From: Phycisphaerales bacterium
GTDB taxonomy: Bacteria > Planctomycetota > Phycisphaerae > Phycisphaerales > SM1A02
Length of the DNA: 64,000 nucleotides
Reading direction: 5' to 3'
Assembly: GCA_009691725.1 (NCBI GenBank)
Contig: SIAP01000008.1
Coordinates: forward strand, 1 to 64,000
Under the pieces are notes generated by a model that was given only the letters and a program-made list of their open reading frames with translations, ran no database searches and had not been told where the DNA came from. The stretch's first letter is position 1, and the number at the start of each line of letters is the position of its first letter. Of this stretch, positions 1 through 64,000 are shown piece after piece. A program made the translations under genes and the position numbers.

Positions 1-335
1 GGCACGGCGATCCACATCGGAATCACAACATGCGCCAAGATTTGGTTGCGCGCGGTGTCGGTTGCGAGGACCCGCCCTTGCACGCTGCGCGGATGACCGT
101 CGACGGGCTCGATGAACACACCGCCGGCAGTGGCACGGTGCATCTTGAGCGCGCGGGCATGCACCACTCCATGAATGTGTCGACCGACCTCTGCTGACAA
201 TCTGGGAGTACTCCCCGCAGCTGCAGCGTTCACGAGGTCGAGTCGATAACTCGTCCGTGGTATTGCCACGACAACGCGCGCATCACTCACGGACTCAAGG
301 ACGACGCACGCGGTATCAGTCTGAGTGCTTTCCAT
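1..335 (-). CDS. Partial hypothetical protein, C-terminus beyond window edge
   Basis: Open minus frame translated by hand from ATG at 335: MESTQTDTACVVLESVSDARVVVAIPRTSYRLDLVNAAAAGSTPRLSAEVGRHIHGVVHARALKMHRATAGGVFIEPVDGHPRSVQGRVLATDTARNQILAHVVIPMWIAV..., with no stop before the window edge. Not in the ORF track because it is truncated. Confidence 0.65.
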   Translation of the reverse strand, partial: MESTQTDTACVVLESVSDARVVVAIPRTSYRLDLVNAAAAGSTPRLSAEVGRHIHGVVHARALKMHRATAGGVFIEPVDGHPRSVQGRVLATDTARNQILAHVVIPMWIAV

Positions 336-645
336 TGGGTTTGAAGGATAGCGATCGGAGGATGCCCGAGAGTTCGTTCGCATCAGGAATGCCGTTGCCG
401 TTGCGGTCAATGCGCCGGATCGCGACAGTGTGCCCGTAGCCCGCAGCGATCTGCGTGCAGCGTCCGAGGTCTGTTGGGATGGTTGTCTGACCGTACTGGT
501 TGTCACCCCACGCCGCGAGTGGTCCACTTTGGATTGGTGCACCCCGTGCGTCGCTGCCCCAGACGACCACAGCAGCCAACGCAATCGCAACCGACGCATG
601 GACATTGGTTCGAATCTCTCTTGCCGACAGTCGTTGAGACATCAT
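316..645 (-). CDS. Secreted protein with a single RCC1-like repeat and a DxNxNG calcium-loop-like motif
   Basis: ORF 316..723; likely start ATG at 645 preceded by GGAGGG. Signal-like N-terminus, 'LAAWGDNQYGQTTIPTDLGRCTQIAAGYGHTVAI' RCC1-type unit, then 'DRNGNGIPDANE'. Confidence 0.6.
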   Translation of the reverse strand: MMSQRLSAREIRTNVHASVAIALAAVVVWGSDARGAPIQSGPLAAWGDNQYGQTTIPTDLGRCTQIAAGYGHTVAIRRIDRNGNGIPDANELSGILRSLSFKPNGKHSD

Positions 646-756
646 GCAACCCTCCGGGAGAACTGCCACCAACTCTAGGAACCCGATCAACTCAGAACCT
701 ACCCCGAAAAGAATCGAAGGCAAGATAGACCCGGAGAAAGCAACCGCGGTGAGCCC

Positions 757-2154
757 TCAATGCTCCACCCGCACGCCAAGCAGCGGCGTGAGCGCGGCAA
801 TCTGTCGATCCACCGTTGCACGATCCTTCGCTTCGAGATTGAGTCGCAGCAGCGGCTCTGTGTTGCTCATCCGAACATTGCACCACCACTCTCCCGCATC
901 GAGACTCAGTCCATCAAGTTCGGTGAACTTTCCAGTGGGATACGCAGCGCGCAGTGCAGCGAGCGCGCCCAACTTGTCCTCGATCTGAAAATTGATCTCA
1001 CCCGATTGTTGGTAGCGCCGAAATGGCGCGATGATCTGCGAGAGTGGCTTGCGATGGGTTGCAACCAAACTTGCCACTGCCAAGAATGCTCGAATGCCGC
1101 TATCCGCATTGAACATGTCAGCGAAATAGAAGTGCCCAGATAGCTCGCCGCCAATCGGCGCGCGCGTTTCTGCGAGTCTCGCCTTCATGAAGACATGCCC
1201 CACCCGACTCTCGACCGGCACTCCCCCTGCTTCGATGATCGCCTCGCGCACGCTGCGCGATGATCGCAAGTCATAGACCACCGCCGCCCCTGGAGCACTC
1301 TTGAGCACGTCGCCAGCGAGCGCAGCAAGCAAGAGATCGCACCCGATGGTCTTGCCCTGCTCATCGATAATCACGCAGCGATCCGCATCGCCATCGAAGC
1401 AGACACCGAAATCCATCTTTCCCGCAATGACTGCGGTGCGCAACGATTCCAGATTCGCCTCCACCAGCGGATTGGGCTCATGCACGAATTCGCCGGAGTG
1501 ATTGTCGAAATTGATCTGCTGAATCTCAAGTCCAGCAACGCCATCCAACACCTTTGGCGCCATCGTTCCAGCCATCCCATTGCTCGCATCGATTGCGACC
1601 CGCAATCGCACGCTGCCATCAAGCACCGACGAATCCAAGAGGCGCAGCAGGTGATCGCGATATGCATTCCACAAATCCATCGACTCCTCTCGCCCGCCGC
1701 GCGCTTCGACCTTTCCATCTTCGCACGCGCTCGCATACTCACGGATCACTTCAAGACCGCTCCCAGTACCGACTGGCTTGGCGTGCACTCGACTGACCTT
1801 GAATCCGTTGTAATGGGCTGGATTGTGACTCGCTGTGACCTCAATCCCACCAGCGCATCCAAGGTGATTGATGGCGAAGTAGGTCATCGGTGTGTCAACC
1901 ATTCCCAGATCGACGACATTTGCACCGAAATCTCGAATGCCGCGCTTCAGCGCGTGGGCCAGTGACGGCGAACTCTTTCGCATGTCCCTGCCGACCACGA
2001 TGTGGCGCATTCGTGGGCTGTCAATTCCGTCCTTTGCGGCTCTTTCTGTCAGCCAACGCGCTGAGGCATAACCAATTCGCCATGCCATCGCCTCATTGAG
2101 TGGCGATGGATAGGTCGCCCGAATGTCATACGCCTTAAAAACCTTCTCGAGCAT
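757..2154 (-). CDS. manB: Phosphomannomutase/phosphoglucomutase
   Basis: MLEKVFKAYDIRATYP..., active site 'EVTASHNPAHYNGFK', metal loop 'CFDGDADRC', sugar loop 'GGELSGHFYF'. Start ATG at 2154. Confidence 0.9.
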   Translation of the reverse strand: MLEKVFKAYDIRATYPSPLNEAMAWRIGYASARWLTERAAKDGIDSPRMRHIVVGRDMRKSSPSLAHALKRGIRDFGANVVDLGMVDTPMTYFAINHLGCAGGIEVTASHNPAHYNGFKVSRVHAKPVGTGSGLEVIREYASACEDGKVEARGGREESMDLWNAYRDHLLRLLDSSVLDGSVRLRVAIDASNGMAGTMAPKVLDGVAGLEIQQINFDNHSGEFVHEPNPLVEANLESLRTAVIAGKMDFGVCFDGDADRCVIIDEQGKTIGCDLLLAALAGDVLKSAPGAAVVYDLRSSRSVREAIIEAGGVPVESRVGHVFMKARLAETRAPIGGELSGHFYFADMFNADSGIRAFLAVASLVATHRKPLSQIIAPFRRYQQSGEINFQIEDKLGALAALRAAYPTGKFTELDGLSLDAGEWWCNVRMSNTEPLLRLNLEAKDRATVDRQIAALTPLLGVRVEH

Positions 2155-2248
2155 CCGCGGGATAGTAGTTGCCAAATCGTGCACGCTTTGACTACACTTC
2201 CGATCCGCCATTTCTTGCCCGATGTTGTATTGGGCAGAGGTGGGAATC

Positions 2249-2276
2249 AGTCTCATACTTCGGTGAGTATGAGACT
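2249..2276 (+). promoter_or_regulatory. Perfect 11-bp hairpin in the rpsB 5' region
   Basis: AGTCTCATACT-TCGGTG-AGTATGAGACT, about 115 nt upstream of the rpsB start in the divergent manB/rpsB intergenic region. Confidence 0.6.
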
Positions 2277-2391
2277 TCTCTTGTTCTCCCCCAAGCGCCC
2301 TATCGAGTGCGCGGCGCCGCAAGGCTCACCGGCCGATCACTCGGGTGTCGCTGCCTCCGCTCGCGGAGATTGTTTCAAAGGATCCCCACTC

Positions 2392-3246
2392 ATGTCACTT
2401 GTCAACGAACTCATCGAAGCTGGAATCCACTTCGGTCAACGCCGATCGAATTGGAATCCAAAGATGGCCCCTTACATCCAGGGCGTCAAGAATCAGATCC
2501 ACATCATCGACATTCGGGAGACCATCAAGGGTCTGCTCCTCGCGAAGAAATTCATCTCCAAGACCGTCAGCGAGGGCAAGGATGTGCTCTTCGTTGGGAC
2601 GAAGCGGCAAGCCCGAGGTGCGATCGAGACGCACTGCGCTGCCTGCCAGATGCCATACATCACCGAACGATGGCTCGGTGGATTGCTGACCAACTTCCGA
2701 ACCGTGCGCGATCGATTGAAGCGCCTTGAGGAACTGGAAGCACTCGTCGCAAGCGGCGGAATCAAGAGTTATTCCAAGAAGATGGAATCGCAACTCACCC
2801 GCGAGCACAAGAAGATTTACCGCAATCTCAACGGTGTTCGTGCCATGTCACGGCTTCCAGCGGCGCTCGTGGTGATCGATGTCAACCGAGAAATGAATGC
2901 CGTGCGCGAGGCAAAGAATCTCGGCATTCCAACAGTGTGCTTGATCGATACCGACGGTGATCCCGACTATTCGGACATTCCAATTCCAGGCAACGACGAC
3001 TCCATGCGGTCGATTGACTTGATCCTGCGAGAACTCACAGCGTCCGTGATGGAAGGCAAGACGACGCGACAGACATCTGCGCCAGCGGGCAATGCCGAAG
3101 GCGATGCATCTGGTGCGCAAGAGCCTCGACGCCGCAGCGTTCGCAGTCGTTTCCGGGTTGATGAAACAGCAGGTGGTGTTGCGGATGGATCACTCGAGCC
3201 AGTCGCTGCAGCTCCTGCCGCACCAGTCCAAGCCGATCAGGTTTGA
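2392..3246 (+). CDS. rpsB: 30S ribosomal protein S2
   Basis: MSLVNELIEAGIHFGQRRSNWNPKMAPYIQGVKNQIHIIDIRET...; 'ERWLGGLLTNFRTV'. AAAGGA upstream. Confidence 0.96.
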   Translation: MSLVNELIEAGIHFGQRRSNWNPKMAPYIQGVKNQIHIIDIRETIKGLLLAKKFISKTVSEGKDVLFVGTKRQARGAIETHCAACQMPYITERWLGGLLTNFRTVRDRLKRLEELEALVASGGIKSYSKKMESQLTREHKKIYRNLNGVRAMSRLPAALVVIDVNREMNAVREAKNLGIPTVCLIDTDGDPDYSDIPIPGNDDSMRSIDLILRELTASVMEGKTTRQTSAPAGNAEGDASGAQEPRRRSVRSRFRVDETAGGVADGSLEPVAAAPAAPVQADQV

Positions 3247-3256
3247 AGGAGCCACG

Positions 3257-4060
3257 ATGACCACAGCGAACATTGACGCAAAGTTGGTGATGGCTCTTCG
3301 CAATGCGACGGGTCTTGGTGTTGGCGATTGCCGAACCGCGCTCATCGAAAGTGGCGCAGATCTGGCGAAAGCCGAAGCGCTTCTGCGCGAGCGACTCAAG
3401 GGCAAGATGGACAACCGTTCCGATCGAGCCGCTGGCGAGGGTTGCGTTTCTGTTGTCATTGACGGCGCAAAGGCTGCGATTGTGCAGGTTCGCTCGGAGA
3501 CCGACTTTACGGCAAAGAACGACGAGTTTCGCCAACTCGCCAAGGAGCTCGCCACGATGGCGCTGACGGCTCCTGCTGGTGAAGTTGTCATGTCCACAGA
3601 GATGACCGCCCGATTGGACACCCTGCGCATCAAGACTGGCGAAAACATTTCGCTGGCGCGCGGCGTGCGATTGGATGGCGGCTCATTTGCGAGTTATGTC
3701 CACCATGATGCGAAGATTGCCGTGATTCTGCAGTTCGAGGGGGCACTGGAAAGCGAGATCGCAACTGGCATCTGCCAGCACATCGTGGCTGCTGTCCCAA
3801 CGCCGCTTGCCGTTGATGAGCACGGGCTTCCTGCCGATGTTGTCGCAGCCAAGCGCGCCGAAGCAGTCAAAGAAGCTGCTGCGTCTGGAAAACCGCCGCA
3901 GATTGCTGAAAAAATGGCCGAGGGCAAGGTTCGTAAGTTCTTCGAGGATTCGACCCTGCTCGGTCAGAAGTTCGTCAAGGATGACAAGAAGAGCGTCCGC
4001 GAAATCCTTCCCAAGGGCGTGATCGTCAAGTCATTCGTGCGGATGCGAGTGGGGACCTAG
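3257..4060 (+). CDS. tsf: Elongation factor Ts
   Basis: 'VMALRNATGLGVGDCRTALIESGADLAKAEALLRE', C-terminal 'EDSTLLGQKFVKDDKKSV'. GAAGGA SD, immediately after rpsB. Confidence 0.95.
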   Translation: MTTANIDAKLVMALRNATGLGVGDCRTALIESGADLAKAEALLRERLKGKMDNRSDRAAGEGCVSVVIDGAKAAIVQVRSETDFTAKNDEFRQLAKELATMALTAPAGEVVMSTEMTARLDTLRIKTGENISLARGVRLDGGSFASYVHHDAKIAVILQFEGALESEIATGICQHIVAAVPTPLAVDEHGLPADVVAAKRAEAVKEAAASGKPPQIAEKMAEGKVRKFFEDSTLLGQKFVKDDKKSVREILPKGVIVKSFVRMRVGT

Positions 4061-4106
4061 GATTTCGCGCCGCGACCCGCTCGCGCGCCGCCCGTTGATT
4101 CTCTCA

Positions 4107-4135
4107 AGAGCCACGCAAATCGCGCGGCTCTTTTT
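4107..4135 (+). terminator. Rho-independent terminator after rpsB-tsf
   Basis: AGAGCCACGCAAATCGCGCGGCTCT followed by TTTTTG. Confidence 0.85.
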
Positions 4136-4174
4136 GTTCTCGCTGTGCGCGACGCGCCGATAAGTTGGGTTCGC

Positions 4175-5707
4175 ATGAATCGACATTTCACCCGCGGCGT
4201 GACCTGCGCCATCTCCGCCGTCCTTGCGCTCTCTCTCAATTCAGTTTCGATTGGTGCGACCACCAAGCCCGATCTGGCTGGGGCAATCCGCGCCGAGATT
4301 GCCGCGCTTGGGCTCAAGAAAGCAGTCATCGCAGTCAGTGTTCGCGACCTTGGATCGCAGGAGTCAATCCTGTCGGTGCGAGGTGGTGAACCGATGATCC
4401 CCGCGAGCAACCAGAAGTTGCTGACGACGGGCGCTGCCCTCGTCGTGCTGGGCGAAAACTTCTTCTTCAAGACCAGACTGCTCCGCGACAACGATCGACT
4501 CATCGTGGTCGGCGATGGTGATCCGGCTTTGGGCGATCCCGAACTTCTCGCGCAATCAAACTATGTCGATGCGGCTGGGAACATCCACACTGGACTGACG
4601 ATCGAGCACTTGCTCGCTGCATGGATTGATGCGATCAAGGCGAGTGGGATGACACGCGTGCAGGAGCTGGTCATCGACGATCGCATCTTTGCTCGCGAAG
4701 GACCTCACCCGCTCTGGCCAAAGGACCAACTCGACGAGGGGTATTGTGCTCCACCCTTTGGTCTCAACTTCCATGGGAATTCGCTGCTGGTGACCGCCGC
4801 ACCAAATGCTGGACACGCGCCTCTGATCACTTCGATCAGTCCCGCATCACCGTGGTTGAAAATCACAAACAAGGGCACGAGCCGCTCGGGCAAGAACGAT
4901 CGCAACACCATGTGGATGGCTCGTGATCCGCAGAGCGGTGAGTTGACCGTCTATGGCAATGTCAAGATGTCGTATGTCGAACCCATCGCGGTTGGCATCG
5001 GCGATCCTTCGCAGTTCCTTGCGCAGTGTCTCGCGCATCGACTCGCAATTGCTGGCATCACGGTGGAAAATGCGCGAATTGCCAGTGCCGTCGATCCATC
5101 GCCAACCGGAACGCCAATCGGACCGATCCTGCAAACTCCAATCGCAACCGTCGTCACTCGCTGCAATGTTGCGAGTCAGAATCTTTACGCAGAGAGTCTT
5201 CTGAAGCGGCTTGCAGCAAAGTCCACCGGTGCCCCAGGCAGTTGGGCGACTGGGGCAGAGGCGGTGGCAGCATTGCTGAATGCGCGGTTGGGATCACTCG
5301 CCGGCGGCTTCGCCATTTCGGATGGATCGGGACTCTCGCGAGGAAATCTCGTGACAGCGGACGGAATGACCGCATGGATTGGATCGATCTCGACGGACCC
5401 CTCGATCGGTGCAACATTTGTCGAAAGCCTCGCAGTAGCGGGAAAGTCTGGAACGGTTCGCAAGCGCATGCAGGACATTGATGCGCAAACTGCCACTGTG
5501 CAGTGCAAGACCGGCTACATCGACCGGGTGAGTTGCCTCAGCGGAATCGTGACTGCGCAGGACGGAACGAGATTTGCATTCAGCGTGCTCGCGAACAACC
5601 TCGTGGAGAAGGACGCCGTCGGGAAGGCGAAGAAACTGCAAGATCGCGTCGCGAAACTGATCGCGGATGAAATCGCGGTGCGCACCCGCCCAGCCGTTGG
5701 GGGATAG
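4175..5707 (+). CDS. dacB: D-alanyl-D-alanine carboxypeptidase/endopeptidase, PBP4 / peptidase S13 family
   Basis: 'MIPASNQKLLTTGAAL' (SxxK), 'SDGSGLSRGNLVTADGM' (SxN), 'VQCKTGYIDRV' (KTG). Signal peptide. Confidence 0.9.
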   Translation: MNRHFTRGVTCAISAVLALSLNSVSIGATTKPDLAGAIRAEIAALGLKKAVIAVSVRDLGSQESILSVRGGEPMIPASNQKLLTTGAALVVLGENFFFKTRLLRDNDRLIVVGDGDPALGDPELLAQSNYVDAAGNIHTGLTIEHLLAAWIDAIKASGMTRVQELVIDDRIFAREGPHPLWPKDQLDEGYCAPPFGLNFHGNSLLVTAAPNAGHAPLITSISPASPWLKITNKGTSRSGKNDRNTMWMARDPQSGELTVYGNVKMSYVEPIAVGIGDPSQFLAQCLAHRLAIAGITVENARIASAVDPSPTGTPIGPILQTPIATVVTRCNVASQNLYAESLLKRLAAKSTGAPGSWATGAEAVAALLNARLGSLAGGFAISDGSGLSRGNLVTADGMTAWIGSISTDPSIGATFVESLAVAGKSGTVRKRMQDIDAQTATVQCKTGYIDRVSCLSGIVTAQDGTRFAFSVLANNLVEKDAVGKAKKLQDRVAKLIADEIAVRTRPAVGG

Positions 5708-5743
5708 TCATTCCGCCGCGCCACTTCCGCCGCACCGCCGCGC

Positions 5744-5803
5744 GACTTCAAGCCCCACTTCAAGCCAGACTTCAAGCCCCACTTCAAGCAAGACTTCAAG
5801 CCA
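5744..5803. repeat. 12-bp tandem repeat, five units [GC]ACTTCAAGC[CA][CA]
   Basis: gacttcaagccc cacttcaagcca gacttcaagccc cacttcaagcaa gacttcaagcca; near-alternating 24-bp dimer. Lies between convergent dacB and the STAS gene. Confidence 0.9.
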
Positions 5804-5806
5804 GAC

Positions 5807-6157
5807 TCACTGCGTCGTGGGGCGAAACGCGAGCCGAGCCGCTTCAACGTCGTCGTAGAGTTCGAAGACGCGATCGAGTTTGGTGATCTGCAGCACCTGC
5901 ACGATCGTCCCTTTGAGCCCACAGAGTTTCACTTCCCCGCCGACGCGTTTCATTCGCGTGTGGAGCATGAGCAGCGAGCTCAGGCCGAGGCTTGAGATGA
6001 TTTCCAACTTGGAGCAGTCCACCACGATGCTGCGGACTCCGCCTGCAACGAGCGTTGCAACCTGATCCGAAAGTTGGGTTGATGTCTGGCTGTTGAGCCC
6101 CCCATCAGCACGCAGGATGATGAGATCGCCGAAGACTTCGATTGCGTAGAGTTCCAA
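5807..6157 (-). CDS. STAS-domain protein, anti-sigma factor antagonist type
   Basis: 'VDCSKLEIISSLGLSSLLMLHTRMKRVGGEVKLCGLKGTIVQVLQITKLDRVFELYDDVEAA'. Confidence 0.85.
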   Translation of the reverse strand: MELYAIEVFGDLIILRADGGLNSQTSTQLSDQVATLVAGGVRSIVVDCSKLEIISSLGLSSLLMLHTRMKRVGGEVKLCGLKGTIVQVLQITKLDRVFELYDDVEAARLAFRPTTQ

Positions 6158-6161
6158 CGGG

Positions 6162-7175
6162 TCAGCCCTCGACGACGCGCATCGCGATCAGATCCTGAAC
6201 ATCGACCAACCCGATTGGCTTGCCATCGCCATCGACGACCGGAACTTCGTCGAGCCTGCGCTCCTGCACGAGTCGCACCGCATCGCGAACCAAAGCATCC
6301 ACGGTCAGAGAAACAGGCCGCGCGGTCATCACAGATGACACGGGCGCATCGAGTCCATTCACTCCTTCGGTGTTCACCAGCCTGCGAAGATCGCCGTCGG
6401 TGAAAATCCCGCAGAGGCGTCCAGCACCATCCACCAACATGATCGCTCCTGCGCGGCGACCTGCCCCAGCAGCAGCGAGCGCCTGACGCACCGAGAGCGC
6501 GTCGGACACCACAGCAACATTGATGCCCACACGAAAGCGCAGGACATCGGTGATCTGCCGCAAACCCGCCCCGAGCATTCCACCAGGATGATGGCGGTGG
6601 AAATCGTCCGCTTGAAAATTGCGTCGTCGTGCGAGTGCCAGCGCCAATGCATCCCCTGCGGCAAGCATCGCAGTGGTGCTTGCAGTCGGCGCCAGATTGA
6701 GGGGGCACGCTTCCACGATGTCACCCACTGCGACGTGCGCATCACAGAGCCGCGCAAGATGCGTGGTCGGACGGCATGAGATCCCGATTCGAGTGACTCC
6801 ATCGGCCTTGAGATGCAGCGCGAGATCGACCACTTCCGCAGTTTCGCCGCTGTACGAAAGCAAGAGTGCGATATCACCTTCGCGCATCCGTCCAAGGTCG
6901 CCATGCACCGCTTCGGCGGGATGAATGAAGTGCGATGGCTGACCGAGACTTGCCAGAGTTGCCGAGATTTTCGCACCAATCAAGCCTGACTTGCCCAGTC
7001 CGGACACAACGACATGACCCGTGCAAGGCTCCAACAGGTCGAGCGCGCGCGACCATTCGATGGCCCCATCGCTGCTCGTCCGCAGGCATCGCGCCATCGT
7101 CGAAAGTGCAGTCGACTCAGCCTCGATGACCTCAGCCATGAAAATCAACTCCGCTGTCGCCACTGGGACTTTCAT
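6162..7175 (-). CDS. kdsD: KpsF/GutQ (arabinose-5-phosphate isomerase) SIS domain plus tandem CBS domains
   Basis: 'VVSGLGKSGLIGAKISATLASLGQPSHFIHPAEAVHGDLGRM', 'LLSYSGETAEVVDL', two C-terminal CBS motifs. Start ATG 7175. Confidence 0.9.
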   Translation of the reverse strand: MKVPVATAELIFMAEVIEAESTALSTMARCLRTSSDGAIEWSRALDLLEPCTGHVVVSGLGKSGLIGAKISATLASLGQPSHFIHPAEAVHGDLGRMREGDIALLLSYSGETAEVVDLALHLKADGVTRIGISCRPTTHLARLCDAHVAVGDIVEACPLNLAPTASTTAMLAAGDALALALARRRNFQADDFHRHHPGGMLGAGLRQITDVLRFRVGINVAVVSDALSVRQALAAAGAGRRAGAIMLVDGAGRLCGIFTDGDLRRLVNTEGVNGLDAPVSSVMTARPVSLTVDALVRDAVRLVQERRLDEVPVVDGDGKPIGLVDVQDLIAMRVVEG

Positions 7176-7205
7176 TCGCCCAAGGGTAGCGGATAGCCTG
7201 CGCAG

Positions 7206-8096
7206 ATGCCGACGCAAGACGACTATGAAGTGCGCCTCTCTCGTTTTCAGGGGCCGCTCGATCTGCTGCTCTTCTTGGTGCGGCGCGCCGAGGTTGATAT
7301 CGCAGACATTCCCATTGCGCACATCACCGAACAATATTTCGGATTCCTCAAGAACATTCATCGCATCGATGTCGAACTCGCGGGCGAGTTTCTGGTGATG
7401 GCCGCCACCCTGGTCGAGATCAAGTCGCGCACACTTGCCCCGAGCACGATGCGGCATTCGGCGCCGTCGGATGCGACGAATCGTCGAAGTGAAGACCCTC
7501 GCTTTGAACTCGTGCAGCAGTTACTCGCCTATCAGCAGTTTCGGACTGCTGCTGGAACGCTCGACAGACTTCGCCAGGAAAGCGCCCGCAGATTCGTTGC
7601 AGGGTCTCATGGTGGCGCGCTGGCGGATGATCCGATCGATCACGAATTCTCGGTCGAGATTGAAGACGCGCATGTACTCGATCTTGTCGAGTCCTTCGAG
7701 CGCATCATGCAATCGGTCGACATTTCACGATTGGGCGATCACCGAGTGGAGTACGACGACACTCCCATCAGCTTGCATCAGGCAGACTTGGTTGATCGGC
7801 TTGCCCATTCGGAGCGCCGCCGCCTGACCATGGAGCAGATATTCGCGGGAAGGTCACGCGGCGAAATGATCGGACTTTTTCTGGCACTCTTGGAACTCGC
7901 ACGGCAGCAACAGGTCGCCGTTCGCCAGGACGACGGGGACGCCGACATCGAAATCGAGTTGCTTCAGTTGAGCCCAGAACCGGGGACGGAAACTGAAACA
8001 CTGACCACAGGAAGCCGGGGCGAAGCAGCATTCGATTCGAGCGATGCCTCGGTCGATGACGACCAAGCCAGCGCCGGGTCACTCAACTCTCACTAG
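7206..8096 (+). CDS. scpA: Segregation and condensation protein A
   Basis: 'YEVRLSRFQGPLDLLLFLVRRAEVDIADIPIAHITEQYFGFL', 'GEFLVMAATLVEIKSRTL'. Confidence 0.92.
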   Translation: MPTQDDYEVRLSRFQGPLDLLLFLVRRAEVDIADIPIAHITEQYFGFLKNIHRIDVELAGEFLVMAATLVEIKSRTLAPSTMRHSAPSDATNRRSEDPRFELVQQLLAYQQFRTAAGTLDRLRQESARRFVAGSHGGALADDPIDHEFSVEIEDAHVLDLVESFERIMQSVDISRLGDHRVEYDDTPISLHQADLVDRLAHSERRRLTMEQIFAGRSRGEMIGLFLALLELARQQQVAVRQDDGDADIEIELLQLSPEPGTETETLTTGSRGEAAFDSSDASVDDDQASAGSLNSH

Positions 8097-10159
8097 CTAT
8101 TGGCGCTGTTCGTGTCGGCTGCTCTCGTCGGTTCGAGATAGGTATATCCCGCCAGACCAGTCTCGTAGATCTTCATAAACAACTTGCTCTCCTTGGGAGT
8201 CAGTTGTTTCCTGCGCACCGCGCGTTCGCATTCACGGCGAATCTCCGCGCCCAGTTGCGTTGCGTCAAACTGCACATATTTCAGGACTTCGGTGATCGAA
8301 TCGCCTTCAACGATTTCGTCCACCCACCATTGGCCATTCTCGTCCAACTTGATGTGTGCAACGTGGGTGTCCCCGAAAAGATTGTGCAGATCGCCGAGCG
8401 TCTCCTGGTACGCACCCACCAGGAATGCGCCGAGCAGATAGGTCGATCCCTCCTCGTACTCATGCAACTCCACAAACTTCTTGATGTCGTGATCGTCGAC
8501 GAACCGATCGATCTTGCCATCGGAATCGCAGGTGATGTCGGCAAGCGTCGCCTTGCGCGTTGGTCGCTCATCAAGCCGATGCAGTGGCATGATCGGGAAG
8601 AGCTGATTGATCGCCCAAATGTCTGGCAAACTCTGAAAGATGGACAAGTTGCAGAAATAGGTATCACTGAGCACCGAGTCTAGATCGGCGAGTTCTTCGG
8701 GCATGTGCGCACCCATGTCCTTTGCCTTGTCTCGGATCCGTGCACTGATCGCCCAGAACAATTGATCGATCACCGCGCGATGTTCGAGTGTGAGATACCC
8801 AACGGAGAAGAGCCGCATGGCCTCCTCGCGCGCTTCGATCGCATCGTGATATTGCTCGAGCAGCCGTCGTTCACTGATGTTCTGATGCACCTCCCAGAGA
8901 TCGATGAGCGGCCTTGGAAGTTCCCCATCCACCAATGGCAATCCGGCGAGTGATGCAGGTGGAGGCGAACGATCCGGACGATTCGTGCCGAGCACATCGA
9001 AGATCAGCACCGATTGTTGCGCAACCATGGCTCGCCCAGATTCCGTGACGATGACTGGATGTTCCACACCCTCTTCATCGCACACACTCATCGCCTTGTA
9101 GACCACGCTACTGGCATACTCGGCAAGCGAATAATTCGTGGAAAACTCAAAGGCCGTCTGACTCCCGTCGTAGTCGATTCCCATTCCGCCGCCAACATCG
9201 AGGTACTTCAGACCTGCGCCCATCTTGACGAGTTCGACATAGATGCGGGCGAGTTCGTTGACTCCAGCGTTCACTTGTCGAATGTCGTGAATCTGACTTC
9301 CCATGTGGCAGTGCAACAGTTGAAAACAATCGGCCATGTCGCGATCCTTGAGATAATTGAGCGTCTCAAGAACTTCGGTGAGCGACAAGCCAAATTTCGC
9401 CTTCACCCCCGACGAATGCCGCCAACGACCTGCGCCTGGCGTCGCAAGATTCATCCGCACGCCGATCTTCGGTCGCACGCCGAGCCGCTTTGCGTACTCA
9501 ACGATCAACTTGAGTTCGCCGACATTCTCGATGACTGGAATGATGTTGCGCCCAAGCTTTGCAGCGAGCGTCACGAACTCGATGTACTTCTCTTCCTTGA
9601 ATCCGTTGCAGATGATGAGGCGATCGGGGGAGTCGGTGGTGAGTCCCATGACCGCAAGCAACTCGGGCTTCGATCCAACTTCCAGACCAAATCCAAGTTC
9701 GACACCATTGCGGCGAACTTCCTCGACGACGCGACGTTGTTGGTTCACCTTGATCGGGTAGACGCCAAAGTACGAACCGCGATAATTGTTCTCGGCGATG
9801 GCGGCCGCAAACGCTTCTCGCATGTCGCGCATGCGCCGTTCCAACAGGTCGCTGAAGTGCAGGAGCACTGGCGTGTTCAGCCCCCGCTCGCGCATCCCGT
9901 TGACGACCTCGAAGAGATCGATCTCGTGACCGAGCACGCGCGTTGGGCGAACGACCACATGACCCTTCGCATTGATGTCGAAGAATCCCTTGCCCCAGAG
10001 GCGTGTCTGATATATCTCTGCGGAATCATCTATCGTCCATCGACCTTCGAGCGACGCTTGCCCTGGCTTGGGCTTGACGGGCTCGGACCCAACGACTGCG
10101 GACCCGCGAATCACTGGAGGCGTTTGAGTTGGAGCATCGGGAGTCTTGATTGGTGCCAT
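8093..10159 (-). CDS. speA: Biosynthetic arginine decarboxylase
   Basis: 688 aa; 'GSYFGVYPIKVNQQRRVVEEV', 'LLHCHMGSQIHDI', 'YLDVGGGMGIDYDGS', C-terminal 'YTYLEP'. Confidence 0.95.
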   Translation of the reverse strand: MAPIKTPDAPTQTPPVIRGSAVVGSEPVKPKPGQASLEGRWTIDDSAEIYQTRLWGKGFFDINAKGHVVVRPTRVLGHEIDLFEVVNGMRERGLNTPVLLHFSDLLERRMRDMREAFAAAIAENNYRGSYFGVYPIKVNQQRRVVEEVRRNGVELGFGLEVGSKPELLAVMGLTTDSPDRLIICNGFKEEKYIEFVTLAAKLGRNIIPVIENVGELKLIVEYAKRLGVRPKIGVRMNLATPGAGRWRHSSGVKAKFGLSLTEVLETLNYLKDRDMADCFQLLHCHMGSQIHDIRQVNAGVNELARIYVELVKMGAGLKYLDVGGGMGIDYDGSQTAFEFSTNYSLAEYASSVVYKAMSVCDEEGVEHPVIVTESGRAMVAQQSVLIFDVLGTNRPDRSPPPASLAGLPLVDGELPRPLIDLWEVHQNISERRLLEQYHDAIEAREEAMRLFSVGYLTLEHRAVIDQLFWAISARIRDKAKDMGAHMPEELADLDSVLSDTYFCNLSIFQSLPDIWAINQLFPIMPLHRLDERPTRKATLADITCDSDGKIDRFVDDHDIKKFVELHEYEEGSTYLLGAFLVGAYQETLGDLHNLFGDTHVAHIKLDENGQWWVDEIVEGDSITEVLKYVQFDATQLGAEIRRECERAVRRKQLTPKESKLFMKIYETGLAGYTYLEPTRAADTNSANS

Positions 10160-10189
10160 CGTTGGCGCGAATACTACAACGCTCGCCTG

Positions 10190-11308
10190 TCAATTCCAAT
10201 GAAAAGGTTGGAAAGCTTGGGGCATCGTCATCGACATCGCCGCCATCGCGGATCCATACGCTGCCGAGCGCGGGAAGACTCGATCGTTCCATGTTCCATC
10301 CGATGCGCGCGTCTGCCAGAGCAACCAGTTGAGTTGCGCTCGAAGCGACGCTCGTTGGCCGAGCGGGAGCAACTCAATCGCCTGCGCTGCGTGATAGTGC
10401 GCAAACCAGAAGTAGTAGGGTGCGACTCCGAATGGTGGCAGATGAGTGCCGTTCTTTGCTCGTCGGCGCTCCAATTCGCGCCAGTACTCGATGAAGTCGA
10501 GGACCGCCCGCCTGATTTCTGCCTCGCCACTCCTGCCTGCCAGGGCGAGCGCACTCTCGGCCGCAACCATTCGACCGACCGCTCCGGGAATCATCTTGGA
10601 CTGCATTCTCGCTTGTTTCGTCGATGAATATGCGATGTTTCCATCACTGGTCCGACAGAGTTCCAGCGCAGCGATCCCACGCGCCACAACATTGGGATCA
10701 ACTGCGTGACCCTGCGCCTTCGCCTGATAGAGCGTCAGCAGACACACCGGAGTCATGAAACCACTCGTCGCACTGGGAGTCTCCGCACCCGCATCGCGCG
10801 CGTAGTTCCAGCCTCCAACCTCTGGGATCTCGAACTTCTCGAGCGCCGTCAAGTACCACCGCAGCGCAGTGTTGACCTGTGCCTCGAGCCCAACTGGGAT
10901 GGCCTTTCGTTCTTCGAGCGACAGCAGAAAGCGCGCTCCGTAACAGGATGCCCACGCGCGAACGTCGTACCCCCCCTCGTAGGTCGACACCTGCAGGAGT
11001 GGCTCGGTGATGCTTGCACACACGAATTCGGTTGCGCGGCGAATCGCTGCTTGGCGATCAGAGTGAGTGCCATATTCAGGTGCGCGCAGGATCGCTTCAC
11101 CGACAATCGCCGTCCCGCCCACTCGATATCCGTATGGAATGATTCCGCCAACTCGGTAGACCCCTTCGTATGGCCACTCTCCCGAGGTGGGTCCCTCTTG
11201 CATCAACACAACCCGACCGATCGCAGTCTGCACTGCCGATGCGAGTTCAAGATCCGTCGGCGCCGGACGAATGATGAAGAGCAGCGCGGCACAGAGTGAG
11301 ATGAACAT
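10190..11308 (-). CDS. Exported alpha/alpha-toroid (prenyltransferase/squalene-cyclase-like) hypothetical protein
   Basis: N-terminal signal; 'LLQVSTYEGGYDVRAWASCYGARFLLSL', 'GGWNYARDAGAETPSATSGFMTPVCLLTL', 'APYYFWFAHYHAAQAIELL', 'DGTWND'. Confidence 0.65.
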   Translation of the reverse strand: MFISLCAALLFIIRPAPTDLELASAVQTAIGRVVLMQEGPTSGEWPYEGVYRVGGIIPYGYRVGGTAIVGEAILRAPEYGTHSDRQAAIRRATEFVCASITEPLLQVSTYEGGYDVRAWASCYGARFLLSLEERKAIPVGLEAQVNTALRWYLTALEKFEIPEVGGWNYARDAGAETPSATSGFMTPVCLLTLYQAKAQGHAVDPNVVARGIAALELCRTSDGNIAYSSTKQARMQSKMIPGAVGRMVAAESALALAGRSGEAEIRRAVLDFIEYWRELERRRAKNGTHLPPFGVAPYYFWFAHYHAAQAIELLPLGQRASLRAQLNWLLWQTRASDGTWNDRVFPRSAAYGSAMAAMSMTMPQAFQPFHWN

Positions 11309-11367
11309 GATTGCTAGGGTACACCCTTCGCCGCACGATTCACCGTCAAGACCATAGGATCGCCTTC

Positions 11368-11958
11368 ATGCTTCGCATCATCGCTGGCGAGTACCGCTCA
11401 CGACAACTTCAGATTCCAGAGGGAACGCTCACCCGTCCGATGGGTGCGCGCACCAAGGAAGCGGTCTTCAACATTTTGCGCGGATGGTTCAAAGATGCGC
11501 GCGTGCTCGACCTGTTCGCTGGCGTGGGAACGATGGGATTGGAAGCAGCAAGTTTGGGTGCGAGTCGCGTGGTCTGCGTCGAGCAAAACAGGCAGGTTGG
11601 CGAGTATCTGCGAGCGAACATTCTGACGCTTGGCTGCGCCGATCGCGTGCAGTGGGTGCAGACAGATGCGCTCGGACCGGGATCAATTGCGGCCGCGCCA
11701 TCACCTGTGGATGTGGTCTTTGTTGATCCCCCCTTTGAACTGATGAATGACGATGAGGGAAAGCAGCGCGTGCTCACGCACATCGCCACCCTCAAGTCTG
11801 CACTCGCAGAGAAAGCGTTTGTGGTCTTGCGAATGCCGACGCACTATCCAGATCTAGATTTCTCGATCCCCGGATTCGTCGGACCCGAAGTGCACAACTA
11901 CGGACCCGAGCAATATGTTCTGCTCTACATGCCAGAGCGCGCGACCACGCCGTCGTGA
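11368..11958 (+). CDS. rsmD: 16S rRNA (guanine966-N2)-methyltransferase
   Basis: 'MLRIIAGEYRSRQLQIPEGTLTRPMGARTKEAVFNIL', 'VLDLFAGVGTMGLEAASLGA', 'VFVDPPFEL'. Confidence 0.92.
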   Translation: MLRIIAGEYRSRQLQIPEGTLTRPMGARTKEAVFNILRGWFKDARVLDLFAGVGTMGLEAASLGASRVVCVEQNRQVGEYLRANILTLGCADRVQWVQTDALGPGSIAAAPSPVDVVFVDPPFELMNDDEGKQRVLTHIATLKSALAEKAFVVLRMPTHYPDLDFSIPGFVGPEVHNYGPEQYVLLYMPERATTPS

Positions 11959-11968
11959 ATGGACTGTG

Positions 11969-12751
11969 ATGACCCCGCCAGTGCATGGGTATCCCTCGCA
12001 GTTGTTGCGGTCGAGCCAATGGTGTCGAGTGGCTGACGGCGCGATCCCCCTGGTGATCATGCGTCCGCCAGATCGGCGTGGCGAGGCGATTCCGTTCCTC
12101 CTGTGGTTTCACGGCAGAACTGTCAACAAGGAACTCGATCCAGGTCGGTATCTCAGGCTCATTCGAGCGGGCATCTCATGCGTCGCAGTCGATCTGCCCG
12201 GTCACGGCGAACGATTCGATGCGCAGCTGCAAGAGGGGACCGCGACTTTGCACGTCGTCGCGCGCGCGGCGGCGGAGGTTGACGCAATCCTGCGCGATCT
12301 TTCGGCGATGGGTGGATTCGACATGACTCGCTCCGTGATCGGCGGCATGAGCGCGGGCGGGATGACTGCGATGGTTCGCTGCTGTTCCCCCCATCCGTTC
12401 CGTGGAGTGTTGCTCGAGTCAACGACAGGTGATTGGGAGAGCCAGCGCGAGCAACCGATGTATCAACCCGAACTCGTTGAGCAGTGGAACCCGATGACTC
12501 ACCTCACGCACTGGCGCGATGTCCCCGTCTTCGCAATCCACTCCGAACTCGATGCGTGGGTGGCGATTTCTGGCCAGCGCAGGTTTCTCGATGCCCTCCG
12601 TGCGCGGAGCGCGCAGCCCGAGCAAATCGTGTTGCACGCGTATGCGCAGACTGGTGCGCTACACGAGCACATGGGGTTTGGAAAGATGGCGAGTGATGCC
12701 AAGGATCGAGGGTGCGCGTTCATCGCGAGCTGCCTCGGGTTCGCGAAGTAA
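11969..12751 (+). CDS. Alpha/beta hydrolase
   Basis: 'LLWFHGRTVNKELDPGRYLRLIRAGISCVAVDLPGHGERF', 'IGGMSAGGMTAM' nucleophile elbow, 'VFAIHSELDAWV', final His region 'HEHMGFG'. Confidence 0.8.
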   Translation: MTPPVHGYPSQLLRSSQWCRVADGAIPLVIMRPPDRRGEAIPFLLWFHGRTVNKELDPGRYLRLIRAGISCVAVDLPGHGERFDAQLQEGTATLHVVARAAAEVDAILRDLSAMGGFDMTRSVIGGMSAGGMTAMVRCCSPHPFRGVLLESTTGDWESQREQPMYQPELVEQWNPMTHLTHWRDVPVFAIHSELDAWVAISGQRRFLDALRARSAQPEQIVLHAYAQTGALHEHMGFGKMASDAKDRGCAFIASCLGFAK

Positions 12752-13969
12752 ACGCGACTGCGGGGCGATCGGCTCGACCGTTGGCTTCTTGATCGGGCTC
12801 ACTCCGCGCCAGATGAAATCGCCAGATCCGCGCTGGCATATCTGTTTTACGAATGCGTCGTACTCCGCCGCAATCTCCCGCAGATCCCCTGAGTTCCCCT
12901 GTAAAAAATACTTGTGCACGAAGAGTGATCCGGAAAGCGCGCGCGTCCCGCCGCGGTTCATCCCCCGCTGGACTGCGCTTCGATCGTCGCGCGAGGTCAT
13001 GCGTGCCTGCAGCGTTGTTCCGATCATTCCGTCAACTGCGTCTTCGAGAATCTCTGCAAGCGCAGCGCGGTACTTGCCATCGCATCCCTCTGCGAGGAAG
13101 TGCGTCAGTGCCCAGACCTGCGCGTAGTACACAAGCAACTGATCGCGTCCATCTGCCAAAAAATGTTGTGGGCTCTTGTCAAGCAACTCCGCCAGTGGGA
13201 TGAGACGCTCGCGTCGCACAGCATCGCGCAACTCGCCGAACCGCTCAAAGTTTCGCCATGCCGAAAAGACCGGTTGACCCGCGCCCTCTATTCGGTATCC
13301 CTCCATGTAGGTCGAGATCCCCTCTTCAAGCCAGACTGGTAATTCCTGCTGAAACACGGATTGCGAGTACTGGTGCCACCCCTCGTGCGCAAGAATCGTA
13401 AGCGTGTCCGTTGGGCCGATGTCGTACAAGATTGCAACACCTTTCGATGTGTAGCCACCGCGACCAAGGCTGAGATACGCGCTCGCATCCTCACCCAGTC
13501 GATCTTGCGTCAACGACGACCATTCATCGCGCGTTCCGAAGATGTATGTCTCGAGCAATCGGGATGGCGCAGGAAGTTCGACGATGGCACTTGTGTATTG
13601 CGCCAGAGCACGCTCGGTGAAAATGGGCAGGAACTTCCGCAGATCTCCATTTCGAATCGTGACGCGCATCATGAAGTGATCGGTCACAATCACATGCCCT
13701 TCTCGCGAGCCGCTTCGCCATGGGGTGACGCGGACAGTGAGGTCACCAGGCTCCATCGCACCTCCGCCGCCGTCGCCCGTTGCCGATCCGACTGGTGAGT
13801 TCATCGGAGGCGCCATCGCAGTGGGAGCCGATGCGTCGCGCTGCGAGCGCGGCGAGGCGCACCCAAGGAACGGAAACGCCACGAGTGCGATCACCGGCAA
13901 CGAGAGCGCGGCACGCATCCACAGCGCGTTGAGCGGGAGGCAACAGGATGCAAGAGTCATGTGCGTCAC
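12659..13969 (-). CDS. Lipoprotein, zincin-like putative metallopeptidase (DUF1570-like)
   Basis: Lipobox-like 'FPFLGCAS'; 'TLTILAHEGWHQYSQSVFQQELPVWLEEGISTYMEG' = HExxH plus downstream E. GTG start overlaps the valS stop (GTGA). Confidence 0.7.
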   Translation of the reverse strand: MTHMTLASCCLPLNALWMRAALSLPVIALVAFPFLGCASPRSQRDASAPTAMAPPMNSPVGSATGDGGGGAMEPGDLTVRVTPWRSGSREGHVIVTDHFMMRVTIRNGDLRKFLPIFTERALAQYTSAIVELPAPSRLLETYIFGTRDEWSSLTQDRLGEDASAYLSLGRGGYTSKGVAILYDIGPTDTLTILAHEGWHQYSQSVFQQELPVWLEEGISTYMEGYRIEGAGQPVFSAWRNFERFGELRDAVRRERLIPLAELLDKSPQHFLADGRDQLLVYYAQVWALTHFLAEGCDGKYRAALAEILEDAVDGMIGTTLQARMTSRDDRSAVQRGMNRGGTRALSGSLFVHKYFLQGNSGDLREIAAEYDAFVKQICQRGSGDFIWRGVSPIKKPTVEPIAPQSRLLREPEAARDERAPSILGITRHLSKPHVLV

Positions 13970-16900
13970 GGGACCGTCGAAAGAACTTCTAGCGCGCGCT
14001 GCGCGGCAACGAGGTCCGCATGCGCTTGTGAGAGCATACGCCGCGTCTCTTCAATCACCTCCGGCTTTGCCTTGGCAAGATAGCCGCCATTGTTGAGTTT
14101 CCCCTCGTAGCCAGTGACTGCGCGACCTCGGTCGATGATCGTCTGCTCAAGGCGCTTTCGCTCTGCCCCGATGTCGACAGCATCCATGAGCCCCGAGACG
14201 AGCAGCTCGCACCCAAGGTGCGGAAATGCCACGGAATCGCTCGGTCGATTCGCTGGATCGGTCAGCCGCACATCCTTGAGTCCCGCGAGCGTCTCGACGA
14301 TTCCGCCGCCCTCGACCACGATCGCCATGATTTCCGCTGGCGCGGTAAGGGTGATCTTGCGCTTGTCGTTGACTTTTCGTTCGCCGCGGACATTGCGGAT
14401 GGATGTCACGAGTGCTTGGACACGCTCAAACGATTCGATGGTGTTCGCAGTGTCATGCGCCGCAATCGGCTCGGGCCAGCGAGCCGTCGCAAGCAATTGG
14501 GAATCTGGCACATCGAGTCCACGCACTGGCACGCACTTCACTTGGCGCACGGCCGTCCACAACGCCTCTGTCACGAATGGCATCACTGGATGCATGATGC
14601 GCAGGATTCCATCGAGCACTGTCCTGAGCACCGCCTGTTGAACTGGATCGGACTTGACGGTTGGCTTGATCGCTTCGAGGTACCAGTCGCAGAAGTCTCG
14701 CCAAACAAATTCGTAGAGGGCTTCGGCAATCGGATTGAACTGGTACTGGGCGAGTGACTCTTCGATGTGCGCAACAGTTGCCGCAAATCGTGCGAGAATC
14801 CAGCGGTCTGCCAAGCTCTGCGCCGTCACCGATGCGCCAGATGCGCTCTCCTCTGCCGATGGGGGCAACTGCGCGAGCACAAAGCGCGAGGCATTCCACA
14901 ACTTCGTCGCGAAGTTTCGACCGATGTCGAAACGACTCGAAGTATTGCGCGCAAGCGGCATCTCTGCGGTCGCGGTGACAAGCCCGGCGAAAACACCATA
15001 GGCCGTCACCATTTCCTTGGATGGATCAGTGGGCGAAGTCTGCGTCGGAGCGGTGACGATGTGCCCCGCCGAAGTCGTGATCGTCTTTGGAGCAAATGCC
15101 ACGTGCGAATGAGGGCAGAGCATGTCAATGGGCAACCGAACATCCTGCGTCGCCGTCGACATCTGCGTCAGGACGAATCGCATCGCATCCGCGCCGTGAG
15201 TGGCGATGATGTCGCGTGGGTCGACTCCATTGCCGAGCGACTTGGACATCTTCTGCCCAAACCCATCCTGCACAACGCTGTGAATGAACACAGAGTGAAA
15301 TGGCAGTCGACCCTTCAGGAAGTACCGATTAAACATGACCATGCGACTCACCCAAAGCGTGATGATCTCGCGCGCAGTCGAGAGCACTGCACTGGGATTG
15401 AATGTGTCGAGCAGTCGATCCATGCCAAACCGCTCTGGATTGGGCCATCCGAGCGTGCTCATCGGCCAGAGTGCGCTGGAAAACCATGTGTCAAGGACAT
15501 CTGGATCTTGCACGAATCCTGCAGCAGTCAACTCCACGCCCAGTGATCCATCGAGTGACTCTGGCAGACAGACGAAGAGTTCGATCCGCCCATCTGGAAG
15601 CGTGCGCTGCATCGTGCACGCTCCACGCTGTGTCCATGTCTCTTGAAGGTCTTGGTCACCATCAAACGACTTCGACCAGACAGGAATGCGATGCCCCCAC
15701 CACAACTGTCGCGAGATGCACCAATCCCGAATCCCTTCGTGCCACTGCTGAAATGTCTTGGCGTAGCGCGCTGGGAAGAACTGGAGTCCGCCGTCGCCGA
15801 GATGCGCATCACCCGCCGCGAATGCCGGCGAGCCATCGTGCTGAGCGGGGTCCATCGCACGCAACGCGCTGCCCCGGAGTCGATCGTCGGTAACGCGCAC
15901 ATACCACTGATCGGAGAGATAGGGCTCAACCGCAACATGGCTTCGATAGCTGTGCCCAACACTGTGACGATATGGCTTCACGCTCTCGAGCAATCCCTCT
16001 TTCTTGAACCACGCCACGACCCGCGTGCGGGCATCTTCTCTGGAAAGCCCCACGAATTCGCGCGCGGCCGGCGAGACATCGCTCCACCCATGTCGATCGC
16101 TGATGGATCCATCGGGAGCCATGATGTTGATCGCGGGCAAGTTGTGACGACGCCCGAGTTCCCAGTCATTGGCGTCATGTGCTGGTGTGACCTTGAGAAA
16201 ACCGCTGGCAAAGCGCGCCTTCACATCCTGCGGATCGCCACCATGCTCGACTGCCATCACCACGTAGTCATCTTCAACAATCGGGATCACTCGATCAACG
16301 ATGGGGAGTCGGACACGCTTGCCACGCAGTGCTGCAGCGCGTGGGTCTCGTGGATTGACGCCAACGGCACTGTCACCCAACATTGTCTCTGGTCGCGTGG
16401 TTGCGACGGTGACATGACCTGACCCATCCTCGAGTGGATATCGCAAGTACCAGAAGAATCCATCGACCTCTTCCATTTCCACTTCATCGTCAGCAAGTGC
16501 AGTCTGCGACACAGGATCCCAGTTCACTAATCGCTTGCCCCGTTCGATCAGTCCATCGTGGAAGAGTCGAAAGAACGCCTCGCGCACCGCCGCTGTGCAC
16601 ACGGGATCCATCGTGAAACGGGTGCGCGCCTCATCACAGGATGCCCCCATCTCGCGCAGCTGAGCCAGGATCACGGCCTCGTACTCGTCCTTCCATTCCT
16701 GCACCCGTGCCACAAATGCGTCGCGAGTGAAGTCGGTGCGCCGCTTTCCCTGCATCAGGAGCCGCTTTTCGACGACGGTTTGGGTGGCAATTCCAGCGTG
16801 GTCTGTCCCAGGCATCCACATCGCATTCATACCCCGCATGCGAGCGACACGCACCAGCACATCCTGCAGCGTGTTATTCAGTGCATGCCCCAGATGCAGC

Positions 16901-17055
16901 GCGGCTGTCACATTCGGAGGAGGAATGAAGATGGCGTACGGTGCTCGATCACTCGATGCTTGGGCGTGAAAACAGCCGGCCGCTTTCCACCGCGCAAGAA
17001 TGACGGGCTCGTGATCACAGGGTAGGTAAGATTTCTCCAGTGTGATCGCATTCAT
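13966..17055 (-). CDS. valS: Valyl-tRNA synthetase
   Basis: 'PPPNVTAALHLGHALNNTLQDVLVR', 'WMPGTDHAGIATQ', 'KMSKSLGNGVDPRDII' (KMSKS). Confidence 0.96.
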   Translation of the reverse strand: MNAITLEKSYLPCDHEPVILARWKAAGCFHAQASSDRAPYAIFIPPPNVTAALHLGHALNNTLQDVLVRVARMRGMNAMWMPGTDHAGIATQTVVEKRLLMQGKRRTDFTRDAFVARVQEWKDEYEAVILAQLREMGASCDEARTRFTMDPVCTAAVREAFFRLFHDGLIERGKRLVNWDPVSQTALADDEVEMEEVDGFFWYLRYPLEDGSGHVTVATTRPETMLGDSAVGVNPRDPRAAALRGKRVRLPIVDRVIPIVEDDYVVMAVEHGGDPQDVKARFASGFLKVTPAHDANDWELGRRHNLPAINIMAPDGSISDRHGWSDVSPAAREFVGLSREDARTRVVAWFKKEGLLESVKPYRHSVGHSYRSHVAVEPYLSDQWYVRVTDDRLRGSALRAMDPAQHDGSPAFAAGDAHLGDGGLQFFPARYAKTFQQWHEGIRDWCISRQLWWGHRIPVWSKSFDGDQDLQETWTQRGACTMQRTLPDGRIELFVCLPESLDGSLGVELTAAGFVQDPDVLDTWFSSALWPMSTLGWPNPERFGMDRLLDTFNPSAVLSTAREIITLWVSRMVMFNRYFLKGRLPFHSVFIHSVVQDGFGQKMSKSLGNGVDPRDIIATHGADAMRFVLTQMSTATQDVRLPIDMLCPHSHVAFAPKTITTSAGHIVTAPTQTSPTDPSKEMVTAYGVFAGLVTATAEMPLARNTSSRFDIGRNFATKLWNASRFVLAQLPPSAEESASGASVTAQSLADRWILARFAATVAHIEESLAQYQFNPIAEALYEFVWRDFCDWYLEAIKPTVKSDPVQQAVLRTVLDGILRIMHPVMPFVTEALWTAVRQVKCVPVRGLDVPDSQLLATARWPEPIAAHDTANTIESFERVQALVTSIRNVRGERKVNDKRKITLTAPAEIMAIVVEGGGIVETLAGLKDVRLTDPANRPSDSVAFPHLGCELLVSGLMDAVDIGAERKRLEQTIIDRGRAVTGYEGKLNNGGYLAKAKPEVIEETRRMLSQAHADLVAAQRALEVLSTVP

Positions 17056-17077
17056 TTCAAACCAAGTCTACAGCTCG

Positions 17078-18019
17078 ATGATGCCTGCACTGTGCATCAC
17101 CGCCGCGTCCCTCGTGGGATGTGATCGTGGCGCCAGTGAGAAGGCGATCAACCCACACGATCCTGCGGCCATGCGCGCAACGATCAGTGCGATCGAGTCC
17201 GCGTTGCACTCTGATCGGCTCTCCGATGCGTTGGCGATCGCGACGCGCTTGACCGAGGTTGCTCCCAACAGTTGCGATGCATTCGAGTTGCTCGCGCGGG
17301 TTGAGATTGCGATCTCGCTCGACGGGCGCACGGCCACAATTCAGACTGCTGCCCGCCAGTCGGCGGCACACGCCTATGGCCGCGCAGTCGAACTCTGCCC
17401 GCCAAATGCTGGATTGCTGAACGCTGCCGGTGTGGCGGCGCAGACCATTGGTGAAATGGAGGCAGCGATTGACTATTTCGCGCGTGCCGGGGCGCTCGAC
17501 CCCACCAACTGCCAGCATCCGCTCTTTCAGGGATTGGCGCTCGCGCAACTGGATCGGTTCAATGAAGCAACCGCGGTGCTCACCACCGCACAGTCCATCG
17601 ATCCAACTTCCCCGTGGCCAATCGCAGCACTCTCGGCGATCGCGCTGCACACAGACGATCCAGAGCGCGCTCTGACGCTTGCACGGGAAGCGCGCGTCCT
17701 CGATCCACGCATGAACGAACTCCGCGTTCCAGAAGCGAAAGCTCTCAGAAGATTGGGTCGCCATCAGGAGATCTTGACGCTCCTCCTGGCACTCGAACCA
17801 TCAGCGCGACTCTCAGAGGCGATCACGTGGGAGATCGCTGCGGCGCATGATGCGCTTGGCAATCGCGGCGAGGGGGCACTTGCGTGGGGGAAGTGGGCCG
17901 AACAATGCGGGAGTGCGCAGAGTGCAGTTGACGCCGCCCGCAGATGGGATGAAGCGGGTGATCCCATTCAGGCGCACACTTGGCGACGGGTTGCACGGCA
18001 GCGCGGTTGGCGCGAGTGA
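17078..18019 (+). CDS. TPR-repeat lipoprotein
   Basis: Lipobox-like 'ITAASLVGCD'; repeated 34-aa helices 'AYGRAVELCPPNAGLLNAAGVAAQTIGEMEAAIDYFARAGALDPTN'. Confidence 0.7.
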   Translation: MMPALCITAASLVGCDRGASEKAINPHDPAAMRATISAIESALHSDRLSDALAIATRLTEVAPNSCDAFELLARVEIAISLDGRTATIQTAARQSAAHAYGRAVELCPPNAGLLNAAGVAAQTIGEMEAAIDYFARAGALDPTNCQHPLFQGLALAQLDRFNEATAVLTTAQSIDPTSPWPIAALSAIALHTDDPERALTLAREARVLDPRMNELRVPEAKALRRLGRHQEILTLLLALEPSARLSEAITWEIAAAHDALGNRGEGALAWGKWAEQCGSAQSAVDAARRWDEAGDPIQAHTWRRVARQRGWRE

Positions 18020-18064
18020 TCGCGCAGCGACTGACATCGGACAACTCGACAGACTGCACACCTG

Positions 18065-18910
18065 TTAACTCTCCAGCCATCGCCCACCGTCGAGACGCAG
18101 AATCGTTCCAGTGACATACGACGCATCGAGTGCCAACCATGCGGCGCACCGCGCGGCCTCCGCTGCCGTGCCTGTGCGACCGAGCGGCGTTTTGGCGATG
18201 TACCGCGCCTTGAATGCATCATCTGCATCGTCCGGCCACGCAATCACGCCTGGAGCGATCCCATTCACGCGAATACCTGGAGCGAGTTCGACTGCGAGTG
18301 CGCCCACGAGTGCCTGCAACGCTCCCTTGGATGCGAAGTAGGCGGCGTGATTGGAATACATTCGCCCCTCGACATGCATGTCAGTAAAAAACACAATCGC
18401 CCCTCCCGCAGGGAGTGCGCTCGTTGCGAGCGTCGGTGCGAGCGCTTGCGCAAGCAAGAGCGGGGCGAGCGCATTCACGCAGTAATGAGAAAGCGCGTAC
18501 TGCCCATCGATCGCACCAAGTGGCTGCGCGTCATAACGCCCCGCACAGTGCGCGAAGACATCGACCCCGTTGGACGCGACAGCCTTTCCAAGAGCGCTCA
18601 CGGCGGAAAGATCGTTCAGATCCGCCGCATGCAGTTCGACTCTGATGCCGTGATGCCCTGCGGCACTCGCAGCCTGCTGAACGCTTTCGACGGCTCTGTG
18701 CGCACGCTCGTCGAGAGTCCGAACCGCAAGCGCAACATCGTGGCCGCGTTGGGCGAATTCGATCGCAGTCGCAAGACCCACGCGTACCGCCGCACCCGTC
18801 ACGAGGGCTCTCGCACGTGGGCGGTGATTCGTCTCACTCGACCTGTCATGTGGGGCGTTCACCCTGTGAGTATTACCATCGACCAACATCCGTGATCTGC
18901 CCATGTTCAT
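18065..18910 (-). CDS. SDR oxidoreductase, pteridine-reductase/FolM-like
   Basis: 'ARALVTGAAVRVGLATAIEFAQRG', 'VFFTDMHVEGRMYSNHAAYFASKGALQALVGALAVELAPGIRVNGIAPGVIAWPDD', 'YVTGTILRLDGGRWL'. GGGGA SD at start 18910. Confidence 0.75.
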   Translation of the reverse strand: MNMGRSRMLVDGNTHRVNAPHDRSSETNHRPRARALVTGAAVRVGLATAIEFAQRGHDVALAVRTLDERAHRAVESVQQAASAAGHHGIRVELHAADLNDLSAVSALGKAVASNGVDVFAHCAGRYDAQPLGAIDGQYALSHYCVNALAPLLLAQALAPTLATSALPAGGAIVFFTDMHVEGRMYSNHAAYFASKGALQALVGALAVELAPGIRVNGIAPGVIAWPDDADDAFKARYIAKTPLGRTGTAAEAARCAAWLALDASYVTGTILRLDGGRWLES

Positions 18911-18916
18911 TCCCCG

Positions 18917-21900
18917 TTGCCCTTGCTCGATGAAGTTCCGTTGACAGTCAACACCATCCAATCACGCCGCCAGTGGAAGAAACCGCTCGCGATCGTCGCT
19001 CTCTCGATTGTGGCCGTGACCGCACTATGCATTGGGTGCGCACTGAACGGAACAATCTTCGGCGCGTACCTCGCCCACCGGCTCGGCGACGCGACGGGCG
19101 GCGATGTGACCATCCAATCGTTTCGCTGGACCGGATGGGGGAAGGCAGAGATCCGTGGGCTCACGCTTGCTGCTCGAGAGTGGAGTGAACCCACGCGAGA
19201 CATCGCCAAGATCGACCGCCTGCGGATCGATCTCGACCTTTTTTCTCTCGTGGTTGGACCAACGACGATTCACGACCTCGACATCAGTGGATTGCGACTC
19301 ACTGCGGTGGAGGATGCAACGCACGGAGGCATCTACAACTTTCAGACGCTCGCGCACGAATTGTCAGGCGCCTCCACGCGGAGTGCGATCATCGTCGATC
19401 GTGCTCGTCTGGAAGGGATCGACATTTCCTTTCATCGCATGCAGCGCACTGACAAAGTGCAACTGCTCAGTTTTCTCGCGGCGGCTCATCTTCGCCCCTC
19501 GTCAATCGACCCGATGCAGTCACTGCTGGAACTCACACAAGTCAATGGACCAATTCAAGTCACGGGCGAATGGAATCAAAACACGCTCGCATTCAAGGTC
19601 CTTGTCGTGGGCCTCTCCATTGGTGAAGAACTTAGTCTCATCTTGCCGCGCAACTATCGAGCCCTCGTCGCGCAAGCACAGACCAGCGGTCAGGTGAATT
19701 CCGTGCGACTCTCCATGAGTCCAGGCGAACCACTCCACGGAGTTGTGGAAGTTGCTGATTTCCGCGCAACGCTGCCGCACCAAGGGCTCGGAGATTGGGT
19801 TCGGTACGAGGGAAAAACGATCAGTCCGGCGCAAGGTGATCCGCAGATTCGACTTCGAACAGGCATTGTGGAGGTGACCGGACCCCGATTGGACTTTCGC
19901 GACTTGGACTTTGAACTGGTCAACACTGCGCCGGATGGGCGAGTGGCGACGCTGCCGGTGCGGGCGACACTTGGAGTCGATTTGACCACACTCAATATTG
20001 AAGAGTTCGATTGGGAGGATCGTGCGAAGTGGGTGGCGAAGGTGCTCGATCGCGCCGCATTTCACTTGCTCCTAAAGATCCCCAGTTTTTCGCTCGGTTC
20101 GACGGCGCAAGAAACGGCGATCGAAGTTCCTCGATCCGCCGCAGAGTTCATGAAGACATTTCAAGTGACGCAACTCAAGTTCGACTTGGACTTCACCGCG
20201 TCGCGTGCGGCGGCAACACACAATGCGGACGGCTCCGTCACACCATCCCCCGTTGAGAGTTCGGGAGTCTTGTCCATCATGGACGGACGCGGAGCCTTTG
20301 AAGATTTCCCCTATCCGCTGCATCACATTCAGGCGACGGTTCGCTTCTCGGGGTCGAGTGCGGACATCGCCGGACTGACTGGAATTGGACCCGACGGCGA
20401 ACCCGTGACACTGCACGGAAAGATCACCAACATGGGAGTCGCTGCCGGAGTCGAACTCGAAATCGCTGCCGAGTCTGCGCCGATTGATGACACGCTCTTC
20501 GACAGTTTCCCTGCCCAAGAACGGAGACTGCTCGCAGGGCTCTTCTGGCAAGAGGGCTTCGAGTCGTTGCAGGCCGCGGGCGTGCTCTTTGACGCTGCGC
20601 AAGTGGCGAATGCCGTCGACGAATTGAAGACCTGCGAGAACCGATTGGCCGCACTCACTCAGACAGACTCCCACGACAACGATGCACAACAGATCTCCCA
20701 ACTCGCCATCCGCGCGGGTCGACTCGACCGCATCATCGCCCATGGGGCATTCACTCCAGGTGGACGAATCGCCTTCAAGTTCACGCTCCTTCGACCCGCA
20801 ATCGAAGACGCGGATGTCTCCGTCGAGGGCGACATTCGATTGCTTCACGCAGACATTCTCACGACGACATTTCCTTATCCGATTCGTGCGATGAGCGGTG
20901 CGATCACGATCCGCAACGATCGAATGGATTTTGGCGAAGGCATTCCCTTTGAAACGCTCGATGGTGCCAAAGGTCTTTTCGAGGGAGAGATCGACCTGAT
21001 CGAGTCCCCTTCCAGCGAACGAACTCCCACGCGACTCGAGTTCGTGCTCAAAGACGATCGCCTCAATCCACTCCTGTGGCTGGCGATTCCACCAGAGGCT
21101 GGTGAGGCATTGGATGGATGGCCCGGCAGCCGACTGTCGCGCGGAGGTGCGACTCTTGCGCGACTGGATCCCACTGGAACGATTTCTCTCGATGGAAAGA
21201 TTAGCATTGCAAACGATGGTGATTTCGATGTGACCTGCGACATTCACTTGCGCGATGGCTCCATCCATCCCGTCGTGTCCGCCGACGAAATCATTGAAGA
21301 CAAGGGGATCATTTGGCCAGTGGGATTTGGTTTGGACGACTGCAAGGGCACATTTCGCCTCGAGGACGATGCGGTGATCGTGCGTTCCTTCACTGGCGAG
21401 CGGCGCGGAGGAGAGATCGCAGCGAGCGGGCGCGCCTCACTCGACGGCCAATCGACAGACCTCACCATCCAACTCCACGACATGGAACTCTCCGAGTATG
21501 CGATCAATCTGCTCCCATTTGAGGAGCGGCACGCAGCGGCGGATCTGTGGGAGCGCTATTCACCAAGTGGCAAGTTTGACGCAGAGATCGTGCTCAAGAC
21601 TCCGCTCTCTGGCGGGCCAACCGAGAGTTCACTCTCACTCACTCCCAGGACATTTGGAATCTCGTTGTCGGGCGGTCCGGTGGAAGCACGATTCAGTTCT
21701 GGATCGTTGAGCATCCACGATCAGGTTGTGGAGTGCGACGCCCTCACGGGGTTCGTGGGTCCCAGTGGCGGAAACCAGAGCGAGATCTGCATGGACGGCA
21801 GCTATGGAAACGCAACTGGACGGCTTGAACTCGGTGGTTCCATCACCCACGGATTGATTCACGGACCGCTGATCGCAGACGTGGTCGATCAACTTGGTGC

Positions 21901-23236
21901 GGATGGCATGAGACACTTCATTCGAGAATATTCCCCGGAGGGTCAGTACAGCGCAGAGTTCTCCTTCTCCAACGGCGCAGATTCGCACGAGGGATCGTTC
22001 GCACTGACCGCATGGATCGATGACCTTTCATTGGGGAGTGCAGAGGGGCGATTCGCGATAACGTTCCCAGACGCGCTGCGGATTGAGGCCAAAGGAACCG
22101 ACCTGAAAGTGTGGCCATTTCGTGGTCACTTTCCAGGTGGATCCATCGACGGTGCGGGATGGCTCTCCACCGACGCTGGCGGCACCATCGAGCAGGGCGA
22201 GTGTGCGTTCGACCTGCTGGCAATGGGAACTGGCAGCGATGTCGTCGCAGCATTGCCGAAAGACGCCCGCGACTCATTCCATAAGATTGGTTTCTCCTGC
22301 CCCGACATCCTGCGAGCCAACACCATCATCCAACTCAGCAACAAGAACGGTCGGGCGCACACGGAAGTTCGCAGCGACATCGCATTGCACGGCGCGTCGC
22401 TCTCGGCGGGTCAGGCGGTTTCGCGATTGAGTGCGAATGTCGAACTTCTGGTTTCGAGCGATGCCACCGCAACCTCCTTCCAAGGGAAACTCTCGCAGGG
22501 AACCATGACAGTCGCGGGGCGACACATCGATGGATTCTCGGCGACGCTGCGAAAGTCCGCCGAGAGCCAAGACCTTGTGATCGAGTCAATGCAGGGCGCG
22601 ATGGGAGGAGGCGCCATCGCAGGTGAAGCGCGCATCGAGATGGCGCAGCCTCATCGATATGAAGTCGATCTCGCACTGCTGGGTGTTCCAATGGCCGCGC
22701 TGGCAATTCCCGCCGATGGGGTCAATGCGATGTCACCTGCACCGGCCGCGCAACCTGGGGTCGTCAAGGCACGCGTTGGAATCGGGGGTGACGGCACAGG
22801 GATCGCGACGCGCCGCGGTCGCGGTGCCGCATCGATCACCGAAGCTCGGCTCGCGCAGCTTCCCATCGCAGTCGCCATTCTTCAGATCACGCAACTCAGT
22901 TTGGCGCTCAACACCGTCGTGAAGGAGGGAGACTTCGAGTTCACGATCGACCAAGACCGACTCCACTTCGATCAGTTCAAGTTGACCTGCGACGATGTCC
23001 TGCTCACTGGCAACGGATGGTTGAACACTGAAACCACAGAACTTGCGCTGCGTCTGCGCAACCGAGGAACACTGCCCTTCGTCAGCGATGTTCTGGGAGG
23101 TGTCACAAACCAACTCTTCCAGATTGATGTTCGCGGAACGCTGGGCGACCCTGTTGGATCGCTCGCGCCGCTCCCAGTGTTCGTGCCGGCACCAGAACTG
23201 CATCCGCTACTCCCCATCGCACATATGACTCCATGA
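18917..23236 (+). CDS. 1439-aa AsmA/TamB-like envelope protein
   Basis: One N-terminal TM followed by a very long beta-rich region; 'VEGDIRLLHADILTTTFPYPIRAMSGAI', 'LSANVELLVSSDATATSFQGKLSQGTMTVAGRHIDGFSATL', C-terminal 'GTLGDPVGSLAPLPVF'. TTG start. Confidence 0.7.
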   Translation: MPLLDEVPLTVNTIQSRRQWKKPLAIVALSIVAVTALCIGCALNGTIFGAYLAHRLGDATGGDVTIQSFRWTGWGKAEIRGLTLAAREWSEPTRDIAKIDRLRIDLDLFSLVVGPTTIHDLDISGLRLTAVEDATHGGIYNFQTLAHELSGASTRSAIIVDRARLEGIDISFHRMQRTDKVQLLSFLAAAHLRPSSIDPMQSLLELTQVNGPIQVTGEWNQNTLAFKVLVVGLSIGEELSLILPRNYRALVAQAQTSGQVNSVRLSMSPGEPLHGVVEVADFRATLPHQGLGDWVRYEGKTISPAQGDPQIRLRTGIVEVTGPRLDFRDLDFELVNTAPDGRVATLPVRATLGVDLTTLNIEEFDWEDRAKWVAKVLDRAAFHLLLKIPSFSLGSTAQETAIEVPRSAAEFMKTFQVTQLKFDLDFTASRAAATHNADGSVTPSPVESSGVLSIMDGRGAFEDFPYPLHHIQATVRFSGSSADIAGLTGIGPDGEPVTLHGKITNMGVAAGVELEIAAESAPIDDTLFDSFPAQERRLLAGLFWQEGFESLQAAGVLFDAAQVANAVDELKTCENRLAALTQTDSHDNDAQQISQLAIRAGRLDRIIAHGAFTPGGRIAFKFTLLRPAIEDADVSVEGDIRLLHADILTTTFPYPIRAMSGAITIRNDRMDFGEGIPFETLDGAKGLFEGEIDLIESPSSERTPTRLEFVLKDDRLNPLLWLAIPPEAGEALDGWPGSRLSRGGATLARLDPTGTISLDGKISIANDGDFDVTCDIHLRDGSIHPVVSADEIIEDKGIIWPVGFGLDDCKGTFRLEDDAVIVRSFTGERRGGEIAASGRASLDGQSTDLTIQLHDMELSEYAINLLPFEERHAAADLWERYSPSGKFDAEIVLKTPLSGGPTESSLSLTPRTFGISLSGGPVEARFSSGSLSIHDQVVECDALTGFVGPSGGNQSEICMDGSYGNATGRLELGGSITHGLIHGPLIADVVDQLGADGMRHFIREYSPEGQYSAEFSFSNGADSHEGSFALTAWIDDLSLGSAEGRFAITFPDALRIEAKGTDLKVWPFRGHFPGGSIDGAGWLSTDAGGTIEQGECAFDLLAMGTGSDVVAALPKDARDSFHKIGFSCPDILRANTIIQLSNKNGRAHTEVRSDIALHGASLSAGQAVSRLSANVELLVSSDATATSFQGKLSQGTMTVAGRHIDGFSATLRKSAESQDLVIESMQGAMGGGAIAGEARIEMAQPHRYEVDLALLGVPMAALAIPADGVNAMSPAPAAQPGVVKARVGIGGDGTGIATRRGRGAASITEARLAQLPIAVAILQITQLSLALNTVVKEGDFEFTIDQDRLHFDQFKLTCDDVLLTGNGWLNTETTELALRLRNRGTLPFVSDVLGGVTNQLFQIDVRGTLGDPVGSLAPLPVFVPAPELHPLLPIAHMTP

Positions 23237-24309
23237 ACACTCACACTCCACGCATCGCGCCCCATCTTCGGACTGCGATCGACGCAATTGTCGACCTCGC
23301 CGCGCCATCGGACAGAAGCGATCCCGCATTTGCGCAGCGGCGATTGGTCGTCGCCGAAATGGTCGCAACCTCGCTGCGACTCTTCGACGACGGGCTCACC
23401 ACAGGCGAACTTCGACTCGTCCGACAGGCGCTTCGTGAAATGCGGGCTGGATTCACGATGTTTCACCGCTTTCGAACGCTGCGAAAGATCGCCATCTTCG
23501 GCAGTGCTCGCACACCGCGCGAACATCCGGACTACCGAGCGGCGGTGGAGTTTTCTCGTCTGCTGGCAGAGCGGGGTTGGATGGCGATCACTGGCGCAGG
23601 ACCCGGGATCATGCAGGCGGGGATTGAGGGTCCGACACCGGAGCGCGCATTTGGATTGAGCATCCGATTGCCATTCGAGGACAAACCGAATCCGGTCATC
23701 GCGAATGATCCCAAGTTGCTGACCTTTCGCTATTTCTTCACGCGCAAACTTGCGTTCATGGGAAATGCAGATGCGGTCGCCGCCTTTCCTGGCGGATTTG
23801 GAACACAGGATGAACTGTTTGAGGCGCTGACGCTGGTGCAAACGGGGCGCAATGCCATCATTCCAATCGTGCTCGTCGAAGGTCATGGCGAGGATGGCCA
23901 CGCACTTGGGTATTGGAAAAAGTGGGAGGGGTTCGTGCGCGGTGCGATGCACGACACTGGCTGGATCAGCCGCGAAGACGAACATCTCTATCGCATCGCG
24001 CGATCGCCCACTGAGGCAACCGAAATCGTGGCGCACTACTACCTCCGATATCAGTCGAGCCGGTATGTCGACGATCGGTTCGTCATTCGACTTGATGCGC
24101 CCCTGCCGTCGCATTCCTGCGCTGAGTTTGACCGTGATTTCGGCGAATTGCTGGCAAGCGGCGGATTTTCGCAGGGAGACACCTTTGAGGGTGACGATGC
24201 CCCAGGTGGAACGCCACGCCTGTGGTTCCGTCACAATCGGAAACACATTGGACTGCTGCGCCGCTTGATTGATCGAATCAACGACACGCCACAGATCGCA
24301 GCGACATGA
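23233..24309 (+). CDS. TIGR00730/LOG family Rossmann-fold protein
   Basis: 'IAIFGSARTPREHPDY', 'AITGAGPGIMQAGIEG', 'AAFPGGFGTQDELFEALTLVQTG' (PGGxGTxxE). 4-bp overlap with the upstream gene. Confidence 0.85.
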   Translation: MNTHTPRIAPHLRTAIDAIVDLAAPSDRSDPAFAQRRLVVAEMVATSLRLFDDGLTTGELRLVRQALREMRAGFTMFHRFRTLRKIAIFGSARTPREHPDYRAAVEFSRLLAERGWMAITGAGPGIMQAGIEGPTPERAFGLSIRLPFEDKPNPVIANDPKLLTFRYFFTRKLAFMGNADAVAAFPGGFGTQDELFEALTLVQTGRNAIIPIVLVEGHGEDGHALGYWKKWEGFVRGAMHDTGWISREDEHLYRIARSPTEATEIVAHYYLRYQSSRYVDDRFVIRLDAPLPSHSCAEFDRDFGELLASGGFSQGDTFEGDDAPGGTPRLWFRHNRKHIGLLRRLIDRINDTPQIAAT

Positions 24310-25280
24310 AGCAGCAGGGTTTCCCATCGCAGGGTTTCCCATCGCGGATTTCCGCCGGACTCGTGTGCGCGCTGCTGCTCTGCCAGAGTTGCGCAGATCC
24401 ATTCGCCCTGACTCCAACTGATGTCGCGGGTGATGTCGATGGGGGCATCGAAAGCGATTCCACCACTGACATCCACACCCAGATCCTCCGGACACCGCTG
24501 AAAACCGTCACCCTGCCAGTGGACGATGGAACGACTGATGGCATCGCAGTCATCCAGTGGAGACTCAGCGACGACCATGCGCTGCTCGATGCGTTTTGGA
24601 ATGCGCATCCACCGTCGGAGATCTCAGCGGAGACCCAGGCGAGGCTCGCAGCGAATGGACTGCGCGTCGCGCAAGTTTCATACGGAGATGTCCCCAGTGC
24701 ATTGGTCGAACTTGGCGGCACCTTTGCGAATGTGCGTTCATGGCTCGGGCAGGCAACCACCTGGACCCAGATTGCTTCCCTGCCAATTCGTGGTCAGGTT
24801 GCAGTTGTCGTTGATGGCGCCACTCGTCGGTTCGAGGATGGGCTCTTCCAACTTTTGTTGCGAGGTTGGACGGTTCCGCTCGAATCTGGTGCGGTCACCG
24901 ACCTCGAGATTGTCCCCGCGTTTATTCGTGGTGGTGCCGTCCCCGGCGGTCGCACCCTTCGCAGAGAACCCTTCCACTCGGCGGGGTTTGAAGCAGCCAT
25001 GCCTCGCGGATCTGCACTCCTCATCATGGGAATCTCGCCGGGATGGAGCTCCAAGAAGCAATCAACCGGATCGTCAACGGGACCGCCAGCATTGCCTCCT
25101 CCGACGATCGGAGAGTTGATCCTCACCGACTCGAATCGCCAGACACATGCGCTGCAGCTTCGATCCGTGCTGCTGATTGTTCCCTTGATTCAGGCCCACC
25201 ACTTTCCTGTGGAGTCGCCCGTAGCATCGCCGATCAGCGAGAATGCAGATGGAAGTCAATCCAACACCACCGCGCGATGA
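24306..25280 (+). CDS. Hypothetical lipoprotein
   Basis: ATGA overlap with the preceding gene; N-terminal 'GLVCALLLCQSCADP' lipobox-like. Confidence 0.6.
   Translation: MKQQGFPSQGFPSRISAGLVCALLLCQSCADPFALTPTDVAGDVDGGIESDSTTDIHTQILRTPLKTVTLPVDDGTTDGIAVIQWRLSDDHALLDAFWNAHPPSEISAETQARLAANGLRVAQVSYGDVPSALVELGGTFANVRSWLGQATTWTQIASLPIRGQVAVVVDGATRRFEDGLFQLLLRGWTVPLESGAVTDLEIVPAFIRGGAVPGGRTLRREPFHSAGFEAAMPRGSALLIMGISPGWSSKKQSTGSSTGPPALPPPTIGELILTDSNRQTHALQLRSVLLIVPLIQAHHFPVESPVASPISENADGSQSNTTAR
24315..24344. repeat. 15-bp tandem duplication CAGGGTTTCCCATCG x2 inside the signal-peptide coding region
   Basis: Exact repeat encodes QGFPS-QGFPS. Confidence 0.9.
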
Positions 25281-26175
25281 CCTCCACTACGCGCCGCATC
25301 GACGTCGGCTGCTGTCGATCTCTGTCGCGCCAACATTGCTGACGCTGGGAAACCTGATCTGCGGATTCGCCGCGATCCACTACGCAAGCAAACCCATTGG
25401 TCCAAGCAATGTGTTGGGGTGGAGCACCCTCACCATCGCTGGTGCGTTGGTCTTCTTCGGCATGATGTTTGATGCTCTCGACGGCTTCGCCGCACGCCTC
25501 ACCAGATCTGCGAGCGAGTTTGGAGCGCAGTTGGATTCGATGGCGGACATGGTCACCTTTGGCGTCGCTCCCGCATTCATGATGTTGCGACTCGTCAGCT
25601 ATTACTACGGTGGACCAGAGCACTACACGGGGATCCTGGGGCCGGAAGCAGATAACGCATACGGCAAGATTCTGTGGGGAATTGCAGCCTTTTACATCTG
25701 TTGCACCGCGCTCCGGTTGGCGCGCTTCAACGCAGAGACGCCTTCAACCCACGAGGTTGACCACCGCTACTTTCGCGGGTTGCCCTCACCTGGCGCAGCG
25801 GGGACGCTGGCAAGTTTGATCCTGCTCCACCAACACCTCTCGGTGGTGCGCTTTCACGAACTGCCATCGGATGGGTTCGAGAAAACATCTGCACTGCTTC
25901 TGCCACTGGCGACATTGCTGGTCTCCGCCGCGATGATCTCGCGATTGCCCTATGAGCATGTCGTCAATCGATACTTGCGCGGGCGGCAGACGTTTTCATT
26001 CGTCGCATGGCTAATGCTTCCGCTGGCACTGGCTGTGTGGTGGTTTCAACTCGCGCTCGGCGCTGTCTTCGTTCTCTACGCACTCTCGGGACCAGTCCGA
26101 CGAATCATCATCCGAGTGCGCCCACGGAGCGCCAGCGGCGGACTCGCTCCTCGCACCGATGCACACCCTCCATGA
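25243..26175 (+). CDS. pssA: CDP-diacylglycerol--serine O-phosphatidyltransferase
   Basis: '[22 protein letters not shown]', CDP-alcohol phosphotransferase motif '[34 protein letters not shown]'. Confidence 0.92.
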
Positions 26176-27407
26176 GCGACGCCCCCACTGCCACCCTGCT
26201 TCCAGATCGATTTGGACCCTACGGCGGACGCTACGTTCCTGAGACATTGGTGCACGCCTTGGATGAGTTGGAGCGCGCATACATCGCTGCGCAGAACGAT
26301 CCGACTTTTGGTCAGGAAGTGCAGTCGCTGCTTCGGCATTTTGTTGGTCGTGCAACACCCCTCACCGATGCGAAACGACTCACACGATTCGCCGGCGGCG
26401 CTCGAATCCTGCTCAAGCGAGAGGATCTTGCGCACACTGGGGCGCACAAGATCAACAACACGATTGGACAGGGCTTGCTTGCGAAACGCATGGGAAAGAA
26501 GCGAGTGATCGCGGAAACTGGCGCCGGGCAGCATGGCGTAGCGACCGCGACCGCCTGTGCGCACTTTGGCATCCCATGTGAAATCTATATGGGGTCCGAG
26601 GACATCCGTCGTCAGTCACTCAATGTCTTTCGTATGCGATTGCTCGGAGCGAAGGTGAACGAAGTCACCTCTGGATCCCGCACGCTGAAGGATGCGACGA
26701 ATGAAGCAATGCGCGATTGGATGGGGTCGGTTGGAGACACGCACTACATCTTGGGCAGCGTCGTTGGACCACATCCTTTTCCAACCATCGTGCGCGATTT
26801 TCAAAGCGTCATTGGACGCGAATGTCGAGCACAGTGTTTGGAACAATTCAAAGTGCTTCCAACATGCATCGTCGCCTGTGTCGGTGGAGGATCGAACGCC
26901 GCTGGAATCTTTGCGCCATTCATCAACGATGCAGAAGTTCAACTGGTGGGTGTCGAGGCGGGAGGTCGAGGGAACACTCCCGGCGATCACGCTGCACCAC
27001 TCTCGCGAGGCGCACCAGGAGTGTTGCATGGTTCGTACTCGTATGTGCTTCAATCTCCCGAGGGTCAGACTGCAGCTGTGCATTCATGCAGCGCCGGGCT
27101 GGACTATCCAGGTGTTGGGCCCGAACACTCCTTGTGGCGCGACCGTGGTCGCGTGCACTATTGCTGTGTCACGGACGCGCAGGCGCTCGAGGCATTCCAA
27201 CTGCTCGCTCGAGAAGAGGGAATCATCCCAGCGCTCGAGACCTCGCACGCCGTCTGGCATGCGGTCGAGTTAGCTCGTTCCATGCAGAAACATACGACGA
27301 TCGTCATCAATATCTCGGGACGCGGAGACAAGGATGTCAACGAGGCGATGCGGCTGCTTTCGCTGACTTCGACTTCCCCTTCTGCTGAGTTGTGTCGTGG
27401 GGCATGA
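26172..27407 (+). CDS. trpB: Tryptophan synthase beta chain
   Basis: '[13 protein letters not shown]', '[47 protein letters not shown]', '[10 protein letters not shown]'. ATGA overlap with pssA. Confidence 0.95.
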
Positions 27408-28554
27408 AGTCAATCGCAATGGGGTAATGGTCGCTCGCATAGCCTGCGGGCGGCTGATCGGTCTTGTAATTGTATTCCTCGCTGGGGTGCAGTGTTGAAA
27501 GTATGAAGAACGAATCCGCGACCACTTCATTCACGAATCCGCTTGACATCATGATGTAATCGATTGGACGACCTGACTCATGTGTCGTGTACTTGTCTCG
27601 AAGCGCATCGCGCTCTGCGTCAGGAAGTTTGCTGTCTTTCTGCTTGATGCGATCGGCCGAGGGCCGAAAGTCGTACCCCGTCGCAAACCCCTCGTCTCTG
27701 TACAGATTCATGACATCGGAGAGCGGGGTGGAGTTGAAATCACCCATGATCAAGAGATTCCGGTTCGCATCCTTCGCGAGATCCGCCTGCACCAACTCGA
27801 TGATCTTGACGGCCTCTGCCTGCCGATGCCCCTCGAATGCCTTTCCGCCGGCCTTGTGGTGAATTGCGTACACGGTCAATTCGTACCCGCCGGGCAACAC
27901 AACGTCGACGGCGAGCGGACTGCGCTGAAACTTGGAGGGATCATTCGGCACGGACGTGGCACTCTGACCTTCGACCGCAGCTGGTTCCTTGGCATCGCTT
28001 GCGTCTTTCTCCGCAGCAACTTCAAGTTTCGCATCGAGAAACACGCGTGGATTCTTGAGCGGAAATCTCGAAAGGACTGACTGCTCAACGCCTCGGTAGT
28101 AGCCAGCATCCAAGCTCTCCAAATGCGTGTAGCCCATGTCCTTGAGGTACGTATCACGGAACCAGGTGAGCGCTGCCTTTGACTCGATCTCCTCCAAGAA
28201 GAGAACGTCAGCATCCAATCGCTTGATGACCTTCGCAAGTGACTGCGCGCGATCTTCGGTCACCTGCAGCGTCTCTTCCTCCCATTTGTTGTCGAGCGTT
28301 GGGTCGTCGACATGATCGAAGAGATTGAGCAAGTTATACGCAGCGATGCGAACCGCACCAGCGGACTTCTTCGGCGGTTGTTCGACTCCATACCAAGACC
28401 CAGGACCGCGCTTGACCTTTGGCGCTTTTGGAGCCTGTGCCTTTGCCTTTGCTGCATCACCCTGCGTTGCATCTTTGGACTGTTGAGTCGCTCCAACAGA
28501 GAGTGCGGTCAGGAGAACAAGTGATCCGATGGCGAGGCGCGTCAGTGTGGGCAT
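27337..28554 (-). CDS. Exported endonuclease/exonuclease/phosphatase-family protein
   Basis: Signal peptide; '[11 protein letters not shown]', 'DVLFLEEIE', '[11 protein letters not shown]', 'RPIDYIMMS', '[12 protein letters not shown]'. Confidence 0.85.
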
Positions 28555-28585
28555 GGGTTGGATACTAACTTCCTACCATCCGACA

Positions 28586-30559
28586 ATGCCCCTCTGGTCG
28601 AGTCGACAACGCTTCAGGGAATATCAATCGGCATCCGAGATTCGACGGCGCCAGAGTCGGGCCGAGAAGACGCTCGTCACTCGCCATGGCACGGAGGTGA
28701 GTGCTCGACGATCGCGCTCGATTCTCCCGCTCCTTCGCGCCTTTGCGCGATTCCTCCGCAGCGATTGGCGATCGGTCACAGCCTCGCTCGGATGCGCATC
28801 CGTGGCAGCATCGCTGGAACTGCTCCCGCCTGCAGCGACAAAGATCGCCATCGACAATGTCTTTTCGGGGTTGCCGCTCTCCGAAAGAGTGACGCGGTGG
28901 TTTCCACACTCGTGGACGCTCACTGACACACCTGGCGGGCTGCTCGGCGCGCTTGCAATCTCCATCATCGCAATCTCCTTTGTCGCAGTCGTGTTTGGAC
29001 TCATCGGGCGGTGGCTCGCAACCCGCACCGTCAAGCGGGTTCAGAATCGAGTTCGGCGACTCGTCTTTTCACAAGCCATGCGCCTTCCGCTCTCTCGGAT
29101 TCAGCAGATGCGCACGGGCGGGTTCGTCGCCACACTTCGTGAGGATGGTGCCGGTGTTGGCGATCTTGTCTTCAGCATGCTCTACAACCCCTGGCGCGCA
29201 GTGATACAACTGCTCGGCAGCCTGGCCGTTCTGGCGATCACAGACTGGAGGCTGCTGCTCGGTGCACTGGTGTTGCTTCCCGTCATCGTGCTGACACATC
29301 GCACATGGATCGGTCGCATTCGACCCATGTACCGCGACATTAAAGTCACACGCGATGGAATCGATGCTCATGCCACCGAAGTCTTCAGCGGCATGCGAGT
29401 GGTCCGCGGATTCGCGCGATCGCGCACAGAGAGTCTGAGGTACACGGAAGGCACGCACTTGATGGCTCGCCAAGAGTTGTTGGTGTGGTGGTGGTCGCGC
29501 GGCATCGATCTGGCATGGGCGCTTTTCATTCCCGTGGCTTCCGCTGCGCTGCTCTGGTATGGCGGCACGCAAGTTTTGCGTGGCACATTGACCGCCGGCG
29601 ACCTCGTCCTCTTCCTGACATACGTGATGATGCTGCTCATCCCCATCCAAATGCTCGCATCGAGCGCGACCGCCTTCCAAGCAAATCTTGCGGGGCTCGA
29701 TCGCATTCTCGACCTCTTGGGGGAACAACCAGAGATGCCAGATTCACCGACTGCGGTGCGGTTGACCAAGCGAGAGATCACTGGAGATGTCTGCTTCAAT
29801 GATGTGGCGTATCGCTACCCCGGCGCGACCGAGGATGTCCTTCGCAACATTTCCTTTGCAGCGAAGGCAGGGCAGACGATCGCACTCGTTGGTCCATCCG
29901 GGAGCGGCAAGACCACGCTCTGCAATCTGGTTGCACGATTCTTTGACGCCACCAACGGTGCGATCACAGTCGATGGCAGAAACGTTCGCGACATCGCCCT
30001 CAATTCGTGGCGCAGCGCGCTTGGGATTGTGGAACAAGATGTCTTCCTCTTCGATGGCTCGGTGGCCGACAACATTCGGTACGGAGATCGCGTCGCATCC
30101 GATGCGCTCGTCCGAAGAGCCGCGACATTGGCGCACGCCATCGAGTTCATCGATGCGCTCCCGCAGGGACTCAACACACGCATCGGCGAACGCGGCGTGC
30201 GGCTCTCTGGAGGCCAACGACAACGCCTTGCCATCGCACGTGCCATCCTCGCAGATCCACGGATCCTCATCCTCGATGAAGCCACGAGCAGTCTGGACTC
30301 CCAGAGCGAGCGACTGATCCAGTTCGCACTGATGAGTCTCGTGCAGGACCGCACCACATTTGTGATCGCTCATCGGCTCAGCACGATTCAACATGCAGAC
30401 TTGATTCTGGTGCTTGAACGCGGCGAGATCACCGCCGCAGGAACACACGCGCAGTTGATGGTGGCAAGCGAGAAATACCAGAACATGGTCTTGATGCAGA
30501 CCGCGATTCCAGCGCCTCCCAAGGTCATCGGCTCTCAGCCCCTATCCTCGCCCTCGTGA
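28586..30559 (+). CDS. ABC transporter, fused permease/ATPase (MsbA-like exporter)
   Basis: 'VGPSGSGKTTLCN' Walker A, 'LSGGQRQRLAIARAILADPRILILDEATSSLD', six-TM N-terminal domain. Confidence 0.92.
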   Translation: MPLWSSRQRFREYQSASEIRRRQSRAEKTLVTRHGTEVSARRSRSILPLLRAFARFLRSDWRSVTASLGCASVAASLELLPPAATKIAIDNVFSGLPLSERVTRWFPHSWTLTDTPGGLLGALAISIIAISFVAVVFGLIGRWLATRTVKRVQNRVRRLVFSQAMRLPLSRIQQMRTGGFVATLREDGAGVGDLVFSMLYNPWRAVIQLLGSLAVLAITDWRLLLGALVLLPVIVLTHRTWIGRIRPMYRDIKVTRDGIDAHATEVFSGMRVVRGFARSRTESLRYTEGTHLMARQELLVWWWSRGIDLAWALFIPVASAALLWYGGTQVLRGTLTAGDLVLFLTYVMMLLIPIQMLASSATAFQANLAGLDRILDLLGEQPEMPDSPTAVRLTKREITGDVCFNDVAYRYPGATEDVLRNISFAAKAGQTIALVGPSGSGKTTLCNLVARFFDATNGAITVDGRNVRDIALNSWRSALGIVEQDVFLFDGSVADNIRYGDRVASDALVRRAATLAHAIEFIDALPQGLNTRIGERGVRLSGGQRQRLAIARAILADPRILILDEATSSLDSQSERLIQFALMSLVQDRTTFVIAHRLSTIQHADLILVLERGEITAAGTHAQLMVASEKYQNMVLMQTAIPAPPKVIGSQPLSSPS

Positions 30560-31338
30560 CCATGACCTACGGCCAATATCTGCGCGTCCCTGAGTTGCTC
30601 TCGCTCCAGCATCCGCTCTCTGGCGGTCGCGACCACGATGAGACGCTCTTCATCATCATTCATCAGGTCTACGAACTTTGGTTCAAGCAGCAGATTCACG
30701 AGGCTCTCTATCTCCAGCGCGCGCTTGAAGCAGGCGATGATCCGCTTTCCCTCGCCACACTCAAGCGCATGCTCACCATCCTCAAGACAATGGTTGGTCA
30801 AATCGATGTCCTCGAAACGATGAGCCCCGTTTCATTTCTCTCCTTCCGCTCTCTCCTCTCCAACGCCAGTGGTTTTCAGTCGTCGCAGTTTCGAGACTTC
30901 GAGTTCATTCTTGGCAACCGCAAGGCCGCGGCAATTGAGCGATATCCAGAGGGCAGTTCAGAGCGGATAACGCTCACGAATCGTCTTGGTGAATTCACAC
31001 TCTGGCAGTCATTCCTGCGCCGACTCAAACTCGGCGGGCACGTGATTCCAGATGCGCTGCTCGCGGCTCCGCTTCAGGCGCTGCCGGAGAGCGATCCCGT
31101 GCTGCAGGAAACACTGCTCGCCATCTATCACAACCACCCTGGTGATCGCGCCCTCTGCGAATTGCTCGTCGACCTCGATGAAGGAATCCAAGAGTGGCGC
31201 TATCGACATGTCAAGATGGTCGAGCGCACGATCGGCGCACGAATGGGAACAGGGGGATCGCCCGGCGTCGCGTACTTGCGGGCAACTCTATTCACGCCAC
31301 TCTTCACAGACCTGTGGACGATTCGCGATCGGATTTAG
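30556..31338 (+). CDS. kynA: Tryptophan 2,3-dioxygenase
   Basis: 'YGQYLRVPELLSLQHPLSGGRDHDETLFIIIHQVYELWFKQ', 'FLSFRSLLSNASGFQSSQFRDFEF', 'EWRYRHVKMVERTIGARMGTGGSPGVAYLRATLFTPLFTDLW'. GTG start overlaps the ABC transporter stop. Confidence 0.92.
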   Translation: MTMTYGQYLRVPELLSLQHPLSGGRDHDETLFIIIHQVYELWFKQQIHEALYLQRALEAGDDPLSLATLKRMLTILKTMVGQIDVLETMSPVSFLSFRSLLSNASGFQSSQFRDFEFILGNRKAAAIERYPEGSSERITLTNRLGEFTLWQSFLRRLKLGGHVIPDALLAAPLQALPESDPVLQETLLAIYHNHPGDRALCELLVDLDEGIQEWRYRHVKMVERTIGARMGTGGSPGVAYLRATLFTPLFTDLWTIRDRI

Positions 31339-31363
31339 GACCGCACTCGACCGCGCCATTCCG

Positions 31364-31391
31364 CTGGCGCACGCTCATTGGCGCACGCTCA
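31364..31391. repeat. 14-bp tandem duplication TGGCGCACGCTCAT x2
   Basis: tggcgcacgctcat tggcgcacgctcat, followed by tggcca, at the convergent ends of TDO and the OstA-like gene. Confidence 0.85.
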
Positions 31392-34172
31392 TTGGCCAAC
31401 CGCGCCAGAACCAGATCGAATCTGAATTCGACCAGTCGTCATGTCCCATGTCATGGCTGCAGCCCGCAGTGGTGTCCCCTGCCCCTTGGGCAAGACATTG
31501 ACCAGCCGACCCGGTCGCGCTCGCAACTGCGCGATCTGCGTGACAGTGTTGTAATCAAACTCTTCGCATTCGATGTCGTACTGGGGAGTTCGGATAAAGC
31601 AGCGACCAATCCCGCGCACTCGTTGCAGTTCAGCCGAACCACCGATATTGAAGGCCGTCTGCTGTGAATCACTCGATGGAGCAGTGGGCGAGCGCTCGAG
31701 TGTCGCCTCGAGCCGATCGCAGGTGAGCGTCAGTGTCTCTTCCGTGGCGGGTCCTGCGCGCACGAGTTCGACAGACTGATCCATGGTCATGAGATATTGC
31801 TGATCGACGAGTCGCTTCAGATGCATCCCCCCGCCAAAGCGGAATCGGCTCACACCTTCGATGCCACCACCCGCCACATGAGCGTCCCGCTCGCGCGTCT
31901 GCGCAGCCTTTTCACTGCTCGCAGTGCCGGGAGGCAGATAGACCAGCACACTGCCAGCTCCGGGAACAGATGCTTCACCGGTGACCGCGTCGTAGTCGAT
32001 CAACTGCCCGCGCACTTGAAAGAGGCGAGGTTCGCCAGTGCGTTCTGCACTCGTCCACAACTGGTTTTCGATTCGCGCGTCGCCGGTTGCGATGAGCCTG
32101 CGCGGACGCACCTCGCCCCCTGTCGCAGTCGCCGTTGTCGAACGGGCAGCAGACGCAAGCGATCCATCACCCGACTGACGACGATCCATTTCGAGATGCA
32201 CATGCTGCGCATCGAGTGCGTCAAACTCTTCGCCGCGCGGCTGCGCACGAATCTTGACGTCTTGGGAGAGATCCAACACTGCACCCGCCGCTGCACGATC
32301 GGTGTAGGTCATCGCTCCAGTCCACTTCGCGTCCATCTCTGGAGTTGAACTCGGCGGCACAGGAAGTGCGATTTTTCCGCGCAACTCTGGCGAGACGATC
32401 GGTTGGGACCAACTGCGCGCATGTCCACCCTGTGGAGAGTGAGCGGTGCGTTTCCGATCATCGACCGTCAACTCCGACATCCCGTCGATCGCAACCCCAG
32501 CTCGAAACAGAGTGAGACCGGGACCGCGCAGGTCCGCACGACCCTGCGGCGGAAACGCGGTCATTCCATCGGCAAAAATTCGCGCGCCATCCTTCAATTG
32601 AATCTGCACCCCCTGCTCCGCATCCACACGGGTTGCCTGCGCAGATCCCAACACCGGATCGCCTGCGAGATCATCCGCGGTGCCAGCAGCGGTTGGAGGT
32701 GTTGTCGCAGTGCTCTCGAACTGGGCATGCAGCGCATCGCACCAGAGTGTCTGCGCAACATCAGTCGCCTCGACTTCCCCCGTTGCAACGAGCAACTTTG
32801 GCGCCGTATGACCCTGCTCATCACGAACCAGATCCATGTCGACATCGTTGGCTCGAAGTGCCAATCCAACATGATTCGCCATCTCGACTTCCTCTCCGTC
32901 GATGTGAACTCGCATGTCTTGGCTTCTCTGCGGGAGAATGTCGGACTCGCTCGCAGGCTCGAACTTCAGAGGTCCAGTAAACCGAATCACAAGAAGGTCG
33001 CCCTCTGGTTCCGCCGTGGATTGCGCCGCGATGGTCGCCAGTGCGATGTGAGATGAGAGACTCAGCGCAGGCACGCGTCGCGGCGATTCCGCAGCCCCGA
33101 CCGTCGCAAAGGCAGGCGGAATTGCTGGCACCTCCATCACCATTTCCCGTGCGACGAGATCGTTCTTGAGCGTGAAGATCGCGACGAGGAGATCACCCTT
33201 GGTCCATGCCTTCTCCAAACCCGAGTAGCGCAACACCTCGACATCATCGTGCAGTTCGAGGCGGTAAAACCGCTCGGACTGCGGCTGTGGCGACACGGAC
33301 TTCGAACTCTGCTGCGGTGCAGCGAGCGAAATCCCAGCCATCGGAATCAGTCCAGACTCGGACGAACTTTCTCGCCACGAGATGGAGGACATGGGCGTCA
33401 CTTGCACCGGTGTCGTCGGCATCGGTGACGGGAGCGCACTCACTGGCACTCGACGCTGGCGTCCCCGATCAATGACGATTGGTCCCAGCGGATGTGCGAC
33501 GGTCAATCGCTCAATCGACTGTCCCCCTCCTTCTGGTCCATCTCTGCCGAGGAGCAGATCAAGCCCTTCGCCATCGAATGTCAGCAGGTCTGTGGTCAAA
33601 CGGAATGCGCCGTCGCAGAGAATCTGCCCAAGCACTTGATCGAATTCGAGTTTCTGCGACTCCAAGATCACCGATGGACTGTCCTTCGCCAGATCAACGG
33701 ACGCTCCGGGTTGGGGGCGATAGACCCGAATCACAACATCGCCGCTGAACTCTCCCGATTCGAGCGCTCGATTTGGGACATGGACACGCCCTGAGTTGGC
33801 TCGAAGCGTCGCCACTCGTCCATCTTCAAAGTAGAAAACAGTTCGTGGATCCGCCATCGCCATGAACGCACCGGGTTGTGGATCGATTCGGGCGGCCGTG
33901 TATTGCTGTGCGACCTTGCCATCCTTCCCTGCGACTTGCACCCACGCGCCCCCATCCAGTTGCACGTTCGTCCCGAGCCCTTTGCGCGCCTCGACCGCTG
34001 CGCGCTCTTGTGCCGAGAGCGGGCTCGGCGCAACAAGGTCTTCGATTGGAGCCGTGCGCTCCCTGTCCGATGCAGGAAGGTCGAGGTCAAACCACCACGC
34101 TGCAACACCCACGCCAATGGCAATCACCACAGAGAGACCAACAACGACGAGACGTGATGCGTTGAGTTTCAT
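31389..34172 (-). CDS. Large LptC/LptA (OstA-like) envelope protein
   Basis: N-terminal TM 'LVVVGLSVVIAIGVGVAAWWF'; 'TAARIDPQPGAFMAMADPRTVFYFEDGRVATLRANSGRVHVPNRALESGEFSGDVVIRVY'; repeated OstA-like 'VRGQLIDYDAVTGEASVPGAGSVLV', 'ECEEFDYNTVTQIAQLRARPGRLVNV'. Confidence 0.75.
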   Translation of the reverse strand: MKLNASRLVVVGLSVVIAIGVGVAAWWFDLDLPASDRERTAPIEDLVAPSPLSAQERAAVEARKGLGTNVQLDGGAWVQVAGKDGKVAQQYTAARIDPQPGAFMAMADPRTVFYFEDGRVATLRANSGRVHVPNRALESGEFSGDVVIRVYRPQPGASVDLAKDSPSVILESQKLEFDQVLGQILCDGAFRLTTDLLTFDGEGLDLLLGRDGPEGGGQSIERLTVAHPLGPIVIDRGRQRRVPVSALPSPMPTTPVQVTPMSSISWRESSSESGLIPMAGISLAAPQQSSKSVSPQPQSERFYRLELHDDVEVLRYSGLEKAWTKGDLLVAIFTLKNDLVAREMVMEVPAIPPAFATVGAAESPRRVPALSLSSHIALATIAAQSTAEPEGDLLVIRFTGPLKFEPASESDILPQRSQDMRVHIDGEEVEMANHVGLALRANDVDMDLVRDEQGHTAPKLLVATGEVEATDVAQTLWCDALHAQFESTATTPPTAAGTADDLAGDPVLGSAQATRVDAEQGVQIQLKDGARIFADGMTAFPPQGRADLRGPGLTLFRAGVAIDGMSELTVDDRKRTAHSPQGGHARSWSQPIVSPELRGKIALPVPPSSTPEMDAKWTGAMTYTDRAAAGAVLDLSQDVKIRAQPRGEEFDALDAQHVHLEMDRRQSGDGSLASAARSTTATATGGEVRPRRLIATGDARIENQLWTSAERTGEPRLFQVRGQLIDYDAVTGEASVPGAGSVLVYLPPGTASSEKAAQTRERDAHVAGGGIEGVSRFRFGGGMHLKRLVDQQYLMTMDQSVELVRAGPATEETLTLTCDRLEATLERSPTAPSSDSQQTAFNIGGSAELQRVRGIGRCFIRTPQYDIECEEFDYNTVTQIAQLRARPGRLVNVLPKGQGTPLRAAAMTWDMTTGRIQIRSGSGAVGQ

Positions 34173-34203
34173 CGCTCTTGGGCAGTCTATCTCGTGACCG
34201 CAC

Positions 34204-35010
34204 TCATTCGGGTGCGAGCAGGACGACGGCAGCGATGTCATAGAACGCGTGCGTTCCCACCACAATTCCAAAGCCGCGGACCACGAACAGCACGCCAAAG
34301 AAAAGCCCCGCAACGACAAAGAAGGTCGCACGTCGCAGGTCCAGTGTGCCGCTGCTCGTGTGCAGCGGGTGATAGAGCGCGAAGAGCACTGCGGAGACCA
34401 CCACGGCAATCGCGATCCCCCATCGCTGTGACATCTGAAAGAGATCGGCACAGACGCTGTGCAGCAACGAGAGCACCACCATCCGAAAGATGAGTTCTTC
34501 GTAGAGCCCTGCTCCAATACTCATTGCCACCCGACCAAATGTTCCCAGTTCAGTGATGGACTCTGGAGCCGCAGGGACAAACGCACGTGAAACCAACTGC
34601 GCAATCACGAGGAGCGGAAGTGCAAACAGCACACTCTCGGCGATCATGCCAGCAACCGTTGGCAGATGGATGGTCCAGGGCTTTCGGAGGAGGATCTGCC
34701 AGACAATCATCACGACGAGCAGCGCAATCGCAGGAAGTGCTAACGCTGGCAGATTCAATCGCGCAGCGTCCACGCCGAAATTGGCGAAGAACCGCAGCAG
34801 ACCATCATGCGCACCATTGGTGAGAGTGCCGTCCGTTCCTCGCAACGCCACCACCAATCCGATTTCGTACAAGATCACCAGTGGCGCAAGGAGCGCCAAG
34901 ATTTCCAAGGGCTGCTGGGAACGATCAAAGTAACTGGTCGCGACCTTGCGACTGTCAGTTGCACTTGGGCGACGAGATTTCGAGGACCCATCGGTCCGTC
35001 GAGTTGCCAT
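34204..35010 (-). CDS. CPBP (CAAX/Abi) family intramembrane protease
   Basis: 'GLYEELIFRMVVLSLL' (EExxxR), 'SAVLFALYHPLHT', 'GTHAFYDIAAV', multiple TM. Confidence 0.88.
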   Translation of the reverse strand: MATRRTDGSSKSRRPSATDSRKVATSYFDRSQQPLEILALLAPLVILYEIGLVVALRGTDGTLTNGAHDGLLRFFANFGVDAARLNLPALALPAIALLVVMIVWQILLRKPWTIHLPTVAGMIAESVLFALPLLVIAQLVSRAFVPAAPESITELGTFGRVAMSIGAGLYEELIFRMVVLSLLHSVCADLFQMSQRWGIAIAVVVSAVLFALYHPLHTSSGTLDLRRATFFVVAGLFFGVLFVVRGFGIVVGTHAFYDIAAVVLLAPE

Positions 35011-35014
35011 CCGC

Positions 35015-35293
35015 TCACGCAGTCTTTGCAGCGGTCAGTGTGTTCAGACGACGTGCGAGTCGGCTCTTGCGGCGAGCGGCCGTATTGCGGTGCATCGTCG
35101 GCGTTAGAGCGAATCGATCGAGCATTCCCGACAACAGGTTCAATGACTTTTGCGCAGCAGTCTTGTCGCCATCGTGGATCGCCTTGAGGAACACTTTGGT
35201 TTCGTCCTTCACCTTGGTTCGACGCCAGCGATTGCGGGCGCTGCGGTCTACATTTTGACGTACTCGTTTTTTCGCCGATTCAGTATTTGGCAC
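35015..35293 (-). CDS. rpsT: 30S ribosomal protein S20
   Basis: 'MPNTESAKKRVRQNVDRSARNRWRRTKVKDETKVFLKAI...HRNTAARRKSRLARRLN'; GTG start, GAGAGGA SD. Confidence 0.95.
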   Translation of the reverse strand: MPNTESAKKRVRQNVDRSARNRWRRTKVKDETKVFLKAIHDGDKTAAQKSLNLLSGMLDRFALTPTMHRNTAARRKSRLARRLNTLTAAKTA

Positions 35294-35442
35294 TTCGTGT
35301 TCCTCTCAAAAACGACGCCGACCGCAAGCGCGATCAGAGAAATCGTCGGATCGACATTGTGACAGAAAACCTGCGATTATGCAAGCGCAATTGAACATTG
35401 GACTTGACGGCGGTTGGGTGTTGCGTAGACACTACTGGACTC

Positions 35443-36816
35443 ATGGCTATTCGATCTGGATCGTCTGGACCTCTGGTCGCACTCGCTGTCTTCGTCATCC
35501 TCACGGTGCTATCGCTCTCCACGGCGGTGGCCTTCTACATCGAGAAGGGTAAGCAAACAGAGGCTGCACAAAAGAGCGCGGCGGCGTTGACAGCCGTTGT
35601 GGAAAGTTCATTCCTGAACGATGGGGCGGGCGCTGAGCTGAAAGAGAAGGCTGCGGGCGAGAAGATGACGCTCGTCGCCATGCTGCTTGCGAAACAGGAA
35701 GAGATTCTTGTGGTCGCCTGTGGCGAAACCGTGGGCGACGCGTCCACCGTTCGCGATGCACTGGACCTCGGCGAGAACGAGAATGCGAAGCAAGCGCTTG
35801 ACGAAGCTCGGGGGAAGGCGGCGGCGGCGGCGGCGAAAGCCGTCGAACAAGAAAACATTGCGAAGCAGTCCGCAGAGCAACTCGCTTCTGCGCTCGAAGA
35901 GGCGCAGACGAAAGAGGACGCGACTCTCAAAGAGATCGCGGAGCTGGAGGACTCCATCGGTGCCTACCGTGATTCGAGCCAGCGTGCGCAATCGGAGTAC
36001 ACGCAACTTCGCGAAGAAGTCGTTCAGGCGCGCGAGGCTGCAGCTGCCGATTTCGCCAACCAACTCGCAGAAGAGCAGGAAAAACAGGCAAGTTTGGTGG
36101 CATCCAATCAAGGGCTCACAGCACGAATCGCCGTCCTCCAAAAACAACTCGAAGGATTCCGAATCAGTCCTGGCGACCCATCGCTGTTGGTGGATGGCAA
36201 GGTCGTCGATCTCTCCACGGTCAAAGATCAGGTGTACATCTCACTCGGAAGCAAGGATCGGGTTCGCCCCGGTATGACTTTCGAGGTCTATTCGGATGCA
36301 TCGGAAATTCTCTTTGACCCCAAGACGGAGACGCAGACTCCGGGAATTGCAAGTGTTGAAATCATCAAGGTTGGAGACTCGACGAGTACCGCACGAGTCA
36401 CCCGCAAGAAAACAGGCAAGACCGTCAAGCCAGGCAATGTCCTCGCAAATGCTGTGTACAGCCCCACCTACCAGTACAAGTTCATGGTCTTCGGCAAGTT
36501 TGACGTGGACAGTGATGGGAAAGTCACCGATGGCGAAGCTGACTACATCCGAGCGAAAATCAAAGAGTGGGGTGGCTTGATTGTTGATGGCGACGAACTC
36601 CGCCCCGATGTCGACTTTGTGGTTGTCGGTGCAGTCCCGCCGCGTCCGCAAGCGGGCTCGGCAATGGGTGAGGACGATGCTGCGTACGCGGCGTCGCTCG
36701 CCGCCATTCGCGCGTACGACTCCTATCAGACGTTTATTCGCGCATCGAACGCTGCGCAGGTTCCAGTGCTGAATTGGAACCGCTTCCAGATTCTGACTGG
36801 CTCTCCAGAGCGTTGA
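35443..36816 (+). CDS. Membrane-anchored coiled-coil protein with EF-hand loop and BRCT-like C-terminus
   Basis: N-terminal TM; Ala/Glu/Lys coiled coil; 'DVDSDGKVTDGE' canonical EF-hand loop; 'ADYIRAKIKEWGGLIVDGDELRPDVDFVVVGAVPP' BRCT-like. Confidence 0.65.
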   Translation: MAIRSGSSGPLVALAVFVILTVLSLSTAVAFYIEKGKQTEAAQKSAAALTAVVESSFLNDGAGAELKEKAAGEKMTLVAMLLAKQEEILVVACGETVGDASTVRDALDLGENENAKQALDEARGKAAAAAAKAVEQENIAKQSAEQLASALEEAQTKEDATLKEIAELEDSIGAYRDSSQRAQSEYTQLREEVVQAREAAAADFANQLAEEQEKQASLVASNQGLTARIAVLQKQLEGFRISPGDPSLLVDGKVVDLSTVKDQVYISLGSKDRVRPGMTFEVYSDASEILFDPKTETQTPGIASVEIIKVGDSTSTARVTRKKTGKTVKPGNVLANAVYSPTYQYKFMVFGKFDVDSDGKVTDGEADYIRAKIKEWGGLIVDGDELRPDVDFVVVGAVPPRPQAGSAMGEDDAAYAASLAAIRAYDSYQTFIRASNAAQVPVLNWNRFQILTGSPER

Positions 36817-36826
36817 TCGGATTCCA

Positions 36827-37858
36827 TTGCGTCGCGAAGGCGCCCTGAACCTCACAGTCGACTTTGCGCAGTACGCAGTCTTGCGCGGGCTTTTTGGCGT
36901 TTTTCACATGTGCGGGATCGACCAAAACATGCGGACTGCCGCAGGGTGCGGTCGACTCTATTTTCGTGCCGTGCAACGCCACCGCGAGCGTGCGATCGGC
37001 CACATCGCGCGAAGTCTGCCACACCTCTCGAGTGACGAGGTGCACCAACTTGCCTCGCGATCTGTCGAGAGTCTCTTTCAGATGTTCATGGTTGAGACGG
37101 TCGCCATTCCACGCCTGCTGACTCCAACGACATGGCCACACTATGTGAAGCCAAACCACATCGGGAAGCCTCTGCGACTTCTCGTTGGTCGCGATCCCAT
37201 CATCTTTGTCACCGGGCACTGCGGCAACTGGGAACTTCTCGGATTCGTGCTCGCACTCCTGGGATTTCACATGAGCGCACTTGCACGCCCACTTGACAAT
37301 CGCTGGATCGATCGGTGGATTCGCGATGTCCGCCAGGCGCGCGGGCTTCAGGTGCTCACCAAGTGGGGAGCAACGACGGAAGTTCAAAGGGTCATCGAGG
37401 GCGGCGGTCGCATCGGGTTCATCGCGGACCAGAATGCAGGCGATGACGGCATATTCGTCCCCTTCTTTGGGCGGCTCGCGTCGAGTTACAAATCTATTGG
37501 ACTCCTGGCGATGCGCTACGACATTCCAATCGTCGCGGGAGCAGCGCGACGCTGCCAGAGCCGGTTTTCGTACGAGTTAGACGACCTTGACATCATCTAT
37601 CCACACGAGTGGAAGGATCAGCCCGATCCACTCTTTTATGTCACGGCTCGCTTCAATCGTGCTATCGAGATGGGAATTCGCCGTGCTCCAGAACAGTATC
37701 TGTGGGTGCATCGAAGGTGGAAGAGCAGACCGCCCCATGAGCGACTCGGTCGACCGATGCCCGACCGACTCCGCGAAAAGTTGCGCAGTCTTCCGTGGAT
37801 GAGTGACGAAGAGATGGAACGGCTCGAACGGCCCATTGAACCATTGCAGGTACGGTGA
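36827..37858 (+). CDS. LpxL/HtrB-like lysophospholipid/lipid A acyltransferase
   Basis: 'FVTGHCGNWELLGFVLALLG', 'RIGFIADQNAGDDGIFVPFFGRLASSYKSIGLLAMRYDIPIVAGAARR'; TTG start. Confidence 0.85.
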   Translation: MRREGALNLTVDFAQYAVLRGLFGVFHMCGIDQNMRTAAGCGRLYFRAVQRHRERAIGHIARSLPHLSSDEVHQLASRSVESLFQMFMVETVAIPRLLTPTTWPHYVKPNHIGKPLRLLVGRDPIIFVTGHCGNWELLGFVLALLGFHMSALARPLDNRWIDRWIRDVRQARGLQVLTKWGATTEVQRVIEGGGRIGFIADQNAGDDGIFVPFFGRLASSYKSIGLLAMRYDIPIVAGAARRCQSRFSYELDDLDIIYPHEWKDQPDPLFYVTARFNRAIEMGIRRAPEQYLWVHRRWKSRPPHERLGRPMPDRLREKLRSLPWMSDEEMERLERPIEPLQVR

Positions 37859-37951
37859 TCGTTCCACGCTAGTATCTGTGGAGGTTCCGGGCGATTGAGT
37901 CATCCCCCACGGATGGGTCATGACAGGTTCGGTCGCTCGAGAAACACACGC

Positions 37952-38986
37952 ATGAACATCAGCCAGGCTTCCTCGGTTGCGCCCATGATGCGCCCCTCCG
38001 CGACGATTCCAACCGAAGTGTTTTTGCGTTACCTGTTGCCGGTCATCGTGGTGCACGGGCTTGGAATGCTGGTGGTGTTGCCAATCTTTTTCTCGTGGAC
38101 TGGAGTGATCGTGTGTCTGGTCGGAGTCCACATCTTTGGGCAAGCCATCACCATGGGCTATCACCGACTGCTCGCACACCGCAGTTTCGAGGTGCCCCGT
38201 TGGTTTGAGTGGACACTGACCACGCTCGCGCTCTGCTGCCTGCAGGACACACCCGCGCGCTGGGTCGCAACGCATCGCAAGCATCATGTTCATAGTGACG
38301 AGCACGACGATCCGCATTCTCCTCTCGTGGCATTTCTCTGGAGTCACATGGGATGGCTCTTCTTGCGCAATCATGACCTGACGCATGTCTCAAACTATTC
38401 GCGTTTCGCACGGGACATCCTGGAGGATCCCTTCTACTTCTGGCTCGAGCGTCACCCCGTTGCGCCACTGGTTATCTACTTTGGACAGACCATCGTCTAC
38501 TTTGGGCTCGCCTTTGGAATTGCCGCACTCGCCGGGACGCCGTTGACCGAGGCAGCTCTCTTTGGGACGAGCGTCGTGCTCTTTGGAGTCTTCGCGCGCA
38601 CCGTGCTTGTCTGGCACATCACATGGAGTGTGAATAGCCTGACACACATGTTCGGCTATAGCAATCATGACACCGGCGAGCAGAGCAGGAACAACTGGTT
38701 CGTGGCGCTCGTTGCAGCTGGCGAGGGCTGGCACAACAATCATCATCACGATCCCTCGGCCTGCACTGTCCAACACAAGTGGTGGGAGTTCGACCTCACG
38801 TACTGGGAAGTCCGAGGGCTGCAAGCGATTGGCATCGTTGGAAAGATCACCCCGCTGCGGACCGAACGCATTCGGATGGCGGCTCGTGGGAAAGCGCGCG
38901 ACACTTCAAATCCGGCGAGAGCGGTCGAGGTCTCGCAACCATTGTTGGATTCGTCGCAGAGCCCGCACAAAAGCCAGTTGTCCTAA
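37952..38986 (+). CDS. Fatty acid desaturase (acyl-CoA delta-9 type)
   Basis: Histidine boxes 'HRLLAHRSF', 'HRKHHVHSD', 'GEGWHNNHHHDP'. Confidence 0.9.
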   Translation: MNISQASSVAPMMRPSATIPTEVFLRYLLPVIVVHGLGMLVVLPIFFSWTGVIVCLVGVHIFGQAITMGYHRLLAHRSFEVPRWFEWTLTTLALCCLQDTPARWVATHRKHHVHSDEHDDPHSPLVAFLWSHMGWLFLRNHDLTHVSNYSRFARDILEDPFYFWLERHPVAPLVIYFGQTIVYFGLAFGIAALAGTPLTEAALFGTSVVLFGVFARTVLVWHITWSVNSLTHMFGYSNHDTGEQSRNNWFVALVAAGEGWHNNHHHDPSACTVQHKWWEFDLTYWEVRGLQAIGIVGKITPLRTERIRMAARGKARDTSNPARAVEVSQPLLDSSQSPHKSQLS

Positions 38987-38997
38987 TCTCGCATCCC

Positions 38998-39300
38998 ATG
39001 CGCGTCCTGGTCATTCTTCCATCTGCTGCGTCAACGAACGCGGGGAACCCAACCCTCGGTTCTCGAAAGTGGCTCCAGACCAGTCTCGCCACGCTCAACA
39101 TTTTTCCAGAATCGGCTGGAGGTGACATCTGGTACGGACCTGGAATCGAATTCCAACTCGCTCCAAACCAAGACCCTGTGGTGCAGATGCTGCTCATGGT
39201 GACCGACGAAGACATCGCATGGTTGGTCATCGAGCGCATCGGAAAACTGATGAAGTGGAAGTTCGTTGATGTCAACACGGGACATGAACTCGTCCACTGA
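38998..39300 (+). CDS. Small conserved-looking hypothetical protein (100 aa)
   Basis: Internal ATG of ORF 38779..39300; placed between same-strand genes, overlaps next start. Confidence 0.5.
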   Translation: MRVLVILPSAASTNAGNPTLGSRKWLQTSLATLNIFPESAGGDIWYGPGIEFQLAPNQDPVVQMLLMVTDEDIAWLVIERIGKLMKWKFVDVNTGHELVH

Positions 39301-40618
39301 ATTCCTTTCCAGACTTCGCGCGCATCTGCGCTCTGATCGCTTGGTCGTTGTTGGACTCTGTTCCGTTGCGGTGATCGTGCTCGCCAGGTGTACCGCAGCA
39401 CAGACCCAACACTCCCCACAGGACTCCGCTTCGTCTCGTTCATGGCCTCGAACGGCGATCACCGCACAGGGTGATCGCGTCACACTGAGCTCTCCACATG
39501 TTGACGAGTGGCGCGATGGAACGCTCTTTGTGAAGTGTGCGACAAGGGTGCAATTGCATGGCGCAACCGACTCCTGCATTGGTACTGTCAACATCTGCGG
39601 TCGTTCGATGCTCGATCACCACTCGCGCGATGTGACAGTCAGCGATCTCACCCTTCCCGCCATGAGATTTCCCACGGACGAAGCGGGAATCGTGCCGATT
39701 CGTGATGCTGTCATGCAGGCGCTTTTTGGTTTGACTCTGCGCATCCCGCTGGACGATTTGCTCGCGTCGATGAACTGGAACGCGATGTCGCTCCCCGTTC
39801 CAGCGCCGCATCTCCCGCACAGGCTCTTGCCCGCCGACGCGCTCGCGATGACCACGCCTGCAGAGTTTCAGGTGATCGTTCCCACGGCGCTGGAAGGTTG
39901 CACCAACTCCACCTCGCCTCTCTTTCGGATCGACACTGGCGTGTACTACATCGTCGATGGAGGCGAGTGGTACTCGTGCGATGGGCTCGATACCAATTCG
40001 TGGTCGTGGGTCGATCCCTCAACGCTCCCCACTGCACTCAGTGAGATTCCAGAGCACTCTCGATGGGAGGGAGCTCTCGCGCATCTTCCGTCGACTGGGC
40101 AGTTCTGCGAGGCGCAGTTCATTCGTTCACTCACTCCAGTTTCGCCGCCCCCTGGTGCTGATCTCTCGTCCTGGTGGAATCCGTGGGAGGGATCCTGGTG
40201 GAGCAGTCGCGAGAGTGCCGCGGAGCGATCCCTGCGACTCGACGCGCACCCGCGCTCGGTGACCGACGCGTTGACGGTGGACCCATCACAGGAGAATCTC
40301 TTTATCGGGCTTGATGGTCGGGTGTATGCCCACCGAGAAAACCGTTGGTATCAAAACAAACCAGATGGCGATTGGGTTGAGTACACAGAGCAACGCTCCA
40401 CCGCTCGTTTGCTGAGGGACGCATTGCGCGCACGCGAGGCTGCACGACATCGCCGCACACAATTCGAATCGTGGCGGAGAGCGCAAGAGGCGTTGGATGA
40501 GGCAACACCGAATACCTCTTCGCAAGAACATCTCTCGATGCAGACGGGACGACCCTCCTGTGTTGGCATGAGGCACACTGCGCGTCCATCGACTGCGGCG
40601 AAGCAAACACAGGAGTGA
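39284..40618 (+). CDS. Exported hypothetical protein
   Basis: 'MNSSTEFLSRLRAHLRSDRLVVVGLCSVAVIVLARCTAAQ' membrane/lipoprotein N-terminus; long open frame. Confidence 0.55.
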   Translation: MNSSTEFLSRLRAHLRSDRLVVVGLCSVAVIVLARCTAAQTQHSPQDSASSRSWPRTAITAQGDRVTLSSPHVDEWRDGTLFVKCATRVQLHGATDSCIGTVNICGRSMLDHHSRDVTVSDLTLPAMRFPTDEAGIVPIRDAVMQALFGLTLRIPLDDLLASMNWNAMSLPVPAPHLPHRLLPADALAMTTPAEFQVIVPTALEGCTNSTSPLFRIDTGVYYIVDGGEWYSCDGLDTNSWSWVDPSTLPTALSEIPEHSRWEGALAHLPSTGQFCEAQFIRSLTPVSPPPGADLSSWWNPWEGSWWSSRESAAERSLRLDAHPRSVTDALTVDPSQENLFIGLDGRVYAHRENRWYQNKPDGDWVEYTEQRSTARLLRDALRAREAARHRRTQFESWRRAQEALDEATPNTSSQEHLSMQTGRPSCVGMRHTARPSTAAKQTQE

Positions 40619-40631
40619 TTTCTCGCAACGC

Positions 40632-41354
40632 TCAGAGCGGCAAACGCTCTGGCTCCCCGACAGCGCGCGGATAGCGGTTGGGGGTCTTGCCGGACTTCTC
40701 GACGATGACCAGTGTTCCAGTTGGAGTACGCAATTGTTCGACGACCACTCCACGCAGTTCGCCCAGCGCGTGAACTGACGCAGCAACTTCCGCTGCGGCT
40801 TGCTCACCCTTCACGGCAATGAAGATCCCGCCATGCCGCACCATCGGCAGCGACAACTCCAGCAGAATCGGCAGTCGAGCCACCGCGCGACTCACGACCA
40901 CATCGATGACCTCACGGAGCTCTTTCGCGCCGAGCACTTCTGCGCGCTGGCAGCGCACACGCACATTGCTGAGACCCAGTTGCGACGCCGTCTCTTCAAG
41001 GAATCGAGCCTTTTTCCCAGTGGATTCAACGAGAGTGAACTCAACGCTCGGCATCACGATCGCGAGGATCAGGCCGGGGATCCCTCCGCCGCTCCCGATG
41101 TCGACGACACTGCGCGCCTCGCTCTGCTGAAGCGTCGGCAGGAGCGTCAGCGCATCAAAGATGTGACGCATCCACGCGACTGTTCGGTCGCGAATCCCGG
41201 TGAGATTCATTCGCTCATTCGCTGCATAGAGAAGATCGAGATATCGCGTCAAGAGCACCAACTCGGATGATTCCACTTCGATGCCGTATGCATGGATCGC
41301 AGCGCGAAACTCATCGGTCGGTCCATTGGATTGCGCCGAAGGCAGATCGTTCAT
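40632..41354 (-). CDS. rsmG: 16S rRNA (guanine527-N7)-methyltransferase
   Basis: 'YAANERMNLTGIRDRTVAWMRHIFDALTLLP', 'VVDIGSGGGIPGLILAI', 'VVSRAVARL'. Confidence 0.93.
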   Translation of the reverse strand: MNDLPSAQSNGPTDEFRAAIHAYGIEVESSELVLLTRYLDLLYAANERMNLTGIRDRTVAWMRHIFDALTLLPTLQQSEARSVVDIGSGGGIPGLILAIVMPSVEFTLVESTGKKARFLEETASQLGLSNVRVRCQRAEVLGAKELREVIDVVVSRAVARLPILLELSLPMVRHGGIFIAVKGEQAAAEVAASVHALGELRGVVVEQLRTPTGTLVIVEKSGKTPNRYPRAVGEPERLPL

Positions 41355-42559
41355 GCCAGCACCCGACGCGCACTGCCACCGGTCATCGCCCCAAGCCGAG
41401 CATCTCGGGCCGAGACCGAGAAGAGCAAGCCGACTGCGATCCAGGAAGCGAGGATGCTCGAACCACCAAAAGATACGAATGGCAGCGTCAAACCAGTGAT
41501 GGGAAGAACTCCCATGGTCATGCCGACATTCACGAATGACTGAAAACCCAGCATTGCACCAACACCGCTGCCAAGCAATCGACCAAATGGTGAGCGCGCA
41601 GCGACCGCCACGCACATCGCCCCTGCGGCAACTCCAGCCTCGAGGAGGATCACCGCGATTCCTCCGACGAGACCCCACCGACATGCGACCACAGCAAAGA
41701 TCATGTCATTGTGTTCCTCTGGAAGTGCGTTGAAGCGGATGAGATTCCGTGCTGCTTCTTCGCCATTGCCAAACACACCGCCGCACCCCACCAGTCTGCG
41801 GGCGCTACGCGCTTGAAATCCGCTCGTGCTGTTGTACCGATCATCGCCCGTCAATTGCGCTATCAACGAATCGATGCGCGCCCGTTGGTGAGGCTTGAGA
41901 ACGGGATAGGACGCAGATGCAAGCACGACCGCACTCAACACGATTGTCCCCAAGTGCCATCGTCGCGCACCTTGCGCAAGCAGCATCGCCAGCAGTGTTG
42001 GAAAGAACAACAGCGCCGTCCCCAAGTCGGGCTGCATGAGGATGAGGAGGACGGGAACGGTGGTCAAGATGATCGGGAGGAGTAGTCCCAGATGGCTGCG
42101 CACATCCGCAGTTCGGCGCAACCACCACGCACCCGCCACAATCCACGCAATCTTTGCAAATTCTGCCGGCTGCATATCCACAGGTCCGAAATCGATCCAA
42201 CAGCGACTGCCATTGCGGGCGCGCACGATGGCCTCGGGCACACCAGGTGCAACGAGCACGACGAGAAGACCGATCGTGAGCGTGAAGATCCATGGTCCCC
42301 ACCGTTCGACGGTGGCCGGAATCGGTCCGACAATCAAGGCCGCCGCCGCCACGCCGACTAGCGCATAAACCAATTGCCTCACCGCCAAACCCGGCTCGGT
42401 CGTCGCGATCGCTGCAATGCCGATACATGTCAACAACGCTGCACAGATGACGGGGATCCATCCAACATTAATCCAAGAAAAGCCAAAGCGATCATGGATG
42501 CTGGTGCGTGCTGGTGCGGTCGTTGTTGCTCGCGCTCCCGTTCGATTGAAACTGCTCAC
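41351..42559 (-). CDS. rodA: RodA/FtsW/SpoVE family glycosyltransferase
   Basis: 'FGPVDMQPAEFAKIA', 'LILMQPDLGTALLFFPTLLAML', 'LPEEHNDMIFAVVACRWGLVGG', 'NVGMTMGVLPITGLTLPFVSFGGSS'. Confidence 0.93.
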   Translation of the reverse strand: MSSFNRTGARATTTAPARTSIHDRFGFSWINVGWIPVICAALLTCIGIAAIATTEPGLAVRQLVYALVGVAAAALIVGPIPATVERWGPWIFTLTIGLLVVLVAPGVPEAIVRARNGSRCWIDFGPVDMQPAEFAKIAWIVAGAWWLRRTADVRSHLGLLLPIILTTVPVLLILMQPDLGTALLFFPTLLAMLLAQGARRWHLGTIVLSAVVLASASYPVLKPHQRARIDSLIAQLTGDDRYNSTSGFQARSARRLVGCGGVFGNGEEAARNLIRFNALPEEHNDMIFAVVACRWGLVGGIAVILLEAGVAAGAMCVAVAARSPFGRLLGSGVGAMLGFQSFVNVGMTMGVLPITGLTLPFVSFGGSSILASWIAVGLLFSVSARDARLGAMTGGSARRVLA

Positions 42560-44808
42560 CGAGTGGCTCCCACCGAAATCGGATTGCGAGAGTTCGCGCT
42601 GCCCTCTGCACCGAGGTAGTGCTCACTCACCAACGCTCTGATCACTGCACCCATCACCGGACCTGCGGTGCGACCACCACCGCCACCGCGCTCAACAATC
42701 ACGGCGATGGCGTATCGCGGAATTCCGTCGGATGGGTTGCCGACAAGCGCGGCGCACCACGCATGGTCAGCATCGGTCACTATTCGCTCGGCCACGCCAT
42801 CGTTGTCTCGGTCAATCTTGAGTGGCGGCGCCTCCGCCGTTCCGGTTTTTGCCCACACGCGCACGCCCGCAGCCTCGATGATTGGATCGTGCGAACCATC
42901 GCCATACTCCATGTGATGCCCTGTGCCGTAACTCTCCGACACAACCCTTCGCAATCCTTCGAGGACGCGCGAAACTGCGGTCGGAGAGAAGGGATAGACC
43001 GCAGTCGTGCGACTGGAATCTTTGAGAAAGACCGGCGATCGCACACTTCCGCCGCGAGCCACCATCGCGTACGCATTCGCCATCTCCAGTGGTGTGACGG
43101 TCAATGGCCCTTGTCCGATTCCCAGCGACACCGTCGAAAACTGGTCGCGATGCGCATCGACATGTTCCGCCGCTGCGACTGTCGGGACGCTCCCTCCCAT
43201 CGTCCCCAGTCCAAATCGTCGATACCACTCGCAGAGCCGCGCAGCACCGAGTCGATTGGCGAGTGTGTAAAAATAAATGTTGCAGGAGCGTGCTATCGCA
43301 ACCTCGACGCTCAGCGGTCCGCCAGTGATCTTCGTGTGCGTCGCCATCTTGAATCGATCGCGATAGATCCAACATCGTGCGGCATCGGTGCGATCCTTGA
43401 AAAAGTGACCGTTGCACTCGATCTGCTCGTCTTCGCGTGCGACGCCCTCGGCAATCGCCGCGAGGTACACCAGTGGTTTCACCAGCGACCCCGGCGGATA
43501 TGCCGCTTCGAGCGCGCGATTGATGCGCCCACCGTCGCGACCCAACGCACCGCGCGAAGCATCAACCTGATCCTGAGGCAGCGGAGTTGATCCCGCTGCC
43601 AAGACCTCACCCGTCGCGATATCCACGATCACAGCTGCAGCGGGGAGCGCATCTCCAGCGCGCAACCCATCACTGTGCGCCTGCCAGGGTTGAACGATGG
43701 TCAGTCCAGTGCGCGGATCCAACGCCGCTTGCACCCGCATTTGCAATTGCGCATCAATAGAGACCATCACGTCGTGGCCCGGAACAGGCTCGATCCGCTC
43801 TTCATCGTTGGAATCGCGTCGATGCACGACATGACCGCGGAGACCACGCAATTCGTCCTCAAATTGTCGCTCCATTCCACGCGCGCCGATCGCATCGCGC
43901 CCAGCGCGATATCCGCCAAGATCGACTTCGACTCGACCATCCTCTGTGGTCCGCTCGAATGGGCGACGGTCCAAATCTTCTTTCCAGGTCTCATTGCGCA
44001 CCGACCCCACGAGCTGGTCAATCGCTCCGTCCATCTTCAGGACCAGCGGGATCGATGTGCGAATCGGCCGTGGAAGTTGCGTCCGTTGGACCTCGACCTC
44101 GGCACTCTCCCACGGATCGCTGCGCATCGTTGCATCGATCACCTCGATCGCGCTTGGAAACTCATCGGAAATTTTTCGCAGGTCAAATGCTGATTCCGTG
44201 GGGAGATTCTGGGAAATGACATGCATCTCGCGCATCTCGCGGATCGGTTCAGGCTTCACATCGAGCGATTGACCGCGCGCCTGTCGTGCGGCTTGCCCCC
44301 GAGCGACCGCAGCTGCGTGGTCGTCAATGCGTTTGACGATGACTGCGAGCCGCTCTTCAAGTTCGCCTCGAGAGAGACCCGCGCGGGTTGCGAGAATCAT
44401 CAGCAGGTCCGTCTGTTTCGACACCCACTCCGGCAGCATCAGCGTCGTGCGTTCGTCTCGCTGCGCTGGAGAAAGTTTCCGCCATGCCGCACCTGCGGCG
44501 GTCTTTGCGGCGCTGCGCGCACTCTCCGCGGCCCACTGACCCTTGGCAAAGGAGTAACTCACGGCAGCGTCGTAGGTGGCGATGTCCTGCGCGAGGATCC
44601 GTCCAGTGCGGTCAAGCAGTTTCCCACGCCACGTTGGAAGAAATTTTTCGACATCGAGCCGCTCGTCTGCAGCGTGTGCGAGGGCGGCACCCTGCACCAC
44701 CGTCAGTGCGAAGAGTCGAATGACCAGTGCGCACACCGCCAGTCCCATCACGGCGACGAGAAAGAGCAGTCGTTTGCGAGTGTTGCGCTGTGCGCTCTGA
44801 TACGCCAA
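42556..44808 (-). CDS. mrdA: Penicillin-binding protein 2
   Basis: 'AAYPPGSLVKPLVYL' (SxxK), 'ARSCNIYFYTLA' (SxN), 'VWAKTGTAEAP' (KTG). ATGA overlap with rodA. Confidence 0.93.
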   Translation of the reverse strand: MAYQSAQRNTRKRLLFLVAVMGLAVCALVIRLFALTVVQGAALAHAADERLDVEKFLPTWRGKLLDRTGRILAQDIATYDAAVSYSFAKGQWAAESARSAAKTAAGAAWRKLSPAQRDERTTLMLPEWVSKQTDLLMILATRAGLSRGELEERLAVIVKRIDDHAAAVARGQAARQARGQSLDVKPEPIREMREMHVISQNLPTESAFDLRKISDEFPSAIEVIDATMRSDPWESAEVEVQRTQLPRPIRTSIPLVLKMDGAIDQLVGSVRNETWKEDLDRRPFERTTEDGRVEVDLGGYRAGRDAIGARGMERQFEDELRGLRGHVVHRRDSNDEERIEPVPGHDVMVSIDAQLQMRVQAALDPRTGLTIVQPWQAHSDGLRAGDALPAAAVIVDIATGEVLAAGSTPLPQDQVDASRGALGRDGGRINRALEAAYPPGSLVKPLVYLAAIAEGVAREDEQIECNGHFFKDRTDAARCWIYRDRFKMATHTKITGGPLSVEVAIARSCNIYFYTLANRLGAARLCEWYRRFGLGTMGGSVPTVAAAEHVDAHRDQFSTVSLGIGQGPLTVTPLEMANAYAMVARGGSVRSPVFLKDSSRTTAVYPFSPTAVSRVLEGLRRVVSESYGTGHHMEYGDGSHDPIIEAAGVRVWAKTGTAEAPPLKIDRDNDGVAERIVTDADHAWCAALVGNPSDGIPRYAIAVIVERGGGGGRTAGPVMGAVIRALVSEHYLGAEGSANSRNPISVGATR

Positions 44809-44913
44809 TCAGTCCTCCATGACTGTGGAACCTGCGGAGTGAGCAAGACAATTCACTCCCTCCAAATCTCTTTGACAGTGTAGCGCAGCGAGTTCGTTAC
44901 TATCTCTCGCCTT

Positions 44914-46002
44914 ATGGAATGCGGCATTGTTGGACTCCCAAATGTTGGAAAAAGCACCCTCTTCAACGCCCTCACGGCAGCGGGTGCGGCGGCGGCGAAC
45001 TATCCGTTTTGCACGATCGAACCGAATGTTGGCATCGTGCCCGTGCCCGATAATCGACTCGCGCACATCAACGAGTTCATCAAGGCGCAGAAACTCATTC
45101 CAGCGGCGCTTCGATTGGTCGATATCGCCGGACTCGTCAAGGGTGCGAGCGAAGGCGCTGGACTGGGCAACAAGTTTCTCTCGCACATCCGCGAAGTCGA
45201 TTCGCTCTTGCATGTGGTGCGCTGCTTTGAGGATCCCGATGTGATGCATGTCGATGGGACGGTCGATCCGCTGCGCGATATCGGCACAATCGAAACTGAA
45301 CTGATGCTCGCAGACTTACAGATTGTCGAGACTTTGCTTGACAAGACGCGCCGCACCACCAAACTCGGCGACAAGGAAGCTGCTGCGCGGCTTGCTGTGC
45401 TCGAGCGGTGTGCTGTCGCGCTCAATGCATCGCGACCCGTGCGGTCGATTGACCCAACGCCAGAAGAGGCGATCATCCTGCAGCAGCTTGGCATGATTTC
45501 TGCCAAGCGCATCTTGTTCGTGGCAAATGTCGACGAGTCTGACCCGCTCGGTCAGGGCGCGTTCGTGCAAGTGGTGCGCGACTACTGCGCCAAGAATGGC
45601 GGGGTTGTGACTGTTGTCTGCGCAAAGATCGAGAGCGAACTTGCTGAGATGACCAAGGAAGATCAGCGCGAGATGCTCGATTCACTTGGAATGAAGGAGC
45701 CTGCGCTTGCATCGGTGGCGCGTGCGACATACGACCTGCTCGGATTGCAGTCCTATTTCACGGCGGGCGAAAAGGAGATCCGCGCGTGGACGATTCACAA
45801 GGGTTTCACTGCTCCGCAAGCGGCTGGCGTGATTCACACAGACTTCGAAAAGGGATTCATTCGCGCCGAGGTGTACGCCGTGAAGGATCTCTTCGAGCTC
45901 AAGAGCGAGAAGGCTATTCGCGAAGCTGGCCGACTCCGAAGCGAAGGCAAGGCGTACATCATGAAGGATGGCGACGTCGTGCACTTCTTGTTCAATGTGT
46001 GA
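44914..46002 (+). CDS. ychF: Redox-regulated P-loop ATPase YchF (Obg family)
   Basis: '[21 protein letters not shown]', '[29 protein letters not shown]', '[39 protein letters not shown]'. Confidence 0.97.
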
Positions 46003-46087
46003 TGGGCACCTCGTTCCAGGCTGAAAGTGCCAGTGTGTGGGTATTCGGAGCACGCATCTGTGGGTGACTCGGGATAGGATTGCTGTC

Positions 46088-46594
46088 ATGACTGCAGGTT
46101 CGATTTTTTTGACGGCGATCATGGTGTTGCAACCGGTGGCAGCTTTCACCTTGCACAACAACTCGACGCCGCCCTTGTCCCCTGCACCGCCTGCGCAGCA
46201 CAGCGGGCCCATCAAGGTGTTTTCGGGAATCTCCCGTGCGCAAACACTGCTGAACTTTCGAGCCGGCATCGCCTATCAGGGGATTTCGCAGAGCACAGCG
46301 ATCTACAACATTGTTGACAACAAGATTTTCAAGGGCATCAGTCAAGCCACGCGGGTCTTCACCATCAGCGACGAGAAGGTGTACGAGGGCACTTCCTTGG
46401 CAAAGTGTTTGTACAACTTCCACGGTGGCAAGATTTACGGCGGGATCTCTCGTGCGAAGTGTCTTTTCAGTTACAGCGGCGGCAAGATGTATGAAGGCAT
46501 CTCACAAGCTGTCTGCGTTGCAAACTGGGATTCAAAGATCGAACTCACGCACGCCCAACTGGTCGTCGTCATCACACAGTTGCAAGGTCGCTGA
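46088..46594 (+). CDS. Secreted six-repeat beta-flower-like protein
   Basis: Signal peptide then six exact 18-aa units, each starting G[IT]S, with [KI]-[IVMA]-[YF] turns. Confidence 0.7.
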   Translation: MTAGSIFLTAIMVLQPVAAFTLHNNSTPPLSPAPPAQHSGPIKVFSGISRAQTLLNFRAGIAYQGISQSTAIYNIVDNKIFKGISQATRVFTISDEKVYEGTSLAKCLYNFHGGKIYGGISRAKCLFSYSGGKMYEGISQAVCVANWDSKIELTHAQLVVVITQLQGR

Positions 46595-46722
46595 TCGACT
46601 GTTCCTGGTGGCATCGGAATCAATGTGCCGCCCGGGAACCCGCCTTAGCTGGGGACCACTGATTGGACCAAGCCATCTCCGTTGACATCCTTGCTGCAGG
46701 ATTGCGAATGAGCGCCGCGCGT

Positions 46723-46778
46723 CCCCCCCCGTTCTGCGGGCAAATTTCGCCCGCAGGGGGTTGCCCGCAGAAGGGGGC
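46723..46778. other. GC-rich inverted repeat with one forward and two competing reverse arms
   Basis: CCCCC-G-TTCTGCGGGCAA / TTGCCCGCAGAA-GGGGG; CTGCGGGC also pairs with the internal GCCCGCAG at 46749-46756. Confidence 0.8.
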
Positions 46779-46788
46779 CTGGCGCAAT

Positions 46789-47406
46789 TCACGCAAAGTC
46801 CCCCGCGCGCTTCGACTCTATCGCCGCCGCGAGTCGCGCCATATAGTCGCTCGCGGGAATCTCGACCGCACCAAGCGACAACATGTGCGGATTGGCGTAT
46901 TGACAATCAAGCAACTCAAACCCCCGCGCGCGCAGGCGATTCACCAGGGTAATCAAGCACACCTTGCTCGCATCTCGTCCACCCTCGAGCGGTCGACTGA
47001 ACATGCTCTCGCCAAAGAACACTCCACCAATCGCAACGCCGTACAACCCGCCCACCAGTGCGTCGCCCAGCCACGCCTCCACACTGTGCGCATGTCCGTG
47101 CTGATGCAAGTCTGTATACAGCTTCGCGAGATCGCTGGAAATCCACGAGCGATTCTCAATTGAGCGATCGTGCGCGCACGCAGCGATCACACTCCCAAAC
47201 GCTCGATTCACAACCACCCGAAACTTCCCATTTCGGTAGACCCGATTCAGCGACTTGGAGACCTTGAGCGCACCGGCCTCCAAGGGCATGATGCACCGCG
47301 GATCGCTCGAAAAGAACGCAATCTCGCCAGAATCAGGGTCCGCCATCGGGAATGCCCCCGCCCGGTACGCCGCAAGCACCATCTCGATGACCTTGCTCGA
47401 ACTCAT
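46789..47406 (-). CDS. aat: Leucyl/phenylalanyl-tRNA--protein transferase
   Basis: 'MVLAAYRAGAFPMADPDSGEIAFFSSDPRCIMPLE', 'HQHGHAHSVEAWLGDALVGGLYGVAIGGVFFGESMFSR', 'LLDCQYANPHMLSLGAVEIP'. N-terminus uncertain; frame remains open to 47748. Confidence 0.88.
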   Translation of the reverse strand: MSSSKVIEMVLAAYRAGAFPMADPDSGEIAFFSSDPRCIMPLEAGALKVSKSLNRVYRNGKFRVVVNRAFGSVIAACAHDRSIENRSWISSDLAKLYTDLHQHGHAHSVEAWLGDALVGGLYGVAIGGVFFGESMFSRPLEGGRDASKVCLITLVNRLRARGFELLDCQYANPHMLSLGAVEIPASDYMARLAAAIESKRAGDFA

Positions 47407-47772
47407 GTGGACGAACTCATCCTCGGCAATTCCGTAGAAAGCCAGTCGGCTCGAAGTGTTTCCCCCTTGCGATGCGCGGCAGATTGGGTAACTTCTCCGC
47501 TCCTCAAACAGGGGCCGTCGGTGACGGATGCGTTCAAGAATCTCTTGGATGCAGCGGCGCCGCAAGGGGTGTCTTGGCGCGGCCAAGGGACACTCCAGCC
47601 TAGAGGAAGCCGCGGCAAGGGTCCCAGCGATGGGCGCCCGACCCCGCGTCGAGCGTTCCCGTCGTCGGTTGAATCCGGCGCGGTGCCAACCGTGGACGCA
47701 CGGCGGCATCGACTCGCAATGCGTCCCATCTCCTTGCGCGAGATGCATGGTCTAACCTGCAAACGAATCGTT

Positions 47773-47843
47773 TGGCCCATGGTGTAACGGTAGCACAGGA
47801 GATTTTGGTTCTCTTAGTCCTTGTTCGAATCAAGGTGGGCTAA
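47773..47843 (+). tRNA. tRNA-Gln (anticodon TTG)
   Basis: TGGCCCATGGTGTAACGGTAGCACAGGAGATTTTGGTTCTCTTAGTCCTTGTTCGAATCAAGGTGGGCTAA: acceptor TGGCCCA/TGGGCTA, anticodon stem GGAGA/TCTCT around TTTTGGT, T arm CCTTG-TTCGAAT-CAAGG. CCA not encoded. Confidence 0.95.
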
Positions 47844-47850
47844 TTCGTTT

Positions 47851-47906
47851 TTCCAGACTCGTTCTTCCAGATTCGTTCTTCCAGACTCGTTCTTCCAGAT
47901 TCGTTC
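47851..47906. repeat. 14-bp tandem repeat TTCCAGA[C/T]TCGTTC, four units alternating C/T
   Basis: ttccagactcgttc ttccagattcgttc ttccagactcgttc ttccagattcgttc, beginning 8 bp after tRNA-Gln. Confidence 0.92.
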
Positions 47907-47941
47907 GCACGCGTTCAAGACGGCATCCACAATTCTCTGCC

Positions 47942-48760
47942 ATGAATTCGCCTCAGCCATCCTCGCGATCGATCACCGCCGTCATTCTCGCGGCGGGCAA
48001 GGGAACGCGCATGAACAGCGATCTCCCCAAGGTGATGCATCATGCGCTGGGCAAGCCGCTCGTTGAATGGGTTGTCGACTCTGCAGTCGAAGCAGGAGCG
48101 ACACGCATCATTCTGGTGGTCGGACATCAACACGAGGTCGTGCGCGCGCACTTCGCCTCCCACCCTGCGCACATCGAATTCGTCCTGCAAAACCCACAAC
48201 TTGGCACGGGGCACGCCGTCGATCAGGCACGACCGCTCATTCAAGGCGATGCGCCGGATTGCCCGCTCCTGGTCCTCTGCGGTGATGGTCCTCTGATCAC
48301 GCCGGCGACCATCAACACCATTCTTGCAAAGCACATCGCTGCGCACGCCGCGGCAACACTTGCCACGAGCGTGATTCCGGATGCCGAAGGCTATGGACGC
48401 ATTCAACGAGATGGCACAGGTGCATTCGAGGCCATCGTGGAGCAGAAAGATTGCTCGCAGCAACAGCGCACCATTCGCGAAATCAATCCGTCGTACTACT
48501 GCTTTGCAACGGGCGCGCTGCTCGACACTCTTGGGCAAGTGAATAATCGCAACGCCAACGGCGAGTATTACATCACAGATGTCTTTGGCATTCTCACCCG
48601 AGCGGGGCACACCGTGCAGGTTGTGGATGCCGTCCCGCCTGAAGAAGTTCTGTCTGTCAACACCGAAGCACAACTCGCCGAAGTATCGGCGATCCTGCAG
48701 TCTCGACAACCGCGTCGAACCCCTGCGTGTTCGAGCCAACCCACGGAGACACGACGATGA
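47942..48760 (+). CDS. GlmU-like N-acetylglucosamine-1-phosphate uridylyltransferase (single NTP-transferase domain)
   Basis: 'ITAVILAAGKGTRMNSDLPKVMHHALGKPLVEWVVDSA', 'QNPQLGTGHAVDQA', 'LLVLCGDGPLI', 'NRNANGEYYITDVFGIL'. 272 aa, no hexapeptide acetyltransferase domain. Confidence 0.85.
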   Translation: MNSPQPSSRSITAVILAAGKGTRMNSDLPKVMHHALGKPLVEWVVDSAVEAGATRIILVVGHQHEVVRAHFASHPAHIEFVLQNPQLGTGHAVDQARPLIQGDAPDCPLLVLCGDGPLITPATINTILAKHIAAHAAATLATSVIPDAEGYGRIQRDGTGAFEAIVEQKDCSQQQRTIREINPSYYCFATGALLDTLGQVNNRNANGEYYITDVFGILTRAGHTVQVVDAVPPEEVLSVNTEAQLAEVSAILQSRQPRRTPACSSQPTETRR

Positions 48761-49740
48761 GCGCAAGCGATCGAGAACAACTGAAGATCTTTGCTGGATC
48801 AACTGGCCGCGCCCTCGCCAATGCGATGTGCGACCACCTGAAACTTCCCGTGGGCAGTGCGCAAACGACTGCGTTTCCGGATGGTGAACTCATCGTGAAA
48901 CTGGAAGAGGATGTCCGCGGTCGAGACTGTTACGTCGTGCAATCATCAAGTGATCCAGTGAACCAGACCATCATGGAATTGCTGGTGTTCATCGATTGCC
49001 TGCGTCGCGCCAGTGCCCGTCGGATCACGGCGGTCATCCCCTACTTTGGCTACGCGCGACAAGACCGCAAGGACGAAGGACGCGTGCCGATCACGGCGAA
49101 GTTGGTTGCCAATCTCATCACAACTGCTGGTGCGCAGCGTGTGCTTTGTATGGACCTCCACGCAGCACAAATTCAGGGCTTCTTTGACATTCCCGTCGAC
49201 CATCTCAGCGCCGCTCCTGTGATCGCCGATCACTTCCGTCGCATTCGCAGCGAACTCGGCGAACTCACCATCGTCTCGCCCGATGTCGGCAATGTGAAAG
49301 TCGCCAACATGTACGCAAACCTGCTGGGCGCGGACCTTGCGATCATCGATAAGCGCCGACACACAGGCTCCAAGGTCTCGGTGAAAAACCTCATCGGATC
49401 TGTCGAAGGGACGACCGTCTTGATGTTTGACGACATGATCTCGACCGCTGGCACCGTCTGCGAAGCGGCGCGCGTCGTGATGGAAGAGGGCGCACGAGCC
49501 GTCCATGTCGCGTGTACACACGGACTCTTTGTCGGGATGGCCTGCGAGCGACTGCTCGAGAGTCCCATCGCAAGCATCGTTGCGACCGACACGATTCCCG
49601 CTGGAAGTCGGCACAGAGCACTCGAATCAAAGTTGACCACCTTGTCGGTGGCGCCGCTCTTGGGCGAAGCTGTGCATCGCATTCACCATGATCAGTCCAT
49701 TTCGGCGCTCTTCAATACGGGCGCCGGAGTCAAGCGTTAG
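48757..49740 (+). CDS. prs: Ribose-phosphate pyrophosphokinase
   Basis: 'LKIFAGSTGRALANAMCDHL', 'VIPYFGYARQDRKDEGRVPITAKLVANLI', 'VLMFDDMISTAGTVCEAA'. Confidence 0.96.
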   Translation: MSASDREQLKIFAGSTGRALANAMCDHLKLPVGSAQTTAFPDGELIVKLEEDVRGRDCYVVQSSSDPVNQTIMELLVFIDCLRRASARRITAVIPYFGYARQDRKDEGRVPITAKLVANLITTAGAQRVLCMDLHAAQIQGFFDIPVDHLSAAPVIADHFRRIRSELGELTIVSPDVGNVKVANMYANLLGADLAIIDKRRHTGSKVSVKNLIGSVEGTTVLMFDDMISTAGTVCEAARVVMEEGARAVHVACTHGLFVGMACERLLESPIASIVATDTIPAGSRHRALESKLTTLSVAPLLGEAVHRIHHDQSISALFNTGAGVKR

Positions 49741-49767
49741 TTCCATATTGCACGAAGGAGATTTCTT

Positions 49768-50448
49768 ATGAGTCATGAAGTACCTGTTCTTGAAGCCCAG
49801 ACCCGCGATCGTCTGGGATCCCGTTACACCAAGCGCCTGCGCGCGACTGGGCAGTTGCCCGCTGTGATCTATGGTCACGGAAGTCAACCCGAATCGGTCA
49901 GCGTCGACGAAAAGTTGATGCTCTCGTCACTGCGCCGAGGTCTGCATGTGTTCGAAGTGAAACTGGGCGGCAAGAGCGAGACGTGTCTCGTGAAGGATTT
50001 GCAGTTCGGATGGCTTGGCGACAATGTCATCCATGTCGACTTCGCACGCGTCAACCTTGATGAAGAGGTCACCGTGTCGGTCACGCTCAATTTCATTGGA
50101 ACGCCAGAGGCCGCCAAGCGACCAGGATCAGTGCTCACCCACGACATCTCTGAGTTGCAGGTGCGCTGCAAGGTGCGCGACATTCCGGAGACGATCCGCA
50201 TCGACCTCACTCACATGGCTGGCGACATCATGACCGTTGCCGAGTTGAAACTCGACGCGGGCGTGAAGGCCGTCAGCAATCCGCACTTCGCGTTGGCTCG
50301 CGTCGTCATCGTGATCGAAGAGGCAACAGGCGAAGCCGCTGTTGGAGTTGCTGCACCAGTCGCGCCAGAAGTGTTGACAGCGAAGAAGGAAGAGCCAGGA
50401 GCAGGCGCAACTGGTTCCGACGACAAGAAGGCAGACAAGAAGAAGTAA
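49768..50448 (+). CDS. rplY: 50S ribosomal protein L25 (CTC form)
   Basis: 'LEAQTRDRLGSRYTKRLRATGQLPAVIYGHGSQPESVSVDEKLM', 'HVDFARVNLDEEVTVSVTLNFIGTPEA'; AAGGAG SD. Confidence 0.93.
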   Translation: MSHEVPVLEAQTRDRLGSRYTKRLRATGQLPAVIYGHGSQPESVSVDEKLMLSSLRRGLHVFEVKLGGKSETCLVKDLQFGWLGDNVIHVDFARVNLDEEVTVSVTLNFIGTPEAAKRPGSVLTHDISELQVRCKVRDIPETIRIDLTHMAGDIMTVAELKLDAGVKAVSNPHFALARVVIVIEEATGEAAVGVAAPVAPEVLTAKKEEPGAGATGSDDKKADKKK

Positions 50449-50483
50449 TCCCCCTTCAATCGAAGTATTCCAAGGAGTTTTGT

Positions 50484-51107
50484 GTGAAGTTAATCGTCGG
50501 TCTCGGAAATCCAGGTCTTCAATACGCACGAACGCGACACAATGTCGGGTTCGAGGCGATCGACCGTTTGGCTCGCCGTGTCGTCAACCCCGCTGCCTCA
50601 GCCGGTGTTGGTTGCGCACGTGCGCGTTTCAACGGGTTGACTTTGGAAGCCGACATCGGCGATCAACGCGTGCTCCTGCTCAAGCCCACAACATTCATGA
50701 ATCGATCCGGAAAGTCCGTGGCGGAAGCCATCGGGTTTTTCAAGATGGATGCGGCGACCGATCTGTTGGTGATCGCCGATGACATCGATCTGCCCTGCGG
50801 ATCGCTGCGCATTCGTGGAGATGGCGGCGCGGGAGGACACAACGGACTCGCGGACATTCTTGCCGCGCTGGGGAGCCCCCAGTGGAGTCGGTGTCGAATC
50901 GGAATCGACAAACCTGGAATCATTCCACAGGCTGACTATGTGCTTGGCCGTTTTACAGATGACCAAGCGCCGCAGGTGGATGAATGCATCGATCAAGCCT
51001 GTCTCGCCGTGCAAGTGTGGTGTCGCGAAGGGCTCGCGGCATCGATGAATCAATTCAACAAGAAGGTGACCGCCAACGCTGGCGAGCCGCCACACAATTC
51101 AAACTGA
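50484..51107 (+). CDS. pth: Peptidyl-tRNA hydrolase
   Basis: 'KLIVGLGNPGLQYARTRHNVGFEAIDRLA', 'LLKPTTFMNRSGKSV', 'GDGGAGGHNGLADILAAL'; GTG start. Confidence 0.94.
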   Translation: MKLIVGLGNPGLQYARTRHNVGFEAIDRLARRVVNPAASAGVGCARARFNGLTLEADIGDQRVLLLKPTTFMNRSGKSVAEAIGFFKMDAATDLLVIADDIDLPCGSLRIRGDGGAGGHNGLADILAALGSPQWSRCRIGIDKPGIIPQADYVLGRFTDDQAPQVDECIDQACLAVQVWCREGLAASMNQFNKKVTANAGEPPHNSN

Positions 51108-51136
51108 CTGTTCTATGTCTCACAAAGGAGTTTCTT

Positions 51137-51571
51137 ATGTCAACTGACACCGTATCGAAGACCGTTCGCCAATATGAAGGCATGTTCCTCTTCCCGCAAG
51201 CCGTCACCGCAGATCTCACCGCTGCGTCAGATCATGTTCGTGATTCCATCACGCGACATGGTGGTGAAGTTGTCAGCCTCGTCAAATGGGACGAGCGACG
51301 GCTCGCCTTCGACATCGCTGGCAACAAGCGCGGCGTCTACTTCTTGGCGTACTTCACCGCGCCAACCTCGTCCATCGCATCGATCGAACGCGATTGCAAT
51401 CTCTCGGAGCGCATGCTTCGTGCGATGATTGTGAAAGCCGATCATCTCTCGACCGAGCAGATGCAGGATGCCGAAGGGCAGGCGCGACTCTTGATGGAGT
51501 CAAAGCTCCGTCGCCAGACCGCCGACGCGGTCGAGGGTGAAGGCGAAGCGCCGCCGCCCGTCATGGACTGA
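51137..51571 (+). CDS. rpsF: 30S ribosomal protein S6
   Basis: 'QYEGMFLFPQAVTADLTAASDHVRDSITRHGGEVVSLVKWDERRLAFDIAGNKRGVYFLAYFTA'; AAAGGAG SD. Confidence 0.93.
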   Translation: MSTDTVSKTVRQYEGMFLFPQAVTADLTAASDHVRDSITRHGGEVVSLVKWDERRLAFDIAGNKRGVYFLAYFTAPTSSIASIERDCNLSERMLRAMIVKADHLSTEQMQDAEGQARLLMESKLRRQTADAVEGEGEAPPPVMD

Positions 51572-51604
51572 TCCGGGCGCAGCCTCACGCGCGATCCATT
51601 CCAA

Positions 51605-51639
51605 CCCCGCTCCTTCTCACGATGAAGGCGCGGGGTTTT
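51605..51639 (+). terminator. Rho-independent terminator after rpsF
   Basis: CCCCGC-T-CCTTC-tcacgat-GAAGG-C-GCGGGG followed by TTTTCT. Confidence 0.85.
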
Positions 51640-51747
51640 CTGTGGGTGGGTGTTGGGTTCTCCCGCGCTCGCGACCACAAGAATTTCTTCTCTGTTTGGA
51701 TGGATCCTGCTGCACCGCGATAGGATCGCGCCAAGGAGACCACAACT

Positions 51748-52197
51748 ATGGCGAGTTACAACAAAGTATTGCTGATGGGAAATCTCACTCGGGATGTCGA
51801 ACTCAAGCACATCGCTGGGAATCAAGCTGTCGCAGAGATCGGATTGGCCGTGAACCGACGGTACAAGACGAAGGAGGGTGAAGACCGCGAAGAAACAACC
51901 TTCGTCGACTGCGAAGCGTGGGGACGCACCGCAGAGGTGATGAAGCAGTACCTCTCGAAGGGACGACCCGTCTTCATCGAAGGACGACTCAAGTTGGATC
52001 AATGGACCGACAAGGATGGACAGAAGCGATCGAAGATGCGCGTCGTCATCGAAACCTTCCAATTCCTCGGCGGACCAGCCGGTGGCGGTGAGGGCACAGG
52101 CGGCGGTGCAAGTCGCTCTGTCACAGCATCTCGCTCGGAGCAATCAGGTGGTGGCGAGGGGCATGTGCCGACTCCGGAGGAAGACATTCCATTCTGA
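51748..52197 (+). CDS. ssb: Single-stranded DNA-binding protein
   Basis: 'YNKVLLMGNLTRDVELKHIAGNQAVAEIGLAVNRRYKTKEGEDREETTFVDCEAWGRTAEVMKQYLSKGRPVFIEGRLKLDQWTDKDGQKRSKMRVV', acidic tail ending 'EDIPF'. Confidence 0.96.
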   Translation: MASYNKVLLMGNLTRDVELKHIAGNQAVAEIGLAVNRRYKTKEGEDREETTFVDCEAWGRTAEVMKQYLSKGRPVFIEGRLKLDQWTDKDGQKRSKMRVVIETFQFLGGPAGGGEGTGGGASRSVTASRSEQSGGGEGHVPTPEEDIPF

Positions 52198-52258
52198 ATC
52201 AAGGGGTGGTTGAGGTTTCGGTGGGCAAGTCGGTCGGTCCTCCGGTGGGCCATTCACA

Positions 52259-52306
52259 GGTCTTTCGATAGGTCTTTCGATAGGTCTTTCGATAGGCCTT
52301 TCGATA
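52259..52306. repeat. 12-bp tandem repeat GGTCTTTCGATA, four units, ending 12 bp before a start codon
   Basis: ggtctttcgata x3 then ggcctttcgata, then ggcttgggtggtATG. Confidence 0.92.
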
Positions 52307-52318
52307 GGCTTGGGTGGT

Positions 52319-53530
52319 ATGAAGCCCCACAGCAAGAAGCCCCTCCATCTCGAGAGTCGATGCATCCACGGCGGACAACGCCCCGATCCAACCACGGGCG
52401 CGGTGATGCCGCCGATTTACACCTCGTCGACTTTCGTCCAAGAGTCGCCAGGTGTGCACAAGGGTTTTGAGTATTCGCGCAGCCACAATGTCACGCGGTT
52501 TGCCTTTGAGCGTTGCATTGCGGACCTCGAATCGAGCGGACTGAGCGAAGCGGAAGATCGCACGCAAGGCGGGTTCGCGTTTGCGAGCGGACTCGCGGCG
52601 AGCGCGACCTGTCTCGAGCTGCTCGACGCCGGGTCGACGATCCTGTGCATGGATGATGTCTACGGCGGCACCAACCGACTTCTCCAACGAGTTCGGCAGC
52701 GCTCACAGGGACTCAAAGTGGTCTTCGCAGACATGAGCGACCCCGTCGAGCTCAATCGCGTTGCGACGGCGTGCAAGCCACAGATGATTTGGACGGAAAC
52801 TCCGACGAATCCAACGCTCAAGGTTGTGGACATCGCTGCGGTCGCACGCGTTGGAAAGGCGGTTGGCGCCATCACCGTCGTCGACAACACCTTCGCATCG
52901 CCCATTCTTCAGCGCCCACTCGAACTGGGCATCGACATCGTGATGCACTCAACGACGAAGTACCTCGGCGGGCATAGTGATGTCGTCGGCGGATGTCTCG
53001 TCACGCGCCATCGCGATCTCGCAGAGAAACTCAGATTCATGCAGAACGCAATCGGCAGCGTGATGGGTCCCTTCGATGCCTATCTCACGCTGCGCGGAGC
53101 AAAGACACTGAGCCTACGGATGCGCCGCCACTGCGAGTCTGCGCAGCGCATCGCAGTGTGGCTCGAATCTCACCCCGCTGTCGAGCGCGTGGTCTACCCG
53201 GGACTCGCATCCCATCCACAACACGCACTCGCCGCCCGTCAAATGCAATTGAACGGCGCACCTGCGTTCGGTGGCATGATCACGATCCATCTTCGCGGCG
53301 GCATTGATGAAAGTCGCCGGTTCTTGGAACGCGTTCACCTCTTCGCCCTCGCCGAGAGTCTCGGAGGCGTCGAAAGCTTGATCGAACACCCAGCGATCAT
53401 GACACACGCGAGCGTGCCTGCAATAGAGCGCGCGGCGCTGGGAATCAGCGATTCGCTGGTGCGACTTTCGGTTGGCATCGAAGATGTCGACGACTTGATC
53501 GCAGACCTTTCGCACGCGCTTGTGAAGTGA
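52319..53530 (+). CDS. Cystathionine gamma-synthase/lyase family PLP enzyme
   Basis: 'TSSTFVQESPGVHKGFEYSRSHNVTRFAFERCIADLE', 'VDNTFASPILQRPLELGIDIVMHSTTKYLGGHSDVVGG' (PLP Lys), 'SLGGVESLIEHPAIMTHA', 'LVRLSVGIEDVDDLIADL'. Confidence 0.93.
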   Translation: MKPHSKKPLHLESRCIHGGQRPDPTTGAVMPPIYTSSTFVQESPGVHKGFEYSRSHNVTRFAFERCIADLESSGLSEAEDRTQGGFAFASGLAASATCLELLDAGSTILCMDDVYGGTNRLLQRVRQRSQGLKVVFADMSDPVELNRVATACKPQMIWTETPTNPTLKVVDIAAVARVGKAVGAITVVDNTFASPILQRPLELGIDIVMHSTTKYLGGHSDVVGGCLVTRHRDLAEKLRFMQNAIGSVMGPFDAYLTLRGAKTLSLRMRRHCESAQRIAVWLESHPAVERVVYPGLASHPQHALAARQMQLNGAPAFGGMITIHLRGGIDESRRFLERVHLFALAESLGGVESLIEHPAIMTHASVPAIERAALGISDSLVRLSVGIEDVDDLIADLSHALVK

Positions 53531-53535
53531 TCCTG

Positions 53536-56205
53536 TCAGCGGGTCGGCGCTGGCGGTAGCGCAGAAGAAGTTGCAGAACGGTCCACCCAGAAACCATTGC
53601 GCCAGAGTGAACGCGCGACGTCCGCGCCAAACAATTCGCTCGGCGACCCGAGCGGAGCATCTCCGATTGGTCGACCTTCGCCAAGTGCAAACGCATCGGA
53701 CCAGAGATCATCTTTGGATCGCAAGAGCGCCCGCTCCAGACGGAGTAACGATTCGATCGTCTCGTCGGAGAGCGTTGGCGCAACCCCATTCACACTCTCC
53801 AGCGCGATGCGATCAAACTCTGCGGCACCGCCCGGCACTTCGGCAATGAGCGTCTCAAAGACCGCGCGTACCTGCGCGTCCTTGAGACGATCATTCGATC
53901 TTCGCCCGTTTCCTCGGCGATACTCGGTCAGCGCATCAACAATTGCCAGGCGCACCTGAGATCCGCTGCGTCGCACACTCGCGTGGGAGTCACCCTTGAC
54001 CTCGAGTTGCGTGTCGCTGAATCGTTGCGCGATGGCGAACCACCAACGCGCGAGCGTCCCCCCGCTGGAATCGAGCGAATCCTCGAGCGCCGCCAGTCCA
54101 AGCGCCGCTGAGGTACCGACCTTCTGCGAATCCAGCACTCCAGCGAGGGCATACAACTGTCGAGCGAGAGCGCGACTCTCGGGCTGGCCCGAATCATCCG
54201 CGACCTCTTCCGCGAGGCGCAGATAATCCTCGGCCACCTCCGGATCGAGCGCCGCAAGTCGCGCACCCCACCGCTGCGATAGCTCGTTGGATGTTGGCAC
54301 ATCCCACTCGCGGGACGTTGGGGCATCCAATATGAAGGGCTCGGCTGCCCTCCATGGCGGCAGACCCAACGAGATCGCATCGAGCGCCAGCATTCCTCGC
54401 GCATTGGCGATCGCCTGCCCGAGTGCGGTCGATGCGTGCGCACGCGCTGCGGCTGCGTCCCCAAGCACGCCTGCGATGGATTGTCGATCGACAGCACGTC
54501 TCTCGGTGAGAGCGGATGATTGTGCTCGAAGCAATGCGCTCCCATTCAACACGAGCGCATGCAATGCTCCACCCAACTCCCAACGGTCGTCGCGAACACG
54601 CGCGGCGCTATTGTGTGGATTGATGCACCAAAGAAGTTCAGCCGGATCTTGCGACGAGGTGGTGATCGACAACCGGCGAGCGATCTTTCCAAGCGTGATG
54701 ACTACATCTTGGGTTGCGCGATCCAATTGACTCGCACGCGACCCGCGCAACTCGATCATCTTCCCGACAAGTGCGGCGTGTGATCCGCAGTGCCCCTCAA
54801 GTCCACTCGGATCGACGCCACTCAGCGCACGAATCATGCCAGAAAGCGCAGGATTCGCAGCGAATTCGTCGAACCGTTCATCGATTGCTTCGAGCACTGA
54901 CATCGCATCCATGCCGCGCGCCACCAGGATTCCCTGCGCGATTGTTCGACTCGCCGATGTGGGTCCCTTCAGAACCTCTTCCACCAATCGTCGCGCATCG
55001 AGCGGACCCGGCGCGATCGGACGCGTGCGGTACTCGCGAAGGATGGCGAGTCGTGCTTGATTCGTCCCCGCGAATAGAGAGAGGCTCTTGCGCAGTGCGC
55101 CATCATGTTCCATCGTCACGGGAAGCAGTGGCGAAGAGCGTGCTGGCATACTCACCGCAACGTCAGTCGAAACAGTTTCAAGCAGCAGCGAAGCCTCGCG
55201 ATCCTCACCCACCTCCAACTGTCGCGCCACAAGGTCCAGGACCATCATCCGCTCGAGCAAGATCGTTTGTCGCAGTGGCTCATCGAGAGCGTCGATTGCA
55301 ACAACTCTCTCGCCGCCGATGGTCATGGCCCTGGCGGGAACTCCAGATTCTGTGTTTGGAATGGCAGACGCTGCATCGACTGCACGTCGCCACCGCTCGC
55401 GCAGAGCCCGGGTGAACTCGGTGAGCTCTGGTCGATCGACAGTCGATTCTTCGGGGAGTGACTGCGACTGCGGGGTTGAACCCCGTGGTTGAGTGGATGG
55501 GTCAGTGGGTTGGGTATCGGGACGGGGATTCCGCGCGCTCCAGTCCTGCAGAGTGGTGGGCGACTCACCGACGACGGGCGCATCGGCACTGGCCTGTTGA
55601 GGTGTGCCATCACGAGGCACCAACGGAGATTGCACTGCAGTCGCCGACGCATCGACCGCCGAAGCTGCAGGGGTCTGTGATCGCATCATGACGATCTCAC
55701 CAATCAGTCCAATCACCGAGAGCACGACTGCAGTCGCAAGCAACCACGGCACTGGGTGTGTGGCATCACCAGTGACGGGCTCATTGGTGACCCTCTGCAC
55801 AACATCGATGGGACGATTCGATCCGACACACACCGCAGACCGATTGACCGCAGTCTGCGCAAGCAACATTCGCGCTCGACGGGGGTCTCGGCGCATGTAC
55901 ACCATTGCCGCCATCCCTCGAACCCGCAGATGCGGCGGATGTGATGGCGCGTGTGATGGCGCCGCGTCGGGTCGATCGGTTGGACCCGACCCGCTCGCCG
56001 CCGCCACGCGCTGCGCAGCGTTGCGAACTTCGCGCATCGCCATTGCAACGACTTGCGCTGGCTCATCGACATGCGCCGCAATCGCGCGAAGTCGAGCCTC
56101 CGTTGCAGCGATGATGAGTGCGCGAGTCGCCCCCAGACTCACCCCGAGCAATGCACAGTCATCAGCATCCGCCGCAATCTTGAGCAGTCGGCGTGCGTCA
56201 CTCAC
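53536..56205 (-). CDS. Large single-pass membrane protein; possible J-like N-terminal domain
   Basis: 'CALLGVSLGATRALIIAATEARLRAIAAHV' N-terminal helical domain, TM 'WLLATAVVLSVIGLIGEIVMM', large helical C-terminal region. GTG start overlaps the upstream stop by 4 bp. Confidence 0.65.
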   Translation of the reverse strand: MSDARRLLKIAADADDCALLGVSLGATRALIIAATEARLRAIAAHVDEPAQVVAMAMREVRNAAQRVAAASGSGPTDRPDAAPSHAPSHPPHLRVRGMAAMVYMRRDPRRARMLLAQTAVNRSAVCVGSNRPIDVVQRVTNEPVTGDATHPVPWLLATAVVLSVIGLIGEIVMMRSQTPAASAVDASATAVQSPLVPRDGTPQQASADAPVVGESPTTLQDWSARNPRPDTQPTDPSTQPRGSTPQSQSLPEESTVDRPELTEFTRALRERWRRAVDAASAIPNTESGVPARAMTIGGERVVAIDALDEPLRQTILLERMMVLDLVARQLEVGEDREASLLLETVSTDVAVSMPARSSPLLPVTMEHDGALRKSLSLFAGTNQARLAILREYRTRPIAPGPLDARRLVEEVLKGPTSASRTIAQGILVARGMDAMSVLEAIDERFDEFAANPALSGMIRALSGVDPSGLEGHCGSHAALVGKMIELRGSRASQLDRATQDVVITLGKIARRLSITTSSQDPAELLWCINPHNSAARVRDDRWELGGALHALVLNGSALLRAQSSALTERRAVDRQSIAGVLGDAAAARAHASTALGQAIANARGMLALDAISLGLPPWRAAEPFILDAPTSREWDVPTSNELSQRWGARLAALDPEVAEDYLRLAEEVADDSGQPESRALARQLYALAGVLDSQKVGTSAALGLAALEDSLDSSGGTLARWWFAIAQRFSDTQLEVKGDSHASVRRSGSQVRLAIVDALTEYRRGNGRRSNDRLKDAQVRAVFETLIAEVPGGAAEFDRIALESVNGVAPTLSDETIESLLRLERALLRSKDDLWSDAFALGEGRPIGDAPLGSPSELFGADVARSLWRNGFWVDRSATSSALPPAPTR

Positions 56206-58955
56206 TTGGATGATCCTCCCGACCGTGGTGGCGCCGAAGGCGTGACACCGAGGCGAGTCGCAAGGGTCTTCAACCGCGCACCCTCAGTTCCTGGCCCCCA
56301 TTCTGGAATCAGCACAGCGTGCTGCGCCAAGATCTTTCGCACCTCCTCGGGTTGCGTGATCGCCATCAACTCGCAGAGATCAGCTTTGCGACCAAACCAT
56401 TCGACGGATTGCACAGGAAGCGCACTGACCAGTCGTGAGAGTGCCTCGAATGCCGACGCCCGATCGCCTGCTCCAATCGCGGCGTCTGCGAGAATGGTAA
56501 ACCCCTCGATGTCGTCGGGTCGCTGCGCAAGCAGCTCGCGCGCGATCGAGATCGCTTCTCTGGAGAGCGTGGTCGCAGGTGTCCCTCGGGGTGCATCGAC
56601 TCCAAACGCACTCTGCTGGGCGAGTGCGTGCGCCGCAGCGAGAAGTTCGCGAGCGAGTGCCCGGTTCGCTGCATCTGCCTGCGCTGGATCGCCAGACTTT
56701 CGCGCGATCTCGCGGAGTGCTCGCCGAGCGGTGACGAGACCGAGACGCGCCTGCACGACCTGACTTGACGACCCGCCGGGCTTCGACAAGAACGCATCCA
56801 TCGACTTGACATACAGATTTTCGCCGAAGGGCGCCCACTGCGCGTCCGCGATTCCTCGCAGCGTGCGTATCGCCTCGTGCGCAATGGCTGGATCGCCGCA
56901 CGCGAGAGCGACTGCGAGCCTGCGCACAGCGAGTTCCGAGCGAATCTCCAGAGGCTCCTGCCCCACGGGAAACTCCTTCCAGATGCCTTCGAGAATGGTC
57001 TGCGCGTCATCCACTCGACTGACTTCAGGGTCCAGTGCAGCTTCCAACTGCTGTCGCATGACGATGTCGATGGAATTCGCTGGCCACCACTTCGCCTCGA
57101 CAGGAGGGATGGCCAACAAACGCAATGCGTGATCCCGTCGACCAGATCCCGACGCCGCGCGGAATCGTCGATAGAGGAGTTCACCTGCCTTGACGCGTGC
57201 TTTCGACGTGCCATCACTGCGCATCGCATCCCGGACGAGTCGATCCACCAACGCATCATCGGTGTGCGCATCGACACGACGCGCCAGAATCGACGCAGCG
57301 TCCACTGCATGCAGTCCAGCATCGAACTGCAGGAGATAGGCACTCGCGAATTCGAACCCCAATCCTCCCGGCACTCCTTGCGAATCTGCGCAGTCGCCGC
57401 GAGCTGCGCAGTCAACGGCCATCCACATCACTGCTTCTGCACGCTGGCCAGTCGACTGATTCGCCGCCAAGAGAAAGGACTCCGCTGCGTCACACCGAGT
57501 ACCCGCTCCGAGTTGCGACCACGCCAGCAACTCGACCACCGCCGCGCGGGTGTGCCGATCTTCAGGAACAAGTTCGAGCGCACCTGCGAGTTCTCGGGCA
57601 GCCGCGTGCATCAACGAGGTCTTGATCCCCGAGTCACTCTCGGATCGACCTCGGTCATACGCATCGATCCCACGGGAGAGTGCTGCCGAAAAATCTGTCC
57701 CCTCACGCAACGCTGGGGCGCAACGGGCGAGTCGACGAACCGCCGCAAAGTCCCCTCGGATCGCCGCCCATCGCATCGCAGCTCGTGCGAACTCGATCGC
57801 CGCCGTCTCGTTCTTAGACTCGTTGAGTGCGCGAATGGCTGCGCCCACCACGGTCGCGCCATCGAGCGCAACCGAAGGCACTTCGATCAACTTGCGGGCA
57901 CGGGCATATTCCTGTGTGTCCACCAGTGCGTGCAGATACCAGGCAGAATCATCCGCCAATCCATCCCACACTCCGGGTTGGTCGAGCAGGTCGAACCAGC
58001 CATCAGCAATCGTCATTTCACTCTGCAACGCTCGCGTCAACGCCATTCCGAGGATGGACTGCGCGTAATACTCCTCACCAATCAGATCGACCGAACAATC
58101 CTGCGGTTCTGGAACGGCCTTGCCCGTCTCGAGAACTTCTGACCATGTCCCAACAAGCGAGTCCGCACGAACTTTCCATGATCCAGAGGCACTCGATCCA
58201 TGCGCTGCGCTCGGGCGATCCATCCACAACGACCAGTAGAGACACCACGCCCGCAGAAACTTGGTCGAGAGAAGCGTTGTTGATGCCTCAGTGGAAGCAG
58301 CAATCAAGCCGATTCGTTGCTGCTCCTCGATTCCTCCAATGAGCAACTGGTTTTCAGCGATGTCGCTGGAAAGTAGTTCTGCGAGTCGATCGAGAGATTC
58401 TCGTGCATGCAAGAGTGACGACTCGCCGCGAACCCGATCAGCCTTGTCGTTCGATCCCTCTCGGAACCGTTCGATGCCTCGCAACGACATTCGGTACTCG
58501 GCTCTGGCAAGCGCGAGGAGCAACGCATATCGATCTGGAATCTGCTTGCCTTGGAGAAACCGGTTGATCCGGACCCGGAGATCTGCGATTCGATCTTCAT
58601 CCGATGCGCCATTGATCAACCTCAAGTATGCGCCAGTCAATCGAGAAATCGAAGCGGGATTCGTGGTCGTCGATTTTCGAACATGTTCGTCCAGCACGAC
58701 TGTGAGCAACTCGTCCAACCCCGCTCGCGCGAGCCATTCGGTGAGAGCCGCGGATTCCTCCATGCGTTGAGCATCGTCCGTCGACTGTGCGGCAGCACTC
58801 ATCATCCCCTTCCCAACGCCCCCCGCCAACAGGACACAACTGAGCAACAGCATTCGCAGGGACGCAGTGAGTTGGATGGGATCGACGGATGCCCAGTTCC
58901 CGATCCATCGGTCATCATGCCGATCATGAGGTGTATCAGTGCGATGCGGCGACAT
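56202..58955 (-). CDS. Exported TPR/helical-repeat protein (about 917 aa)
   Basis: 'MLLLSCVLLAGGVGKGMMSAAAQ' signal-like; extended alpha-helical repeats. Confidence 0.65.
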   Translation of the reverse strand: MSPHRTDTPHDRHDDRWIGNWASVDPIQLTASLRMLLLSCVLLAGGVGKGMMSAAAQSTDDAQRMEESAALTEWLARAGLDELLTVVLDEHVRKSTTTNPASISRLTGAYLRLINGASDEDRIADLRVRINRFLQGKQIPDRYALLLALARAEYRMSLRGIERFREGSNDKADRVRGESSLLHARESLDRLAELLSSDIAENQLLIGGIEEQQRIGLIAASTEASTTLLSTKFLRAWCLYWSLWMDRPSAAHGSSASGSWKVRADSLVGTWSEVLETGKAVPEPQDCSVDLIGEEYYAQSILGMALTRALQSEMTIADGWFDLLDQPGVWDGLADDSAWYLHALVDTQEYARARKLIEVPSVALDGATVVGAAIRALNESKNETAAIEFARAAMRWAAIRGDFAAVRRLARCAPALREGTDFSAALSRGIDAYDRGRSESDSGIKTSLMHAAARELAGALELVPEDRHTRAAVVELLAWSQLGAGTRCDAAESFLLAANQSTGQRAEAVMWMAVDCAARGDCADSQGVPGGLGFEFASAYLLQFDAGLHAVDAASILARRVDAHTDDALVDRLVRDAMRSDGTSKARVKAGELLYRRFRAASGSGRRDHALRLLAIPPVEAKWWPANSIDIVMRQQLEAALDPEVSRVDDAQTILEGIWKEFPVGQEPLEIRSELAVRRLAVALACGDPAIAHEAIRTLRGIADAQWAPFGENLYVKSMDAFLSKPGGSSSQVVQARLGLVTARRALREIARKSGDPAQADAANRALARELLAAAHALAQQSAFGVDAPRGTPATTLSREAISIARELLAQRPDDIEGFTILADAAIGAGDRASAFEALSRLVSALPVQSVEWFGRKADLCELMAITQPEEVRKILAQHAVLIPEWGPGTEGARLKTLATRLGVTPSAPPRSGGSSK

Positions 58956-59355
58956 AGTCAACCTTGGAAAAACCTGCATCGTGGGCAGCTTGCAGCGCTG
59001 CAGCCACCGCTGCAACATTCGGTCCAGCATGAACGCGAATGACGACACCAAGATCGCGCGGAAGTCGGCGCAACACGGCAGCAAGATCGTCGCGTGAACG
59101 AACCTTGTGCGATCCGATGCGAAAGACCGCGTTTGCCCCATCTGCCTCGACATCGACCACTTGCGGGCTCAGTGCAGATGATCCCGCGCCGGCGCGCGCT
59201 GCTGCTGCTGCTGCCGACAAGTGCGACTCGTGTTCACCAACTGCGGCAGTGAAGATGAAGTACGACAGCAGCAAGAAGGTTGCGTCAATCATGCTTGTCA
59301 TGCTGAGCGAAATCGGACCGTGGACACCCCGCCGCGACTTGTCGCCGATCTTCAT
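58936..59355 (-). CDS. ExbD/TolR-family protein
   Basis: 'ISLSMTSMIDATFLLLSYFIFTAA' TM with conserved Asp; periplasmic 'LPRDLGVVIRVHAGPNVAAVAAALQAAHDAGFSKVDYVA'. Confidence 0.85.
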   Translation of the reverse strand: MKIGDKSRRGVHGPISLSMTSMIDATFLLLSYFIFTAAVGEHESHLSAAAAAARAGAGSSALSPQVVDVEADGANAVFRIGSHKVRSRDDLAAVLRRLPRDLGVVIRVHAGPNVAAVAAALQAAHDAGFSKVDYVAASH

Positions 59356-59771
59356 GGAGAGCCTCCCTCTGGCGTACTGGTGGCCACCCGCACCGAGCTG
59401 CATCCGCCGCTTCGCAAGCCCTCCATCACTTCGTTGAGTCGAGCGGCAGTCGCGTTGCGATCTGCACGAATCACTGGAATCGCAGAGGGATCCTGCGCCA
59501 ATGCGGACTTCGCAATCTCGGGGAGCTCGGTTGGTCCGACGTCACGATCAAACACCGTCAGGGTTCCAGAGGCACTCACATTCACCACCAACCCCGCCGT
59601 GGTCGGCGATGCGTCCACTGTTCCAACCTCAAGTGGCAGTGCGACCGGTGATTCCGCCATCTGGGCGAGTTGCGAAGTCGTCAAGAAGAAGATCAACAAC
59701 AGGAACACGACGTCAATCGTCGGCGTCATGTCGAGAATCGCGGTCTCATATCGCCGTCGCTTGATCCTCAT
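59352..59771 (-). CDS. ExbD/TolR-family protein
   Basis: 'ILDMTPTIDVVFLLLIFFLTTSQ' TM with conserved Asp; 'IPVIRADRNATAARLNEVMEGLRSGG'. Confidence 0.88.
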   Translation of the reverse strand: MRIKRRRYETAILDMTPTIDVVFLLLIFFLTTSQLAQMAESPVALPLEVGTVDASPTTAGLVVNVSASGTLTVFDRDVGPTELPEIAKSALAQDPSAIPVIRADRNATAARLNEVMEGLRSGGCSSVRVATSTPEGGSP

Positions 59772-60457
59772 CTCGCGGACGCTCGCTCATCAAGATGGGA
59801 TGGTTGCATCGACGCCGCGCCCTCGCCCTCGAGTGCCATTGCGAGCGGCTCAAGCGCACGACCTGCGTCCGACGCGGCACGATCGATCCGGCTGCGCAAC
59901 CACGAGTGGAGCATGACGCATGGAATTGCGACCACCAATCCCTGGAATGTCGTGATCAGAGCAATACTGATGTTGTATGCCAGCGTCTCGTAATAGGAGC
60001 TGCTCTTTGTCGCAGCACCTGCCACAGTTTCAAATGCGCCGATCATCCCTTGCACGGTGCCCAGCAATCCAAGGAGGGGCGCGACACTGGCGATCACAGC
60101 GATCGAATCGATCGCACGAAAGAGACGTGCCGTTTCATCTTCGCCAGCATCCTCCATCGCTGATCGCGCCTCCAATCCGCCCAACGGACCTCGAAGTGAG
60201 CGATCGATTCCAGCCGCGGCAATACGACCCAAGAATGTATCGCCCTCAGCTGATCGACACTCCGTGAGCGCAACTTCGAATTCTTTGGACTGAGCCCGCG
60301 TTCGAATCGCTGACACCTGCTCTGGCGGAACAAGTTGACTCGTCCGTGTGCGCAACATCGCTGCGATGCCATAGGCGAGTGCAAGGACGCTCAGCAGGAG
60401 AATGACGTATCCGATGACTCCACCACCATCGATGTATTTGAACAGCGTTTCCGTCAA
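59768..60457 (-). CDS. MotA/TolQ/ExbB proton channel family protein
   Basis: 'IDSIAVIASVAPLLGLLGTVQGMIGAFETVA', 'ISIALITTFQGLVVAIPCVMLHSWL'. TTG start. Confidence 0.9.
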   Translation of the reverse strand: MTETLFKYIDGGGVIGYVILLLSVLALAYGIAAMLRTRTSQLVPPEQVSAIRTRAQSKEFEVALTECRSAEGDTFLGRIAAAGIDRSLRGPLGGLEARSAMEDAGEDETARLFRAIDSIAVIASVAPLLGLLGTVQGMIGAFETVAGAATKSSSYYETLAYNISIALITTFQGLVVAIPCVMLHSWLRSRIDRAASDAGRALEPLAMALEGEGAASMQPSHLDERASAR

Positions 60458-61641
60458 TGTCGGGCTCCTTCTTGGGATGTGATCGTGTTCGATGCCCCGG
60501 GCTGATACTCCAATTGAATGCTCCGCAGTTTCGCTGCAGCATCATCGTCTTGAATGCGGTCCAGCGCGATTGCGGACTGCGCGATCGCTGCGAGCGCGAG
60601 TCGCGGTGCCTCTTGCGCGTATGCCGATGGAATGAGCAGCATCTTCCCGACGCCTGCGCGAACTTCCTCCGGATCGCTCTCGAGGGAGAAACTGCGACCC
60701 TCCGCGTAGATCGCCCACAGTCGGGCCATCCCCGGTTCGCTCGCGGAAATCTTGCGAAGATCTGCGCGGGCGCGCTTGCGGAGCAGTGCATCAGACGACA
60801 CCGCATTCGCCCACGACTCGATCAACCGGGCGCCGAGAAATCCGCTGGATCGCGCAGGTTCGGGTGCGGCATCAGGAGCTTCATTCGCCACTGCCGGAGT
60901 CGATGGGTTTGCTGGAGTTGCTGTGCGCGGTTCTCCAGCATCTGCGGCTGCGATTCGTGCTGCACACTCGAGCAAGTCTCCAAGCGCACCGAGCGAGTCA
61001 GCGCACGCGCGTGCGGATGCGGTAACGAGTTCAACTTCGGCGCGGTGAGCCGAGGCGCTGTCTGTCCACACTGGCGGGACAGCGAGCAGGAGCCCGCACC
61101 TCGAATCAAAGGGATCGCTCGCTGAGATCCGCTGGTCTTTCAGAGCAGACTGATTTCGTAAACTCGCCGCGGTGAGAGCACACTCGACACTCTTCGACCA
61201 ATCGTCGTACGCCGCAGATGCCGTGCGACCGACACCCTCGCACGCTATCCGCCGCTCCACGCTCGCCGAAGTTTCGAGTTCTGCGATGGCCGCAAGAAAG
61301 CAGGGTCGGGCACCGCGCAGATCTCCCTGCTGCAAACGAAACCGTCCCCTCCAAATGTGTTCGCCACTGCGAAGTCGGGTCGCGCGTGCGGTCACCGAAG
61401 CATCGCCATCGATGGCTCGAATCTGATCCCACCGCAGAAACTGGACAAGCGCACCCGAGTCGCTTTCAATCTGAAGTTCGATGCCATCAGGCGACTCTCG
61501 CAGGAGCGTGCCGACGCGCATCCCGCCGCCATCGCGGAGTGCAACAATGCATGCGCCGTCGTCGCTCGCACTGATGAGAGGCGAACCGAAGAGCGCGAAC
61601 CCAATGGCGACACTCCATGCAGATTCATGGGTGATCGTCAT
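60454..61641 (-). CDS. Exported hypothetical protein
   Basis: Signal-like N-terminus; 'GTLLRESPDGIELQIESDSGALVQFLRWDQIRAID' small beta domain; ATGA/TTGA overlaps on both sides. Confidence 0.6.
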   Translation of the reverse strand: MTITHESAWSVAIGFALFGSPLISASDDGACIVALRDGGGMRVGTLLRESPDGIELQIESDSGALVQFLRWDQIRAIDGDASVTARATRLRSGEHIWRGRFRLQQGDLRGARPCFLAAIAELETSASVERRIACEGVGRTASAAYDDWSKSVECALTAASLRNQSALKDQRISASDPFDSRCGLLLAVPPVWTDSASAHRAEVELVTASARACADSLGALGDLLECAARIAAADAGEPRTATPANPSTPAVANEAPDAAPEPARSSGFLGARLIESWANAVSSDALLRKRARADLRKISASEPGMARLWAIYAEGRSFSLESDPEEVRAGVGKMLLIPSAYAQEAPRLALAAIAQSAIALDRIQDDDAAAKLRSIQLEYQPGASNTITSQEGARH

Positions 61642-62624
61642 GGTGCGCGGCCCTGTGGGAATGCGGAGAATGTGCCGCCGGTTTCTGCAGCGATCCGTCG
61701 AAGCGGTGCCGCCGCAGCCTCATGACCGAATGCGATGCAGTGAATCACCGAGTTTGGGCCGCGTCGATTCAGTCGCAGAATCTCATCCGCAGCGTCCGAG
61801 GCAATCTCGCCATCACTCATAAAGAACACGACATCCGGACGATCGCGCCGCGTAAAGAGAAACTGGAATGCTGGGATTGGATCCGTTCCTCCCTTCTGTT
61901 CAATGTCGAGAATCCAATCGGTCAGTTTCGCAATCTCTGGCCTTCGGCAACGGATGAAACCAGCGTCGCGGTCAAGAGTGTCAAAGTCATCATCGAAGAA
62001 TGCAATACACACCAATGCGAAATCTGGAAGCGCGTTGATGCTGCGGAGAATCTCCTCCTTGGCAAATCGCATTCGACCATGTGTTCCCATTGAACCGGAT
62101 TTGTCAACGACATATCCGATGCGTTTGCCTCTTCCTCCGACGCCGAAGAAGGTGGTCTCACCGCCGAGACCGCCGCCGCCCGTTCCAATTCCTCCGCCCC
62201 CTCCAGACGCGAAGAGTCCGGGACCTCCAGCGGCGGCGATGGGCGATTCCCCACTTTCGTTTCCAGTCGAGACTGGCAGTCCAATCGATTCGATGGCATC
62301 GGATCCGCTGTCGGCTTCTGACGCGTGCAGTTCTGGAGCGACAAGCGAACCGCCCGCAACAACGCTCGGCGCAGGTTCCAAGAGATCACCCTCGATGAAA
62401 GAGACTTCGATTGCGTTGATATGCGTCCCCGCCAACGCCCCAACTCCCGACGAGATGCTCGAGAGAATTGCCAGCAAGACCCCATGCAACGGAATCGAAA
62501 CGAGCAGCCCGATCCAGATCCACGAGATCGCTCTCCCTCTCGATCGACTCGATGGCGGCGTGTTCATCGGCGAGAGTGCTGGAGATTCCGCCGTCATTCG
62601 TAGGAGATTGTAGTCTTTCGCCAT
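61638..62624 (-). CDS. Membrane-anchored VWA-domain protein
   Basis: N-terminal TM, Gly-rich linker 'GGGGGIGTGGGGLGGETTFFGVGGRGKRIGYVVDKSGSMG' (MIDAS DxSxS), 'GGTDPIPAFQFLF', 'VVFFMSDGEIAS'. Confidence 0.85.
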   Translation of the reverse strand: MAKDYNLLRMTAESPALSPMNTPPSSRSRGRAISWIWIGLLVSIPLHGVLLAILSSISSGVGALAGTHINAIEVSFIEGDLLEPAPSVVAGGSLVAPELHASEADSGSDAIESIGLPVSTGNESGESPIAAAGGPGLFASGGGGGIGTGGGGLGGETTFFGVGGRGKRIGYVVDKSGSMGTHGRMRFAKEEILRSINALPDFALVCIAFFDDDFDTLDRDAGFIRCRRPEIAKLTDWILDIEQKGGTDPIPAFQFLFTRRDRPDVVFFMSDGEIASDAADEILRLNRRGPNSVIHCIAFGHEAAAAPLRRIAAETGGTFSAFPQGRAP

Positions 62625-63374
62625 ATGCCCACGGGATTCTCGACTCCTCATCCTCGGTACCGCCGCGTCTTGCTGAAGTTGAGCGGAGAGAGCTTTGCGC
62701 GCGAGGGCGCGTTTGGAATTCAACCAGATGAACTCGCTGGGATTGCCGGGGAAATCTGCGCCGCGATCTCCACAACCGTGGGAGAAGAGTTACAACTTGC
62801 AGTCGTCGTCGGCGGTGGAAACATCATCCGAGGCGCACGACTCGCGGAGGTCGGAAAGTTTGACCAGTCCACGGCGGATTACATGGGGATGCTCGGCACG
62901 GTCATCAACGGACTTGCGCTCAAGGAGGCGCTTCACGCTGTGGGTGTGGAAAGTCGAGTCATGAGTGCAATCCATGTTCCCAGTGTGGCAGAGTCCTTCA
63001 TTCGAGCACGTGCGCTGCGCCATCTCGAGAAGGGACGCGTCATCATCCTCGTTGCAGGAACGGGGAATCCGTTCTTCACGACCGATACCTGCGCATCGCT
63101 TCGCGCGATCGAGTTGGGAGCAGAAGTCCTCCTGAAGGCCACGAAAGTGGATGGCGTGTATACGGCCGACCCCCGCAAGGATCCCAAGGCGACACGATTC
63201 GAGACCCTGCAATTCTCTCGCGCAATTGAACAGAAGTTCGGGGTGATGGACCTCACCGCGATGACGATGTGTATGGAACACGCACTTCCAGTGGTGGTGT
63301 TCGATTACAAGACCAAGGGCAACATTCGTCGGGTCATCAATGGCGAACGCGTCGGAACTCTCGTGACTGCCTAG
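62625..63374 (+). CDS. pyrH: UMP kinase
   Basis: 'YRRVLLKLSGESFAREGAFGIQPDELAGIA', 'VVVGGGNIIRGARLAEVGKFDQSTADYMGMLGTVINGLALKEAL'. Confidence 0.96.
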   Translation: MPTGFSTPHPRYRRVLLKLSGESFAREGAFGIQPDELAGIAGEICAAISTTVGEELQLAVVVGGGNIIRGARLAEVGKFDQSTADYMGMLGTVINGLALKEALHAVGVESRVMSAIHVPSVAESFIRARALRHLEKGRVIILVAGTGNPFFTTDTCASLRAIELGAEVLLKATKVDGVYTADPRKDPKATRFETLQFSRAIEQKFGVMDLTAMTMCMEHALPVVVFDYKTKGNIRRVINGERVGTLVTA

Positions 63375-63395
63375 GACAAGAGAAGGACGATCCAA

Positions 63396-63962
63396 ATGGA
63401 CATCGACACAGTATTGCTCGAAGCCGAAGAACGCATGTTGAAGAGTTTGGACTACCTGCAGCGCGAGTATCGCGGCGTTCGCACGGGCCGCGCGAACACC
63501 GCCCTTCTGGAATACATCAAGGTCGAGTACTACGGCAGTTTCGTGGACCTCCGCGAGATTGCAGCAGTGAGCGTTCCCGAGCCAACCCAACTGCTTGTGA
63601 AACCCTTTGATCCAGGAGCAAAGAACGAGATCATCAAGGCCATCGAAAAGAGTGGACTTGGTCTCAATCCACAATCAGAGGGGAATCAGATTCGAGTGAT
63701 GCTTCCCTCCCCCTCCGCTGATCGCCGCAAACAACTCGCAGTGCAAGTGCGAAAAATGGCGGAGGATGCGCGCGTGACCGTCCGCAACGAACGACGAGAT
63801 GCAAACAAGGCATTGGATGCTCTCAAGAATGATCCCAAGTCGAAGATGTCCGAGGACCAAGTGACCAGCGGCAAGGACTACATCGACGAACTCACCAAGA
63901 CCACCGGCAAGAAGATTGACGACTTGACGACCAAGAAGGTCACTGAGATCGAAGAGATTTAG
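63396..63962 (+). CDS. frr: Ribosome recycling factor
   Basis: 'AEERMLKSLDYLQREYRGVRTGRANTALLEYIKVEYYGSFVDLREIAAVSVPEPTQLLVKPFD', 'RVMLPSPSADRRKQLAVQVRKMAEDARVTVRNERRDANKALD'. Confidence 0.97.
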   Translation: MDIDTVLLEAEERMLKSLDYLQREYRGVRTGRANTALLEYIKVEYYGSFVDLREIAAVSVPEPTQLLVKPFDPGAKNEIIKAIEKSGLGLNPQSEGNQIRVMLPSPSADRRKQLAVQVRKMAEDARVTVRNERRDANKALDALKNDPKSKMSEDQVTSGKDYIDELTKTTGKKIDDLTTKKVTEIEEI

Positions 63963-64000
63963 ATTCATGCGATCATTCGTGCTGTGTGCGGTCATCGGAT

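Follow-up and report, generated by a model that had tools for sequence, protein, structure and literature searches.

A conserved eight-gene operon of planctomycetes predicted to couple a TolQ/ExbD motor to a membrane-anchored VWA protein

What does a TolQ/ExbD-type motor drive when its genes stand beside those for a VWA protein and several large exported proteins? This question is raised by an operon in the window, by which we mean the whole 64,000-nucleotide stretch of Phycisphaerales DNA analyzed here. The operon is predicted to encode a real, conserved machine of the planctomycete cell envelope, and we consider it likely that this machine is a proton-motive-force-driven trans-envelope force transducer, in which a motor-bound VWA protein would work with periplasmic partners. 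The set of eight genes is fixed and occurs in small genomes that lack TonB and its receptors; it supplies candidate genes together with predicted key residues and partners that can be tested. It bears on how planctomycetes, which have no recognizable Tol-Pal system, energize their outer membrane and keep it in place, and it provides a natural example of a motor built with two unlike ExbD subunits.

Layout and conservation of the operon

The minus strand has seven consecutive ORFs between 53536 and 62624 (Table 1), each at the place given in the original prediction. Direct reading of the junctions agreed at every point with the five 4-bp NTGA overlaps and one 20-bp overlap that had been described (ATGA at 61638-61641, TTGA at 60454-60457, ATGA at 59768-59771 and 59352-59355, GTGA at 56202-56205, and the 20-bp overlap at 58936-58955). 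The pyrH gene (ORF 62625-63374) is divergent from the operon, and a plus-strand gene ending at 53530 is convergent with it. Translation of the VWA gene probably begins at the ATG at 62597 and not at 62624, because orthologues in the same genus begin at that methionine ('MTA...'). The start at 62624 directly abuts the pyrH start, and the start at 62597 gives 27 bp between the divergent genes.

Table 1. Genes of the operon in the window
Gene product	Position	Strand	Remarks
VWA force-transducer-like protein	61638..62624	-	328 aa; 319 aa if the start is 62597
SP2, exported, 395 aa	60454..61641	-	signal peptide, Sm/Hfq-like barrel, TPR-like solenoid
TolQ/ExbB/MotA proton channel, 229 aa, TTG start	59768..60457	-	Pfam MotA_ExbB
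ExbD/TolR paralogue D1, 139 aa	59352..59771	-	Pfam ExbD; TM Asp in PTIDVVF
ExbD/TolR paralogue D2, 139 aa	58936..59355	-	Pfam ExbD; TM Asp in SMIDATF
Large exported TPR-type helical repeat protein, 917 aa	56202..58955	-	weak Pfam TPR in relatives; conserved in order
889-aa single-pass protein, JN+JC fusion	53536..56205	-	lacks the GGWN domain of unfused relatives

Pfam searches recovered the anticipated domains over their curated cut-offs, namely VWA_3 (E-value 3e-7), MotA_ExbB (5e-26) and two ExbD domains (7e-19 and 3e-9), and found nothing significant for SP2, the 917-aa protein or the 889-aa protein. Among NCBIfam families, the seven proteins gave TolQ/ExbB/TolR/ExbD matches, all sub-threshold. 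A known defense system such as Zorya was rejected, as PADLOC profiles matched none of the seven proteins.

The 889-aa protein of the window corresponds in most relatives to two genes, JN and JC. In profile searches, the exact order VWA-SP2-TolQ-D1-D2-TPR-JN-JC, with every gene on the same strand, came up at 55 distinct loci, a recurrence far beyond chance; most other loci were truncated at contig ends or had JN and JC fused. Because JN and JC are separate in most relatives, the seven genes of the window are a genus-level feature: the eight-gene operon is the ancestral form, and the window's genus merged the last two genes. Every same-genus genome carries the operon (18/18), and most of the carriers with a name are metagenome-assembled genomes of Phycisphaerales or Phycisphaerae. 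In a survey of the class, the TPR protein was strong in three families of the order (f1, f2 and f4) and absent from f5, from f6 and from every other order that was sampled. SP2 was also found in eight genomes of f71, a family in another class of the phylum. Of the five f71 loci that were read, four show the operon with its gene order unchanged; the remaining one lies on a short contig and has SP2, D1, D2 and TPR. Conservation of the gene order thus extends to two classes. The distribution is patchy but intact, and this favors joint transfer or joint survival of the eight genes.

Two further observations concern the edges of this distribution. A contig titled Bacteroidia (L095) carries the planctomycete operon, with a 52% identical TolQ, and is probably mislabelled or mis-binned. 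At four loci (L121, L140, L144 and L148), a TolQ that falls inside the window's TolQ clade is accompanied by ExbD, with no recognizable VWA, SP2 or TPR neighbors.

The motor and its candidate transducer

TolQ and the two ExbD proteins carry the features of a 5:2 motor: MotA_ExbB and ExbD domains, channel threonines and a transmembrane (TM) aspartate. The lumen threonines are Thr145 and Thr178 in TolQ and Thr148 and Thr181 in ExbB (PMC12905483). Both are conserved in the window's TolQ, as T134 and T170, in an alignment of relatives and in the match to TolQ/ExbB in the PDB, and they line up with 'GTV' and 'ALIAT' of the E. coli-type TolQ. The TM aspartate, already recognized in the motifs of both ExbD proteins, proved invariant in 25 of 25 aligned D1 and D2 sequences. 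Both D1 and D2 are ExbD proteins of the short canonical kind, and they belong to two separate, always paired lineages. These constant pairs, both with the aspartate, favor the earlier suggestion of an ExbD heterodimer as far as two distinct subunits are concerned; that D1 and D2 join in one dimer is something we infer with low confidence.

The VWA protein consists of a cytoplasmic tail, one TM helix, a motor-box candidate, a Gly-rich linker and the VWA domain. It had been described as membrane anchored with an intact MIDAS, and this description holds: the MIDAS residues DKSGS...T...D are all present, and none of 25 VWA proteins departs from D-x-S-x-S. The motif by which TonB and TolA bind their motors, known from structures, is Ser-3X-His-6X-Leu-3X-Ser (PMC12905483), abbreviated SHLS below. 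The helix of the window's VWA protein, S43-IPL-H47-GVLLAI-L54-SSI-S58, is an exact match to S-x3-H-x6-L-x3-S. His47 is invariant and Ser43 nearly so among the 25 VWA proteins, a set chosen without regard to the motif; motif invariance in a motif-selected alignment (A8) was excluded from the evidence. S/T-x3-H occurs in 87 of 90 VWA proteins versus about 10% for shuffled helix residues, and the internal controls gave 1 of 61 for JN helices and 8 of 226 for ExbD helices. The VWA helices of f71 have S-x3-H as well. The strict SHLS pattern is present in only 2 of the 90, as the leucine and the final serine are not strictly conserved. The segment 'AIEVSFIEGDLLEP', which follows the TM helix at the position of the TonB motor box, is a putative motor-box strand, and relatives keep a hydrophobic stretch, 'ExAx5EL', behind this helix. 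A PDB profile search with the N-terminal segment of the VWA protein gave no significant match to TonB or TolA, so the likeness is one of motif and topology and not demonstrated homology. Together, these features suggest that the VWA protein probably replaces TonB or TolA as the outward force carrier.

The exported and J-like proteins

In its AlphaFold2 model (pLDDT 86.7, pTM 0.84), SP2 has a five-stranded small Sm-like barrel followed by about 12 helices. It belongs to no Pfam or NCBIfam family and a PDB profile search was empty; Foldseek returned weak matches, none at E<=0.001, to TPR proteins over most of the model and to Hfq over the barrel. The 917-aa protein had been called a giant TPR protein. 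Pfam detects TPR weakly in the window (E 0.0047), and the TPR model matched 12 of 26 relatives, which gives weak support to an exported TPR-type repeat protein.

The 889-aa protein departs further from its original description as a single-pass J-like protein of a seven-gene operon. The single pass stands, and the protein is actually a fusion of two genes. Unfused JN (~900-1100 aa) has a J-like domain, a cytoplasmic 'GGWN' domain, one TM helix and periplasmic helices, and unfused JC (~250-350 aa) has a signal sequence of its own. The fused protein of the window comprises a JN part, with the TM helix at ~154-176 and periplasmic helices, and a JC part at ~640-889; the GGWN domain has been lost in the window's genus. 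Where present, this domain ('GGWN...R.RL...yGv...L'; L118:14250-17189 and other JN) is conserved, cytoplasmic, placed after the J-like domain and not assigned to a family. The J-like designation comes from a profile match to DnaJ2 that is weak (E 0.0095) and from a local match of the model to the 2ys8 J domain with probability 1.00 and TM 0.58 but E 1.5. The HPD motif, which lies between helices II and III, is absent from the window's protein and its relatives, in which only 'HP' is common. As a whole, the model is weak (pTM 0.50), and its Foldseek matches are mostly generic helical repeats.

Genome context, function and comparison with known systems

Profile searches found neither plug domain nor TonB_C in the window genome or in G037, G042 and G046, all of which carry the operon. 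As the window genome is 92.6% complete, its absences are provisional, and the relatives, at 99-100%, agree with them. TolB_N was found in 0 of 31 genomes, and OmpA/Pal domains in all 31; the candidate Pal-type proteins are in the genome but outside the operon. The proposal that the motor is coupled to a VWA protein instead of TonB or TolA has therefore gained on three sides: the exact SHLS helix in the window, the conserved gene order, and the persistence of the operon without TonB, plug domain or TolB.

The five other MotA_ExbB loci of the window genome include no tol-pal operon, as judged from their neighbors. There is a second module in the same genome (L186:2457-7953; G000:C13, ~35456-40952), in which VWA, TolQ, ExbD and ExbD genes are followed by one for an 878-aa exported TPR protein. 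Its VWA helix has S-x3-H ('SIAMH'). The TolQ of this module clusters with VWA-linked TolQ proteins from f5/f6, apart from the window clade, on a long branch that makes the placement provisional. Two TolQ-like sets (L187:3169-5395 and L188:2624-4983; G000:C44 and C17) are followed by a 450-490-aa protein with S-x3-H ('SVGLH') in an N-terminal helix and no TonB_C, and similar secreted proteins precede both sets. These 450-490-aa proteins are possibly more unrecognized transducers. In a row at L189:1515-7260 (G000:C51) stand genes for a protein of 1019 aa, a distantly MotA/ExbB-like one and two ExbD-like ones that each cross the membrane once, the others without a family.

We propose the following model for the machine. 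A TolQ pentamer and an ExbD1/ExbD2 dimer, probably a heterodimer, would form the inner-membrane motor, with stoichiometry and proton flow taken from what is known of the family. The VWA protein would dock on the rim of the motor through its TonB/TolA-type SHLS helix. The motor could then pull or push the periplasmic VWA domain, whose MIDAS might grip a ligand in the periplasm or outer membrane, a step to which we attach low confidence. With similarly low confidence, exported SP2, the TPR protein, JC and the single-pass J-like protein may make up a periplasmic scaffold or adaptor, and the J-like domain may serve as a cytoplasmic regulatory arm.

The most likely role for this transducer, although we hold it weakly, would be outer-membrane maintenance or tethering as a counterpart of Tol-Pal, in a lineage that has Pal-type proteins and no TolB. 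It is somewhat more doubtful that the operon encodes a proton-driven machine of eight subunits, separate from Ton, Tol-Pal and Glt as well as from the minimal VWA module, and that this machine performs the essential outer-membrane tasks of Tol-Pal in TolB-less planctomycetes through a VWA/MIDAS grip and an obligate ExbD heterodimer. An ExbBD-type motor and a TonB-like helix with the SHLS motif could also belong to a Ton-type energizer, in which the VWA protein stands in for TonB and opens TonB-dependent receptors. Plug and TonB_C domains are missing, however, from operon-bearing genomes that are 99-100% complete. Within the genus, the two domains co-occur in the same 10 of 18 genomes, where the receptors always have a TonB_C gene on the same contig. 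Since the operon is kept without TonB_C, plug domain and TolB, it is not a receptor energizer; that reading is largely refuted, and we consider it very improbable. It is likewise very improbable that the VWA, J-like and SP2 proteins are mere neighbors that act apart from the motor, given the exact same-strand order at the 55 loci, the translational overlaps and the recurrence in two classes.

Two other readings start from the kinds of parts that the operon contains. A gliding or surface-adhesion machine would use the same kind of parts as those of Myxococcus (aglR, aglQ and aglS, TPR Glt proteins and the VWA adhesin CglB), and the main text of PMC12204202 suggests as much for the VWA class. 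The VWA protein here is nevertheless anchored in the inner membrane and not at the surface, no FHA or outer-membrane barrel parts of Glt were seen in the operon with Pfam, and presence in all members of a genus with small genomes (~2-3 Mb) fits a housekeeping role better; we give gliding a small chance of being right. In relation to these Myxococcus proteins, section 8 of PMC12204202 gives AglZ (also 'AlgZ') as the VWA protein in Islam et al. 2023, a paper whose title concerns CglB. Alternatively, the motor might drive secretion or the transport of lipoproteins or polymers, as GldLM does in the type 9 system, with TPR and SP2 as periplasmic carriers. Substrates could conceivably be delivered by the large exported scaffolds and the J-like domain in the cytoplasm, but the operon has no outer-membrane pore and, with D1 and D2 both short and canonical, no GldM-like long ExbD, which leaves this reading only a slight chance.

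The proposed force-transducing module, built around a VWA protein as outlined above, shares features with several known systems. Like TonB-ExbBD, it has an ExbB/ExbD motor and a single-pass candidate transducer with an SHLS helix; unlike TonB-ExbBD, it has two ExbD proteins and a VWA domain in place of the TonB C-domain, and is present without TonB-dependent receptors. With Tol-Pal (TolQRA-TolB-Pal-CpoB) it shares a TolQ/TolR motor, an operon gene for an exported TPR protein and candidate Pal-type OmpA proteins in the genome, whereas it has no TolA C-domain, no TolB in any of the 31 genomes and no pal in the operon. In Myxococcus AglRQS/Glt, too, a single TolQ goes with two TolR paralogues, TPR proteins are exported and there is a VWA protein, the adhesin CglB; here the VWA protein is an inner-membrane one and the operon has no Glt-like part by Pfam.

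The closest precedent, and the only relevant one that literature searches on VWA with ExbB/TolQ and ExbD turned up, is the work of Williams-Jones et al. 2025 (PMC12204202). Its main text describes inner-membrane VWA proteins of the PVC group with an SHLS helix and a motor box, whose genes adjoin tolQ, two heterologous tolR genes and a gene for a TPR protein, and proposes that they transduce force as TolA and TonB do, with their function stated as unknown. As these transducers are already in that paper, the mechanism of the original prediction finds support but is not new, and the view that such a mechanism lacks published precedent is not supported; the full composition with SP2, JN and JC, and the present gene order, are absent from its main text, and some of the loci may be in its supplement. 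Shared with the published transducers are the single-pass VWA protein with its SHLS helix, tolQ, a pair of different tolR genes and the TPR gene. The VWA gene comes first here and downstream of the TPR gene there, and SP2, JN and JC are extra constant members, while the C13 module of the window genome has the simpler published composition. Relative to that main text, the eight-gene composition, its order, the three unannotated partners, the distribution over two classes and the second module in one genome are new here.
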